A stretch of DNA of 64,000 bases, taken from assembly GCF_018143015.1 (NCBI RefSeq), contig NC_054741.1, positions 37,662,510 through 37,726,509 on the forward strand. The letters are read 5' to 3'. The position numbers and the translations under genes are program-made. Shown in pieces: positions 1-64,000 of this stretch. Each line of letters begins with the position of its first letter. The stretch's first letter is position 1. Under the pieces are notes generated by a model. The model worked only from the letters and a program-made list of their open reading frames with translations, searched no databases and was not told the origin of the DNA. This DNA comes from Lytechinus variegatus. Lineage: Eukaryota; Echinodermata; Echinoidea; Temnopleuroida; Toxopneustidae.

Positions 1-169
1 TGTCACATTTGGCAATCCATATTGTAACCACAACTTGAGACCAGATTTTGAATTAAATATGACTTCAGAATTTTGGCCTGCAAATTATGCGAGAAATAAT
101 AAAAAGCATAGTGATCGATTGTGGGGCTGATTTTTGTGACTGATCATACATGATAAAAGGAATATATTA

Positions 170-546
170 AAGAACAAGTGGAATGCCTCTGGCCATCTCA
201 CCTGCATCACGCGGTTCAATATAGCAGCAGTGCTGACTTTGAATACTACTCTAACTCGCACAAGATGTTCAGTGATACATGGTTACTCTTATGTCCAAGT
301 TTAATGAACTAGACCACTTTTTATGAACTAGACCAATAAACTTACAGAGATATGATGGTTATTCAACAAACAAGTGGAATGCCTCTGGCCGTCTCACCTG
401 CATCACGCGGTTGAATATAGCAGCATTGCTGACTCTGAATACTACTCTAACTCGCACAAGATATTCAGTGATACATGGTTACTTTTATGTCCACTTTTTA
501 TGAACTAGACCAATAAACTTACAGAGATATGATGGTTATTCAACAA
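170..546. repeat. Two tandem ~190 bp repeats
   Basis: The segment beginning AACAAGTGGAATGCCTCTGG occurs at about 174 and again at about 370, with nearly the same following sequence (CTCACCTGCATCACGCGG, then GATACATGGTTACT). Both include the GTTCAGTGATAC motif of the larger repeats to the right, so this looks like the left part of the same repeat complex, in VPS35 intron 10. Confidence 0.8.
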
Positions 547-2400
547 AAAACCCCAACATGGCCAAAGTTCATTGACCTTACATGACCTTTGACCTTGATC
601 ATGTGACCTGAAACTCGAACAGGATGTTCAGTGATACTTGATTACTCTTATGTACAAGTTTCATGAATCAGATCTATAAACTTTCAAAGTTATGATGGTA
701 ATTCAACAGATACACCCAATTCGGCCAAAGTTCATTGACCTTTGACCTTGGCCATGTGACCTGAAACGCGCACAGGATGTTCAGTGATACTTGATTACTC
801 TAATGTCCAAGTTTAATGAACTAGACCAATAAACTTTCAAAGTTATGATGGTAATTCAACAGATACCCCCGATTCGGCCAAAGTTCATTGACCCTAAATG
901 ACCTTTGACCTTAATCATGAGACCTCAAACTTGCACAAAATTTTCAGTGATGCTTGATTACTATTATGTCCAAGTTTCATGAATCAGATCCATAAACTTT
1001 CAAAGTTATGAGGGGAAATCAACAGATATCCCCAATTTGGCCAAAGTTCATTGACCCTAAATGACCTTTGACCTTGGTCATGTGACATGAACCTCATGTA
1101 GGATGTTCAGTGATACTTGATTAACCTTATGTCCAAGTTTCATGAACTAGGTCCATATATTTTCTAAGTTATGATGACATTTCAAAAACTTAACCTCGGG
1201 TTAAGATTTCGATGTTGATTCCTCCAACATGGTCTAAGTTTATTGACCCTAAATGACCTTTGACCTTGGTCATGTGACATGAAACTCTAATAGGATGTTC
1301 AGTAATACTTGATTAACCTTATGGCCAAGTTTTATTAACCAGGTCCATATACTTTCTAAGTTATGACGTCATTTCAAAACTTTAACCTCAGGTTAAGATT
1401 TGATGTTGACGCCGCCGCCGCCGCCGTCGGAAAAGCGGCACCTATAGTCTCACTTTGCTTCGCAGGTGAGACAAAAACCCCAACATGGCCAAAGTTCATT
1501 GACCTTACATGACCTTTGACCTTGATCATGTGACCTGAAACTCGCACAGGATGTTCAGTGATACTTGATTACTCTTATGTACAAGTTTCATGAATCAGAT
1601 CCATAAACATTCAAAGTTATGATGGTAATTCAACAGATACACCCAATTCGGCCAAAGTTCATTGACCTTTGACCTTGGTCATGTGACCTGAAATGAGCAC
1701 AGGATGTTCAGTGATACTTGATTACTCTAATGTCCAAGTTCAATGAACTAGACCAATAAACTTTCAAAGTTATGATGGTAATTCAACAGATACCCCCGAT
1801 TCGGCCAAAGTTCATTGACCCTAAATGACCTTTGACCTTAATCATGAGACCTGAAACTTGCACAAAATGTTCAGTGATGCTTGATTACTATAATGTCCAA
1901 GTTTCATGAATCAGATCCATAAACTTTCAAAGTTATGATGGGAATTCAACAGATATCCCCAATTCGGCCAAAGTTCATTGACCCTAAATGACCTTTGACC
2001 TTGGTCATGTGACGTGAAACTCATGCAGGATGTTCAGTGATACTTGATTAACCTTATGTCCAAGTTTCATGAACTAGGTCCATATATTTTCTAAGTTATG
2101 ATGACATTTCAAAAACTTAACCTCAGGTTAAGATTTCGATGTTGATTCCTCCAACATGGTCTAAGTTCATTGACCCTAAATGACCTTTGACCTTGGTCAT
2201 GTGACATGAAACTCTAATAGGATGTTCAGTAATACTTGATTAACCTTATGGCCAAGTTTAATGAACTAGGTCCATATCCTTTCTAAGTTATGACATCATT
2301 TCAAAAACTTAACCTCAGGTTAAGATTTGATGTTGACGCCGCCGCCGCCGCCGTCGGAAAAGCGGCGCCTATAGTCTCACTTTGCTTCGCAGGTGAGACA
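547..2400. repeat. Two head-to-tail ~928 bp repeat blocks
   Basis: Block 1 (about 547-1472) and block 2 (about 1475-2400) are nearly identical. Both open with CCCCAACATGGCCAAAGTTC and close with TCTCACTTTGCTTCGCAGG then TGAGAC. Each block is itself made of five sub-repeats of 150-190 bp sharing GTTCATTGACC, TGACCTTTGACCTT and GATGTTCAGTGATACTTGAT. Each ends in a GCC trinucleotide run. The right end GCAGGTGAGAC is the reverse complement of GTCTCACCTGC near 390, so the complex may have inverted ends. The class is unknown. Older sub-repeat expansion followed by a recent block duplication would explain it. Confidence 0.85.
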
Positions 2401-2569
2401 ACAAAACTATATACAGATAAAGAAACATTTAAGCTGAAAATACTGAATTAAAATTGGGCATGGATTAAAAGCTCATGAGAGAACTCATTGAGACTTGGTA
2501 CTACAGATAACGATGGTCGGTTTCTGCATACTAACATTTTTCATTACAGCACTATTTAGTGATACTTAC

Positions 2570-2718
2570 TGTTCTAGCTTGAGCTTTTCAAAGATGGCTG
2601 CCGTCGTCTCTAGAACCTTGTCAATGTAATCTACCCTGTCCTGGTAGCACTTGAGAGCCAGGTTTATCAGGGAAACCTGGAGGGCCACAATGTCCTCGGT
2701 GGGCATGTCACTACGGGC
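2570..2718 (-). CDS. VPS35: VPS35 exon 10 (residues 341-389, then two bases)
   Basis: The 149-base exon encodes [20 protein letters not shown] then [20 protein letters not shown] and AIFEKLKLE. The donor GTAAGT follows two bases of the next codon, expected to be His by comparison with the family. No further VPS35 exon is visible between 1 and 2569. Confidence 0.96.
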
Positions 2719-5700
2719 CTGGAAATACACAATGAGAATGATTTTTATTCATTTATTGTTTCATGTGTGTTCACAACAATCACAGCACATACATGACTAT
2801 AACAGAGTGATGCATGATTAATGCATTATACAGAAAATATTGCACATAAAGACGTACCATTGCCTATTAATAGAACACAAAAAGATGTTCTGCACCATAA
2901 ATTTGAAGCAACTTCATTGCAAAACCGTCATAGGGTGTGTAACACCTACCCAAAGGGTAAGTCTATTCCAACAAGAGTTTTCTGTGCGATCCAGCACTTC
3001 ATAATGTGCGTGTCTATCTGTTAGGCTTACTAAAGTGACATGATTATGATGTCACTTTATGTCTGCCATCAATTATACTCCATTCATAACAGAAACAATA
3101 ATGACTTCTTTTTAGAACGATATATGAATATCAATTCTGTAAATCCCCTGATTAGTCCTGATGTGTTTCTTATCATTACTGCAACAGAATATTTCAAATT
3201 TTATAATCCTCATCATGTTGATTATTTAGCACAAATAACATAAACACTGAAATTTATGAACCATGAAAGTGATTAATATCTATACCAATATTCATAAATG
3301 TGAGTCAAATAACAGCCCCAAATTATAAATATTTCATAGAACAATGTATCATGAATTGAGATATGCCACTTAAGGTTTATTTTTAGCCCACACTCTCAGC
3401 ATGATTTATAATCTACTTTCTAAAAAAGTGCTGGTATAACTCCACAATAAAATAACTCCTTTGTTCACTGAATTTTTTTTATTACTATTGATTGGTTTAT
3501 TAAAGCGGTACTCAAATAATAAAGTTATTGAATTTAGAGTTTAGCAATATTTTTTTCAAACAGTTATATGCATGTCACCATGAATATTTCATCAGGTGGG
3601 CTTATGATGTCACATGATCATCCCTGGTTTTAAGCCGTCTGGATAATGCAAATTCTCTTTTGATTAATATTAATGTTTCCGACTTAGATAGACTACAACG
3701 AATTCAGAATCGTGCAGCTCGTATTATTTCAATGGCTAGAAAATATGATCATGTGTCTCCTTTGTTCAAAGAACTTCATTGGTTACCGGTAAGAAAGAGA
3801 ATTACATATAAGATTGCATTGCTTGTTTACATGTCCATGAATAACCTAACACCACAATACATATCATGTCTGTTTTCTCCAGTTCAACAAAGTCAATATT
3901 CATTACGTTCTAGAACAGACCCTTTTCTTTTACAAGTCCCAAGAATGAACTCCAAGAAAGGTCAACAATGGATAGGTTTCACAGGTCCCAGTATTTGGAA
4001 TAATCTCCCTATCAACATCCGCTCATGTCCTTCACTGCAATTATTCAAAAACAAACTAAAGACCTATTTATTTTCTTTGTATTGTAATATCCATTTGATT
4101 AATATTGTTAGCACTTGGAGAGCAGAATTTTAAACATAATTATAATATGATACTGTAAAGCGCTTTGAGCATGTTTACATGGAAAAGCGCTATATAAATA
4201 TTAAATGTATGTATCCCCACTTTCATTTTTCTTATGTCATTACGTGAAATCATATTTGGAAATAAGGAAATAAATCAATTTTTTATTTATATACTTATCA
4301 TTATTTAAATGAAAACATTGATTTGTTTCCTTGTTTAAAATATAATCAATATACTTAGGCACTGGCAGATTGTTCTCTAATGCAGTATCCATAAAGGAGA
4401 AAGACTTCTTCAGTTTACAATGCACATATCTCTTATTCTCTAAAGAAGACTTGGTCACTTTGACACCTAAAACAAGTGTGGGGACGATCTTGGCTGTTGA
4501 CTGCAGAATCAAAATGAAAGTTGGCAGCGTATTGCCTGTGATGTAATTTTTAAACCTAAATCAATACTTTTTTTCACTCCGAATAATTGCATGTGCCAAG
4601 TCTCACGAGCATAAGGACCTGAGGAATTGGTTTGACAAACAAAGACTTGAAATACACACAGGAATAGACTGCCAATCCACCCACCCATACAGGGATTCCC
4701 ATATGCCTGTACCCACTTCAAACTTTGTTTGGGGAGGGATACAGAATTATGGCATTTGGCTGTCAAAACAATGCTTTGTGATTACATGAGGGGTGTAGCA
4801 TACATAAATTATACAATTGATATTTCCAATTGTTTTTTTTTAGTTTTTGTACATGGTGTGCTATAGACTTCGTTAAACTAAATTGGAAAATTAATTGTAT
4901 ATTTTCATGTTACAAGGTCCACCTGGGTGTAGAATACAGAGATTAAATCAATATGTGGGGCGTCGTGGTCCAGTGATTAAGACTCTCGTCTTACAATCTA
5001 AGGGATGCGGGTTCAACTCCTACCCATTGCGCGTTTTCATTCAGCAAGAAATTTGCCCACATGGTACCAGCAGGAAGCAATTCCCCTAAAAGCTACGAGC
5101 ACCGGAATAGGTAGACTAGCTTAGCTGGGGTATTAAAGAAGCACCTTGAGCACCACATGCACCATACAAATCCTATATTCTTTATTATTATTCATCATTT
5201 ACAATTCATTTCAGTTTTTGACCAAGGTGTGCCGAAGGCTCTGTGATTTTAAATTGTAGGCCTACAACTGATTGCATATTATTCATATGTCATCAAGGAC
5301 CCAGGCTTTATTGCGCAGAGAACAATATATGGTAGCATTTTATGAAAAAAAAGTAATTTTCATGGTCTATTTGATACAAGGCACTGAAATTCTAGCATCT
5401 GATTGGCTCAGAGCAAAATATTGAGGGGGTGTAACTTACCTCGATGATTCCAGCAATCTGAAGCGAGAATATGTCAAATAGTTTGAGATCAGATGGGATA
5501 CCTGCAGTGTCGTCGCGACAGGCAAACAATGCTAACCTGAAAAGAGGACACAAGAACATATGGTGCATATCATAGTATGATCAAATAATATCTCTAAGGG
5601 CTTTCAAAGTACTTGAATACCATTATCTTGGCATTTCACCATGGAAGCCATTCATAACCTACATGGATTTCAAGGAATTAATTCCTGTCAAGTATCCATT

Positions 5701-8700
5701 CACCTCACTTGGGGTGATGAAGGCAGCACAATGTGGATGATGTCCTGCTCAAGGAAACTATGCCATGGCTGTGATTTGAACCCAGCACCCTCTGTTTCAA
5801 AGTCCAGAAATTAATCCACTGGACCATAAAACTCCACCAAAAGGTGACAGAAGGAAGATTTACTTCAGTGCATGCAAACACAGACACACCAGTGCCATTC
5901 TTGTTCTCCGCAACTTGCAGCCAAAGGATTTAATTATTATAATTTCATATAAGATAAAATGCAAAACAAAAGGTGGGGAGAAAACATATTCATTAATCGT
6001 ACATTGCATAAACCAGGATGTCATGCATGGACCTCTCCAAAAAATAATAAATGAATAAAATACCATAACTTCAATAATTTTCATCCACTTATAATTAATT
6101 TAAATCAACTAGAAGATTCACATCGATTTCTGGCTTGAGTACCCATTTAAATGTGTTTAAAATCAAAATGATTTGCAAATTGTAACTCAAGATTTAGTCA
6201 TAAACCCATTAATTTTGGCAGAATCTACATAAATCAAATCTCTTGGGACAAGAGATATACGTTAGACTTACATGAAGATGTACATGACACATTCTTTAAA
6301 TTCTGGTATGAAAAATGCTTCTGTAAGTTAAATACTTTCCCATTAAAAAGTTGGATTATGCATGCAGGCTTTACTTTTCTGTACTCTAAGAGAAAATATC
6401 ACCAAAATAATCCCTTTTTCCAAATAGGAAGTGTACCTGTCGATCATGGCGATGATGATATTCTTGACATTGACAGCAGTATTAAGATCAGCGCATGCCT
6501 TCAGGAACATACTCAGCGTTTGGAGGTGAAATTCATCTGGGAATACCTACAAATGGGATAAAAAAATGTACTTATTCCAGATACTTCAATTGTGTCTGCA
6601 CACATGCTTTGATTAATCTATGAAAAATCTAAAATAAAATAAATTGACAGTTTAAAGGATGAGTACTGTGACAATGATTTTGTTGGAGGTTACCCCCCCA
6701 AAAAAAAAAAAGAAAGACAAGAGAAGGATCTTTCTGATTCTTAAATTCATAAATTATTCATCTATTCATAAATTTGTATTGCACAGCTGTAATATGAAAT
6801 ATAATCACCTGTACTGGATAAGAGTTCTTGATACTTATTTCTATGAAGCAGTTTTCCCCCTATCTAAACAGATATATTTCAACATATAATTTTCAATATG
6901 TGTCCCGGCTAGGGTTTTGAGATGGGGATGGTTTATCAAATACCACGGATCCGCATCACTATCTCATAAAATATGTAATTAAAATCACCTTGTTTGGGCA
7001 TTATCATAGTTACCTGCACTTCTTATTAATTCCCTTTAAGGTGTGTACTATTTGTCTACTAACCTGTATAATGCATTCCATGAGATATTCCTGTGCAATG
7101 GTATCCCTACAGCTAACCACCTGCTCTATCACTTCAGGCAAGATGTCCTGGATCAAATAAACAGATATCAAAGGTGCGATTTCCACAGCAGCAGGGTTCC
7201 CACAGAATTTTGAGAACAGAACTCCATGACTTTTCCATGACTAAATTGCTGCTTTCCATGACTTGCTTTCTGGCACCGTTTTCAAAATCAGACACATTAT
7301 GATGGCCTCCATAACCTCCCCTCACAGCCATCCATTCCACCCACTACCTTACTCATGACATGTACATAGATGTATTACCATTGGTATATGGTCTGTTTCT
7401 GACCAGGGTACAGTACCATTTTTCGTTTCACCAACATCAAAATTCAACATTGTCTTGAACACAAACTCATGTAATTTCTTGAACTGACTGATTTCCATGA
7501 ACTATTTCCAAATTTTCAGAGCATAGTATTCAGATCTTGTCACAAAAGTGAACGATACAATACATGTAGATGTAAATGTCAAATTTTTCTGGCACATTGA
7601 AATTAGGATCCTGAATTCACCTTTACTACAAAACTTCCACATGAAAGTCATGGAATTCTGTTTTCAAATTTCTGGGGGAACCCTTAATTATATGAAGATG
7701 AAACACTTTACATATGTCACACATGAGCAAATTATTACAAAGGAGTGACATTTAGGTTTTACAATAATGTGACATGAAAAAAAAGGGCTAACAAAGGCAT
7801 CCTCATCCTAAAATTCTCAACATAGTGCTGCATTTCACTCTACATTACAAAAAAAATGAGGCCATTTGTGATACAACTTGAGGACACCAGCTAAATTAAC
7901 TAGTGTATATCTCTATATACTCCAGATATCTTGAAAATTGGACATTTGATGCCTATTTTGGTATTTCATTAAACTTCATATTCAAGTAACTTTTCCAGAG
8001 AGGACACGTTATTTGATGCTAAAATAGCAAATTGAAACATCTTGTGTAACTAAGAGATTCAGAACCTTTTGAATGTATTGTGTTCTGATAGCCATGCTGG
8101 TAGTGCTTGATCAGTTGCGACTTGATATGTCAACTAATTGCCATGAATGTTGAGTAAAATTGTACAAAACTTGAAATTCAAATTCTCTAAAAACAACTAA
8201 GAATGCAAAACTGGTTACAAAATGGGACATATCAAAAATACATTGACTGATTTGCATCTTATATCATTGCAATTATGCAAATAAGATGAAATTTTCTGGA
8301 GTCTGGATGTCCCAATTTAATGTCAGGAGCAATCAAATTATTCATGGCCACGAGTATTTTGAGTGAGGAATGTGGGTTGTGGCTGTGTTATACATGTATT
8401 CACAAAAACCTTTTTTTCATTAAATGTTATTTCCCTAACACTAAGTCATCTTGGATTTTTTAACATACAGACAACTGACTCATCTTGTAACTAACACCTT
8501 GTGTATTACTTGACCCTTTAAACCATGGTTTAGACACCAAACTCATATTCCCCCAGTGCTGTTGTCGATAGGCCTCATATCGACATTGATGTCGACATAC
8601 GAAGGATTTTCAATGTTTCCGACATGTCGACATGCACGCACCCACATCGACATGCAAACATAAAATAAAAAGGGGTCTAGCCTAAAGTCACGAGTATAAA

Positions 8701-11700
8701 GCTTAGCTGAAAAGTTGGAAGCTTTTATCCACAGTAAGTGGCGCGATTAAAAGGTTTATTCAGCGGCACATTAAATGAAAAAAGAATACCTGCGAGCTGC
8801 GCGGCAGGCGGCAGCAGAAATACGTCAGTGCCTGAGTGTGGGCCGGCCTGCCCGATCGAGCTGCCCCTCGACGATCGCTCTAGATCTAGCTAGCGTAGCG
8901 TAGTTAGCATTCACTGTACCCATCCATTTGTACCCATCGCTATTAACCGTGCTTGATAATGCGTTGCTCATGCTCCTCAATGCATTACTTTTCACATAAA
9001 CGTTTTTGTCAAAGTTGTGACCGCCGCAATTGAGCGCTTATTTCAAATCACGAAGTCACAGAAAACTTCCCTTCCTTCGTTTGGAGATCGTTGCACGGAT
9101 CGCCGCGGAAGTGATACTGAAATTATCGGTCGATTTTCATTATTTTTTACTGTCAATTTGAGGAGCTTGCGTTTGCAGCACATGTGTACCAGCGTATAAT
9201 ACGCAATGATCACTATTGTAATTGGTGATTCTCAAATTGGCTCCGAGTGTTATTGCACAATGCTTTCGAGACCGGATCGTGGTACAAAACTTGATTCTCC
9301 AGAAAAAGATGTGGATTAAATCGGTGATTTCGAAAGTGAATTCACTCTAGCTTAGTGAAAATATGTTTTCCCGAATTGAGCCTGTATTATATAGATCTAG
9401 TGTGGGGATATCATTCGTGTCAAGGTGAATACGTTTGATTGAGAGTGTTATGTTGAATGTTCCACGATCGAATGATTTTTTTTGTTACAGGGAGCCTAGG
9501 CCCTAGGCTAAATTACGGTCCCTTTTTCATGTCGACATTGTCGATGTCGGGATTAATTTTTAATCGACATGTCGACATGGATTTTTGTTCCCGACAACAG
9601 CACTATATTCCCCAGACAGATATTGAACAAACTAGGTCCTTTTATAAAAAAAAAAGTAACATCAGATGTTTTGTACTCCATTTTCGGAAGCCATCTTTGT
9701 GTCGTTGTAGCTTGTCCTTATATATAATTTGACCCTTGAAACTATTAGACACCAAAATCATATATCACCGGTGGATATAATTAAGTATGAGAGAAGTTTG
9801 CGAGACACGACAAAACGGAACGCTGCCATAGCCATGAGGTAAATGCAATTCCATGACTTTTCCATGACTTTTTACAAATATTCCAAATTCCCTGACTTTT
9901 CCCTGACTTTCCAGGACCACAAATTTTTCCAGGATTTTCCAGGTTTTTCCATGACTGTGGGAACCCTGACTGCAGGTACAATCCTACATTGTCTTGTCAT
10001 CCACTATGGAGAATTTCGTAAATACTTTATAGTGGTATTTAACATTCAGGGTTCATAACAATCTTCTTGGACCTCTCGACATCGACAGTGTTCAGAAACA
10101 GAAAGAGAGAAATTTCTCCACTTAGAATAATTCCTAGATTGTCTTGTTACAAGATATAGTGAATTTCATTTGACCCAACTTGTGATCTCAATGCCTTTGT
10201 TTTATCGCATAACCATTTAGTATATTACCAGTTTATCTAATAAGATACATTTAGTGTTTTTTCGATCTTGTAGGGCTCATAACAATCTTCTTGTACCTCT
10301 CAACATTGCTGGTCTTTAGCTATTAAAGCTAGCCAATAATCTAGGTGTACGGTGCAGCACCATCTTTGATGTTACGTTTAACGCATTAAGACACCTCGGA
10401 TGCAAGAGTGGGTGCGAGGCACCTACTGCCTATTCACTAAACCTTAGGTTACAAATATCGGTCAAATATCTTTTTTGCATCAAATCACAGTCCATAAAGA
10501 GAAAACAACTAAAGCAGGAGAGAGTATAGGCAGTACAGCTCCACACTCCACAGCAACTTTTCATACTCTTGCTGCGTCCAACACATCGCTTACGATTAGC
10601 ATAACAGTAAAGATATAGTGGAATCCTCCTCCTATACTATAGGCTGCAGCTAAGTCAGATCAGATCGATCCAAACCAGGACCACAATCCAAAGAAAGGGA
10701 TCATAACTCACCTTCTTATACCTCTCCACATCAACAGTCTCCAGCTGACTGAGGCGGACCAAGTTAGTCCCCACCAGGATCCGGAGCTCGTTACGCTCTT
10801 TTTCCCTCTTCTCCCAATCCCTAGAGTGACCCTGATGCTGCATGCGCACCCAAAGCTTGTTCATCTCGGCAAAGTTCAATAAGATGAAATCAATGGAGTC
10901 TTCAATGTTCCCTCCAGCAGTCTCAGGATTATCACTACAAAAAAAAAGAAAATCAGACATGTTCTCTTTGCATTAGGTTAATAGAGAAATAGAACTGACT
11001 GGTAATAGGAAAAGTTCTCTATCCATCTCAGTCACTCAGAAAACACATTCATTTTACCATATCATCAACAGGCCTCACTTGAAGAGTGGCATCATGAAGT
11101 GCACCTTTCATGGTTGCTAAAAAATCATCAATAACTAAATTTTACTGGAAGAGATGTCAAAGTCAATACAAAATTTTGCTTTGCAACAGATCTGTATGAA
11201 TTTTGGAAGACATTCAATAATTTCAAAACATATTATTATTAGTATTTGCTATTATCACAACATTCAAGTTTAAAAGTAAACAATTCTGTTTTCACACATT
11301 TGCACACTGCGACCCAAGCTATTGAAATCCTTGCACATGGTTGGCTAAAAGCTAGTGAAAGTCACTATTTGTTTCATGAAAACAATCATCTCCTGATCAT
11401 AAATCAAAGATTGGCTGGCCTACCTTTCATCTTTTTCAGTGTCTGGCAGGTAGTTCCTGGTGCACTGCAGGAGATAGTTCCTCAAGAAGAGTCCTCTGAG
11501 TGGGTGTTGAACACCCCTGCACATCTCTACCAAGTCCTTCATGATGTCCTTCCTAGAGCTCTGGTGCGCCTTGATGTAGACGATACCTACTGTGATCAGC
11601 AGATACCTGGAGGAAGCACAGCAATTGCATTAGTTTCAAGGCCCCAGTTATGTGCAATATGGAAAATGGAATGAGTTTCATGGAATTGATTCAGGAAGAA

Positions 11701-14700
11701 CACAGAATTCCTGGAACTGGACCCGTTGTTAAAACTATTTTCAGATTGAATCAGTGCTTAACAATAACATGAAAATAGATTATTTCTTTTGGCACATGAT
11801 ACCTTACCACTGCTAATACATCAGGTCCTAAAAATCAAAACAATGAATTCACAGTCCTGACAGAAAACTTATTACCAGTCAGCACAGATAAAGCTGCCAA
11901 TCATTATGCATCATAGCCTTACAATCAATAAACATTCTATTTTTAGACAGCAAATGCACAATACTTACAGTCGAGGGACAATGTTGCCTGCATACTGGAC
12001 CAGTTCGTAGAGGTCAGCAATCTTGTGACCTTTCTGGTACTCATCAAGGAGGTACTGTTCTAGATGACGTAATTCATCACACACACTCATATCTATAAAA
12101 TCATGGTTGTTAAGGCAGTAATATATTACCTGATTGAGGTACATGTATATAAACGTGTATTTTGTCTGTCTGATTGATTAACTCAACACAAATTACATCA
12201 CAATGGTCCAGCCAGGGTTCAGCTGAATGACTAGGGACCATAATATCCACACCCCTACTTCACTAATTTGTCATTCTTCTATTGCGCCTTCGTAGTAAAA
12301 AAATTATAGGCCTGTTCTCTCCGTATTCCCATTTCATCAAACTGAAGAGCAAGACTTGTGTATGCGTGAAGTGTATCTGCGTGCCATGCATGATGCATGT
12401 CTGTGCTGTTTACACTTTAATGTACAATTACTTAGTCAGGATTATTACTTTATCCAGTTCACAAAAAATCTGAATTCTCAACTACCAACAGGCAAACGGA
12501 CATCAATTGCTACAAATAAAAGCTTATATTACACATCATACAGCTGCAGGCCTATAGGTAATAATAATATTGACTGGCTTAATTTTCGGAAGATACCACA
12601 TTCTATTTTCCTCAGGAGGCCCATATTGCCCTTGTCAAGACTCCATTAATGCGAGACTACTTCGGGAAATATATAGGGTATCTCCCTCAAAGCCAGTCAA
12701 TGGTCTTAAGAATAGTTATCATACAAAAAACATGAATACTTTGCAATTTTGAACTACTGGTTACACGTATATGGCAGGAGCTAAATGTATCGATCAACTT
12801 GCATGTCTAAACTTTTATATAGCTATCCTGGAAATGGGAAGGAATTAGGAATCAGTAGAGTATGGGATCAACACTAACTTCAAATGTCTCATTTCAAGAA
12901 AAAAACATTTCTTGTAATTTCTTTCTTATTCTAGGTACAGTACATTTAATAGATGGCTTCTAGATAAAAATAGTACACTATAGTATGCATTAATAATTCA
13001 TAACATGGCTATCACGGTTGAGCTCTTTGTGTTGCCGCCCCCTCCCAAAAAAAAGCACACAATTATTTTCATTTTTCCCACCTCAACTTCTCTTTAAACA
13101 GTACAATTACTGTACATGAACACTTTATGTCAAATAAAATATAAAATTAATAATATGAAGTCAAATATCAAATCAAACATGTAATGTTGAATTAAATATC
13201 AAATTTATCAATCAAATATCTATTTCATCAAAACAATAACAGTACAAATTCTTATTTAGTGTTAATTCAACACAAAGACTTTGCAGGTGGTAGGTAGGAT
13301 ACATAGTTCGTAGTAACCCTTGGGTGAGAGGAGAGACGTACGTAGCTCTCCAAGCATGTTGGATGCATTCTTCAAACCGTCCATCAACTTTCCTTTATCC
13401 TGAAGAGCGAATAGAGACAGAGAAAAAACAAAGATGAATCTTAGTTCTAGGGTCGTTTCATAAAGCTGTTGGTAAGTTAAGAGCGATTTTAAGAACGACT
13501 GGTGAACCCTTCTTATGCGCTAAACCATCGCCAATTCTATATACTATTTACCACAAGAAAGGATCACCAGTTGTTCTTAAAGTTGTTCTCAACTTACAAA
13601 CAGCTTTATGAAACACCCACCTGGAGAACCTAGAGCATATCATAAAGAGATTTGTCAGAAATTTTCACACAGATGTTGTAAGCTACTGCAAATCTTTGCA
13701 GCATCTAATTAGCTGAGCGCACTTTTCAATGCACTGTCTTATATAAGTGACTGTTAAAGATTATTTATAATTTTACTTCATTTGATTTCAATTAGTCCAA
13801 TGACAAATTACAAGGTGCTTGATTTGCTCATACAATAATATGTTAACTATCTCATACAATTTTTTTTTTTTTTTTTTCACTGTCCCATTTTCACCAGGTT
13901 TTCTTAAAAATTGTATCATATCGATCAGGGCAACAATCTGCTTCAATGTGATGATAATGAAATAAATATGCATAATCCACAAAAAATATATTTGCTTTAA
14001 TCATCATTGACTGCATGACTGTACTACTTACAAGAGATCTCTTCATCTGGAAGGCTTGAACCTTGACAACCTGCTGGGCTTCCTCCAGCAGCTTCTCCTG
14101 ATCCTCAGAACCTACAGCTTGAGTTGGAGGCTAGACATTAAAGGAAACATGTGGAACATCAATGTTCTAATAATTTCTATGAAAATTATATCAATGAACT
14201 GTCTTTTGATGACATTTTTCATTTTCCTTCCAAGAATTTAGTTTGTTGTAGCCCATCGAGAACACTGCCGTCAGGTACCGGTGCTGTCTACAGTTACAGT
14301 AGATTGCCCAGGTTATTCTCCAAAAGCACCAGACACCTGGGGAGTGTTTCATGAAAGGACTTGTCAGACGATTTATCTGACAGTTACCATACTAGTAAGA
14401 GTGCTTCCCAGCCAATCAATATCAAGAAAAGGTGTACGATCTGACAACTTGTCGGACCAAAATGTTGATAAAACGCTCCCGTTTGTATCAGTTGCACGTC
14501 CCCCCAAAAATAACTGCATGTTTACAAGGCCTGTTGCAGAATGAGTAGTGTCAAAACGCAACTAAACAATTCGAGCACATAACTAGCTACAAGAAGCCCA
14601 ATGCATATCTGTGGCTAAGAATCAAGTTGCTTTTTATTTTTAGAGTTGCGTTTGATCACAACTCTCAATATGGTTTGCAATGGCACATAATTTCAAGATG

Positions 14701-17700
14701 ATAAAATTAATGCCATGATTCTTCATTGAATGCCAGAGTGACCTGCTGAAATTCGACATGTATTAAAGCTTTTCTAGGGACAGTGATTTTCCGTTTCAAA
14801 AAATGGCCTTTTCCGTTTCAGAAAATCTCAAATTCCGTTTCAGCATGTCAGAAAACGGAAATTCTGTTTCCCCATAGACTATGTACACACGGAAAGAGAC
14901 ATTTCCCTTTACACATTAATAGCAAAATCACAGCATGTACACTCGCACTGGCCAAAATTTGTATCTGCTTATGTACCAACAACACAATAGAATCCGTTCT
15001 AATCTGATCTATGCGCGTGAATTTACTAATTTTCTAAAGACATTTAGCATGCATACATCCTCACCTTTCACATTATTAGCATTATTTTACGGTAAAATCA
15101 AATTTCATCGATAATTTTGGGGTTTTTTGGACATTGTTATCATCAGTCAACGACTTTCGCCAATCCGTCGTGTTGTTACATCTTCAAACGTAGAAGGCAG
15201 CAACACACGACCGTGCAGACGGTGCAGTAGAGCGATATGAAGTGATGTGAAGCTCAACCCGGGTACGGGCGCGGGGTACTATCGAGTGTGCTGATGTCAA
15301 GAGCAGTCACGATGTGTGAATTGTCATGATTTGTAGCAAAGTGAGATCGTGTTTTCTGGGGTTTTGTGGCCATTTAGTATTCTCATTTTGTTGTTATTTT
15401 GGAGTAATTTCTGTTGCTATTCTGTGTATTTTGAGGGAAAATACGTTTTCCGTTTGAAATGCCACTTTCCGTTTGAAATGCCACTTTCCGTTTCAAAAGG
15501 CCTTTTCCGTGAATTCCGTCCGTTTTCCGCTATCGCGAAAAATCACTGTCCCTACTCTTCTGCAATATTTTTTGTTACATGTATGTCTTTTTACAAAATG
15601 AAATTTGCATCAATAGTGAGTTGAATATATTCTTAACATTCATTCTCAATTTCTCATGTCATTCTGATCCGCTGTCATGTCACAAGTTACTACTAAATAA
15701 GTGTTGGCTGGACGTATGGCAAGAGTTAATGTAATTTGTTTGATGGCTAAAATGCTTGTTTTCAACATTTGTTTTTCCTTCTTTCATCTAAAACAGACTA
15801 TAATTTCTTGTATTGTTTTTCACATGAGTGTACAGTTTCTCCTATTGATTAATGTTCTAGGGGCAGCACCCCCCCCCCCCCCCCCCCCCAAAGATGCTGC
15901 ACCATACAGATCAGAAATATGCATTAGGCCTTTGCAATATCTTTCTAAAGGAAATTTGAATTGCAAAATGATGAAAAATGGTCAAAAACAAATTTTTCGA
16001 GGTCTCAATTTTCTATATAAAAAATAAAACTGATAAAGATAAAATTTTCCCAACTGAAACACGCGTTCATGATACGTAGGTGTCATTTTCAAATGACCAA
16101 ACAGGGGGTGTTAATTCATCCAGACAAAAAGTTTATTGTAAAGATAGCAGAAAAAATAATAAGTAAATTAGTGAAAGTTTGAGGAAAATCCATCATTGAA
16201 GTTTTAAAAATTTATTGGAATTTGTATAATTTTTTTTGTAAAGTCGCTGATTAAAAAATAAATCAATGAAATGTCCGTCACCACCCAAAGCAATTGCTTG
16301 CATGGTTCATGCTTTAATCTCACCTCAGTGGCTGCCAAAATGAGTCTCAAAAGAAACAATTTTTATCGTGAATTTACCTGATTTAATGGTTCAGCAAATC
16401 TCGGCAGATTATCTCAATTTGTTGTCTTGAATACTTGATGACAGATCTGGCCCAGCTGGGTCACCAAAGGTATTATGCAATGTACCTTATGACCAACAAG
16501 GTATCGCTTGCTTTGGCTGTGAGCTGAGCTTCACTTTGCTTTTCAGAGAGTGATTTTATGTCATAAATCATGTTGATATCACATCAAAACTCTTTACAAA
16601 TATGTTAAGAATCTTCAACAATTTTAAGACTATAATTCATACCCTGGTTTATACCTCCGGGACGCATCACATTCCAAGTGATCTGATATGTTTGTGACTC
16701 CTGGTCTATTTTATTTTCCTTTTGTTCTTCGCCAACGTTACCCGACGCACACATCTGTAACGTTGGCGAAGAATAGGAAATTTTTCTCATTTTTTTTAAT
16801 GAATTCTTGTTCAAAAATAACAACGAGCTTAGAAATGTTGGAAATGTTTTATCCAATACATGATTGAGGGCTAGATCATTTAGAAAGTAGAAATCTCGGG
16901 GGTTAAAGTTTCAGGTTTTGGCGTCCTCTGTGTAGGTGAATGAGAAGGAAGACCTGGCTTCATTGAGAGTAAGCCTAGGCCTACATCAGTAAATGATTTT
17001 TACTCTCAAGAAGCCGCCTGGCTAGGTACTACCACACTGTATTGCTTCCTAGTATTAGTAGTAATTAAACTAGTATCGGATTTGGATTTGGAAAAAAATC
17101 ACTGGTTAGTGAAGTTTCAATTTCAGTACCGGTACAATATTTAGGAAATATCAGGTGCTAATGCAGTTTCGCACCGGCCGGTTACCAGCATACCTCATCA
17201 CCAATATTTGTTCGCAAATGTCATGACAAGTCTCTCAGTCACATTTCGATGTCAATATATCCACCACTTTTCAAAATATCGTGATCGGGAATAGCTGTAT
17301 TTCGGCTTCGATCTCAACGTCGTTGATCGTCTGATCGACACGGCGTAGACATCGCTTCGCGGATTACTTGGATTCACCGTGCACCGTAATGTTGATATGA
17401 ACTGAAGTTAGCAACCAAATCATGCGAACATAGATTCGCATGCAGCATGCTGGCAGTTCGTTCGCCACATTTTCGCATGATTTGGTTGCTAACTTCAGTT
17501 CATATCAACATTACGGTGCACGGTGAATCCAAGCGATCCACGAAGCGATGTCTACGCCGTGTCGATCAACGACGTTGAGATCGAAGCCGAAATACAGCCA
17601 TTCCCGATCACAAAGTGGTGGATATATTGACTGAGTGAGAGACTTGTCATGACATTTTGGGAACAAGTATTGGTGATTAGGTGTGCTGGTAATCGGCCGG

Positions 17701-18079
17701 TGCGAAACTGCAATAGCGCCAAATATCGACATAGAGAACAAAATAGAAGATGATTGCAACCAATGAATTCATATTTTTTAGCATATTCCAAAGATAAAAA
17801 AGAAGGCTTCAAGTGTATAAAGTGTCCGGACACCCGACCCCCATATACATGTAACGAACCATCGCTTGCCATGTCACCGGCCACTGCCGCTACATACACG
17901 GCACTGCACTGTCCGCTGTATTGCTCGCTGTGCATGCATGGCATGAACAAAAAACCCGGCCCCGCCTTAAAATTACAGCCCGGGATACATATTTCATAAA
18001 TAGATACTTTAGTAGTATTAATTGTTCAAGATCTTCTCAACCTATTCAAAATACACATAATCCCAAATAAGTCTTACCA
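2570..18079 (-). CDS. VPS35: VPS35, retromer core subunit (5' ten exons; 3' part off the window)
   Basis: Ten exons join in frame into 389 residues that align with animal VPS35 along their whole length. VPS35 is the alpha-solenoid scaffold of the retromer, which sorts cargo from endosomes to the Golgi or plasma membrane. The protein starts [19 protein letters not shown]. It contains the PRLYL motif at residues 106-110, the known VPS26-binding element, at the same numbering as I recall for human. Strongly conserved blocks include [20 protein letters not shown] and [14 protein letters not shown]. All nine introns seen have GT-AG ends, and every phase was checked by translation across the joins. 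The last exon in the window ends two bases into a codon, so the gene continues left of base 1; roughly half of the usual ~790-residue length is present. Introns 1, 6 and 9 are long and full of mobile-element debris. Confidence 0.97.
3504..4330. mobile_element. TTAA-type foldback element relic interrupted by a LINE
   Basis: The left part (about 3504-3618: GTTTAGCAATATT, CATGAATATT, GGTGGGCT, GATGTCACA) and the part right of the LINE (from about 4212: TCCCCACTTTC, CTTATGTCATTA) together match a continuous stretch of the foldback element at 51459-52012. The LINE therefore inserted into a pre-existing copy. A TTAA precedes the left end (3500-3503). The right arm is not clear. Confidence 0.65.
3622..4209 (+). 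mobile_element. LINE 3' fragment (CR1/L2-like), 5' truncated
   Basis: An open frame ending at 4133 encodes the C-terminal tail typical of CR1/L2/Jockey-group reverse transcriptases: [55 protein letters not shown] and LKTYLF. The annotated Met at 3660 is only internal, since the frame is readable slightly upstream. Downstream lies the family's structured tail, AAGCGCTTTGAGC then AAAAGCGCTATATAAATATT, ending in an ATGT-type microsatellite. The catalytic RT domain is absent, so this is a dead-on-arrival copy in VPS35 intron 9. Confidence 0.88.
4955..5190 (+). mobile_element. tRNA-derived SINE
   Basis: The head is tRNA-like, with an A-box-like TGGTCCAGTGATTAAGACTC and a B-box-like GGTTCAACTCC at 5010-5020. 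A non-tRNA body follows, ending with AAGCACCTTGAGCACC and an ATT-rich tail. It lies in VPS35 intron 9 in antisense to the gene. Confidence 0.75.
5440..5536 (-). CDS. VPS35: VPS35 exon 9 (residues 308-340)
   Basis: The 97-base exon encodes [20 protein letters not shown] then [12 protein letters not shown]. The acceptor is TTTTCAG and the donor GTAAGT. Confidence 0.96.
5690..5838 (-). mobile_element. tRNA-derived SINE (Gln-like head)
   Basis: On the minus strand the sequence reads ATGGTCCAGTGGATTAATTT (A box), then CTGGACTTTGAAACAGAG (a tRNA-Gln-like anticodon arm) and GGGTTCAAATCAC (B box). The body ends near CATCACCCCAAGTGAGG. It lies in VPS35 intron 8, in sense orientation. Confidence 0.65.
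6437..6546 (-). CDS. VPS35: VPS35 exon 8 (residues 272-307)
   Basis: The 110-base exon encodes [20 protein letters not shown] then [16 protein letters not shown]. It ends two bases into Arg308, before donor GTACAC. The acceptor is TTTGTAG. Confidence 0.96.
7064..7147 (-). CDS. VPS35: VPS35 exon 7 (residues 244-271)
   Basis: The 84-base, phase-0 exon encodes [19 protein letters not shown] then EYLMECIIQ. The acceptor is ATCCAG and the donor GTTAGT. Confidence 0.96.
7193..7684. mobile_element. Inverted-repeat DNA transposon relic, 'AGGGTTCCC' type
   Basis: The left end AGGGTTCCCACAGAATTTTG and the right end, read in reverse complement as AGGGTTCCCCCAGAAATTTG, match, and both continue into CATGACTTT runs. 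The length is about 490 bp. It carries no coding capacity. It lies in VPS35 intron 6. Confidence 0.75.
8554..9605. mobile_element. hAT-like non-autonomous transposon with an 8-bp target duplication
   Basis: The ends CAGTGCTGTTGTCG and CGACAACAGCACTA are near-perfect inverted repeats. The element is flanked on both sides by TATTCCCC (8546-8553 and 9606-9613), a perfect 8-bp duplication as expected for hAT. Near each end lie repeated TCGACAT motifs (for example CGACATGTCGACATG). No transposase is recognisable in its 1052 bp. It lies in VPS35 intron 6. Confidence 0.9.
9830..9967 (-). mobile_element. Fragment of the 'AGGGTTCCC' element
   Basis: Read on the minus strand it starts CAGGGTTCCCACAGTCATGG and then repeats short GGAAAA/TCATGGAAAAGTCATGG units. 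It matches one end of the element at 7193-7684. The other end is not found. Confidence 0.6.
10712..10934 (-). CDS. VPS35: VPS35 exon 6 (residues 169-243)
   Basis: The 223-base exon encodes [20 protein letters not shown], then [20 protein letters not shown] and [16 protein letters not shown], almost identical to vertebrate VPS35. It ends RYKK before donor GTGAGT. Apparent coding beyond the donor is intronic read-through. Confidence 0.98.
11424..11606 (-). CDS. VPS35: VPS35 exon 5 (residues 108-168)
   Basis: The 183-base exon encodes the rest of PRLYL, then [19 protein letters not shown] and the highly conserved [20 protein letters not shown]. It ends [10 protein letters not shown]. The acceptor is CCTCCAG and the donor GTAGGC. 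Confidence 0.97.
11969..12092 (-). CDS. VPS35: VPS35 exon 4 (residues 67-107)
   Basis: The 124-base exon encodes [20 protein letters not shown], then [21 protein letters not shown]. It ends two bases into Leu108, so the VPS26-binding PRLYL motif is split across intron 4. The donor is GTAAGT. Confidence 0.96.
13303..13399 (-). CDS. VPS35: VPS35 exon 3 (residues 35-66, first base of 67)
   Basis: The 97-base exon encodes [20 protein letters not shown] and then [12 protein letters not shown]. The acceptor is CTTCAG and the donor is GTATCC, a weak-looking donor. Phase 1 is fixed by the next exon, which completes Tyr67. Confidence 0.93.
13450..13619. mobile_element. Small foldback MITE, 'GTTTCATAAAGCTG' family
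   Basis: The left arm GGTCGTTTCATAAAGCTG and the right arm CAGCTTTATGAAACACCC are inverted repeats, and the internal arms TAAGTTAAGAGCGATTTTAA and TTGTTCTCAACTTA also pair. The length is about 170 bp. It is in VPS35 intron 2. Confidence 0.8.
14032..14130 (-). CDS. VPS35: VPS35 exon 2 (residues 2-34)
   Basis: The 99-base, phase-0 exon lies between acceptor TGTCTAG and donor GTAAGT. It encodes [11 protein letters not shown] through [12 protein letters not shown], matching the first helix of VPS35. Confidence 0.95.
14339..14480. mobile_element. ~140 bp MITE, 'GTTTCATGAAAGGACTTGTC' family, copy 1
   Basis: The ends GGGAGTGTTTCATGAA and TTGATAAAACGCTCCC are inverted repeats. The inside contains TGACAGTTACCAT, AGCCAATCAAT and TGACAACTTGTCGGA. 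Three further copies occur in the window. Confidence 0.85.
14776..15553. mobile_element. ~780 bp inverted-repeat transposon, hAT-like candidate
   Basis: The ends AGGGACAGTGATTTTCCG and TCGCGAAAAATCACTGTCCCT form terminal inverted repeats. Subterminal TTTCCGTTTC motifs occur repeatedly at both ends. The flanks GCTTTTCT and ACTCTTCT agree at 6 of 8 positions, compatible with an eroded 8-bp duplication. No coding sequence was recognised. It lies in VPS35 intron 1. Confidence 0.7.
15869..15890. repeat. Poly-C run
   Basis: This is an uninterrupted cytosine run of about 20 bases in VPS35 intron 1. Its length should be treated as uncertain in any assembly. Confidence 0.9.
16725..16773. repeat. Perfect 17-bp inverted repeat, 15-nt loop
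   Basis: Arms TTCTTCGCCAACGTTAC (16725-16741) and GTAACGTTGGCGAAGAA (16757-16773) are perfectly complementary. Weaker pairing extends outward (TTTTCCT with AGGAAA). It lies in VPS35 intron 1. Confidence 0.9.
17150..17728. mobile_element. Long foldback element, arms ~250-280 bp
   Basis: The left arm (about 17150-17428) pairs with the right arm (17472-about 17728) around a 43-nt loop. Matching landmarks include GCAGTTTCGCACCGGCCGG with CCGGTGCGAAACTGC, CACCGTGCACCGTAATG with CATTACGGTGCACGGTG, and CCAAATCATGCGAA with TTCGCATGATTTGG. Pairing is nearly perfect near the loop and has small gaps outward. No coding sequence was recognised. It is transcribed within VPS35 intron 1. Confidence 0.88.
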
Positions 18080-18110
18080 TCTTGTTGATTGCGGGGAAAA
18101 ATCTCCGATC
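18077..18110 (-). CDS. VPS35: VPS35 exon 1 (5' UTR plus start codon only)
   Basis: The start ATG (18077-18079) is immediately followed by the splice donor GTAAGA, so this exon codes for methionine alone. Exon 2 supplies [11 protein letters not shown] and gives a normal VPS35 N terminus. The upper boundary given here is arbitrary, because the transcription start cannot be read from sequence; only 18077-18079 is coding. Confidence 0.85.
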
Positions 18111-18268
18111 TCTTTACCAGTCACAATACCAAACGAGGGTCATGCGCACGTACCGTGCGTAGGCGCAGGCTATAGCTAACTTAACTGTGTATATGATATT
18201 CATGCAAAATAAGAAGGGGCGGGTTCATGGGCCGATGGTTTCTTTTACAATATTTTCTCAGTTCATTA
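18080..18268 (-). promoter_or_regulatory. Candidate VPS35 promoter region
   Basis: This stretch lies immediately upstream of the VPS35 ATG and is CpG-richer than its surroundings. It contains TGCGCACG next to CGTGCGT (about 18133-18152), a short dyad resembling an NRF1-type half-site. No TATA box is obvious. A Harbinger-like MITE begins at 18269, which limits the proximal promoter to about 190 bases unless the MITE takes part. The function is inferred from position only. Confidence 0.4.
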
Positions 18269-18677
18269 AGGCCACCTTACGACTGTTCGCGAAGAAGAAG
18301 AAGATCCGATTTTGGAACAAATCCGAACAAATCGCATTTTGCTCATTTTATGATGTGAATGAATTAAGTTAAGATTAATTGAAAGAATACTAATATAACC
18401 ATTTTGAAAGATTGCAAGTCTTTACTTTGGAGTAAAGGCCAAATTACTTTCAAATCGTAGAGAATCGTACGACTGCTATGACGTCATTACGACTAGATAT
18501 TAAATTTGCTTTTATTCTAAGAAGGATGATAGCATAGTCACATATTTGAACAGATAGAGGTATTCGTTCGATGATTTCGAACACGATAAGACATTCCAAG
18601 TCTCAATATTAGCGTCGAATTTTAATACGTTTTATTCCAAAATTGAGTCGCAGACCAATCGTAAGGTGTGGCTGCCT
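18269..18677. mobile_element. Harbinger-like MITE, copy 1
   Basis: This is a 409 bp element with ends AGGCCACCTTACGACTG and CAATCGTAAGGTGTGGC then TGCCT. It is flanked by TTA on both sides (18266-18268 and 18678-18680), the 3-bp duplication typical of PIF/Harbinger. Two more copies lie at 34659-35075 and about 37743-38107. This one sits just upstream of the VPS35 first exon. Confidence 0.82.
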
Positions 18678-18989
18678 TTATAGGATTTTGTCTATATATA
18701 GCAGAGGAAAGTTTTGATCCGCTGAACATATTCTCCAATGAAAACTGAAATAAAATATTATAATAAGATCGACGTTTAAATCGGGACAACATAAGATATA
18801 TATACTCGAGTATCAAATCATCCATGCATTCAAAAATAGTACTTTTGTAGCCGTCGAATCCCTTTCAGCCCGGTTCATTATTTTTAAACATAAAAATTGA
18901 ACTAAGTTCAAAAAATTTATCATCGTTGTTATTTCTCGGTTATGCTTTTTTTTCTTGTAATGTACACTTCAAAACAGCACGATACAGGC

Positions 18990-19205
18990 AAACATAAATT
19001 GACAAAGTCAAATATACTCTCACAATAAGACAATCCCCAACAATCAAGTCCTTTAAGAAGTCCCTTAAAACTCTTTTGCTCTAGGCAACATGTCTTCATG
19101 TCATTCTGATTTTTGTTTGCATGAATTATGTTAACTGATATTGTGAGCGCTTTGGGCCATTTGGGAAAAGCGCGTTATAAATATTGAGTATTATTATTAT
19201 CATTA
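18990..19205 (+). mobile_element. LINE 3' tail fragment (CR1/L2-like)
   Basis: The tail has GAGCGCTTTGGGCC then AAAAGCGCGTTATAAATATT and an ATT repeat, the same 3' structure as the LINE at 3622-4209. Upstream, a short frame reads SFKKSLKTLLL, like the end of the RT protein. Confidence 0.7.
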
Positions 19206-19463
19206 TATACCCGGTTAAATTTGAAGAATGATCAGGAACTTAATTATGGGTTATGATATAAAAATGACATTTGAACTGCCAAATCCTAGAACAATTTCAG
19301 GATTTGAATGTAAATTATTTGATAAAAGAAAGAAACTTAAAGGATTTAAATACAATCCGATTGTTTCGATCTGGATTTGTCTTTAAAAATGGCATTGAAA
19401 TTTCAGTTTTAACGTCCTCATGCATGCAGCCCAGTGGCTACGGTATAGCAGAGGTGTTGATTA

Positions 19464-19535
19464 TAAGGGATGCTCCAGGCTGAAGATATTTATATTTCAA
19501 TAAACAGAGTAAAATTCACAGAGCAAATGCTGAAG
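19464..19535 (+). mobile_element. End fragment of the 51459-type foldback
   Basis: TAAGGGATGCTCCAGGCTGA then AGATATTTATATTTCAATAA and GAGTAAAATTCAC match the left terminus of the element at 51459-52012. Only one end is present. Confidence 0.6.
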
Positions 19536-19669
19536 CAAAAGCTTTGGCAACTCTTTTATTTAAATATTGTAAAGAAATGGATGAAGAGAACAATATGGTA
19601 GGCCTAGCTTAAATTGAGGTTTCCCAGAGCTATCTACCCTTTGCAAAATTGGTGATGCCGAAAAAAATT

Positions 19670-19740
19670 GTATCTGCCGGGAATCGAACCCGGGCCCCCA
19701 GCTTTGAACGCCGGTTCCTTAGCCACTAGACCACAGAGAC
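19670..19740 (-). tRNA. tRNA-like gene, Glu-type body with UCA anticodon loop (possible pseudogene)
   Basis: On the minus strand 71 bases fold as a cloverleaf. The acceptor stem is GTCTCTG with CAGATAC (one mismatch), followed by a D arm GTCTAGTGGCTAAGGAA. The anticodon stem is CCGGC/GCTGG with loop GTTCAAA, then a 4-base variable loop. The T arm is CCGGG-TTCGATT-CCCGG, a perfect B box. A run of seven T follows two bases after the acceptor, as for a Pol III terminator. The body resembles tRNA-Glu, but the loop gives anticodon UCA, which would read UGA. It could be a SINE head or a decayed tRNA gene; no SINE body is seen. Confidence 0.55.
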
Positions 19741-19932
19741 GGGTTAGTGGCTAGGGCGACCCCGATCCGATTAACAGTCAGACATTTTGACACCATACCA
19801 ATTATAATTTCCTTTGTCGGGTGAAGGTGGGTTTTGAACAATGACAAGCCGCCATGCCTCAGCTGGATCAAAGCTATATTGCTTTGATACAGTATACGTA
19901 TGGGAGAAAGTATAAAAATGTGTGAAGTTATA

Positions 19933-20102
19933 CACTCTAAAAAATGAAGTGCTAATTCAGCTCTTAAAGAGCGTGTATGGTGACTGCACTTCGGAGTGCT
20001 GATTTTTCTCGTTTAAATTTGAACTAGACAAATCAGCACTCCGAAGTGCAGTCACTATACACGTTCTTTAAGAGATGAATTAGCACTTCATTTTTTAGAG
20101 TG
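19933..20102. mobile_element. 170 bp foldback MITE flanked by TA
   Basis: Arms of about 75 bp are almost perfectly complementary, with ends CACTCTAAAAAATGAAGTGC and GCACTTCATTTTTTAGAGTG. It is flanked by TA dinucleotides (19931-19932 and 20103-20104), as for Tc1/mariner-type MITEs. The loop is AT-rich. Confidence 0.88.
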
Positions 20103-20104
20103 TA

Positions 20105-21034
20105 CTGTACAACAGCTTTGGCAACTCTTTTATTCTCAAAATTTAGACACTTTGAACGTAGAAGGGTGAAAGAGAACATGGTAAGATATGGGGTTTTAAT
20201 GCCAATGATAGCAGGAGCCGAGGAAGCGGGGGTGCGGGGGGGGGGGGTGGCTTCAGCCCCCCTGTTCTCCAAAACCGTGTACAAAAACGTATAACTGACC
20301 ATTATGATTGTGATTTTTTGCATGGTCAGCCCCCCCCCCCCCCCACTTTGAAAACCGTTCTGCGGCCCATTGGATACCCCTTAAAAATATTACGAGGGAA
20401 TGTACCAGATAGCTACCAGGGATAAAATGTTTGAAGTGAATTGCAAGTGGAGCACTTCAAGATGAACTTTAGGATTGGAAAACATCTGAAAGCGCTATAA
20501 AACCATCGAACTTGACATAAATTACCATCAAAGATATAAAATTATAAATGTTTTGGTGTGCTTCACGTGCAAAATTCTGCATTATAATCTTACGCGCAGA
20601 GCGCGCCGAAAATTTGCAGTATTGTCTTTACCCCTCTCACCACTGACCCAAAACATGGAAAGACATTCCTGACTCTAAACCAAGGATTTCAACCCTTGGT
20701 TTGGGAATGATGGGGATAGGCATTGATGCAACAAAGAATGATTTTTTATTGCCTCATAATGCCGATGTTGCTGCGCAGTTTGCAGTCAACTGCTAAAAAT
20801 TATTTTGGCTGCCTTTTTTCGTCACAAGTTTTCGTTGCAAAAAGTTCTCAGTCAGGAATAGGGGTGCGAGTAAGCTTCAACTTTGCTGAAAAGGTGCAGA
20901 ACGAGTATAGTATAATACAGTAAAACACAAAGTGACGCAGCATCAAATAAAATTTGCACAACGTGAAGTATTGAATAACACACCAATACGTATTAAATGA
21001 ATAGATGCAAATAGGTGCTAAATAAAGCACACAG
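20105..21034. other. Gene-less spacer with poly-G/C transposon debris
   Basis: No gene was recognised. A G-run (about 20233-20247) and C-run (about 20329-20344) bracket a short segment resembling the ends of high-copy elements (CAGCCCCCC, then AAAACCG). TTTGGCAACTCTTTTATT at about 20119 repeats a stretch at about 19541. Confidence 0.6.
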
Positions 21035-22508
21035 CAGGGGCGGATCCAGCATTCACAAAAGGGGGGGGGGATTTTTAAGCCACATTGTTGCCGATCGGCA
21101 GCTCGAAGTTGATTTTTGTTTGTTCTTTGAAGAGGTAGTCTTCAAAGTATACTTTGAAGAGGTAGTCTTCAAAGTATATACTTCTAAATTTATTCTTATA
21201 AATAAACCTAAATATATAATAATCTCATAAGCCTTATAGTGCGAGAAAATTTAAACATTCTTGGCGATGTTTGTGATCCTAAACGAGATGTGTATCCAAC
21301 TAAAGAATTACTGCGAGCGCGAAGCGTGAGCAGAATATTATTAATATACGTTTTGATCTGATGAAAAGGGGATCTGTCAAAAGCTGCTTGCAGTTAGCCA
21401 TGAAGACGTTACATATTTCAACAATCAAATAATGCCACCTCGAAGCGCGAGCTGAAAATGTTAACATTTCTACCTGAAGAATGGAAATTTTAAGCACTTT
21501 TTGTAACCTTGAAAAGGATAAGTATATAATTAAACTATTGATGCGAGCGCGAAGCGCGAAAAAAAATCTATTCATGTTTTGAAATAATGAAAAATTTGAG
21601 TAATTGGACATTCTCCTACATTATTTCATAACAAAATTTTTGATATTATGATCTGAAACTGGATAATGATTTAAATATAGCTGCGTATCTGAATAAACAT
21701 GCGCACGCGTGTTAGATTACGACCTAGAATCTGATCATTCTATAAATGCCCTTTTTATCAAGAAAATCAATAAAGCGAGCTTAAAATCTGTTAATATTAT
21801 GGCCTGAAAATTGACATTTAAAGCACTTTCGTAATTTTTTAAAGGAGCATGAGTTAACATATTTTCAGCAATCAATGCGAACGAAAATCGCGAGCCGAAA
21901 TTTTTGATAATATTGAGATGAACATAACTCACCAATGAAAATGCTAGCATGCAGTGCTAGCTGAAACGTTTTGAAAATATGACCCGAAGGGGATGTTTTG
22001 AGAATTTTATGGAATACAGAAAAATAATAGGTACCTGACAAATCAAATTTTGCGAGCGCGCAGCGCGAGCAGAAATGTTAACATTCAGACCATAAAACAA
22101 AATTTTTTACAGAACACTTTTTAAAAATCAATTTGTTAATCAAACAAAATAATGAAAGTTCGATTTCAGAGCTGAAATATGTTTTGTATATTGACTTCAA
22201 AGTTTGATATTTTGAGCTCTATATTGAGCAAGATATGTAAATCACCCAAAAGGCAATGCGAGTGCGTAGAGCGAGCGAAAAAATTATATATTGACATAAA
22301 AGATTTTTAAAAATTATTTTCCAAGTCTTCCCCTCATCTTATTTTATTCACTCGTCTTCCTCTTCTTATGGTTTTCCTTCTTTTTTCTCACCTCTTTTCC
22401 CGTCTTTTTCTTTTTTTTTCTTTCTTTCTCCTTTTTTCTTTCTTTTTTATTGCTTCGCCAATAGGGGGTAGGGGCGGGCCCCTCAGCACCCCTCCTGGAT
22501 CCGCCTAT
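21035..22508. mobile_element. hAT-like element A with GCGAGCGCGAAGC-type internal repeats
   Basis: The ends CAGGGGCGGATCCAGC and CTGGATCCGCC are inverted repeats of a kind common in hAT elements; the flanks share ACACAG. Inside, degenerate units of roughly 110-150 bp each carry a variant of GCGAGCGCGAAGCGCGAGC (about 21304, 21433, 21543, 22052, 22257). The left end contains two tandem copies of GAGGTAGTCTTCAAAGTATA. The right end is a long T/C-only tract (about 22320-22450). No transposase is visible. Confidence 0.78.
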
Positions 22509-23120
22509 AACACAGATACGTATCTAAGGCACAACGTGACGTATTTACTGCAGCTATAACTTGCGTTTGTTTGTTTTTTGCATCTGATGTGCTCAAAATT
22601 AATTGGTACAAATGGGTAGTATCGCATGTTTGTATGTTTGTTGCATAAGGATGATGAGGTCATTTTTCATCTAGGGGTCAAAACGTCAATTTTTGCATGT
22701 CCTATAATATGCTTGTAAACGTTTTCATTGTAATAATTCATTTTTTGGTGAGGAGGATGATTATATGCCTATCGTACTGTATCCCGGGGAGAGGGCACTT
22801 ACATTGACGAGTGGATACCATGCGCGACCCCCGGAACACGTAAAAAGGATGTCTATTTCAAGATAGGGCACGTTACGTACGTAACGCAAGAAGGGTGTCA
22901 AAAACACTAAAATAATAAAAAAGGGCATGTATTTTCGCTAGGAAAGCTAGTGGGCGTGATTTAGGGTCATATTTGCGAGGGTGATATAGGTGAAGCTAAA
23001 ACCGACGACCTATACGACCGACGTCCGCGACATAACAAAAATATCGCTTTACTTATTTAGGCCGGGGTCAATGCACAGAATACTTGGCAAGAGTATTGTT
23101 TTCTTTCCAATACTTGTTAA

Positions 23121-23722
23121 AGGACAAGTCCACCCCAACAAAAACTTGATTTGAATAAATAAGAAAAAAACAACAAGCATAACACTGAAAATTTCATCAA
23201 AATCGGATGTAAAATAAGAAAGTTATGACATTTCAAATTTTCGCTTCATTTCACAAAAACAGTTATATGAACGAGCCAGCTACATCCAAATGAGAGAGTC
23301 GATGAGGTCATTCACTCACTATTTCTTTTGTTTTGTATTGTTTGAAATATGAAATATTTTGATTTTCTTGTCATTGTCATGTGAAATGAAGTTTCATTCC
23401 TCCCTGAACACGTGGAATTCCATTATTTTAACATTTTGTGCTTCAGGCAAGGAGGTCCTAATCGTCAAATTCGTAAAAAATTGAAATATTGTATAATTCA
23501 AACAATAAAAAACAAAAGAAATAGTGAGTGAGTGACATCATCGACTCTCTCATTTGGATGTAACTGGCTCGTTCATATAACTATTTTGTTAAAAATAAGC
23601 GAAACTTTGAAATGTCATAACTTTCTTATTTTACATCCGATTTTGATGAAATCTTCAGCATTGTGCTTGTCTGATTTTTCTCTATTGATTCAAATCAACA
23701 TTTATCTGAGGTGGACTTGACC
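23121..23722. mobile_element. TTAA-flanked foldback element 1
   Basis: This 602 bp element is flanked by TTAA (23117-23120 and 23723-23726). The ends AGGACAAGTCCACC and GGTGGACTTGACC pair, as do arms of about 200 bp. The arms contain TTTCATCAAAATCGGATG then AAATAAGAAAGTTATGACAT. There is no coding sequence. Confidence 0.85.
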
Positions 23723-23959
23723 TTAAGGGGAGGGTTTTACACGCTATACTTGATAAGTGGTGCATTTTCAGAATATGGAAAATACGTCTTAGGTACGTGC
23801 TTTTCGAGACCCCATGGTCGCGCATATAGTATCCATTTGTTTTGTTTTTAGTATTCGTCCTGTCTTGTCCAAGTGATTGTCTGTTCACACACTCCTGAAC
23901 TCAGGTTTTTTTTATACAGCAGGGGTATGATATAACATTTTTTTCTGTTAATCGTAACT

Positions 23960-24217
23960 TAGTGAGTAAACATAAAAAAAGTTTGACCCCACTGGTATTC
24001 TTTTTCATTGTACAAACCTTTTTAATTTACGAATTGAATTTCATTGATCAAAGATATACTTTAATTAACTATTTATTGCAGGGAACCCATACTAACAAGC
24101 TTTGCTTTCCAGTGGGTTCCCCTTTTTCATCTCTGTACATGATATTTTTGTGTTATGCGTTACATTGTAACTTTTGTTAAATTTTGGAATGAAAGAGAAT
24201 AAATGCAATCAATCAAT
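23960..24217 (+). mobile_element. LINE 3' UTR fragment
   Basis: A GGGAACCC...GGGTTCCC stem (24081-24120) is followed by TGTAACTTTTGTTAAATTTT, GAATAAATGCA and an AATC repeat tail. This is the pattern of a CR1/Jockey-group LINE 3' end. No RT coding remains. Confidence 0.55.
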
Positions 24218-26030
24218 CCACTCATCAATGGAAGTGCCCCCCCCCCGGTAATGTATTCATTCTTGTTTTATGTTTGTTGCCCTGTATCATGTGCGTTTGA
24301 AACAGGTAACCCGGTCTTATTGTATGTTATTATTATTTCCCTTTTTTATCAGTGAAAGGGAATTTATTATGATCAAGGTAATATTGCTATACGGAGCTTC
24401 TTAATAATTCAAACAATCCTTAAAAAAGGCCTCTTTTCCGGCCTTTAATTCAAAAGTTTCAGCCCCGGTTTCAGCTCGCGCGCACGTTTTTTTTTAAATA
24501 GATATGTATCCTGTTCATCAGAATCCAGGGGGTCCGAGCCCCCCTCCCCAAATTTGCGGAGCAAATAAAAAAGGGGAAAGAAAAAGAAGGGAAAAGGATC
24601 CTCGAGGAGGTAGGTGAGGGGAAGACTTGTAAAAATAAAATCTTTCACCATATTAAATTTTTGCAGCAACATGAAAAAAAAAGAATGAATATATAGGCCT
24701 AATTACCCTCATCAAAAATGTATTACTACCCACTGAAAACGTTTACAAGCATATTATAGGATGTACAAAAATTGACCTTTTGACCCCTAGATAACGAATG
24801 GCCACCCCATCTTCATCAAGAAACATTTGGAACGATCCAATTGAACCAAGTTTGAGCACAGCAGATTCAAAAATAAAGAAACAAGCGCAAGTCACTTTGT
24901 GTTTGACTGTATTTTGATCATGGTGATTACGCGATTTTGTCATTTGATACGTCTTAAACTCTTGGCGTCACTACATGCATTTTGTGAACAGGTTGGCTAT
25001 CCATACCTCCCATAGGCGGCGGAAGCGGGGGGGGGGCAGGTCCCCCAAAAATTTGAGGTGGGGGGCGGTCCCCCCTTAATTTTTAGCTGATAACCTTTTT
25101 TTTTTTTGCTTGTCAATTTTGTTTCCTGCGTCCCCCCTAAATTCTGGTGGACCCTTCCTAAAATGTTTCTTGTCCCCCCCTAAAATTTAGGTTGATGACC
25201 GTTTTTTTTTTACTTGTCATTTTTTTTACATGTGTCCATCACAAAATTTCAGGTAGACCCCCTATTTTTTTTAATTCTTCTTCATAGCGTTTATGAATCT
25301 TTTTTTTTTTACTTAAAATAAAGTCTGAGGGCCTTACAATGAAACCAAACAAGCAAGTTTAAACTTAAACTTACACTAAAACAAATCATGGAGAATTCGA
25401 AGTATGGATATGAATGTAAATAGATATGACGTGTCTATATCGTTGTGGGTATGTAATGATATTATGTCAGTATTAAAAGTGGGTATGAATTTGAGGGTAA
25501 AAGGGGATCGGAGGGGAGTAATTAGAGAAAAGGTGATGGGATAGATACAAATAAATATTTTATTAATTTTCAGAATTTTTTTTTCCTCTTACATAGCAAG
25601 TCTTTTAAGTTGTGATTGCTTAGTACATGGAAATGACACTGATAAATTACTTTTAATCATTCGATTTAAACTGTAATTATGTTATTTGTTTACCCCTTTT
25701 CGTTTCGATAAGATGAAGTTTTTGTGGGAATTAGAACGGGAAAGAAATTGTTGTGTATGTTATTTTTGGGATGCTTCTCTTCTTTGTTATTTTTTTTTTT
25801 GGGGGGGATCATTAGTCAACCGTTCTTTCTTGCAAAAGGATTTAACTTTTTTAGGAATATGAAATGGAAATTATAAACTTTGTTGTCATTATTTATTTTG
25901 ACTTCATATATTCGATTTGGGATGAAATAAAAAATCAATGCATTTGAAAGAGTGTAGTAGGTGCATTTGTGAGTGTGTATTGTGTGAGGATTTGATTTTG
26001 ATCTTAATATATACATATATATAAAGATAG
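24218..26030. other. Gene-less spacer with element fragments
   Basis: Poly-C and poly-G bearing fragments at about 24440-24610 and 25010-25310 (GGCGGCGGAAGCGG, GGGGCAGGTCCCCC) look like ends of hAT-type elements. The rest is AT-rich with T runs. No gene was recognised. Confidence 0.6.
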
Positions 26031-27049
26031 CAGGGGCGGATCCAGCTTTCGCCAATAGGGGGGCCGAAAAATATTTTCAGCAACATTTTTCTCGATTGGC
26101 CGCCATAATTCTATTTTTTGTTGTTTTTTCAGGGGGTAGTCCTAACTAAAGACTGAAGGTTTAAGTATATGTTAGTTTTTATTGTTATAAACAAGATAAG
26201 GTATCTCATGTTGTCATAATATATAATGCGAGCACGAAGCGCGAGCAAAAAATTCTTTGATATTTTATGTCCTTAGAACTGAAGATTCTGAGCATTTTTT
26301 ATAATCATGAACAAAGATAAGTATCCAACTAAACAATGCGAGAGTGAAAATTAAGGGACTCAATAAGGACTGCTTTGAGTGATTAATGAAGAGGATACAA
26401 TCACCAATTAAATAATGAGAGTGATAAATTATTCCGACCTGAAAACTGGACGGTCTAAGCGCGTTTTTATTTAAAATTAAAGAACAAGCTTGTGTGTCTC
26501 AAACAATTAAATAAAAGCGCGAAGCATGAGCTTAATTTGTTGATATACTGACATGATACAGGAGCATTTTGACAAATTTTGGAAAGAATTTCCAAAGAGG
26601 ATAGGTATCTCACAAATAAAACAATGCGAGCGCACCGCGCGAGCTGAAAATTTTGATATAACAATTTGTGTAAATCAAACAAAATAATGAAAGCTTGATG
26701 TGTGAGCTAAAATATTGTGTGCAAATTGATTTCAGAACTGGATATATAAAGTGCCATTTAATCCTCTTGAATGGGATTCATTACACAGGCAATGCGAGCG
26801 CGATGCGCGAGCGAAATTTCTTTATATAAAGGCTCATCTTTTTCTTGTTTCCTTTCGGGGTCGGGCCGGCCGGTACGAGGCTGTAAATTACACATCATGG
26901 GTATAATAGCTCTTTCTTACTTTTCTTCCTGCTTTTCGTAGTTTCTATCAAGATAAAGAGTACACTTTTTTCTGCAGGTTGTCAAAAAAAGGGGGGCCGG
27001 GGCCGGCTCGGCCCCCTCCTGGCTCGGCCCCCTCCTGGATCCGCGCCTG
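26031..27049. mobile_element. hAT-like element B with GCGAGCGCGAAGC-type internal repeats
   Basis: The ends CAGGGGCGGATCCAGC and CTGGATCCGCGCCTG are inverted repeats, and the flanks share GATAG. Internal units carry GCGAGCACGAAGCGCGAGC (26227), GCGAGCGCACCGCGCGAGC (about 26625) and GCGAGCGCGATGCGCGAGCG (about 26794). It belongs to the same family as 21035-22508 but is shorter. Confidence 0.78.
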
Positions 27050-27213
27050 GATAGATATATATCGAATTGATATTCGTAAAAGTGAGTGGAGAGCCATTAT
27101 TTAGCCTACATAATCGATTACAAACGATTACTGAATTTCCCTATTATACACTATTCTACGTTCTTCACTGTTACGAAACTTTGAATGCTGAGCATTAAAT
27201 TAACATTTCATTT

Positions 27214-27410
27214 TTTACTGGGCGTTGTGGTGTGCGCCTTTAATCCAAGCTGTGGGGAAGTTACAAATTGATGCAGAGGTTCGAGGTTCGAGCCCTGGTC
27301 ACGTCTTTCGGATGGTGACGTTAAAGGTCGGTCCCAGACGTAAATAATCATATCTGATTGATACAGACAAAACTCAAATACACACACATACACACACAAT
27401 ATTCATAAAA
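27214..27410 (+). mobile_element. tRNA-derived SINE with CA-rich tail
   Basis: A tRNA-like head (GGCGTTGTGGTGTGCGCC) is followed by a good B box GGTTCGAGCCC (27285-27295), a body with GTTAAAGGTCGGTCCCAGAC, and a CA-repeat tail. Confidence 0.7.
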
Positions 27411-27489
27411 GAAAATTAATTGAAATCAGATTGAACTAAATATTTTCAACCTATATCAATGACAGGATCTGAGCGAGTATGAGTCTTAG

Positions 27490-27516
27490 CATGGACCTAT
27501 TACAAATAGGTCCATG
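27490..27516. repeat. Perfect 12-bp hairpin, 3-nt loop
   Basis: CATGGACCTATT pairs perfectly with AATAGGTCCATG around ACA, about 410 bp upstream of the sulfotransferase-like start codon. The function is unknown. Confidence 0.85.
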
Positions 27517-27926
27517 GTCTTAGTTACTGAAGCTAATGATTGTTTTCAAAGTGATACATTATTAATCCGTTTTCCTGAACAAAATTAACCATTATGTACT
27601 GAAGTTGATATCACTGAACACTAATTTGTCTGTTATAGGCCCTACATTATGGTCTATATCACCTTCGTCCGGTCGAACAACCTTTGAACAAGTTTAAGCA
27701 ACCGTGAAATCATATTCTGTGTATATATCGATAAGCCAGTAACCGAAGAAAATCATATATAGTCAATTTTGAGCCATTACTGGGTTTATTTGCACTTTAC
27801 GACACCTTTTGTTTTCTGCCTTTATCGGCATGTGCAGTGAATCACGAATGCTAAGGGCATAGTTCATCAGCGAATATAACACCATATTTACCCCATATTA
27901 TTATTTTGCTACATTTGGGAAACAAT

Positions 27927-28185
27927 ATGGCGACTGCTTTGAATGAACGGGTCAGTGAAACGTCTGCAACAGAGGAGCAAGCAAATCGCGTATTCCTATG
28001 GAGTCTGCCACGCTCTTGTACTACAGTATTCACTCGATGTATGGAAGCTCTTGGGAAACCTAATGTTGAAATTTTCTGGGAGCCTTTTGTATCTAGTGAA
28101 TTCTACGGACCGGAAAGAAGACATTTCTTCGCGAATGACAGCCCTCATCTTCTTCAAGAGAAATATACATTCGCCTATGTCAGAG
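27927..28185 (+). CDS. Sulfotransferase-like exon 1 (residues 1-86)
   Basis: MATALNERVSETSATEEQAN leads into the P-loop strand. The exon ends TFAYVR plus one base before GTAGAG. An upstream in-frame extension lacks an ATG. Confidence 0.88.
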
Positions 28186-31100
28186 GTAGAGTATACTAAT
28201 TATAATATAAGCTTATTTTATTGATTATAACCCCCCCCCGGGGGGGGGGGACAGTCCAAAGTATTGCTGTACACACGCGTGACCCAAAAACACGTTTTGG
28301 GTGTTTTTTTTTCAGTTTTGGAAGCGGGCCGCGCTTGGACTAAAAAACACCAATTTTCAAAAAAGGGGTTAGTTTTAAAAGACTGGTCAATGGCAAACTA
28401 GACTCAAACTGCAGCGCCAAACATATTTAGGGTACTTTTTTCTAAAGCTTAGCCAAATGTGTTTAGGGTATGTTCCCTCCCCTCCCCCAAGCTTTTTCCC
28501 TTGGTCGCATTCTGGCGACAACGGGCTAAAATGTGTAAATAAAGCCCGCAAATTTGATTTTGTTATTTCCATACACAGAGAAAAAATAGTTTCGGGGGTG
28601 TTTGGAAATGATTTGGCCACGTGTGTGTACAGCATTACATTTGACTGCCCCCCCCCCCGGTGATTATAATGCATCTGTGAAAATACCGGGAGGGAGGGGG
28701 GTCATGAAAACACAGAGCCCAGACCACCGCCTCGAACAGATAAGCACCCAAACTGACATACGCACATAATTATACAGTCTATTCAAAATATCGAAAACAC
28801 AGACCCAATGATTTTTTCTTCTTAATGTCATGAAGTTTACACATTTCTTGTATATCATTATGCCAAGTTTACATGCCTGAGTTTTTCTCTGTGTGCAAAA
28901 TAACCCCAAAATAACTCTGTGTGATAAAAGGAGGGCCGGGGGGGGGGAGCTTGGTGAAAAAACGCATACCAGCACGTTTGGCAATTCTTTAAAAAAATAA
29001 TCTAAATACTTTTGACCCCGCGATTGACAATTGACCAGTTTTTCAAAACCATGATTTTTTTCATAACAACGGTGTTTTGGCGGCCCGCGTCCAAAACTGA
29101 AAAAAAAAACACTTTAATCGCGTTTTTTATTTTGGTCACGCATGTATTAAGCAATACATTTGATTGCCCTAAACAAATTATGCGGATATTATCCGCATAA
29201 TTGGGTTTGTGAAAGGGGTATTAGATACGCATCTAGTTCATGGTTACAAAAGCTATTCAGAATGTTCAATTTTTCTGGTTTCGATATACACAGTAATATA
29301 TAATATCCAAAGTGTTGAGCTCGCGCTTCGCGCTCGCATGGGGGGGGGGAGAAGAAAGTACAAAATTGAACGGATTAAATAGATTCTCTGGATAATTGTG
29401 TGTGTTTTTTTCTTTGGAGAAGTTATATTGCGCCGTGGGCAAGAAACACTACACACCATCCTTGACATTTTACAAATGTTACTCTTTTCCCTATAACGCA
29501 GATTTCTTGGAAGGGGACTTCCCTGATGCTAAGCTTCTGTTCGCCAAGGACGTAACTATTAGTATCATGGGAAAGTTTGAGTTCATTCCTAAGACCTACC
29601 GACATACATTTCTCATCCGAGATCCCAGGAAGACATTCCTCTCTATCCAGCGGTTATCAGATACCTTGCCCGAGGAACATCGCTTTGATGTGAAGAAAGA
29701 ATACGGAAAAGGTGACGATTTTCGACATCTAGGATTTTTTTTTCTAATTCACAACTTTTTAAAATAAACTGTGACCGATTCAGGGGCCGCGCACGTCCGT
29801 TCGATGACCATTAAAGAATAAGCATTATATCGTTGAAAGAAAACCTTTAACCTGGGGAGTGATACATGAAAGGACTTGTCGGACGTTTTATCCGACACTT
29901 ACCATAGCAACAGTGCCTTTCAGCCAATCAAAATCTAGGAAAGATGTCAGACCTGACAACTTGTCGGACACGAATGTTGATGAAACGCTCACCTGAAAAT
30001 CGTTATAAATATACTGTATATGCCTAGAGCCAGTAGAAATCACAGCAAGCAATACCTCAAGACCCTATAAGTAAATAAGCGTTTGCGTTCTCTAACGAAA
30101 GGTCCGAACGTCACGAACTAAACGGTATCAAGCAGCCCGAATCTTTTGATGACGGCCATCATAAATTTCATTTTTAAGCATACATATGCATTACAAGCAG
30201 TGTACGTTGAACATAACACGTATAGTAAAACTATCTGAAAAACAATTTTTTATATCTTATTATGTTGTGAATTTTGAAATTAGTATTCTAGCATACATTC
30301 CTGGGGTGGTATTCTGGAACTCTGTCATAACTTTTGTCATAAATTTTGTCATTTCTCTCCGAGATGTGACACCGCTATGATTGTCACAAATCGGTATTCT
30401 GAACATTGTCTTTTCCCTGTCGACATATCTCTCAAAGTTCCCACCCATCTTTTCGGAAGCGAACCAATCAAAATCATCGTTAGTTCCCAGTTGGAACCCT
30501 TCTAGCAAATAGGAAAGCCCCATGGCAGGTAGGGCGTATCCCCGAAACAGTTGCTGGCATCGTGCAACTACGCGTATATTGATGCGCTTAATTACAAAGA
30601 GAGACTGAGGGAGCTGTGAAGAATTTTAGAGAAGTAGAAAAGTAAGGAAAACAGAGAAAAAAAGGAGGAATTAATATGTAGGGCCTAACTAATTGTAGCA
30701 TGAAAAAATAATTTTTAAAATTGTCATGGAAGATGAGTGAAACTAATACCACAATCTAATCTAAATAATATAATTATTTGCTTGACATTCAGTCGGCAGG
30801 GTATCGGGATATTTGGTACTAAAAGATATGCCAAAATTTATGACTGCTACTCACCTGTCATAAATTTTGTCATATCTTTTGCTTGTATAAAAGGATTACG
30901 CGCATTTAAAGCCGCGTATTTTTGCTGCGCGCTAAAGAGAAGAGACAAAATTTACGACAATTTTTGTGACAAAAGTTATGACATCCACCAGGGGGGCGTT
31001 TCATGAAAGGACTTGTCAGACGTTTTATCCGACAAATCCCATTTTATCCGACAGTTACCATAGGAACAGTGCCTCTGAGCCAATCAAAATCATGGAAAGA

Positions 31101-32327
31101 TGTCAGATTTGACAATTTGTCGGATGAAAATATTGATGAAATGCTCCCCTGAATACCGATTTTGTCATATCTCTGAGATGAGATAGAATATGGAGAAAAG
31201 TCAATGTTCAAAATACCGCCCCTGGCTATGAATAGATTGATAGTTTGATACACATGATGTTAGCGACCTTTTTGGTTCATGATTATAATTAAATGCCAAT
31301 TTCGCCCAAGAAAATGATTGATTTGAAACAATAGAGAAATAAATCTAAGCTCAATGCTAAAAGATAATCAAAATCGGAACAAAATAAGAAGTTATGATAT
31401 TTCAAAAGTTCGCTTATTTTAACACAAACCAATTATAACGTATAAGTCAGTGATTACAAATAAGAGATTCGACGATATCACTCTCTATTTCTTTAATCTT
31501 TTTAATGTATGAATTGTACAATATTTTTATTTTTGCAGATTTGACAATAATGGACCCTCTTGATTGAACCACACAAGTTTAAAACAGTGACAAACATAAT
31601 GCAGGGGGATAGGAGAAAAATATTTCATATCATAAAATACAAAATGAGTATAGCGCGTGGGCGATGCTATTGTTTCCCTCATTTGCATACCTACAAGGGT
31701 GTACATATCACTTTGTTTATTCAAGCGAAAAATTAATTGTTATATCTTTCTTATTTTAAATCCGATCTAGATGAAATTTTCTGTGTGCAGCTTGGTTGAC
31801 GTTTCTATTTTTCGTCATTCTGCGTGTTTTGTTGATTTGAACTCCCCCTTTAATATCGGCACCATCACAATTCATGATATCTTTAAAAGTAGGTTCATTT
31901 ATAACGTACATTTACTTACAATCCATTAATATTTGTTTCAGGATATCAAGAAATAATTGATGTCATGCAATACGTCGAGGAAACATTGGGACAAAAACCT
32001 GTCATTATTGATGCAGACGAACTGCTTTCCGAACCTGACCGAATTCTTCCGATGTATTGCCGAGCTGCAGGACTCGAGTACAACCCGAAGATGCTGTCGT
32101 GGGGCAAGACCAATGTGAAAGAATTGAACTGGCACTTTGCAGAGAGTATGCCAGATTTCGATAAAATTGGACTGTTTGATAGTGCTATGAAAAGTTCGAA
32201 GTTTACTCCGTCTGGTAGCAGAACGGAAAAATCATTTGATGAAAGCAGTTGGACAACAGATTTAAGAGAATGCATCGGAGCTGCTTTGCCTCTCTATCAA
32301 AAGCTATTCCAAATGAGATTAAAGTAG
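27927..32327 (+). CDS. P-loop sulfotransferase-like protein, 284 aa, three exons
   Basis: Exons 27927-28185, 29502-29711 and 31942-32327 join (both introns phase 1, GT-AG) into a complete 284-residue protein. The start ATG has A at -3 and G at +4. Residues 22-33 (VFLWSLPRSCTT) form the N-terminal beta-strand and P-loop that in sulfotransferases binds the 5'-phosphosulfate of PAPS. FLIRDPRKTFLS (123-134) matches the 3'-phosphate-binding strand and helix. VEIFWEPF and YGPERR are typical of a group of sulfotransferase-family P-loop proteins sometimes annotated as branched-chain-aminotransferase-like. No signal peptide or membrane segment is seen, so a cytosolic location is likely. The substrate is unknown. 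Intron 1 holds inverted-repeat elements and intron 2 several MITEs. Confidence 0.88.
28246..28665. mobile_element. Inverted-repeat element in the sulfotransferase-like intron 1
   Basis: The left end (GGGACAGTCCAAAGTATTGC then TGTACACACGCGTGACC) and the right end (CACGTGTGTGTACAGCATTA then CATTTGACTGCCCC) are inverted repeats. G/C runs flank both ends, where the base count is uncertain. Confidence 0.65.
29010..29172 (-). mobile_element. Half-copy of the 28246-type element
   Basis: In reverse complement it reads AATCAAATGTATTGC, CATGCGTGACC, TTCAGTTTTGG and CGGGCCGCC. This matches the left arm of the element at 28246-28665. The partner end was not identified. Confidence 0.55.
29176..29202. repeat. 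Perfect 13-bp palindromic hairpin
   Basis: AATTATGCGGATA pairs with TATCCGCATAATT around a single T. Confidence 0.9.
29502..29711 (+). CDS. Sulfotransferase-like exon 2 (residues 87-156)
   Basis: The acceptor is CCCTATAACGCAG. The exon encodes FLEGDFPDAKLLFAKDVTIS through FLIRDPRKTFLSIQRLSD and FDVKKEYGK, then one base before GTGACG. Confidence 0.88.
29854..29993. mobile_element. 'GTTTCATGAAAGGACTTGTC' MITE, copy 2
   Basis: It contains GGACTTGTCGGACGTTTTAT, AGCCAATCAAAAT and GACAACTTGTCGGA, ending GATGAAACGCTCACCT. It lies in the sulfotransferase-like intron 2. Confidence 0.85.
30300..31226. mobile_element. Compound inverted-repeat element, 'GGTATTCTG' type
   Basis: The outer ends GGGGTGGTATTCTGGAAC and, in reverse complement, GGGGCGGTATTTTGAACATT pair. 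TGTCATAAATTTTGTCAT and related motifs recur inside in both orientations. It is interrupted by MITE copy 3 at 30991-31149. There is no coding sequence. Confidence 0.6.
30991..31149. mobile_element. 'GTTTCATGAAAGGACTTGTC' MITE, copy 3 (nested)
   Basis: The ends GGGGGGCGTTTCATGAAAGG and GATGAAATGCTCCCCT pair. An internal duplication of CATTTTATCCGACA makes it longer than the other copies. It sits inside the element at 30300-31226. Confidence 0.85.
31293..31849. mobile_element. TTAA-flanked foldback element 2
   Basis: TTAA lies at both boundaries (31289-31292 and 31850-31853); the length is 557 bp. The arms carry AATCAAAATCGGAACAAAAT then AAGAAGTTATGATATTTC, and on the right TTTCTTATTTTAAATCCGAT. 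The extreme ends are eroded. Confidence 0.7.
31942..32327 (+). CDS. Sulfotransferase-like exon 3 (residues 157-284 and stop)
   Basis: The acceptor is TTGTTTCAG. It encodes GYQEIIDVMQYVEETLGQKP, then VIIDADELLSEPDRILPMYC and ends KLFQMRLK before TAG. Two ATTAAA hexamers at 32364 and 32374 are candidate polyadenylation signals. Confidence 0.9.
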
Positions 32328-33363
32328 ATTTAATGAGTAACAATCTATATTTAGTCAAAGGAAATTAAAGAAAATTAAAAAAAAAGTGGCAACGAAAAAC
32401 AGGTGGCTGCCGGGTTTAAGTAAAAAGTACTCACATACTAACATTTCTACGTTGCGATTTCATGGTGTATAGCGTATATATAGACCAGTAACCAGTTCGT
32501 AGTTTACTTCATGGACTATTTTAATCAAATGGCCTTTCATTTCTTTCATTATGATAGGCGAATTTTCAAAGCAAGATGATACGCAAGTATGCCTTAAATA
32601 GCAGGATGAAGAAATTGAATGACAGTAGGGAATTTTGCAACCACTTTATCTTCAAGTGAAATTAAATTTTGTTGCATCATTGGAAAGAGTAAATGTTACT
32701 CTTATAATTGTCATTCATTTTGAATGAAATAATTTGATAATGAATTTTAGGCCTGGAATGATATCTTAAAACAGAATTGCCTTCCTCTGTTTTCTCTTGC
32801 AAATTGTGCGAAACTTTCATTTTGAGCCAATTTATTATCTATATTATCGTATAGCTCATTCTATGCGCTTTCTCACACTGTCACTCTTGATATGTTGCAT
32901 CTTAATTGGAAATTGGTCAGAATCCAGCTAGCAATGAACAGTAATATACATGTACAAGACGAGATTTTTGAAATTTCTGAGTAGCGTGAAATCTAGAGTT
33001 CTGATTGGCTGGGTAAAGATCACAACATTACCACGTGGTAAGTGTGACCTTGGAGAGGCCCTGGAGTGGAAGCCGTTGGAGTTTCGGTGGGTGTGGGGTC
33101 TCTATGACCAATCAGAGTGCAGTATTCTTGCTTTTAAGCTGTAAAAATGTACTTGGCCTATTAATAGGTGGATCCTGACCCATTTCCATTTCCAACACCC
33201 CTTTTTATACAATCTATATCATATTAACGCTTAGATCTTCAGCTTTATAATCATGATTTAAATTTATTTGGGCTCAAACAGATATAGAGTGCAAAAAATG
33301 AAAAAAAAAATCTTTTTTTTCAGTTAATAATGATTATTCTGTAGCATGTTTTATCGTCAATGG
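32328..33363. other. Downstream flank of the sulfotransferase-like gene, nothing recognised
   Basis: This is AT-rich spacer containing the probable 3' UTR (first ~50 bases). No gene, repeat unit or RNA was recognised. Confidence 0.6.
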
Positions 33364-34348
33364 GGCTTGATTGTGATGATCGCCTACGTTCGCGGAGCGG
33401 GATGGCCGCACCCTTCCGAGAAAACCGGGGGAGCTTTTATCGAAAAGCTGTGCTTAGTATTTTTCTGAACCAGTCGGTTCTATTAAAACTATTCATTAAA
33501 TAATAACAATATAATAAACAACAATAATATTGATAGATTATTGGCAGTGGCGTATGGGGGGCTTGGGGTGCTTACCCTCCCAAATTTTTCACGACCAAGA
33601 AAAAAAGAAAAGGAAAGAGAGGGGGGGGGGGGTGAAATATAATATTTTCTTAATATTTTGTCGAAATCTGATACAATTTTTTTTGCAATAAGAATGTGAT
33701 TTTTTTTCCCAAAACACCGTAGCTGGCCCCCTTATCAATAAATTGATTGTTAGGAGAAAAGAAGAGAACTTGTAGTGTTCTTGCTTTTGAATAAAATTAC
33801 AATTCAACAAAGTTGGATTAAGAGAAATAGCGTGTTTTCTATTTTGAATAATTGTTTATTTGCATAGAACTGATAGAATTTATGGTGAACATGGTGAAGC
33901 AAACTACCTTAAAACTGGCTTCCATCGCAAGCTGCTAGTAGTTTGCATGTGTAGCAATCCGGCGGATACCGGCGAGTCCACACCGTGTATGCGCCGCCGA
34001 GACTACTGAAAAATAAGCCTGAAACTAAAATGCACTTTTTTCTTCGTCTTCTTTTCTTCCCTAGTTACACACAATGTTACACACACACTCGCACGCACAC
34101 ACCCTAACCTAATTGCTCCATACCCACGCACAAGTTTACTTACAAAGTTACAAAAATAAACCAATTTGATAGAATACTCAGCACAGTCTTTCGCGAAAAT
34201 TAGCTCCCCCGGTTGTTTCGAAAAGGACTGGTGCGTTAATTTGTCTCCCCTCCCTAAACCAACCCTTTCGAGAAAAGCTCACCCGGTTTTGTCGAAATGA
34301 CAGGTGCGGCCATCCCCGCTCCGCTAACGCAGACGATCGTCACAAGCC
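33364..34348. mobile_element. 985 bp hAT-like transposon with an 8-bp target duplication
   Basis: GTCAATGG flanks both sides (33356-33363 and 34349-34356). The ends GGCTTGATTGTGATGATCG and, in reverse complement, GGCTTGTGACGATCGTC pair. The inverted repeat continues through GCGGAGCGGGATGGCCGCACC and AAAACCGGGGGAGCTTTT for about 80 bp. No transposase is present. A second short element with GCAGTGGCGTATGGGGGG appears to be nested near 33543. Confidence 0.88.
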
Positions 34349-34658
34349 GTCAATGGTGTTTACAATAACATCATTCGAACATCCAATCAAATACACGCCT
34401 CACTGTATTGCCATCAATGCTAGGTTTTATACAGGCTGCCGAAGACATGTACATTAATTTTACAAATATCCAATAAATACATCCACTCTTAATACTTACA
34501 AGGGAAGGACTTTATTAGTACTATTAGTACTGATTATTCACATCTCTATGTACCGTATATTTACACATACAAATTTCAAGCTATTCATAAAATATTGTAA
34601 AATAATACATATTCAACAATTTGGTTCAAGTAGTATATTGACATCTTGAGGCGTATTA

Positions 34659-35075
34659 AGGCCACCGCACACCTTACGACTGTGTTCGAGATCCGATTTT
34701 GGAACAAATCGCATTTTGCTCATTTTCTGAAAATGTGAATGGAACATATCAATTTATTTGAGGACAAAATTAATTGAAAGAATACTAATATAACCATTTT
34801 GAAAGATTGCAAGCCTTTATTTTGGAGTAAAGGCCGAGTTGGTTTCAAATCGTAGCCAATCGTACGACTTTTATGACGTCATTACGGCTAGATATAAAAT
34901 TCGCTTTTATTCTAAGAAGGATGATAGCATAGTCACATATTTGAACATAGGTATTCGTACGATGATTTAAAACATTACACAGTAAGATATTCCAAGTCTC
35001 AATATTAGCATCAAATTCTACTACATTTTATTCTGAAATCGGGTCGCAGACCAATCGTAAGGTGTGCGGTCGCCT
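34659..35075. mobile_element. Harbinger-like MITE, copy 2
   Basis: This is 417 bp with ends AGGCCACCGCACACCTTACG and CGTAAGGTGTGCGGTCGCCT and TTA on both sides (34656-34658 and 35076-35078). Internal sequence matches copy 1 closely (AAAGATTGCAAGCCTTTATT, TATGACGTCATTACG). Confidence 0.85.
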
Positions 35076-36879
35076 TTATGGTATAAAATAGCACAGTCCC
35101 ATAGTCTGTATTACAATAGAACCGTTCATTCTAAATTTAAATGAAATTAGGAGCATGAAAGAGCTTATGCTCATAAGTTAACGAGTTTAAGAATTTGAAT
35201 TAAGCTGCAACATAAACCAATATCACTTTTATCTCAGCTTTTTATTAACACCTAACACATGTCACAAGTACATCTGACGCTACGAAGAACTGAATAAATC
35301 GTTGTGACAACATAAGGGCAGATTTCACATTCTTAACGTTTTGGGTAAAGAAATCGATGCGACTATGACTATTTCACTGATATATGAACTAAGTGATTAT
35401 TTTGTCACTGAACCTATATAGTCATTTTGAATATCTCTTTCAGGCGTTATGTGAATGCAGCTATGTAAAGGGGATTTGGTTTTCTGACAAGTGATTTTGG
35501 GACTGATCACCGATATATTGCACTTCGAAGTTCTTTGAAGGCTAGCTTTCTGATGAGCTCACCATGCGGAAAGTATTGGGAAAACATCGAGGAATGAAGA
35601 AGAATTGAATGAGAATGAAAAGAGATGGTTTCCTAATGACGTTGCTTCCATTATTTACCGCATAAGCCGATATCATCTTGTTTACAGGCCTTTTAAAATG
35701 TCAACCGGATTTCACGAAAAGAATACAATTCTCTTTCGCATTTACCACATTCTCGCATTCAAATTCTACTCATTTATATTTAATTTTTAGCCACAACCCC
35801 AACATCGTTAAAACCAATAAGTAAAGTTCAATATAAATTTGAAAATTTAGAAAATTTCGACTTCTCATAAATTACTTATGTGAAAGGTGACTATATGAAT
35901 TCCTCAAGTAAACGTATATGCATTTTGCTGGTGAAACATTACGCTGTCCCACTCTATTATATATCTGTTGTCTCTAGTATTACACAACCTCTAGAATTCA
36001 TCTTGTCGTTTGATTGTCACTGGATACCATTCTGATACTCCGACATGCCTGATAACTCGAGTATTAAAAAAAATGTTATTGGAAAAACAAAAGTAAAGAG
36101 AAAATGTGGGGAAATTTGTGCTCTAACGCACGTTAGCATCACACCCACCTCTTAATGTATCATCCTTGAGCTCTGTAGGTGGATGTCATTGGCAGACATT
36201 TATACGAAACCATAATTAAATCATGATTATCTAAAGAACAGTACATATCAATGTTTTTAAATGTGAAAAAATAATATTACAATGGAAGCAAAATCTGAAT
36301 GTATACTACGATTCGCGTCACAAAGTAGTCGTTCCAGGATATTCAATGTGTTGCTTATATAAGAGTTATTACAGACAGATCGACTGTCTAGCCTCGGAAT
36401 TTTTATTTTATCCATCAATTAGTCTAATACACATGTTTCATTTTTAATGCTAATTGCTGGAAAAAACTACGACAAAGCCCTCTATCCAATGCTACCGATG
36501 CTCTGCTGCAAAGTAATATTTTTTTTAGATACCGGCCAATACGTTACTATCAGATTTGAGATAGAATGAAAGATGCACTGGTTAAAAAATGATATGATAA
36601 CTTTTTTTCCCAAGAAGCTAGAATTAAATTTTGATACAACTCCAACAATGGCTTGTAAAATGTTAACTACGCTTGATACAGTATAGTATTGTGATAAAAT
36701 ATTTTTGAAAAGCTTAGCTTCCCTAATCTAATCAAGATGTGAACTTATAATTCATATTGATGAATAATTTCCAAAACCTTCTGTACATCAATCTTATTAT
36801 CATAGAAACAGTTTATGGGTAGCATTGTAACAAATATATCTAAACATCAAAAGAGAATATTGAAGTAAATTGATCTATT

Positions 36880-37480
36880 CAGTATAGATGTGATTGTATA
36901 CCCAAAATAAGTGGATCTATTCAGTAAGTATACTGATGTGATATCCAACATCAATTAAGGGTGTCTTAAAATAAGTGGATCTATTGTATACTAATGTGAT
37001 TGTATACCCAACATCAAATAAGGGTGACTTAAAATAAGTGGATCTATTCAGTACATATACTGATGTGATTGTATACTCAACATCAATTAAGGGTGTCTTA
37101 AAATAATTGGATCATTCAGTAAGTAAAGTGATGTGAATGTATGCCCAACATCAATTAAGGGTGTCTTAAAATAAGTGGATCTATTGTATACTAATGTGAT
37201 TGTATACCCAACATCAAATAAGGGTGACTTAAAATAAGTGGATCTATTCAGTACATATACTGATGTGATTGTATACTCAACATCAATTAAGGGTATCTTA
37301 AAATAAGTGGATCAATTCAGTAAGTAAACTGATGTGATTGTAGGCCTATACCCAACTTAAGTTAAGGGAGTATTGAAATAAATGGATCTATTCAGTAAGT
37401 ATACTGATATGATTCTACACCAACATCATCAGTTAAGGGTGTCTTAAAATAAGTGGATATATTGTATACTAACATGACTA
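36880..37480. repeat. Minisatellite array 1 (unit ~60-70 bp)
   Basis: About nine units are built on TTAAGGGTGTCTTAAAATAA, GTGGATCTATTCAGTA and CTGATGTGATTGTATACCCA. Units differ by small indels. Confidence 0.9.
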
Positions 37481-37742
37481 ATGTGATTGTGTACCAAGAA
37501 TGGTGTAACGGGTGAATTATATCCCTTTTACTGTGGTGGGATTGGAATGATATCTTTTTCAGGGGCTCAGTGGCGATTAAATCAATCTGATTAGAAATAA
37601 TATATGACCGAAAACGTGTGTAAAGGTCCCTAACGTAAGTTTTATCCATGATATAAAAAAAATGTCATATCACTTCTGCCACAACAATACTCTAAATGTA
37701 CAACGTTGTGAATGCTGAAGACTTTCAGGGATAGGATTTTCT

Positions 37743-38107
37743 GCATTTTTCTCATTTTCTGAAAATGTGAATGGAACATATCAATTTATTTGAGGACAAA
37801 ATTAATTGAAAGAATACTAATATAACCATTTTGAAAGATTGCAAGCCTTTATTTTGGAGTAAAGGCCGAGTTGGTTTCAAATCGTAGCCAATCAAACGAC
37901 TTTTATGACGTCATTACGGCTAGATATAAAATTCGCTTTTATTCTAAGAAGGGTGATAGCATAGTCACAGATTAGAAAATGGGTATTCGTACGATGATTT
38001 CAAACATTGCACAGTAAGATATTCCAAGTCTCAATATTAGCATCAAATTCTACTACATTTTATTCTGAAATCGGGTCGCAGACCAATCGTAAGGTGTGCG
38101 GTCGCCT
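37743..38107. mobile_element. Harbinger-like MITE, copy 3 (left end missing)
   Basis: It matches copy 2 from GCATTTT onward to the right terminus GTAAGGTGTGCGGTCGCCTT. The first ~50 bases are absent because the tandem-duplication breakpoint lies inside the MITE. Confidence 0.85.
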
Positions 38108-39904
38108 TAATGGTATAAAATAGCACAGTCCCATAGTCTGTATTACAATAGAACCGTTCATTCTAAATTTAAATGAAATTGGGATATTGGGAGAACATAA
38201 TGAGACATTTAAGAATTTGAATTAAGCTGCAACATAACCAATATCACTTTTATCTCAGCTTTTTATTAATACCTCACACATGTCACAAGTACATCTGACG
38301 CTACGAAGAACTGTGACAACATAAGGGCAGATTTCACATTTTTAACTTTTTAAGTAAAGAAATCGATGCGACTATGAATATTTCACTGATATATGAACTA
38401 AGTGATTATCTTGTCACTGAACCTATATAGGCACTTTGAATATCTCTTTCAGGGGTTATGTGAATGCAACTATGTAAAGGGGATTTGGTTTCCTGACAAG
38501 TGATTTGGGGATTGATCACCGATATATTGCACCTAGAAGTTCTTTGAAGGCTAACTGATGAGCTCACCATGCGGAAAGCATTGGGAAAAAATGGAGGAAT
38601 GAAGAAGAAATGAATGAGAATGAAAATAGATACTTGGTTTCCTAATGACGTTGCTTACATAATATTTACCGCATAAGCCGATATCATCTTGTTTACAGGC
38701 CTTTTAAAATGTCAACCGGATTTCACGAAAAGAATACAATTCTCTTTCGCATTTACCACATTCTCGCATTCAAATTCTACTCATTTACAGTATATTTAAT
38801 TTTTAGCCACAACCCCAACATCGTTAAAACCAATAAGTAAAGTTCAATATAAATTTGAAAATTTTGAAAATTTTGACTTCTCATAAATTACTGTGAAAGG
38901 TGACTATGAATTCCTCAAGTAAACGTGTATGCATTTTGCTGGTGATTCATTACGCTGTCCCACTCTATTATATATCTGTTGTCTCTAGTATTACACAACC
39001 TCTAGAATTCATCTTGTCGTTTGATTGTCACTGGATACCATTCTGATACTCCGACATGCCTGATAACTCGAGTATTAAAAAAAATGTTATTGGAAAAACA
39101 AAAGTAAAGAGAAAATGTGGGGAAATTTGTGCTCTAACGCACGTTAGCATCACACCCACCTCTTAATGTATCATCCTTGAGCTCTGTAGGTGGATGTCAT
39201 TGGCAGACATTTATACGAAACCATAATTAAATCATGATTATCTAAAGAACAGTACATATCAATGTTTTTAAATGTGAAAAAATAATATTACAATGGAAGC
39301 AAAATCTGAATGTATACTACGATTCGCGTCACAAAGTAGTCGTTCCAGGATATTCAATGTGTTGCTTATATAAGAGTTATTACAGACAGATCGACTGTCT
39401 AGCCTCGGAATTTTTATTTTATCCATCAATTAGTCTAATACACATGTTTCATTTTTAATGCTAATTGCTGAAAAAACTACGACAAAGCCCTCTATCCAAT
39501 GCTACCGATGCTCTGCTGCAAAGTAATATTTTTTTTAGATACCGGCCAATACGTTACTATCAGAATTGAGATAGAATGACAAGCCTTAATGACAAAAAAA
39601 GATGCACTGGTTGAAAAATTAATATGATAAATTTGTTTTTTCCCAAGAAGCTAGAATCAAATTTTTATACAACTCCAACAATGGCTTGTAAAATGTTAAC
39701 TACGCCATCTCTTAATACAGCATAGTATTGTGTTAAAATATTTTTGAAACGCTTAGCTTCCCTTTACAATCTAATCAAGATGTGAACTTATAATTCATAT
39801 TGATGAATAATATCCAAAACCTTCTGTACATCAATCTTATTATCATAGAAACAGCGTTATGGGTAGCATTGTAACAAATATATCTCAACATCAAAAGAGA
39901 GTAT

Positions 39905-40570
39905 TGAAGTAAATGGATCTATTCAGTATAGATGTGATTGTATACCCAACACCAATTAAGGGTGTCTTAAAATAAGTGGATCTATTCAGTAAGAATTAAG
40001 GGTGTCTTAAAATAAGCGGATCTATTCAGTACATATACTGATGTGATTGTATACTCAACATCAATTAAGGGTGTCTTAAAATAAGTGGATCTATTCAGTA
40101 AGTATACTGATGTGATATCCAACATCAATTAAGGGTGTCTTAAAATAAGTGGATCTATTGTACACTAATGTGATTGTATACCCAACATCAAATAAGGGTG
40201 ACTTAAAATAAGTGGATCTATTCAGTACATATACTGATGTGATTGTATACTCAACATCAATTAAGGGTGTCTTAAAATAATTGGATCATTCAGTAAGTAA
40301 AGTGATGTGAATGTATGCCCAACATCAATTAAGGGTGTCTTAAAATAAGTGGATCTATTGTATACTAATGTGATTGTATACCCAGCATCAAATAAGGGTG
40401 ACTTAAAATAAGTGGATCTATTCAGTACATATACTGATGTGATTGTATACTCAACATCAATTAAGGGTATCTTAAAATAAGTGGATCAATTCAGTAAGTA
40501 AACTGATGTGATTCTACACCAACAGTTAAGGGTGTCTTAAAATAAGTGGATCTATTGTATACTAACATGA
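39905..40570. repeat. Minisatellite array 2 (unit ~60-70 bp)
   Basis: This is the duplicate of the array at 36880-37480, with one extra partial unit near 39990 (AAGAATTAAGGGTGTCTTAA) and other small rearrangements. Confidence 0.9.
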
Positions 40571-40830
40571 CTAATGTGATTGTATACCAAGAATGGTCTA
40601 ACGGGTGAATTATATCCCTTTTACTGTGGTGGGATTGGAATGATATCTTTTTCAGGGGCTCAGTGGCGATTAAATCAATCTGATTAGAAATAATATATGA
40701 CCGAAAACGTGTGTAAAGGTCCCTAACGTAAGTTTTATCCATGATATAAAAAAGATGTCATATCACTTCTGCCACAACAATACTCTAAATGTACAACGTT
40801 GTGAATGCTCTTTCAGGGATAGGATTTTCT

Positions 40831-42979
40831 GTTAATGAGAGTTATTAAGTTTTCAAAGTATATGGTTTTGAACGTACAGGTTTTACGGTTTTCTCATTTG
40901 CTATACATGTTATTTTCTTAATATTTATTTTGTTTGGTTAAGCGTCAAGTTTGAATTTTGACCACACTGTAGAAGTAACAAAGACTTATTTATCGACGAT
41001 ATTCTTAAAATCAGTGTATGGATACTTTCAAGCCAGTCTTTAGCTTTCAATTGGCTGACTAGGTTGAATCGAACTGTATTACGTTACAAAAGAAATCGTC
41101 AAGAATTCAAACGAGTAAGAACAAGAACGGTAAAATTGTTATCTTAAACCTGTTAAAGTTTGCGAAATTGAGAAAACAGAGGTTAATCTGAAGAAACAAC
41201 TGTCAAATACAGCTATTTAAAAAAACACGACAGATGGGCTTAGAATGTTTCTATTTGAGCGAGGTGGCGGACAAGACTTTGTTAGGTGACAATATTTTTT
41301 ATAAGGTCTATACAAAACAATACGTTGAATAATAAAAAAAAGCCCTCGAGATATTAACACAACCATTTGGAATAAAAGACATACACATACGTCTCTCGAC
41401 CCAAGCCGACGTTGGCGAAGTAACAATCAAAGCCCGACCTCAGTCAGTTGAATTATATAAGGTTAAGAAGTGCAAAGATTTCATCGGTTGATTTGAAAGC
41501 TTTCAAAATATCACCTGCTTGTAATCTTCCGAAGAAGTCAATTCAAAGGACTGATCAATTGAAACTAAAATGCGACGATGGATAGAAGATGGAAAAAAAG
41601 GTGTTGGGGTTGCTGCTTTATTCACAAAGTGACATGTTTTATTTTAGATAGGCGAGGTGAATTTGCAACAGTCATGTACTGCATTTATAAAGAGTAAACA
41701 TTACATTTCGATTTTAGTGTAGTCTCTAAATTGATCAAGTTCGTGTTCACATAGGAGCACTCTTGGAAAGAAAATTAAAAGGTTAAACGGAAGAAAGGTA
41801 AAACAATCTTCCCAACAAAACTCTCTCAAAGCATGATAAATATGAATAGTGAACATTTATTGCTCGCTTGATTAAAACAATGATCACCTCTGCTCTGTGA
41901 CTTTTATCTTTTTACTTCATGATCCCACTTTTACATGTCTTTATTAAATCGTTCAGATAATATAAAGAATAATAAAAAAACATTTTTATCATGATTACGA
42001 GTGTAAAGATAATTTAACGAAAATGTGTCCATGGCACGCAAAGGGAGCACACCTCTAAGGCCCTATTTGATTGCAATAAATATGACGTAGTTATGGTATT
42101 TTAAGTCATCTTAAGTCAACAGGTTGAAAGATATTATTTCTTAAAAACATTGTTATTACAAAAACCTACAAAACACATAATCAAATAAAATAGACCCGCT
42201 AATCAAGCTATTATGAAAGCAGCATTCCGACCCGAAACTCAAAACTTTATTTCATTGAAATGTATGTTACTCATAGAATAAGAATAACCACCCATTGCAT
42301 ATCCATTCTGAAAATTATATAGCCGTTTTCCTTTAAATTTGAAAGTTCCATATTTTTATCATTTTTGGTAATCCTATGGAAATGAAAATTTCAGCCATTT
42401 ATTTATTTCAAATTATTTTCTCACCTGGGCATCTTTCATATCTTCAATAGCAGTGCTCTGGGAACGATTTTCTTTTACAGGGGTTCTCAAGTAACTTTGA
42501 CAAGTAAAAAAGGAAAAAAGGAGTTCACAACAAAATGAAGGTCGTTTTGGTGCCAAGAAATTTGACAAGCGGAAAAATAAAGATTTACCATCAAATATAT
42601 GTCATTTTGGTCCCTAAAAAATTGACATTTTGGTTACATTATTGCGATTTATCATGCCTATCAGATTTCCAAGGGGTGCTGCCAATGGAAAATAGCACAC
42701 GCATCATCCTTTCCAGTGTCATGTTCACCAGTGTTCAAATTAGCGTCACACCCCAATAATCCTTTAATGAAGGGCTTCTACAAAACATATATATTCATTT
42801 ACTCTTCTGAATAACTTTAGACACGTTGAAAAAAATAGCAAATGGCCAAAAAGATTCCCCGGCGAAATAACATTATAGAATTAGGTCCATTAGGCCAGAT
42901 GGAAATTCAACGCGAATTATTATTTTTTTTTTGCAGGAGTTTCTGCATTTTATTCAGAAATCAATGATAGATTAACATG
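40831..42979. other. AT-rich spacer, no gene recognised
   Basis: Short open frames occur but show no domain, conserved motif or splice pattern. No repeat boundary was found. Confidence 0.6.
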
Positions 42980-45128
42980 TTCACATAATTGAATGAATAC
43001 AAATTAAATGTGACAATTTAAAAGATACAATGTAAATAATACAAACAAGACTGGTAATTAAATCATACCTAAGCATGTGATATAGTTCGGTAAAATACAG
43101 GGGCCAGCTATTATAAGCACAGAGGTGCTTGAAGCAATAGCAACCAGGAGAGGGGGCTACATGAAAACCATCATAAATTATATTTGATAAACTGATCGTC
43201 ACGAAATATAAGATTTGTATATATATATATATATACATATTGGTATATAAAAAAAAAATTGGTAAAAAGAAGTGCAAGTGTGTGCATGTGGGTGAGTGCA
43301 GGTGAATTAAATTAGGTATACTTAGAAATAAGAAATTTTTTCAACGAAGCTTTAAACGAATAGAGAGATGTACATTGTTTTATATCATGTGGCAATGCAT
43401 TCCAAATGTCTGGGCCACGGTGGCGTATCGTCTTATGAGCGAGTAATATTCTTGGGTTGGTTAAGTGGAGATCTGTTGAATGCCGTGTTGGATAATTGTG
43501 AATGTCTTTGTTGTAAACAAAAAAATTGCGAAATGGAATCGGGATTGTATTGGATGAAAATTTAAACATAAATATGGCCGTTTGATAAATGTTAATATCT
43601 TCAATTTTCAATGTTTTTAAGTTGTGAAATATTGGATCAGTATGTGCAATGAAATGTGAATGAGTACATATGCGGAGTGCTTTCTTTTGGAGACGGAAAA
43701 TCCTTTCTATTTTTACCTTACTACCATACCCCCATTTTAAGTTGCAGTAAGATAAGTGAGATAAAACGAACGAATTATAAAGCATAAATAATTATTTTTG
43801 GGAGAGATAATATTTTAATCTAAACAGAATTCCTATTCCTCTGGATGCCATCATGCAAATATTGTGAATGTGACTGTTCCAGGTTAAATTTGAGTCAATC
43901 CATACACCTAAAAATTTGGTTTCTTGTTTTTCAATGATAGGGATGTCATCTATGTATATATTAAGGAACATATGTTTAGTTTGAATGTGTTTAAAATACA
44001 TAAAATTTGTTTTGCTTATATTTAGGGAGAGTTTATTAGCTTTAAACCATTTTGATAATTTCTTTAATTCTAAATTAAGTGTCGGGACGAGTATACTTAA
44101 GTCTTTGTGGGAATAGAAGACATTTGTATCGTCTGCAAATAAAACATATGTTAATTCTCGAGATGCATTTACAATATCATTCATATAAATCAAAAATAGC
44201 AAGGGACCTAAAATCGATCCTTGTGGTACTCCACATTTCATAGTACAAATATTGGATGTGTTTGATTTGAAAGAAACATAATGGCGTCGATTACTTAAGT
44301 AATCTTTGAACCAAGTGAAAACAACCCCCCTGATTCCATATCTCTTTAATTTAGAAAGTAAAATGCGGTGATCCATAGTATCAAATGCTTTTGATAAGTC
44401 CATAAAAACCCCAACATTGTGTTCTTTTTTAGAGAGAGAATCAGATATTTTGTCGAATAATTGTAAAATTGCATAATTGGTTGAGTGATTCTCTCTGAAA
44501 CCATATTGATTTGGAAATAATATATTGTTATTGTTCAAAAAGGAATACAATCGTTTGTAAACTACTTTTTCAAGAATTTTAGAGATACTCGGTAATAAAG
44601 ATATTGGTCGGTAGTTGGAAGTGAGACATGGGTCATCTTTCTTATATATTGGTATTATTTTTGCAATCTTAAGTGAATCGGGAACAATGCCATGATACAG
44701 AGAGAGGTTAAAAATATGCATGAGCGGTGAAGCTATAAAGTGAATTATTTGTTTTAATAAACAGACACTTATTCCATCATGCCCTAAAGATTTAGTTGGT
44801 TTCAAAGACCTAACAATTTCTAAGATCTCATGAGTGTTAGTCGGATTAAAAAATAAAGAATGTTCCGGAAAGTCGTTTAAGTATTCAGAAAAATCATTAT
44901 CATTAGATACTATTTTTGAAGCTAAATTTGGACCGATATTATTGAAGAAGTTATTAAAGGCATTAGCAACATCATTTGGGTTTCGCAAGTGTTGACCATT
45001 TTCTACGAAATTGATGTTATCATAGTTTTCTTTTTTCTTACCTAAAATCTCATTTACAGAATTCCATAATGAATTTTTATTATCTTTGTTATTTTCAATT
45101 TCATCAGAAAAGTAAGATTTGCCAGCTT
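42980..45128 (-). mobile_element. LINE (CR1/Jockey-group), 5' truncated, reverse transcriptase present
   Basis: The protein reads from about 45125 down to 43312 in one frame, interrupted by a single TAA at 43792-43794 (YLSQK-stop-LFMLYNS). RT landmarks are present: LKPTKSLGHDGISVCLLKQI (fingers), SNYRPISLLPSISKILEKVV, FMDLSKAFDTMDH, GVPQGSILGPLLFLIYMND and the catalytic YVLFADDTNVFYSH. The tail domain has LSYCNLKWGYGSK and GPDIWNALPHDIKQCTSLYS. No endonuclease domain or ORF1 is present, because the copy is truncated near 45128. The presumed 3' UTR (about 42980-43311) contains CCCCCTCTCCTGGTTGC and a TA microsatellite (43217-43236); its exact end is uncertain. Confidence 0.9.
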
Positions 45129-45403
45129 TTGAAAGACAAACGTAGAATATTGGGTAATATTAAACCTGCACGAGTGTAATTATGTGTCCAACCAATTAGG
45201 GGCAGTACTTTACCCAATGCAGGAAGAATATTGTCCAGTAAGGTTAAAAAGTAAGCAGGAATTTTTTCAGAAGGGGCACAATTTTCATTACACTGGATAG
45301 ATAAAAATGCCAAAAAGAAATTCCTAATGTTGGCTGGACACATAATTACCCTCATGGAGTATTCTTACCCAATAGGTTTTTTTTTAGAATGTAATGCAAT
45401 TAA

Positions 45404-45983
45404 AGGAAACCCAAGCCCAAGAATAGAAGTAATCTTATTGGAAAGAGTAAAATGAGAGGAACAATTTAAAAAAAGTTTCATCAAAATCGGTTATGAAATA
45501 AGCAAGTTATGGGAGTATGAAAACTCTTGTTGAACTTTCTATGGGCATCCTCAAATTTGCAAACGTGCTTCAAAATGGCTGATTTTGTGGACAACTCTCC
45601 ATTTGTTTTGTACACAAATTTTCAGAGTTTCCTCATTATCTTTCAAATTACATCTTGCCTCCTACTGAGCACCACAAGATGTCATGGGAAAATATAATCC
45701 ACACCATATATGTCAAGGTCAGGAGGAGAAAATATGAAATATGTAAAATAGAGGGGGAAATCTGAAAATTTGTGTAGAACACAAATGGAGAGTTGTCCAC
45801 AAACTCAGCCATTTTGAAGCACGTTTGCCAATTTGAGGATCCACATAGTAAGTACAACAAGACTTTCTAATCGTCCGTAACTTTCTTATTTCATAATCGA
45901 TTTTGATGAAACTTTTTTTTAATTGTTTCTCTCATTTTACTCTTTCCAATAAGATTGCTTCTCTTCTTGGGTTTTGGTTTCCT
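45404..45983. mobile_element. TTAA-flanked foldback element 3
   Basis: This 580 bp element is flanked by TTAA (45400-45403 and 45984-45987). The ends AGGAAACCCAAGCCCAAG and CTTGGGTTTTGGTTTCCT pair, as do arms of about 200 bp (GTGGACAACTCTCCATTTG with CAAATGGAGAGTTGTCCAC). The arms carry TTTCATCAAAATCGGTTATG then AAATAAGCAAGTTATG. Confidence 0.88.
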
Positions 45984-46213
45984 TTAAATTATTCAACCAA
46001 AGTGCCCTTATCTTTATTTTGGAGAGTGGGGTTCGCATTGATAATATGGTACAGAACATCCGTGCTGAACTCAAGTAAGCATATTTCAATATGATATTAC
46101 CCGTTGCTACGTCTGGCAAGTCTATGGCTAGATTTCAGGTTGTCGTGTAGAACGTTGGTTTTAAAAGGTAGTCATTAATGAGTGCATTGGTAAACATGTC
46201 TCTTCAGCTGCAC

Positions 46214-46695
46214 CTATGACCGAACAGGAGGTAGGGCACCGAAGTCTCCAACAGTAACACTACCAACACAACTAGTAACCTCTTTTCCCTTGGGCCAGGC
46301 CCTCTTAACCCTACCCTGAGAGGGCGTCCCTCTACACTCTGTTGCTGACGTCAGTGGCGACACCTGCTTTCTTCTGGCATATCTCCCGCCAGGATTGAAA
46401 CGCTCAATGGCTGAATGGAAAATCTTGGAGATACCAGTTCTCTTTGCGTCTCGGACGTCGTTCACCTTCTTCGCTTTACCCGCGAGTATAAATACAAGAA
46501 CAGCCATGAGGATTTCCTCAAGTCTCATAAGACTCTGGAACGCCCACCAAGGCCAGGCTGGTACCACCACCAGGTCAGAGAAGATACCAAACACACCAAA
46601 TGCACCGTATATGTGAGTCGAGCAGCTCGCAACGGCTATCCCACTGCATACCATGATGTTGCGATGAAGACGCATGGCTTTCTTATCTTGACTTC
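46214..46695 (-). CDS. PRRT-like exon with last two TM segments and tail
   Basis: The acceptor is TTTTTATACAG. It reads [20 protein letters not shown], then hydrophobic segments and [20 protein letters not shown], a PRRT-family hallmark. It ends [11 protein letters not shown] before TAG. Confidence 0.82.
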
Positions 46696-49600
46696 CTGTA
46701 TAAAAACCAACAACAACAACAATAACAGTATTAATAATAATAATTGCCTTTAGAATCCTTGTATAGTCAATATTTCACGTGTAATTATATTTTAAGTTAG
46801 TTTTCAAATTTGTTTTCTTTTTTTTCTTTTTTATATGACAAAAATCTACCCAAAAATATTTCTCCGTGGCGTCGATTTATTTGCTTCATCAAGTAAAATT
46901 GAATAATAAAAATCATACTTCATGATAATGCATGGCTGATGCTCATAGCTATGACCTTAAATTGCAATGCAGACCATGTTATTTAGCTTGTCCCTCACAA
47001 TTCGTGTGAATGTGGGATTCTCGATGCATCGTTAAGGAGATCCATCAAGTTTGCCCATGTAGTTATACTGTCTACACGACACATGCGAGTCACCTGCATA
47101 TTGATCTACTAGTTATACCCGAAAGGTAATCAATATCATATCAATGCATTTATAGTATAGAACGACAGAGTTCAGACTGAATATTTTGTGTGGAGTCATC
47201 TTTAATTTAATGGTACGACTGAGTAATAACAAGGTCTGATTATTTGACATACCTAGAACAGACAGAGAAGGGAAAGGTGTATAAACTTCTACAATGGTAG
47301 GGAGATTATTGAACAATGCCGTTTGAATTAGGCCATCCACGGAAAGTGTTTTTATTTGAAATAAACGGTGAAGTGCTTGGTTAGCTCATCAAGTACACAT
47401 TCAAATGATCTATACCAATATCAGTAACCTAGCAACTCCAGTCATTGAGTTAGCTCACCATGTTGGCATTTTAGTTTGCATTACACTCCAAAACTGACTT
47501 CGCTCGAAAATTAAGACTGTAAACGGGTAGGAGTGTGCATGTGCGGTGCATGTGTGAGTTTATTTGTGATTTTGGGTGTATTTGTGTTTGGAGAGCCAAT
47601 TTGAAACAACTGAGAATAGTGTATAAGCATCAAAACAGGAATTGATAATCATATTCCATGGTGATTTAAATGTATGCCTCACTGGTGTGGAGTTTAATAG
47701 AGCAATCAACTAAAAAAAAAGGCACCCGCAATCTATGCACTCTTAAAACAGTTTTCCCAACATCGGGTGAAATGGATACATGTATACTTGCTGGGTAAAA
47801 TAGAACCAAACACTTTGTGAATTTTATGCAATGTTGCCTTGACATTTACACTTTAAATTTGCATTTTGCCCAACATGGGGAAAAATTACACAGCAAACAT
47901 GCTTGTTTCCTTTGTAATATATATATATATATATACATATAAATATTGAAAAATATTCACAACCGAACTCAACTAACAAACATCATTTTGGTAGCTTCAT
48001 AAATATATAATATTGTATACTCGCCTTGCATGTTTTTCTTCTGACTCAAACTAGACTTGAAATTCGCTTTGATGAGTTGACTGACCCTGAAATAACCAAC
48101 CGCTAAAAGTGCACTCCATGTTATGTAGATTATTTGACACATAAGCAGCAACCCTTTCATGTCGATGAAAAATGAAACGAGAACGTCCGTTCCTAGAACT
48201 ACTAAGAAGTGTACACCACAAACTCGTGCAACAGCAGAGAATTTTTGAAAGCGAGGAGGCGCCAAAGAAACCTTTGTTGTATCGATAAGAACGAGTAACA
48301 GTGTGGAAAGAACAGCTGTGAGACAAGGAAACCCAATGGACCACATCATGCGGGAGAGGAGAATTGGTGTATTTTCTCGCGCTCCGTATGGATTTACAAA
48401 GAGTGAGATGGACCGAGTGACCCCAAATATTAAGAGAAGTGTGTTTAAGGTTGCAGTAAGTGACCTGGAGCCCGTACGATGCCTGTCTCCAAAGACACTC
48501 ATGACAACATGACTGGCATACGTCCCAACAAGTATAAACCCGATGGCAAAACCATATATATGTAAGCCCCAAGCCGGTCCAAGCAAGTCAAAAGCTTTAT
48601 TCCAATCTGGTCCAGGCTCGGGCCAAGGCTCTCCTTCTGGTTCTGGTTCAGCGGTTGAATTTGAAAAGGGTTCTGGTTCACCTTCATGTTCAGGTACTGG
48701 TTCACTTTCTCCTTCTGCTGTTGGTTCAGGTTCACTTTCTCCTTCTGCCGTTGGTTCAGGTTCACTTTCTCCCTCTGCTGTTGGTTCTGGTTCACTTTCT
48801 CCTTCTGCAGTTGGTTCAGGTTCACTTTCTCCTTCTGCTGTTGGTTCTGGTTCACTTTCTCCTTCTGCTGTCGGTTCGGGTTCACTTTCTCCTTCTGCTG
48901 TTGGTTCAGGTTCGCTTTCCCCTTCTGCAGTTGGTTCGCTTTCTCCTTCTGCTGTTGGTTCAGGTTCGCTTTCTCCCTCTGCAGTTGGTTCAGGTTCACT
49001 TTCCCCTTCTGCAGTAGGTTCAGGTTCACTTTCTCCTTCTGCCGTTGGTTCGGGTTCACTTTCTCCTTCTGCAGTTGGTTCAGGTTCACTTTCTCCTTCT
49101 GCAGTTGGTTCAGGTTCACTTTCTCCTTCTGCAGTTGGTTCAGGTTCGCTTTCTCCTTCTGCTGTTGGTTCAGGTTCACTTTCTCCTTCTGCAGTTGGTT
49201 CGGGTTCACTTTCTCCTTCTGCAGTTGGTTCAGGTTCACTTTCCCCTTCTGCAGTTGGTTCGGGTTCACTTTCTCCTTCTGCTGTTGGTTCAGGTTCACT
49301 TTCCCCTTCTGCAGTTGGTTCGCTTTCTCCTTCTGCTGTTGGTTCAGGTTCGCTTTCTCCCTCTGCAGTTGGTTCAGGTTCACTTTCCCCTTCTGCAGTA
49401 GGTTCAGGTTCACTTTCTCCTTCTGCCGTTGGTTCGGGTTCACTTTCTCCTTCTGCAGTTGGTTCAGGTTCACTTTCTCCTTCTGCAGTTGGTTCAGGTT
49501 CACTTTCTCCTTCTGCTGTTGGTTCAGGTTCGCTTTCTCCTTCTGCTGTTGGTTCAGGTTCACTTTCTCCTTCTGCTGTTGGTTCGGGTTCACTTTCTCC

Positions 49601-50716
49601 TTCTGCAGTTGGTTCAGGTTCACTTTCCCCTTCTGCAGTTGGTTCGGGTTCACTTTCTCCTTCTGCAGTTGGTTCGGGTTCACTTTCCCCTTCTAAAGTT
49701 GGTTCGGGTTCGCTTTCTCCTTCTGCTGTTGGTTCGGGTTCGCTTTCTCCTTCCGCTGTTGGTTCAGGTTCACTTTCTCCTTCTGCTGTTGGTTCGGGTT
49801 CACTTGCTCCTTCTGCTGTTGGTTCTGGTTCACTTTCTCCTTCTGCTGTTGGTTCAGGTTCACTTTCCCCTTCTGCAGTTGGTTCGCTTTCTCCTTCTGC
49901 TGTTGGTTCAGGTTCGCTTTCTCCCTCTGCAGTTGGTTCTGGTTCACTTTCCCCTTCTGCAGTAGGTTCAGGTTCACTTTCTCCTTCTGCAGTCGGTTCA
50001 GGTTCACTTTCTCCTTCTGCTGTTGGTTCGGGTTCACTTTCTCCTTCTGCTGTTGGTTCTGGTTCACTTTCTCCTTCTGCTGTTGGTTCAGGTTCACTTT
50101 CTCCCTCTGCAGTTGGTTCAGGTTCACTTTCTCCTTCTGCTGTTGGTTCGGGTTCGCTTTCTCCTTCTGCTGTTGGTTCAGGTTCACTTTCTCCTTCTGC
50201 TGTTGGTTCAGGTTCACTTTCTCCTTCTGCAGTTGGTTCAGGTTCACTTTCCCCTTCTGCAGTTGGTTCAGGTTCACTTTCTCCTGCAGTTGGTTCAGGT
50301 TCACTTTCTCCTTCTGCAGTTGGTTCAGGTTCGCTTTCTCCTTCTGCAGTTGGTTCAGGTTCACTTTCTCCTTCTGCAGTTGGTTCAGGTTCACTTTCTC
50401 CTGCAGTTGGTTCGGGTTCACTTTCTCCTTCTGCTGTTGGTTCCGGAGTTCCTCCAGATCTTTTCTCTCGAATTAAATACAGGTTTTCCAGTTCACCTTT
50501 TCTTTCATTCATATTTTTTTGTTTCCAACCGGTGAACATTGCCATCAAATGTGGAACAATGCTGCTATAAACATCATTTTCTTCATGTCTTACTTTCCCT
50601 GTGTCCTCTGCCTCTGTCGTCATTTTCTCTGCAGACTTTAGCGAAAGAGTCTGAACTGAAAAAATGACTGCGAAAAGCAAGATTGGACCTGTTCTTTGAA
50701 TGAAATTCATGTTCAT
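46214..50716 (-). CDS. PRRT3/PRRT4-like multi-pass membrane protein with ~58 acidic decapeptide repeats, 1057 aa
   Basis: Two exons (48025-50716 and 46214-46695) join into 1057 residues. A probable signal peptide (about 1-26) is followed by a short spacer, a furin-type REKR site (83-86) and an array of about 58 [10 protein letters not shown] repeats (90-670). The C-terminal region resembles proline-rich transmembrane proteins 3/4: [42 protein letters not shown] and [19 protein letters not shown] count about seven hydrophobic segments (near 715, 755, 791, 829, 855, 912 and 949). The protein should therefore be a surface or secretory-pathway protein with a very acidic stalk. PRRT3/4 function is poorly known. 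The cytosolic tail is basic ([22 protein letters not shown]). A possible 5' UTR splice acceptor (TTCTTTTCAG) lies upstream at about 50858. A candidate AATAAA (minus strand) is at 46013-46018. Confidence 0.87.
46696..48024 (-). other. Intron of the PRRT-like gene
   Basis: The intron has GC-AG ends and is about 1.33 kb. It contains a TA microsatellite (about 47920-47936). No nested gene was recognised. Confidence 0.7.
48025..50716 (-). CDS. PRRT-like exon with signal peptide, repeat array and TM1-5
   Basis: It starts at the first ATG ([20 protein letters not shown]); a second Met two codons later is equally possible. It ends ...[10 protein letters not shown] plus one base. The frame stays open for 18 more codons, but the phase of the next exon fits a donor CAAG|GCGAGT, that is, a GC-AG intron. 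The nearby GT (GTATAC, three bases later) would put a stop in the next exon. Confidence 0.85.
48707..50449 (-). repeat. Coding 30-bp minisatellite (decapeptide [10 protein letters not shown])
   Basis: About 58 units encode [10 protein letters not shown]. Three units are 24 bp (SEPTAEGE) and a few are 27 bp (SEPEPTAGE), all preserving frame. Only two amino-acid substitutions were noticed in the array (a Leu for Ala near 49695 and an Ala for Glu near 49803). DNA variation is otherwise confined to codon third positions. The array has no stop in several frames, which explains long spurious open frames on both strands. Confidence 0.95.
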
Positions 50717-50857
50717 TACTTCATCACCAGCTACCAGTATTCTTGTTAATGGTTTGAGTAGATGAAGCCTACAATGTTTTTCAGTTCACATGGGTACGGT
50801 TGTATTTGAGCTCCTCCAGTTCTGTTCGAAATCCTTCATTGTCGGTTGCTTTAGTCT

Positions 50858-51269
50858 GAAAAGAATATGAAAAGAAAAATAATCATTCAACGTATTTATA
50901 ATTCTAAGTAAATAATTTTGAATTGTAACTTATGGTATCAGTTCCTCATATTCAACGGACTATCAGCAAAACAGATTCTTTTTTTCTTTCGCTCAGAAAC
51001 TGTAAAATTAATCAATTATACATTGATTTAAAACAACGTGAAATTTGAAATGTTATAAAGTCAGAAAAGGTTCCCACTTCAAACAATTCCAAAACATATA
51101 TATACGTATATGTATATACTATCGATCTTACTTATATTTCCAAGGTATTTCAAAATGACAAAAACAACAAAATCTGTTTGAGATGAGAAGATATCAAAGT
51201 ATCCATGAAGGTTTGAAACACAAAATAAATTTGCTAACAATCAAAATGAATGACAATTTTTCCCTGAAA
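50858..51269. other. Upstream flank of the PRRT-like gene
   Basis: AT-rich sequence without a recognised promoter motif. If the acceptor at 50858 is used, the true first exon and promoter lie further right. Confidence 0.45.
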
Positions 51270-53095
51270 CAGTGGCGTAATCACGGGGAGGGGGTACGTG
51301 CCCCTCCCCCCACCGGCTGGCAAAAAAATGGGGGGAGAAACATAGGGAGAAAGTAAAGGAAACGTATTGGGGGGGGGGAAAAATAAATTATGCATAATTA
51401 TATTACAGAAGAAATATTTGTTAATAACTTAATGAAACATAATTTGTTTCTGGTTTAAGGGATGGTCCGGACTGAAAATATTTATATTTTAATACATAGA
51501 GTAGAATTCACTGAGCAAAATGCCGAAAATTTCATCAAAATCGGATAACAAATGATAAATTTATTGAAGTTTAAAGTTTAGCAATATTTTGTGAAAACAG
51601 TCGTCATGAATATTCATTAGGTGGGCTGATGATGTCACATCCCCACTTTCCGTTTTCTTATGTTATTGAATAAAATCATATTGTTTTCATTATTTCATAC
51701 TTTTGTGAATAATATGCCTCTCTGATAATAAAATAAGTTGCAGCAATTTATATCTAATGCACTAAATTAGTTGTCAATCCAATTTTTCTAGTTTTTGGAG
51801 GAAAAAAAATGAATAAACCTAATTTCATATAATAAAATACAAAAGAACAAGTGGGGATGTGACATCATCAGCCCACCTAATGAATATTCATGACGACTGT
51901 TTTCACAAAATATTGCTAAACTCTAAAATTCAATAACTTTCTTATTTGTTATCCGATTTATTTTCGGGATTTTTCTCAGTGAATTTTACTCGATTTATCC
52001 CGGACCATCCCTTTAATGAGATGAATAATCCTGTTCAAGGGGATTAAATAATACTAAAACATCCCATTTTCAGTCAGTATATACACCACCTATATTTCCT
52101 TTTATTATTTCATGTAGTGACATATGCTTCTTTTTCATGACTTCTTAAAGTGATTGCCCCCTTTTAAGATCTTGAATATAAAACATTTCCAGTCAGTGCT
52201 TAAGTTCGCATCATTGGATTTAATTCCTAAAAAACAACCCATAAAATGTTCCCCTTTTTTTGGTCTGAATATCATTTTTGTAGCCCGCGCCTTGCGCTCG
52301 CATCTGTTTGTTAATGAAATATGTATGGTCTTAATGAATTCCTACAAACAAGCCTGAGAATGCCCCTCTTCAGGTCTGTTTGATTACAAACATTTGCTTA
52401 CAATGTCCCCCTTTTTAGATCTGAATATCACATTTTTCCAGCTCGCATCGTTTGGTTAGTGAAATACGTATGGTCTTAATGAATACACAAACAAGCCTTA
52501 GAATGCCCCTCTTCGGGTCTGATTACAAATAATTGCTTATAATATCATTTTTTAAGGTCTGAATATAAAAAAAACTTTCAGTTCGCGCTTCGCACACGCA
52601 GTATTTGATTATATAGCGATGTTCAAAATTACAGTGACTACAAAAAGCGCTTCATGTGTTTAGGTGTAATTCTGGAAAAAAAAATCAGCTCGCGCTTGGT
52701 GCTCACATTAGATGACTATGGTGAGATATGTAAACTTATCATGAATTCCTAAAAACAGTCCTTAAAATAACCTTGTTTGGGGTCACTATATAAAAAATTT
52801 CAGCTCGTGCTTCGCGCTCACATTGTTTGTTTAGCGAGACAGGTATACGTATCATGATTTTAAAAAATTACTTACAATTACCTTTTTAGGTCTGAATATC
52901 AACAGTTTTAAGCTCCCGCTTCGCGCTCGCGTTATTTGATCACAGTGCGATACATATCCTTTAATGGCACATTCCTTAAAATATCTCTATTAGGTTAATA
53001 TACCTGGATATTAAGCGCGCTTCGTGCGCCAACTAATTAACTTATTTTTTGCTGGTGCCCCCTCCCCCTACGCCGTGACCCACGGTACGCTACTA
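51270..53095. mobile_element. hAT-like element C, 'CAGTGGCGTA' type, with a nested foldback
   Basis: The left end CAGTGGCGTAATCACGGGGA and the right end, in reverse complement TAGTAGCGTACCGTGGGTCA, match. The flanks CCCTGAAA and TCCTGATA agree at 6 of 8 bases. Internal units repeat a GCTCGCGCTTCGCGCTCGC-like core about every 130 bp. The foldback at 51459-52012 is nested inside. No transposase was recognised. Confidence 0.78.
51459..52012. mobile_element. TTAA-flanked foldback element 4
   Basis: This 554 bp element is flanked by TTAA (51455-51458 and 52013-52016). The ends GGGATGGTCCGGACTGAAAA and CCCGGACCATCCCT pair. Arms of about 200 bp include GATGATGTCACATCCCCACT with AGTGGGGATGTGACATCATC. 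The arms carry TTTCATCAAAATCGGATAAC. Confidence 0.9.
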
Positions 53096-55980
53096 TCCTG
53101 ATATTTCAGCGATCATTTCACATTCATTTTTCCGAGTCAATTCTGAATCTTCTAAAAAAAATACCCGTAAAATCTTCTTCTATATTTTTTTGTTGTTGCT
53201 CAAAAACTCAGCAATCAGATTATATGGATTATGTGAAAATGAAATAGCGTAAATAGTTTTAGCTAATTTTCCAAGACCTTTGTACAATTAACGAGATAAC
53301 GAATGTGATCCGTATTGAAGTGGCAGTGGCCTGTTGTACCAAATTGACCTTTATGAAGTTGCATTGTCAGGATTGTGCTAAATGAATCTAAATTAGCAAG
53401 ATTGATGCGTATTGCAATTGTATTGTTAAAACAAAAAGTGCCTGAAATAAAGTTCGTAAGTGGGATATATATTCAAATATTGAGGAAATTGAAGTGGTAT
53501 GATTATGAACCACCTTTATTTCTCGTATTATTTACCGCCGATAGTTGGCCTCCCGGTTGAACTGACATATATGGAGAGAGAGATAGAGAGTTTGGCGTGT
53601 TGGCTGATTATAACTCAATTTATTTCGAATTAAGTGATAATGTGACGTACACTTCGCACCAACACGCAGGCTAAGCGGGTTCCGTATCCCAGTAAAAGAA
53701 TTATCCTGATTGTTTATTCATTGAACCGTATGGCATTTCAGCATCGATTGCTTAACATTTTCATATCATGCCGAACCAGGCAATTTGAGGAAAATTTCAA
53801 ATGCCCAAGTAATAATGATCTCCGTAAATCGACCACGCGAATGGTAAAGATATATACCACTGGAAATACCATGTTTATTAAGGGTTAATGATAGGAAGGG
53901 CATTTTTAAAATTACAATATTGCGTCTTAACAATAAACAGCCGATAATATTTGGAAAATCAAAGAGGAATGGATTGTGCTACGTGCTTAATGGATAATCG
54001 GAAGATATTGTTCACCCCTTAAATCAAATAATGCATCTGTTATAGCTCCTAATTTGCAAATAAAACAGATAACATATTTTAAAGCCTAATCATCCCATTA
54101 ATCAAAAAGATTAAATTCTCACAATAAGTTTGATCTGTCATTGATAAGAATTCTAAAAAAAACACCACAAACACTGATTATAGGTAATCAAACCTTACAA
54201 ATCATTCGAAAATTACTACCATTAATATTCTTTCCTTTTTTTGGATAATCGGAAACGTTTGAAAGCTTTAAAAATACCACCTTTAAGTTGCCTTTTGTCT
54301 CATCTCCCCCCCCCCCCTCTCTCTCTCTCTTCTGTCCCTCTTAAAACCAACTTCCTTTTTTTAATGGAATCTCTTCCAACCAGTTGACATCTAAAAATCA
54401 TCCCATTTCACATCCGTTAATTTTCAAATTTGAAATATAGAATGATGTTATTGTCCTTGAATGCAATATGCGGATTCTTTTATGTAGGAGTAATATTCCC
54501 TAACTGGATAAAGGTACATCACTTATCTCATAATCAAATCAAGACCTCTGAAGTTACATGGACGCCTTCGTGAGATACCTGACCGATGTCTTCAGAAAAG
54601 GCATGTACCTATATCACCGGAAACACCTAAATATATTTGTTAATCCAATAACAGAAAAGAGAGGACACTGTTATAAGTAAATCTATACTCGTAACCTGAT
54701 TTTGCAAAGTGAATTATTGATTAAATGGGTGGTAAATTTGGCGAGAAAGGTGTAATACCAATGGGATAGCATCTATCTTTTAAATTTGAAAATACGGAGC
54801 ACTATGGGTCAGTCTTTGATCTCTGATTCTTGTAAAAAAAAGATAATGTAAAACGCTTTATGATATGGTTGGTATACAAACCTTTCCTGACTAAAATGTA
54901 GCGTATTTTACTTTATCAGTATGTGACGTGGACTCTCCTTTTACATATTATCAATGTTGTGCTTGTATCCGTTTCTTAAATTCAAGCGAAAGTCTAATAT
55001 ACCATATCATTTACATGATCCATTAATGAAGACATTTTTAATTCTCTATTAATTAATATCAATTCTATTTGTGATAGACGCGACCTCCATTCTACAACAT
55101 TTCGTGGAATTAATATTAAATGGTTAATTTTTTCTAGTATTGGATTTCGATATAATCTTTATATCAAAGAGCACATGGAATAACATTTTTGCCAGTAATA
55201 GACATCGATCATGGTTTAAAAAAAGTTTAGGTGGTTAATTTTGCTATTACAATAAGGAACACATGTATTCTTGAAAATGCAACCTGTTAGCATATAGACC
55301 GATTAAATGTACTTTGGAGATACATGCACGGTGTACACAGAATCTTCCGAATTAGCACACACACAAAAAAGAACAACCTCTGCGTTTTATGTCGTAAAAA
55401 TGCATAAATTTAACTTGAGTTCGAAAAAAAACACGAAAAAGCCATTGACAATTTTCTACTCTAAATGAAGATCAACCTACTTGGAATGAAAACAGTTAAT
55501 GAAAGGATCGTTAGCATTTCCGAAGGAAATTGGGTCAGATATTCCTCCAAACGGTGTTTTCAAATCGTTCCACGCCAGGCAGTTTTCGGAAACAAATTAA
55601 CATGTCGACGATCCTTCCACATGATAATTGAAACTCAGGCTGAGGGAATCTCTGGGAAAATAACCATTTGCTCGACCTCATTTTTTTAACAATTCTTTTG
55701 TTAGTCACACATGTGACAAGTGCAATTCTTCAACATGACTTATTTACAATATGAACATAATACTTCGCTAAGAAAATTGTTCACTGTTTTGCGGATCGGG
55801 AGTTAAATAATCTACAGGTATAGCTACATCACAGATACAATAATGGTGAATGCTTTGTTAATCTAATTAGTTTCCCATGTGCACACATGTTTTAATCCGA
55901 CACACTTAAAATGTTAGGCAACATTAATATTACATTCTCTCTGTTAGCCAAGCTATTTTTAAATCGGATTAATTTCAGAA
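53096..55980. other. AT-rich intergenic spacer
   Basis: No gene or repeat family was recognised. A C-run/CT microsatellite occurs at about 54307-54331. Short open frames lack any recognisable motif. Confidence 0.6.
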
Positions 55981-56213
55981 AAATGGCCGTACGCAGAAAA
56001 AATTCCGAGGGGGGGCAAGACGCGTAAAAAATCAAAGAAACTAAAAAAGCGAGCTCCTCATGGGGGTGCTTGTGCATTTTCGAAAGTGAAATAAAAGGAT
56101 TTCGTGCACACTTTAGGTATTATTATGAAAATTGTCAGTAAAAAGAAAAGTAGGTTTCCAAATTTTCTGGGGGAGGGGCAACTGCCCCCCCCCCTCACTG
56201 CGTATGGCCATGT
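55981..56213. mobile_element. Small G-rich inverted-repeat element
   Basis: ATGGCCGTACGCAG at the left and CTGCGTATGGCCAT at the right are inverted repeats. Each is followed inward by a G-rich run (GGGGGGGCAAG and GGGGAGGGGCAACTG). The length is about 230 bp; it resembles a deleted hAT-type element. Confidence 0.7.
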
Positions 56214-58335
56214 TATGAACATAAAATTATTATAACATGTTAATTGGAGAGACAGGTGAACAATCGATGAATCGAGAAACACAAATTTAATATTGTATTT
56301 TCACAATTAGAGAATTAGCTTTATTAGCTTCTCTATATCAATTCTGAGCTTATGTTCACGATCACATCACACTGTCTTTTCTCTAAAGAAAATGATATCC
56401 CTTTGAACTGTTTAAGAGTGATGATATACCCTCTTCTATCATACTGATTAATATTTTGATAATTTCCTGTGTCCTTGAATACTGTTGCGATGAATCGTAT
56501 GACATCGGCGAGACATCGTGGTCATGCATGGACTTCTATTATCTTCGTACATTCTTGCCATTAACGTATATACATTTCTATACCTTCTTAGAATATCATA
56601 TTTTACACCTGCTATCTATCCTAATCAGTAGCGTAATCCGTCAAAAACTTTGAGAGGGACAGATATGGCCTATCAAGCAATGCTTAGAGCGAGCGAGGAT
56701 TAATAAAAATTATTACAAAAATCTAATTTTGTGATAGATTTTGACATAATATTCTAAAAATAATATCACATTTCACCCTTTTTTTTTCCCTTTTCTCTTT
56801 TTTTTTGCCTCGGTTTTGAATTTTTTGGGGGATGGGGTAGCTTCCTTATTTAAGATTTTCCAGATTACTTAGACACGATTTGGCACATATGTGGAAAAAT
56901 CTATATTCATAATATGATTTGAAAAGCTTGAAGGTTAACGTGTAGCCTATTTTTTGACGCTAATTCGGTTAGACTATATACTTAACCTGGTTTTCAGGCG
57001 GAATCGGGTGGACATGGACACAAAAGAAACACAATATTAAATTTCCAAAGAACGAGACTGAAAAGCGATCTGTTGTGTAATATTAAAGCAATTTTTCATC
57101 CCATTGCATATCTTGACATAACTATAAAACCCTCATTCCTTCTATTTCTGTACATGATCATTCAAATAACCCAAATCATGCATGCATTTCTCCTCCTTAG
57201 CTTTAGCCGCGTATCAACAATGCACATTATAGGCACTCAGAATATTGGTGGGGGTTTTTTTCATATGGAATTTCATCCCTTTTGATATTAACAATCAAAT
57301 CAAAATCGGAATACTAATGCCTTATTTTCAAAACAGTGGTCGTATGAGTGAACAATTATACAATCAATTTTATGATAGAAAAATTCTCATAGGTTATAGT
57401 ATACATGTTCTACAGCCGCGTGTCCCATCTAGAGTGCCATTAACGTTTTGGTCAGACACGATGTATATACGAAGTCAATAATTATTCAAACGGCGAGAGG
57501 GGGGGGGGGTTACTCATATGGAAATCATGAAATACAGAGTAGAAATTGAGTGATGTGATTATTTTGATAGCGATATATGAACATAAAGTTCCTTGACTTT
57601 CTTATCATATGACATGTTCTAATGAACCTTTAAGTAACATGATTTTCCTATCCATCAAGTAAATAATTGTTGCGGGTTACCTGGCTACAAAATGTAAGAA
57701 AAATAGCACTCAAAGCAATTCCCAATTAGCCTAATGAACATCTACGTCTAATGTGAATTTGACATGAAACAGTAAATTAAAAGAACACGATAATGTTATT
57801 AGTTTCACCCCTCTCTCCCACCATCAGAGACATGGATAACATCAATATTTTAGATCCACTGTAATTTTGATATTTTTTTATAATCATGATAATAAAAGAT
57901 GCAAAAGGTTTCCATTATCCTCCACAATGATATTGACATGAATGTGCATTTTCTCCTAAATATTAAATGAGAGTGAAATTGAAAGAATTCAATACCAGTT
58001 TAGGGGGAAGCATATCATTCAGATGATACGCAATTGATATCGTGTGAATATTCTGCATCAATAGATTTATCGAAGCGAGTCTGCAGTAGTTTTGCTAATA
58101 ATTTCACACAATTGCACAGGCTATATAATAACTTAAATTGCCAACAACATGCTATTCTACCTCTCCCATTATTCTGCCACAAGACTGCATAATTTTGCAG
58201 CTAATTTCCTCTTCTCCCCATGATACAGTATATTAATTTTACAAAGTTATACCTGACCAGTACATTATTATGGAGATCGGTAAATATCAGGGTATTTTCT
58301 TGAGAGAGGGGAAAGGGTTGATTTCGCCATAATTA
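56214..58335. other. AT-rich spacer with one hAT-like end
   Basis: CAGTAGCGTAATCCGTC at about 56627 followed by AGAGCGAGCGAGGAT resembles the left end of the CAGTGGCGTA-type element. A T-rich tract follows. No gene was recognised. Confidence 0.5.
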
Positions 58336-58339
58336 TTCT

Positions 58340-58835
58340 TAAAGAGGTACTCTATGCTGACAGTGAATTATTTTAACAGGTAAGGTAAAATCAGACAAAT
58401 AAAATACTGAAATGACATCAGACTTGGACAAGGAATGATAAAGTAATGACATTTTAATTCTTTCACATTATTTCGGTGAAAGAGTTCTATGCATTTCTTC
58501 ATGAATAATGAGCAAACTGATGATGCCATATCCCTACTTATTCTTATTTATTTGATCATAACAACAAATTTATTCAAATTTTGTCCTCCAAGACATACAT
58601 GTGTAAATATTAAATAATCATGATATCATACGAAAACATGAGAAATTTGGGACATGATGTTATAAGCCGGTCATCCAATGCATACTCATGACGGCTTGCT
58701 CACAACTGTTTAAGAAAATATTGCAAAACTTTCATATTTAACATATTCGTAATTAGTCATCAGAATTTAATTAAATTTTCAGCGTTTTGCTGGATAAATC
58801 TTACTCTTTTTAGATAAAATTATTTCAGCCAGGAA
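58340..58835. mobile_element. Degenerate foldback of the TTAA group
   Basis: Left landmarks (TTCATGAATAATGAGC, TGATGATGCCATATCCC) and right landmarks (GACATGATGTTATAAGCC, CATACTCATGACGGC, AAATATTGCAAAACTTTC) mirror each other and resemble the element at 51459-52012, with many differences. It is an older copy. Confidence 0.55.
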
Positions 58836-59224
58836 GATATAGCGTGTGTGTTTAGGCCTATAGTTACACGACATAAACCATTTTTTACACATTAGAATTT
58901 CTTATCTTTCTTTATATTTCTTCCCCCTTCTCCTACTCATGTTTGTCCTCTTTTCCCCTATCAATGAGAGATAAAGCCCCCCTCTGCCCTGTAGCTCTGG
59001 TTACACGGGCCTAATCACTAGTGGCAGGCCATAGATATTCATTCGAGACAACCCATTGCTTTTTTTTTTATTTTGATATGGCTGATTGACAAAGTGTATG
59101 CATATGATTGTCCATCTAACACTGATTCTATTTTTGGTAATTACTGAACTTCCTTTTCCCAAATTGGGAAGAAATATCACCAATTTTGGACTATATTTTC
59201 ACTGGCGGAAGGATTCGGGCTATT

Positions 59225-60768
59225 TTGCTGTTTGAGGTGATGAATCTGCTCCCCCATAGGTGCAGGTGCGGCAGAGAGCAGTTGAGATATTAAGTTTAAG
59301 AGGGGGCTGCGTAAGATGTAATAATGTTACGTTTAATATTAGCTTTCAAGGAGTAGATTGTTGAACATGATTTGATATTGTCTGGAAGATTGTTCCAAAT
59401 ATCGGGACCGTAGGGTTTTGTGGATTTGTGGGTTATTAATAATTTGGGGTTAGTGAGGTGGAGGTTTCCAGATATGCGGGTTGGGTAGGAATGGACAGAC
59501 CTGTTGAATCTAAACATATTATTAAAAGACTGAGGAAGTTGATTATTAAAATACTTAAACATAAATATAGCAATTTGAATCTTATTAATATCAAAGATTT
59601 TCAATGTTTTGAGTTTGTGAAACAATGGGTCAGTATGAGCCAATAATGTGAGCCTGTACACATACGGATAGCTCTTTTTTGTAGTTTAAATATAGAGTTT
59701 AGTTTAGAAGAGCCACAGTTTGCCCAAACGATATTGCAGTATGATATATATGGAAGAACTAACGAATTGTATAATAAGAATAAAGTTTTATGAGGAAGAA
59801 GGAATTTTAACTTTGAAATGATTCCAATATTTTTTGAAACGCACATTGTAACATGGTGTATGTGTTGGTTCCAAGACAGAAATTCATCCATAATTACACC
59901 CAAAAATTTTGAATTGGTTTTCTGTTCTAAATTAAGGCGTACCGTCAATGTTAATGTAAATCGGTGTGTTGTTATTATGAGATTGATGTCTGAAATACAT
60001 AAAATGAGTCTTTTTTGTATTTAAAGAAAGTTTGTTGGCCTTAAACCAGTTAGACACCTTGTAAATTTCACGATTTACTACATAGTTTAATGAATTAAGG
60101 TCTTGATGAGAATAAAATATATTTGTATCGTCAGCAAATAAGACAAATGACAAAATAGAGGAGGTTTTTATAATATCATTAATATAGAGTAAAAATAAAA
60201 GAGGACCTAAAATCGAACCCTGTGGAACACCACATTGAACTAAAAGAGAATCAGAGTCATTATTATTAAAAGTGACATATTGCCTTCGATTATTCAAGTA
60301 ATCTTTGAACCATAAGAGAGATTGGCCTCGTATTCCATAATGATTGAGTTTGGAGAGTAAAATATCGTGGTTAAGAGTATCAAATGCTTTACTTAAATCA
60401 CAAAAAATACCAATTACGTGTTCTTTATTTGCTATGGCATTACTTATTTTGTCATAAATTTGAAGTAAAGCCGAGTCTGTTGAATAATATTTCCTAAAAC
60501 CATATTGATTCGAATTTAGAATATTGTGTTTGTTGATAAATTTGTAAAGTCTTGTGTATACTATTTTTTCTAGAATTTTTGATATTGTTGGAAGTAAAGA
60601 GATGGGACGGTAATTACTTATTTCGTGAGGATTGTCTTTCTTAAAAATTAGATTGACTTTAGCTATCTTAAATAAATCTGGGAAAACGCCTTGAGATAAG
60701 GAGTTATTAAATATGTGAGCCAAGGGGCTAGCAAGAGGGTGAATTATTTGCTTAAGTAAATAAGTTTG
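59225..60768 (-). mobile_element. LINE (CR1/Jockey-group), 5' truncated, two frameshifts
   Basis: The RT protein runs from about 60768 to 59296 in three overlapping frames (60723-59932, 59948-59601, 59661-59296), so there are two frameshifts, near 59940 and 59630, that restore the first frame. Motifs: SNYRPISLLPTISKILEKIV, GIFCDLSKAFDTLNHDI, GVPQGSILGPLLFLLYINDI and FVLFADDTNIFYSH, with tail motifs FLGVIMDEFLSWNQHIHH and GPDIWNNLPDNIKS. It is clearly related to the LINE at 42980-45128 but a distinct subfamily or older copy. It is truncated within the fingers domain (TYLLKQIIHPLASPLAH), where it abuts hAT-like sequence. The 3' end is uncertain. Confidence 0.88.
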
Positions 60769-61296
60769 TGGTCAATATACACAAAAATTTCAGCTCGCGC
60801 TTCGCGCTCATATCATTTGGTTAGTCAAATACGTAGGGTCTTAGAGAATGATAATCATGATTACAATGACTTCAAAAAGTGCTTCATGAGTGTGTTTAGA
60901 TATAATTCTAACAAAATCAGCAAAGGATGGCAATAGCATTAGATGACTATGGTGAGATATTTATTCTCTTAATGGATTCTAAAATATAATTCTTAAAATT
61001 TCCTTCTTTAGGGTGAATATATACAAAAATTTTAGCTCGCGCTTCGCGCTCGCATTGTTTGTTTAGCGAGACAGTTAAGTATCATGATTACCAAACAATT
61101 CGCTTATAATGTCAATTTTTAGCCGTCAATATAAAAAATTTTCAGCTCGCACTTCGCGCTCGCATTATTTCATCAGTGAGACACATATCCGTTTAATGGC
61201 ACTGCATGTCCTTAAAATATCTCTATTAGGTCAAGTGACCCGATTTTTTTGCTGGTGCCCCCCCCCCCCAATGCCGTGACCCACGGTACGCCACTG
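60769..61296. mobile_element. hAT-like element D, right part only
   Basis: It aligns in order with 52556-53095 of element C: the GCTCGCGCTTCGCGCTC units, AGATGACTATGGTGAGATAT, TTGTTTGTTTAGCGAGACAG, then the terminus CCGTGACCCACGGTACGCCA then CTG. The left side is replaced by the LINE ending at 60768. Confidence 0.8.
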
Positions 61297-62455
61297 GTCA
61301 TGTTCTTTCATAATGAGTCCTGTAGTATGACATTTAATGAATTCATCTTCACTTCGATGCATAACCATGATAACGGAGCAATGTCTGACTATAGTTTCGT
61401 GCATTATCATTATAATTGCAAACGGATCCTCGTCAAATTCAATTATTCAAAGCTCATTAAAAGACGGTCAATTTACGATGATAATGGTTTGTGTGCGTTA
61501 TCGAACCAGCAAACGTATGATTGCTGATATGTGCGGATAGGCTGAATGAGGACTTATAAAGGTAGGCATTCATAACTTGAATGTTGTAGATGTGTATGGC
61601 CCTGGGAAGCGAAGGTGTTGAAGCACACCTTAAATTTTCCAGGGGTGTTGCGTGTATTATTCTCCATCGGCAGCACCCCCAAAAATTCTGGTAGGTGTGG
61701 CAAATGGGGAAAATCAAGAAAAATGAACCATATTTTATCTCTCTTTTCTTCTCAAAATTGTTGGCACCAAAACTGCCTTCAATTTGTAATGACCCCCCCT
61801 CCTTTTTTCCAAGTGAAACTTACTTCACTACCCCCAGTAAAAAAAATCCTTCCCAAGGCCCTGTAGATGTAGATGAAAAATGTTAAAATTGCATCCCTTA
61901 ATTTCGGAATCCAACGCACTGAGCTACCACAATTTATGAAAATTGATATCTGCATACATACGCTGGCACAACATTGCTAATGTCGGTGTTTACTGTTTAT
62001 GCCTCTATTTTTCTTTGTTTTTATTTACAATAAGATAAAACAAAACCGAAACGCTGCTGCTCATTCCAATAAAGAGACATTACAAGTGTATTTGAATTTG
62101 ATACCATCATGACCATGGAAAGGAAGGTAGGACATAAGCAAAAGAAATGGATTCTTAGTATCATACGAAAATACTGAGCATGCTGTCATATTGAATGATA
62201 TATGATTTAGATCATTATTTTGCATTCATTGTCATGATTGTAGAGGATGACTGTATAGAGAGAGGGAGAGAGAGAGAGAGAGAGGGGGGGGGTCATCCAT
62301 CTTACTGAATTAAACTGAATTTAAAAAGTACATTTTACAGAGAATGGTGCACATGCAACGACAAAAAAATCATAAATGCTGGGGTCACACGTCATGATAA
62401 ATGCATTGTATTAAAAAATACATGAATGGAAGCACATTGGTCATCATTGGTATCC
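61297..62455. other. Intergenic spacer
   Basis: No gene was recognised. A GA microsatellite plus G-run is at about 62257-62292. A fragment near 61670-61850 with CCCCCAAAAATTCTGG and CCCCCCCTCC looks like transposon debris. Confidence 0.55.
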
Positions 62456-62456
62456 A

Positions 62457-62590
62457 GGGGAACATTTTCATGAAAGGACCGGTTAGACGTTTTATCCGAC
62501 AGTTACCATGGTAACAGTCACTCTCAGCCAATCACTCTCAAGGAAAGTTGTCAGACCTGACAACCCGTCGGATGAAAATGTTGATAAAAC
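62457..62590. mobile_element. 'GTTTCATGAAAGGACTTGTC' MITE, copy 4
   Basis: It contains TTTCATGAAAGGACCGGTTA, GACGTTTTATCCGACAGTTA, AGCCAATCACT and GTTGATAAAACGCACCCC. The inverted ends are slightly eroded. Confidence 0.82.
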
Positions 62591-62954
62591 GCACCCCCCC
62601 CGATGGTTTTGAAAATGGAAACAAAAAGAAAAAAAAATCCATTGAATGCGATTACATGCGAATGAGCGTAGTATCGATGAGGTTTTTGTTACTACAGCTG
62701 TCTTAAGAAGAAAATGGTTCTAATGCATGTATAGTCTTGCCTGATTGATTTATCGAAACATGTTCTATCATGGTGGTAGGTATCGTTATGAAATTCATAA
62801 TACAATGTCTAACTCGACATTTCATAATGTATAGTACATTGACTTTTCTATTATGTAGTATAAATATTTCATTAATTTCTTTGGAGATATCAAACTTTTT
62901 TTTTACTCAATCATGAAATTGGGATTGGTAAACCCTTCTGGAACGAACACAGTG

Positions 62955-63320
62955 TCACGCAGTGTGATCACAGTGTGTTTACATAGTGGAATATTTTATT
63001 CACACTATTAAAATGCTCAAATTCAACACTGTCAAGAAATGTTCGCACTGTAGACACCTCGACATTGTTGCACAGAGTGATCACAGTGTTTTTACACAGT
63101 GGACTATGCGAAAATGTTATTCACACTATCGAAATGCTCAAATTCACCCCTGTCAAGAAATTTTCACACTGTGGACACCTCGTCAGTGTGACTGCTTAAA
63201 GCATGATCACATAGACGACTATGTGAATATGACTGAGATTCACACTGTTACAATGTTCAAATTTAACAGTGTGAAGGTGATTTCACATCGTGTTCCACAC
63301 TGTGAACACATGTGGGCACA
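62955..63320. repeat. Three-unit tandem repeat (~125 bp) rich in CACTGTG
   Basis: Units start at about 62966, 63088 and 63208 with GTGATCACAGTG or similar. They share TTATTCACACTAT, AATGCTCAAATTCA and a CACTGT(A/G)GACACCTCG stretch. The third unit is more diverged. Palindromic CACTGTG/CACAGTG motifs recur throughout. Confidence 0.8.
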
Positions 63321-64000
63321 CACTATTGTTCTTGCCAGTAGGGAATAGCCAACGAAATGGAGAATATGACTGTATCAGACTCCCATATTGCTAAAATCAA
63401 GCCACCGTTTATATTTGTAACCAATCATTTGGTCATATTAAACCACACTCTTCTCTTAAGGAAAAAAAACAAATCTATACAAAAACTAATGACCGATGTT
63501 TTGGTTATCTCGACGATCTTATCCGACTAGATAAATGTAACGTATCCTTGTTAATACACAAATTCGAAAATGTACAGAGATGATTTATAAGCTTTTTAAA
63601 ATATATCCAGTTGTGAGGATTCTTTCATAAACTGCCATGATGAATTATGGCAGCTGTAATCATTCAAAGAATAGATAGCCTTCTCTCATCGACCAACACA
63701 TTAGTTTGTATATAAAACAATTATACTAATATTTCAGCGAGATGTTACCGGCTATACAATTACAATGTCCAAATATTGTATGATCCCCACCATCTTATAA
63801 CATAAGGCAATTATTACAGATATCTAGATCGAGATCCGTAAAAGCAACCGATGTGTAACTAAATGATATTCTGAGTTTCCAAAAGTTTATATACATGCAA
63901 AAACGAATAGATAAATGAATAAATAAATAACAGTTAAATGAATAAGTATAAAGCACAGTTTGGTAATATTAATAATGCTTAGTAATATAGTTTTAAACAT
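63321..64000. other. AT-rich spacer to the window edge
   Basis: No gene, repeat unit or RNA was recognised. Confidence 0.6.

What the first reader, a model, noticed from the sequence alone, without database searches (positions are those of the whole stretch)
48707..50449. Furin-type site followed by ~58 acidic decapeptides on a PRRT-like membrane protein
The ectodomain of this seven-segment PRRT3/4-like protein is almost entirely [10 protein letters not shown] repeated about 58 times, giving roughly four Glu per ten residues and well over 200 negative charges. An R-E-K-R motif (residues 83-86), a consensus for furin-like proteases, sits directly before the first repeat. If cleaved, the repeat array becomes the new N terminus of the mature surface protein. 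The Pro/Thr/Ser/Glu composition suggests an extended, possibly O-glycosylated, cation-binding stalk. I know of no PRRT protein described with such an array.
Basis: partly seen in the sequence, partly recalled or inferred. Interest (0 to 1): 0.75.

Follow-up and report, generated by a model that had tools for sequence, protein, structure and literature searches.

The report
Acidic repeat stalk on seven-pass protein
A surface protein of an animal genome, probably threaded seven times through the membrane, carries a long, strongly negative outer tail made of 58 near-identical ten-residue repeats, which appears to have grown from a single motif that a related gene still has as one copy just after its signal peptide.

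Summary
On the minus strand, aa 90-670 (48707-50449) are 58 [14 protein letters not shown] units (51 exact) with 229 Glu in 581 residues; REKR is at aa 83-86. A second exon (46695-46214) behind a GC-AG intron supplies segments 6 and 7, giving a predicted 1,057-aa protein with signal peptide and seven N-out segments. The 53 full-length units are 21 DNA versions but 3 peptides. The array is in the reading frame, peptide-constrained, and has duplicated in blocks (exact 218-nt copy).

Seven paralogues were found in the genome. Acidic tails are a family trait: four of the seven have Glu-Pro-rich ones. Paralogue L004 has a likely upstream exon where a signal peptide is followed almost at once by [13 protein letters not shown] able to encode PEPTAEGE occurs at 53 places in 869.6 Mb: 52 in this array, one in that exon. 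So the array expanded an old N-terminal motif, and cleavage at REKR would leave [12 protein letters not shown], close to L004's likely mature N terminus. That supports, without proving, convertase processing.

Membership in PRRT3/4 could not be tested; no Pfam (above cut-off) or PDB match was found. Processing, glycosylation, cation binding and expression are untested. New variant of a known kind, moderate interest.

The parts
48025..50716 (-). Coding exon 1 (ATG at 50716; last exon base 48025): signal peptide, pro-region, array, tail, membrane segments 1-5
   Evidence: one open frame; splice site inferred from sequence and alignment
50642..50716 (-). Predicted signal peptide, about aa 1-25 (hydrophobic core [11 protein letters not shown]); exact cleavage point judged by the -3/-1 rule (recalled), not by a predictor
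   Evidence: hydropathy; sequence
50459..50641 (-). Pro-region, about aa 26-86, no Cys; the first 88 aa as query matched nothing else in the genome at E <= 10
50459..50470 (-). REKR, aa 83-86, furin-type RX[K/R]R motif, followed by SGG
48707..50449 (-). Array aa 90-670: leading TPEPTAEGE plus 58 SEP-starting acidic units
48915..49132 (-). 218-nt block repeated exactly at 49299-49516 (offset 384): block duplication inside the array
48581..48706 (-). Non-repeated Glu/Pro tail aa 671-712 with the one sequon N686-S-T; shares STAEPEP with the tail of paralogue L006
48025..48580 (-). Membrane segments 1-5 with loops (hydropathy cores aa 723-741, 756-774, 793-811, 833-851, 855-873)
46696..48024 (-). 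Intron 1,329 nt, GC-AG (AAG|GCGAGT ... TTTATACAG|GAAGTCAAG), phase 1, inferred
46214..46695 (-). Coding exon 2: membrane segments 6-7 and basic C-tail, stop TAG; two columns in it (W253, R261 of the aligned sequence) invariant in all 8 aligned members
46013..46018 (-). First AATAAA/ATTAAA in the 213 nt scanned downstream of the stop (possible poly(A) signal)
48543..50570 (+). Antisense open frame (675 aa, [10 protein letters not shown] repeats): judged a by-product of the repeat, not a gene; its protein was not searched against any library

Best explanation
The locus is a working protein-coding gene for a seven-pass surface protein with GPCR-like topology (N outside, C inside). Four of its seven relatives in the same genome have acidic Glu-Pro-rich N-terminal tails; here one motif of that tail, [10 protein letters not shown], has multiplied to 58 copies by unequal exchange while purifying selection kept the peptide. 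The chain most likely enters the secretory pathway by its signal peptide, a furin/PC-type convertase removes a pro-region of about 61 residues after REKR, and the mature protein begins [12 protein letters not shown] and displays a flexible, extended polyanionic stalk (about 240 net negative charges) in front of the seven-segment body. The stalk probably acts as a charged spacer or brush that sets reach, keeps neighbours away or gathers cations and basic ligands. Shown: open frame, array, in-frame and mostly silent variation, paralogues, shared motif. Inferred: splicing from sequence and alignment, topology from hydropathy and loop charges, processing from motif and paralogue. Only proposed: the role of the stalk.
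For: Array and frame. Signal peptide, seven further hydrophobic segments, K+R in putative inside loops 3, 4, 9 and C-tail 19 against outside loops 2, 1, 0. Seven paralogues, the same eight loci again with the L004 domain, seven of the eight with the L005 domain, L009 missed. Exon 2 aligns with their segments 6-7. Acidic EP-rich tails in 4 of 7 paralogues (E+P 0.30-0.48; the other three 0.12-0.21, L009 seen in part), 0.44 in this gene's own tail (L006 and L007 are near-identical). Paralogue L004, likely exon 1 on C3: [40 protein letters not shown]; codons for PEPTAEGE differ from the first unit here at 5 of 8, all silently. DNA for PEPTAEGE: 53 places genome-wide, 52 here and 1 in that exon; reversed control 0. 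An 8-aa shared string is reached by 58 of 100,000 shuffles of the first 50 residues of L004's mature tail. No acceptor-like site (at least 11 of 15 pyrimidines before YAG) inside the array or pro-region. The membrane part occurs once in the genome as DNA. Mouse Prrt3, if related, is N- and O-glycosylated in brain (PMC10501376, passages).
Against: No transcript, proteomic or orthologue data. L004 lacks both the pro-region and REKR, so cleavage is argued only from where the shared motif starts. Signal peptidase in L004 would probably cut two residues before SG (after LSLA, by the recalled -3/-1 rule), so the mature ends would be similar, not identical. The tree does not group this gene with L004 specifically. 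Silent variation is equally compatible with an antisense frame, and tandem copies are not independent. Three acceptor-like sites (first exon bases 50667, 50655, 50650) lie inside the signal-peptide stretch and one at 48315 in the membrane part, and donor-like sites lie at 50594 and 50497, so transcripts lacking the signal peptide, or damaged ones, cannot be excluded by sequence.
Confidence: 0.6

Rival explanations
1. Neutral coding minisatellite: the gene is real and expressed, but the array is a passively tolerated expansion of a disordered tail; copy number has no function and REKR is incidental.
For: Exact block copies show slippage or unequal exchange; no other array of this unit in the genome at E <= 0.001; paralogue L004 has one unit, three of seven paralogues show no acidic tail (L009 seen in part).
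Against: Silent variation strongly dominates; homogenisation could mimic this only partly, since 21 DNA types persist while 3 peptides do. The unit is kept at protein level in a diverged paralogue.
Confidence: 0.3
2. No processing: REKR is not cut, and the pro-region is a retained N-terminal cap or the true functional domain, with the array as a linker. (This can be true together with most of the best explanation.)
For: RX[K/R]R appears in 2.7% of shuffles of this basic stretch; no orthologue to test conservation of the site; L004 has no such site.
Against: Position directly before the motif that probably begins the mature chain of L004; the first 88 aa have no other match in the genome at E <= 10 and no Pfam match at E <= 1.
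Confidence: 0.3
3. The array is intronic, antisense or otherwise untranslated, or the apparent gene is an assembly artefact.
For: The antisense strand is also open with a constant peptide; donor-like AAA|GTAAGA at 50594 and acceptor-like sites in the signal-peptide stretch and at 48315. Long near-identical arrays can be mis-sized in assemblies (general knowledge).
Against: Signal peptide, array, tail and homologous membrane domain share one frame; no acceptor with at least 11 of 15 pyrimidines in the array or pro-region (weaker sites not examined); unit homologous to a likely coding exon elsewhere.
Confidence: 0.08

Closest known systems
PRRT3/PRRT4 (proline-rich transmembrane proteins of vertebrates)
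   Same: Mouse Prrt3 is experimentally N- and O-glycosylated (PMC10501376, passages seen); human PRRT3 appears in a soluble-ADAM10 substrate table (PMC10229884, passage) and mouse Prrt3 in a PPT1 substrate table (PMC9004782, passage).
   Different: No sequence comparison with a vertebrate PRRT was possible; the recalled Pfam accession is not in the library. No decapeptide array was seen described in the searches made: 0 papers with the repeat strings, 1 paper for sea urchin plus proline-rich transmembrane protein, which concerns PRRT1 in a clam.
Paralogues in the same genome, above all L004 (C3:68154361)
   Same: Membrane domain (24-36% identity); signal peptide, then one PEPTAEGE and an EP-rich tail in L004; L006, L007, L008 with EP-rich tails, L008 with EPEPTAE twice.
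   Different: No array seen in any; no pro-region and no REKR before the tail in L004; L003, L005 and the visible part of L009 lack acidic tails.
EP procyclins (Trypan_PARP) of trypanosomes
   Same: Glu-Pro-rich acidic surface repeats; the array scores 59.5 bits to the model.
   Different: Below the curated cut-off of 100 bits; procyclins are GPI-anchored coat proteins (PMC2637416, abstract and passages), this is a predicted seven-pass protein. Most likely convergent composition.
Protease-processed seven-pass receptors (protease-activated receptors, adhesion GPCRs; recalled)
   Same: Proteolysis would create a new N terminus on an N-out seven-pass protein.
   Different: No sequence match to a GPCR family above cut-off (best 7tm_3, E 0.039, in one paralogue); convertase cleavage would occur during secretion.

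Membership tests
PRRT3/PRRT4 | Sequence match of the membrane domain to PRRT3/4 | not testable with these tools
   No vertebrate reference in reach; accession PF25987 (recalled) not in the Pfam copy; no family match for the 363-aa membrane part at E <= 1
PRRT3/PRRT4 | Signal peptide and proline-rich ectodomain before a multi-pass domain (recalled definition) | tested here: met
   (prediction level)
PRRT3/PRRT4 | Glycosylated ectodomain | not testable with these tools
   Seen for mouse Prrt3 in print; here one sequon N686 and 60 Thr/58 Ser in the array, no predictor available
G protein-coupled receptors | Seven segments, N outside, C inside | tested here: met
G protein-coupled receptors | Match to a known GPCR family | tested here: not met
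   Pfam: 1 of 7 aligned members reaches 7tm_3, E 0.039, under cut-off; PDB profile search 0 hits at E <= 10
Furin/proprotein convertase substrates | RX[K/R]R in a lumenal, accessible stretch | tested here: met
   REKR aa 83-86 after the predicted signal peptide, no Cys before aa 798; accessibility inferred
Furin/proprotein convertase substrates | Actual cleavage | not testable with these tools
   Only indirect: shared motif lies at the start of the predicted mature chain of L004
Procyclins | Score above Pfam cut-off and GPI anchoring | tested here: not met
   59.5 of 100 bits; seven-segment domain instead
MSCRAMM adhesins (SdrC, ClfA) | Score above NCBIfam cut-off | tested here: not met
   82.9 against 1700 and 82.3 against 1150 bits, matched in the repeats

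The most novel reading that the evidence does not exclude
The peptide [10 protein letters not shown] is itself a functional N-terminal signal (tethered ligand or recognition tag) of a seven-pass receptor family, exposed by signal peptidase in one paralogue and by a convertase in this one, where it has been amplified 58-fold into a multivalent polyanionic display whose copy number tunes receptor reach or binding.
Probability: 0.15. Interest if true: 0.75.

Novelty: new variant of a known kind. Interest (0 to 1): 0.45.

Why it matters
It gives a clean case of a surface protein's ectodomain growing from a single ancestral motif to 58 copies, with a single copy still readable in a paralogue at nearly the same place relative to the predicted mature N terminus. 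It also yields a sharp, cheap prediction (mature N terminus at Ser87) for a seven-pass family with no match above cut-off in the Pfam copy used. If the family is PRRT3/4, the papers listed here (16 of 16, 25 of 129) showed no function for the protein in their titles and abstract openings.

Tried and rejected
GPCR or other known fold for the membrane domain: no Pfam match above cut-off and no PDB match; NCBIfam matches lay only in the repeats. Trypan_PARP and MSCRAMM matches rejected as composition, below cut-offs. Antisense gene on the + strand: rejected as by-product, although its peptide is equally constant. Splicing out of the array: no suitable acceptor in the array or pro-region by a simple consensus scan, but acceptor-like sites exist in the signal-peptide stretch and at 48315. 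Another copy of the array or of the N-terminal 88 aa elsewhere: none at E <= 0.001 and E <= 10; one search did not show the single unit of L004, so it does not see short copies. A generic EP query found nothing at E <= 1e-5 (150 of 202 candidates scored), which by the tool's own note shows little. Literature: eight searches and passages of six papers; none of what was seen described this array; of the 25 papers listed many titles and abstract openings concern PRRT3-AS1 or other lncRNAs. PMC4422726 (passages) treats PRRT4 as a neighbour gene of leptin. The species was not established: 869.6 Mb in 33 contigs fits a sea urchin by recall only. Upstream exons for L003, L006, L008 and L009 were looked for only in the stretches already held (about 7-9 kb each); none was recognised, and three simple-repeat (Met/Asp-rich) ORFs flagged upstream of L009 were dismissed by eye. 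Upstream sides of L005 and L007 were not searched beyond their first loci.
Full report
What was checked. The finding describes a minus-strand ORF with an acidic decapeptide array at 48707-50449. Tandem Repeats Finder gives a 30-nt array at 48699-50443 with 59.0 copies. Translation of 47969-50716 gives 915 aa. The array is aa 90-670: 58 units beginning with SEP, of which 51 are [10 protein letters not shown], after a first partial unit TPEPTAEGE; Glu is 229 of 581 residues. REKR is aa 83-86.

The whole gene. The ORF ends soon after the fifth hydrophobic segment. A donor AAG|GCGAGT and an acceptor TTTATACAG|GAAGTC join exon 1 (last base 48025) to exon 2 (46695-46214) across a 1,329-nt GC-AG intron, in phase; this splice is inferred, no transcript was available. 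The spliced protein has 1,057 aa. Exon 2 aligns with segments 6 and 7 of the seven paralogues (L008 and L009 break off within segment 7), with two invariant columns. Hydropathy shows a signal-like first segment and seven more; K+R counts in the loops (3, 4, 9 and a C-tail with 19 for the putative inner side; 2, 1, 0 for the outer) put the N terminus outside. The stretch aa 87-712, from REKR to about ten residues before the first hydropathy core, is 626 aa with 239 Glu, 2 Asp and 1 Lys; the first Cys of the protein is aa 798.

Is the array constrained? The 53 full-length units are 21 different DNA sequences but 3 peptides; of 76 minority letters 73 fall at third codon positions; 10 of 13 distinct variants are synonymous where 20 of 90 possible single changes would be (P = 4e-5). 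The five shorter units (three of 24 nt, two of 27) keep the frame. Two cautions. The copies are not independent, and one antisense frame shares the third positions and is just as constant (3 peptides), so the test says 'coding-like' without choosing the strand; the strand follows from the signal peptide and the homologous membrane domain. An exact 218-nt block recurs 384 nt away, with further exact blocks of 113 and 77 nt at other offsets, so the array has duplicated in blocks.

Relatives. No eukaryotic genome other than the window's own could be searched, so paralogues stand in for orthologues. With the first 203 aa of the membrane part as query, seven other loci match at E 2e-26 to 9e-7, 24-36% identity; the L004 domain recovers the same eight loci and the L005 domain seven of the eight, missing L009. 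Four of the seven (L004, L006, L007, L008) have Glu/Pro-rich stretches before the first segment (E+P fraction 0.48, 0.30, 0.30, 0.40; this gene's own non-repeated tail 0.44); L003, L005 and the visible part of L009 do not (0.12, 0.15, 0.21). L006 and L007 are near-identical copies and should count as one. L006 shares a 7-aa string, STAEPEP, with this gene's tail (reached by 1 of 20,000 shuffles) and L008 shares a 7-aa string, EPEPTAE, with the array (5 of 20,000). A tree of the eight membrane domains does not resolve the position of this gene relative to L004.

The key comparison. L004's exon begins at a splice acceptor, so 48.7 kb of its upstream side was fetched and ORFs of at least 30 aa on the gene's strand were filtered for a signal-like start or a Glu/Pro/Asp-rich stretch. 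One ORF passed: [53 protein letters not shown], followed by a GT donor in phase 0, about 6 kb upstream. It contains the repeat peptide once; by the recalled -3/-1 rule the signal peptide would be cut after LSLA, two residues before SG and four before PEPTAEGE. Five of its eight PEPTAEGE codons differ from the first unit of the window gene, all silently, so the peptide rather than the DNA has been kept. A search of the whole genome for any uninterrupted DNA that could encode PEPTAEGE found 53 places, 52 in this array and one in this exon, with none for the reversed control. The shuffle test limited to composition is weaker (58 of 100,000). The L004 splice is inferred, not seen in a transcript.

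What this says about REKR. In the window gene a pro-region of about 61 residues separates the signal peptide from the motif; cleavage after REKR would leave [12 protein letters not shown] at the N terminus, close to the [12 protein letters not shown] expected in L004. This makes convertase processing more likely than the motif alone (RX[K/R]R in 2.7% of shuffles of the region), but it is comparative inference from one paralogue, and L004 has neither pro-region nor REKR.

Could the array be spliced out? A simple consensus scan found donor-like sites at 50594 and 50497 but no acceptor-like site in the pro-region or array; acceptor-like sites lie in the signal-peptide stretch (50667, 50655, 50650) and in the membrane part (48315). 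A transcript lacking the signal peptide is therefore conceivable; clean removal of the array by sites of this strength is not.

Function. The best-supported reading is a seven-pass surface protein with a long disordered polyanionic stalk. With 0.31-0.36 nm per residue (recalled values) 581 residues span about 180-210 nm if fully extended. Spacer, brush or cation-gathering roles follow from composition only. Each unit has a Pro-Thr step that could carry an O-glycan, and mouse Prrt3 is N- and O-glycosylated in brain (PMC10501376, passages), but relatedness to Prrt3 was not tested.

Known kinds. The low-complexity matches to procyclin and staphylococcal adhesin models are below cut-offs. No paper in the held library contains the three repeat strings searched. 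I file it as a new variant of a known kind: an orphan seven-pass gene whose family motif has been greatly expanded.

Verdict. Real, very probably coding, and with a supported account of its origin; processing and role open. Interest 0.45.

Noticed in passing
L006 (C2:24576125-24576700) and L007 (C2:31740037-31740612): Two nearly identical members of the seven-pass family about 7.2 Mb apart on one contig, with different C-terminal ends: recent duplication or assembly duplicate.
   Followed up: partly
L008 (C14:19331175): Another family member with its own small acidic repeat (EPEPTAEPGMFG twice) and a third inner loop about 200 residues longer than in the others.
   Followed up: partly
48024-46696 (-): GC-AG intron between segments 5 and 6 of this gene; L003-L007 have both regions in one open frame.
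   Followed up: partly
50650-50667 (-): Acceptor-like sites inside the signal-peptide coding stretch; an alternative first exon joined here would drop the signal peptide.
   Followed up: no
10658-10972 (-): Exon-sized ORF matching Vps35 (Pfam, E 7e-36).
   Followed up: no
43795-45159 (-) and 59932-60771 (-): Reverse-transcriptase ORFs of LINE-like elements; the first matches RVT_1 (E 8e-42), the second by eye only.
   Followed up: no
31905-32324 (+): Weak sulfotransferase match (E 0.005, below cut-off); ORFs at 27855 and 29396, without a Pfam match, may be exons of the same gene.
   Followed up: no
36904-37463 and 39954-40565: Two tandem arrays about 2.5 kb apart with similar 69/200-nt units.
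   Followed up: no
449-2336: Tandem arrays with 163- and 192-nt units.
   Followed up: no
19669-19740 (-): tRNA by Rfam (45.9 bits).
   Followed up: no
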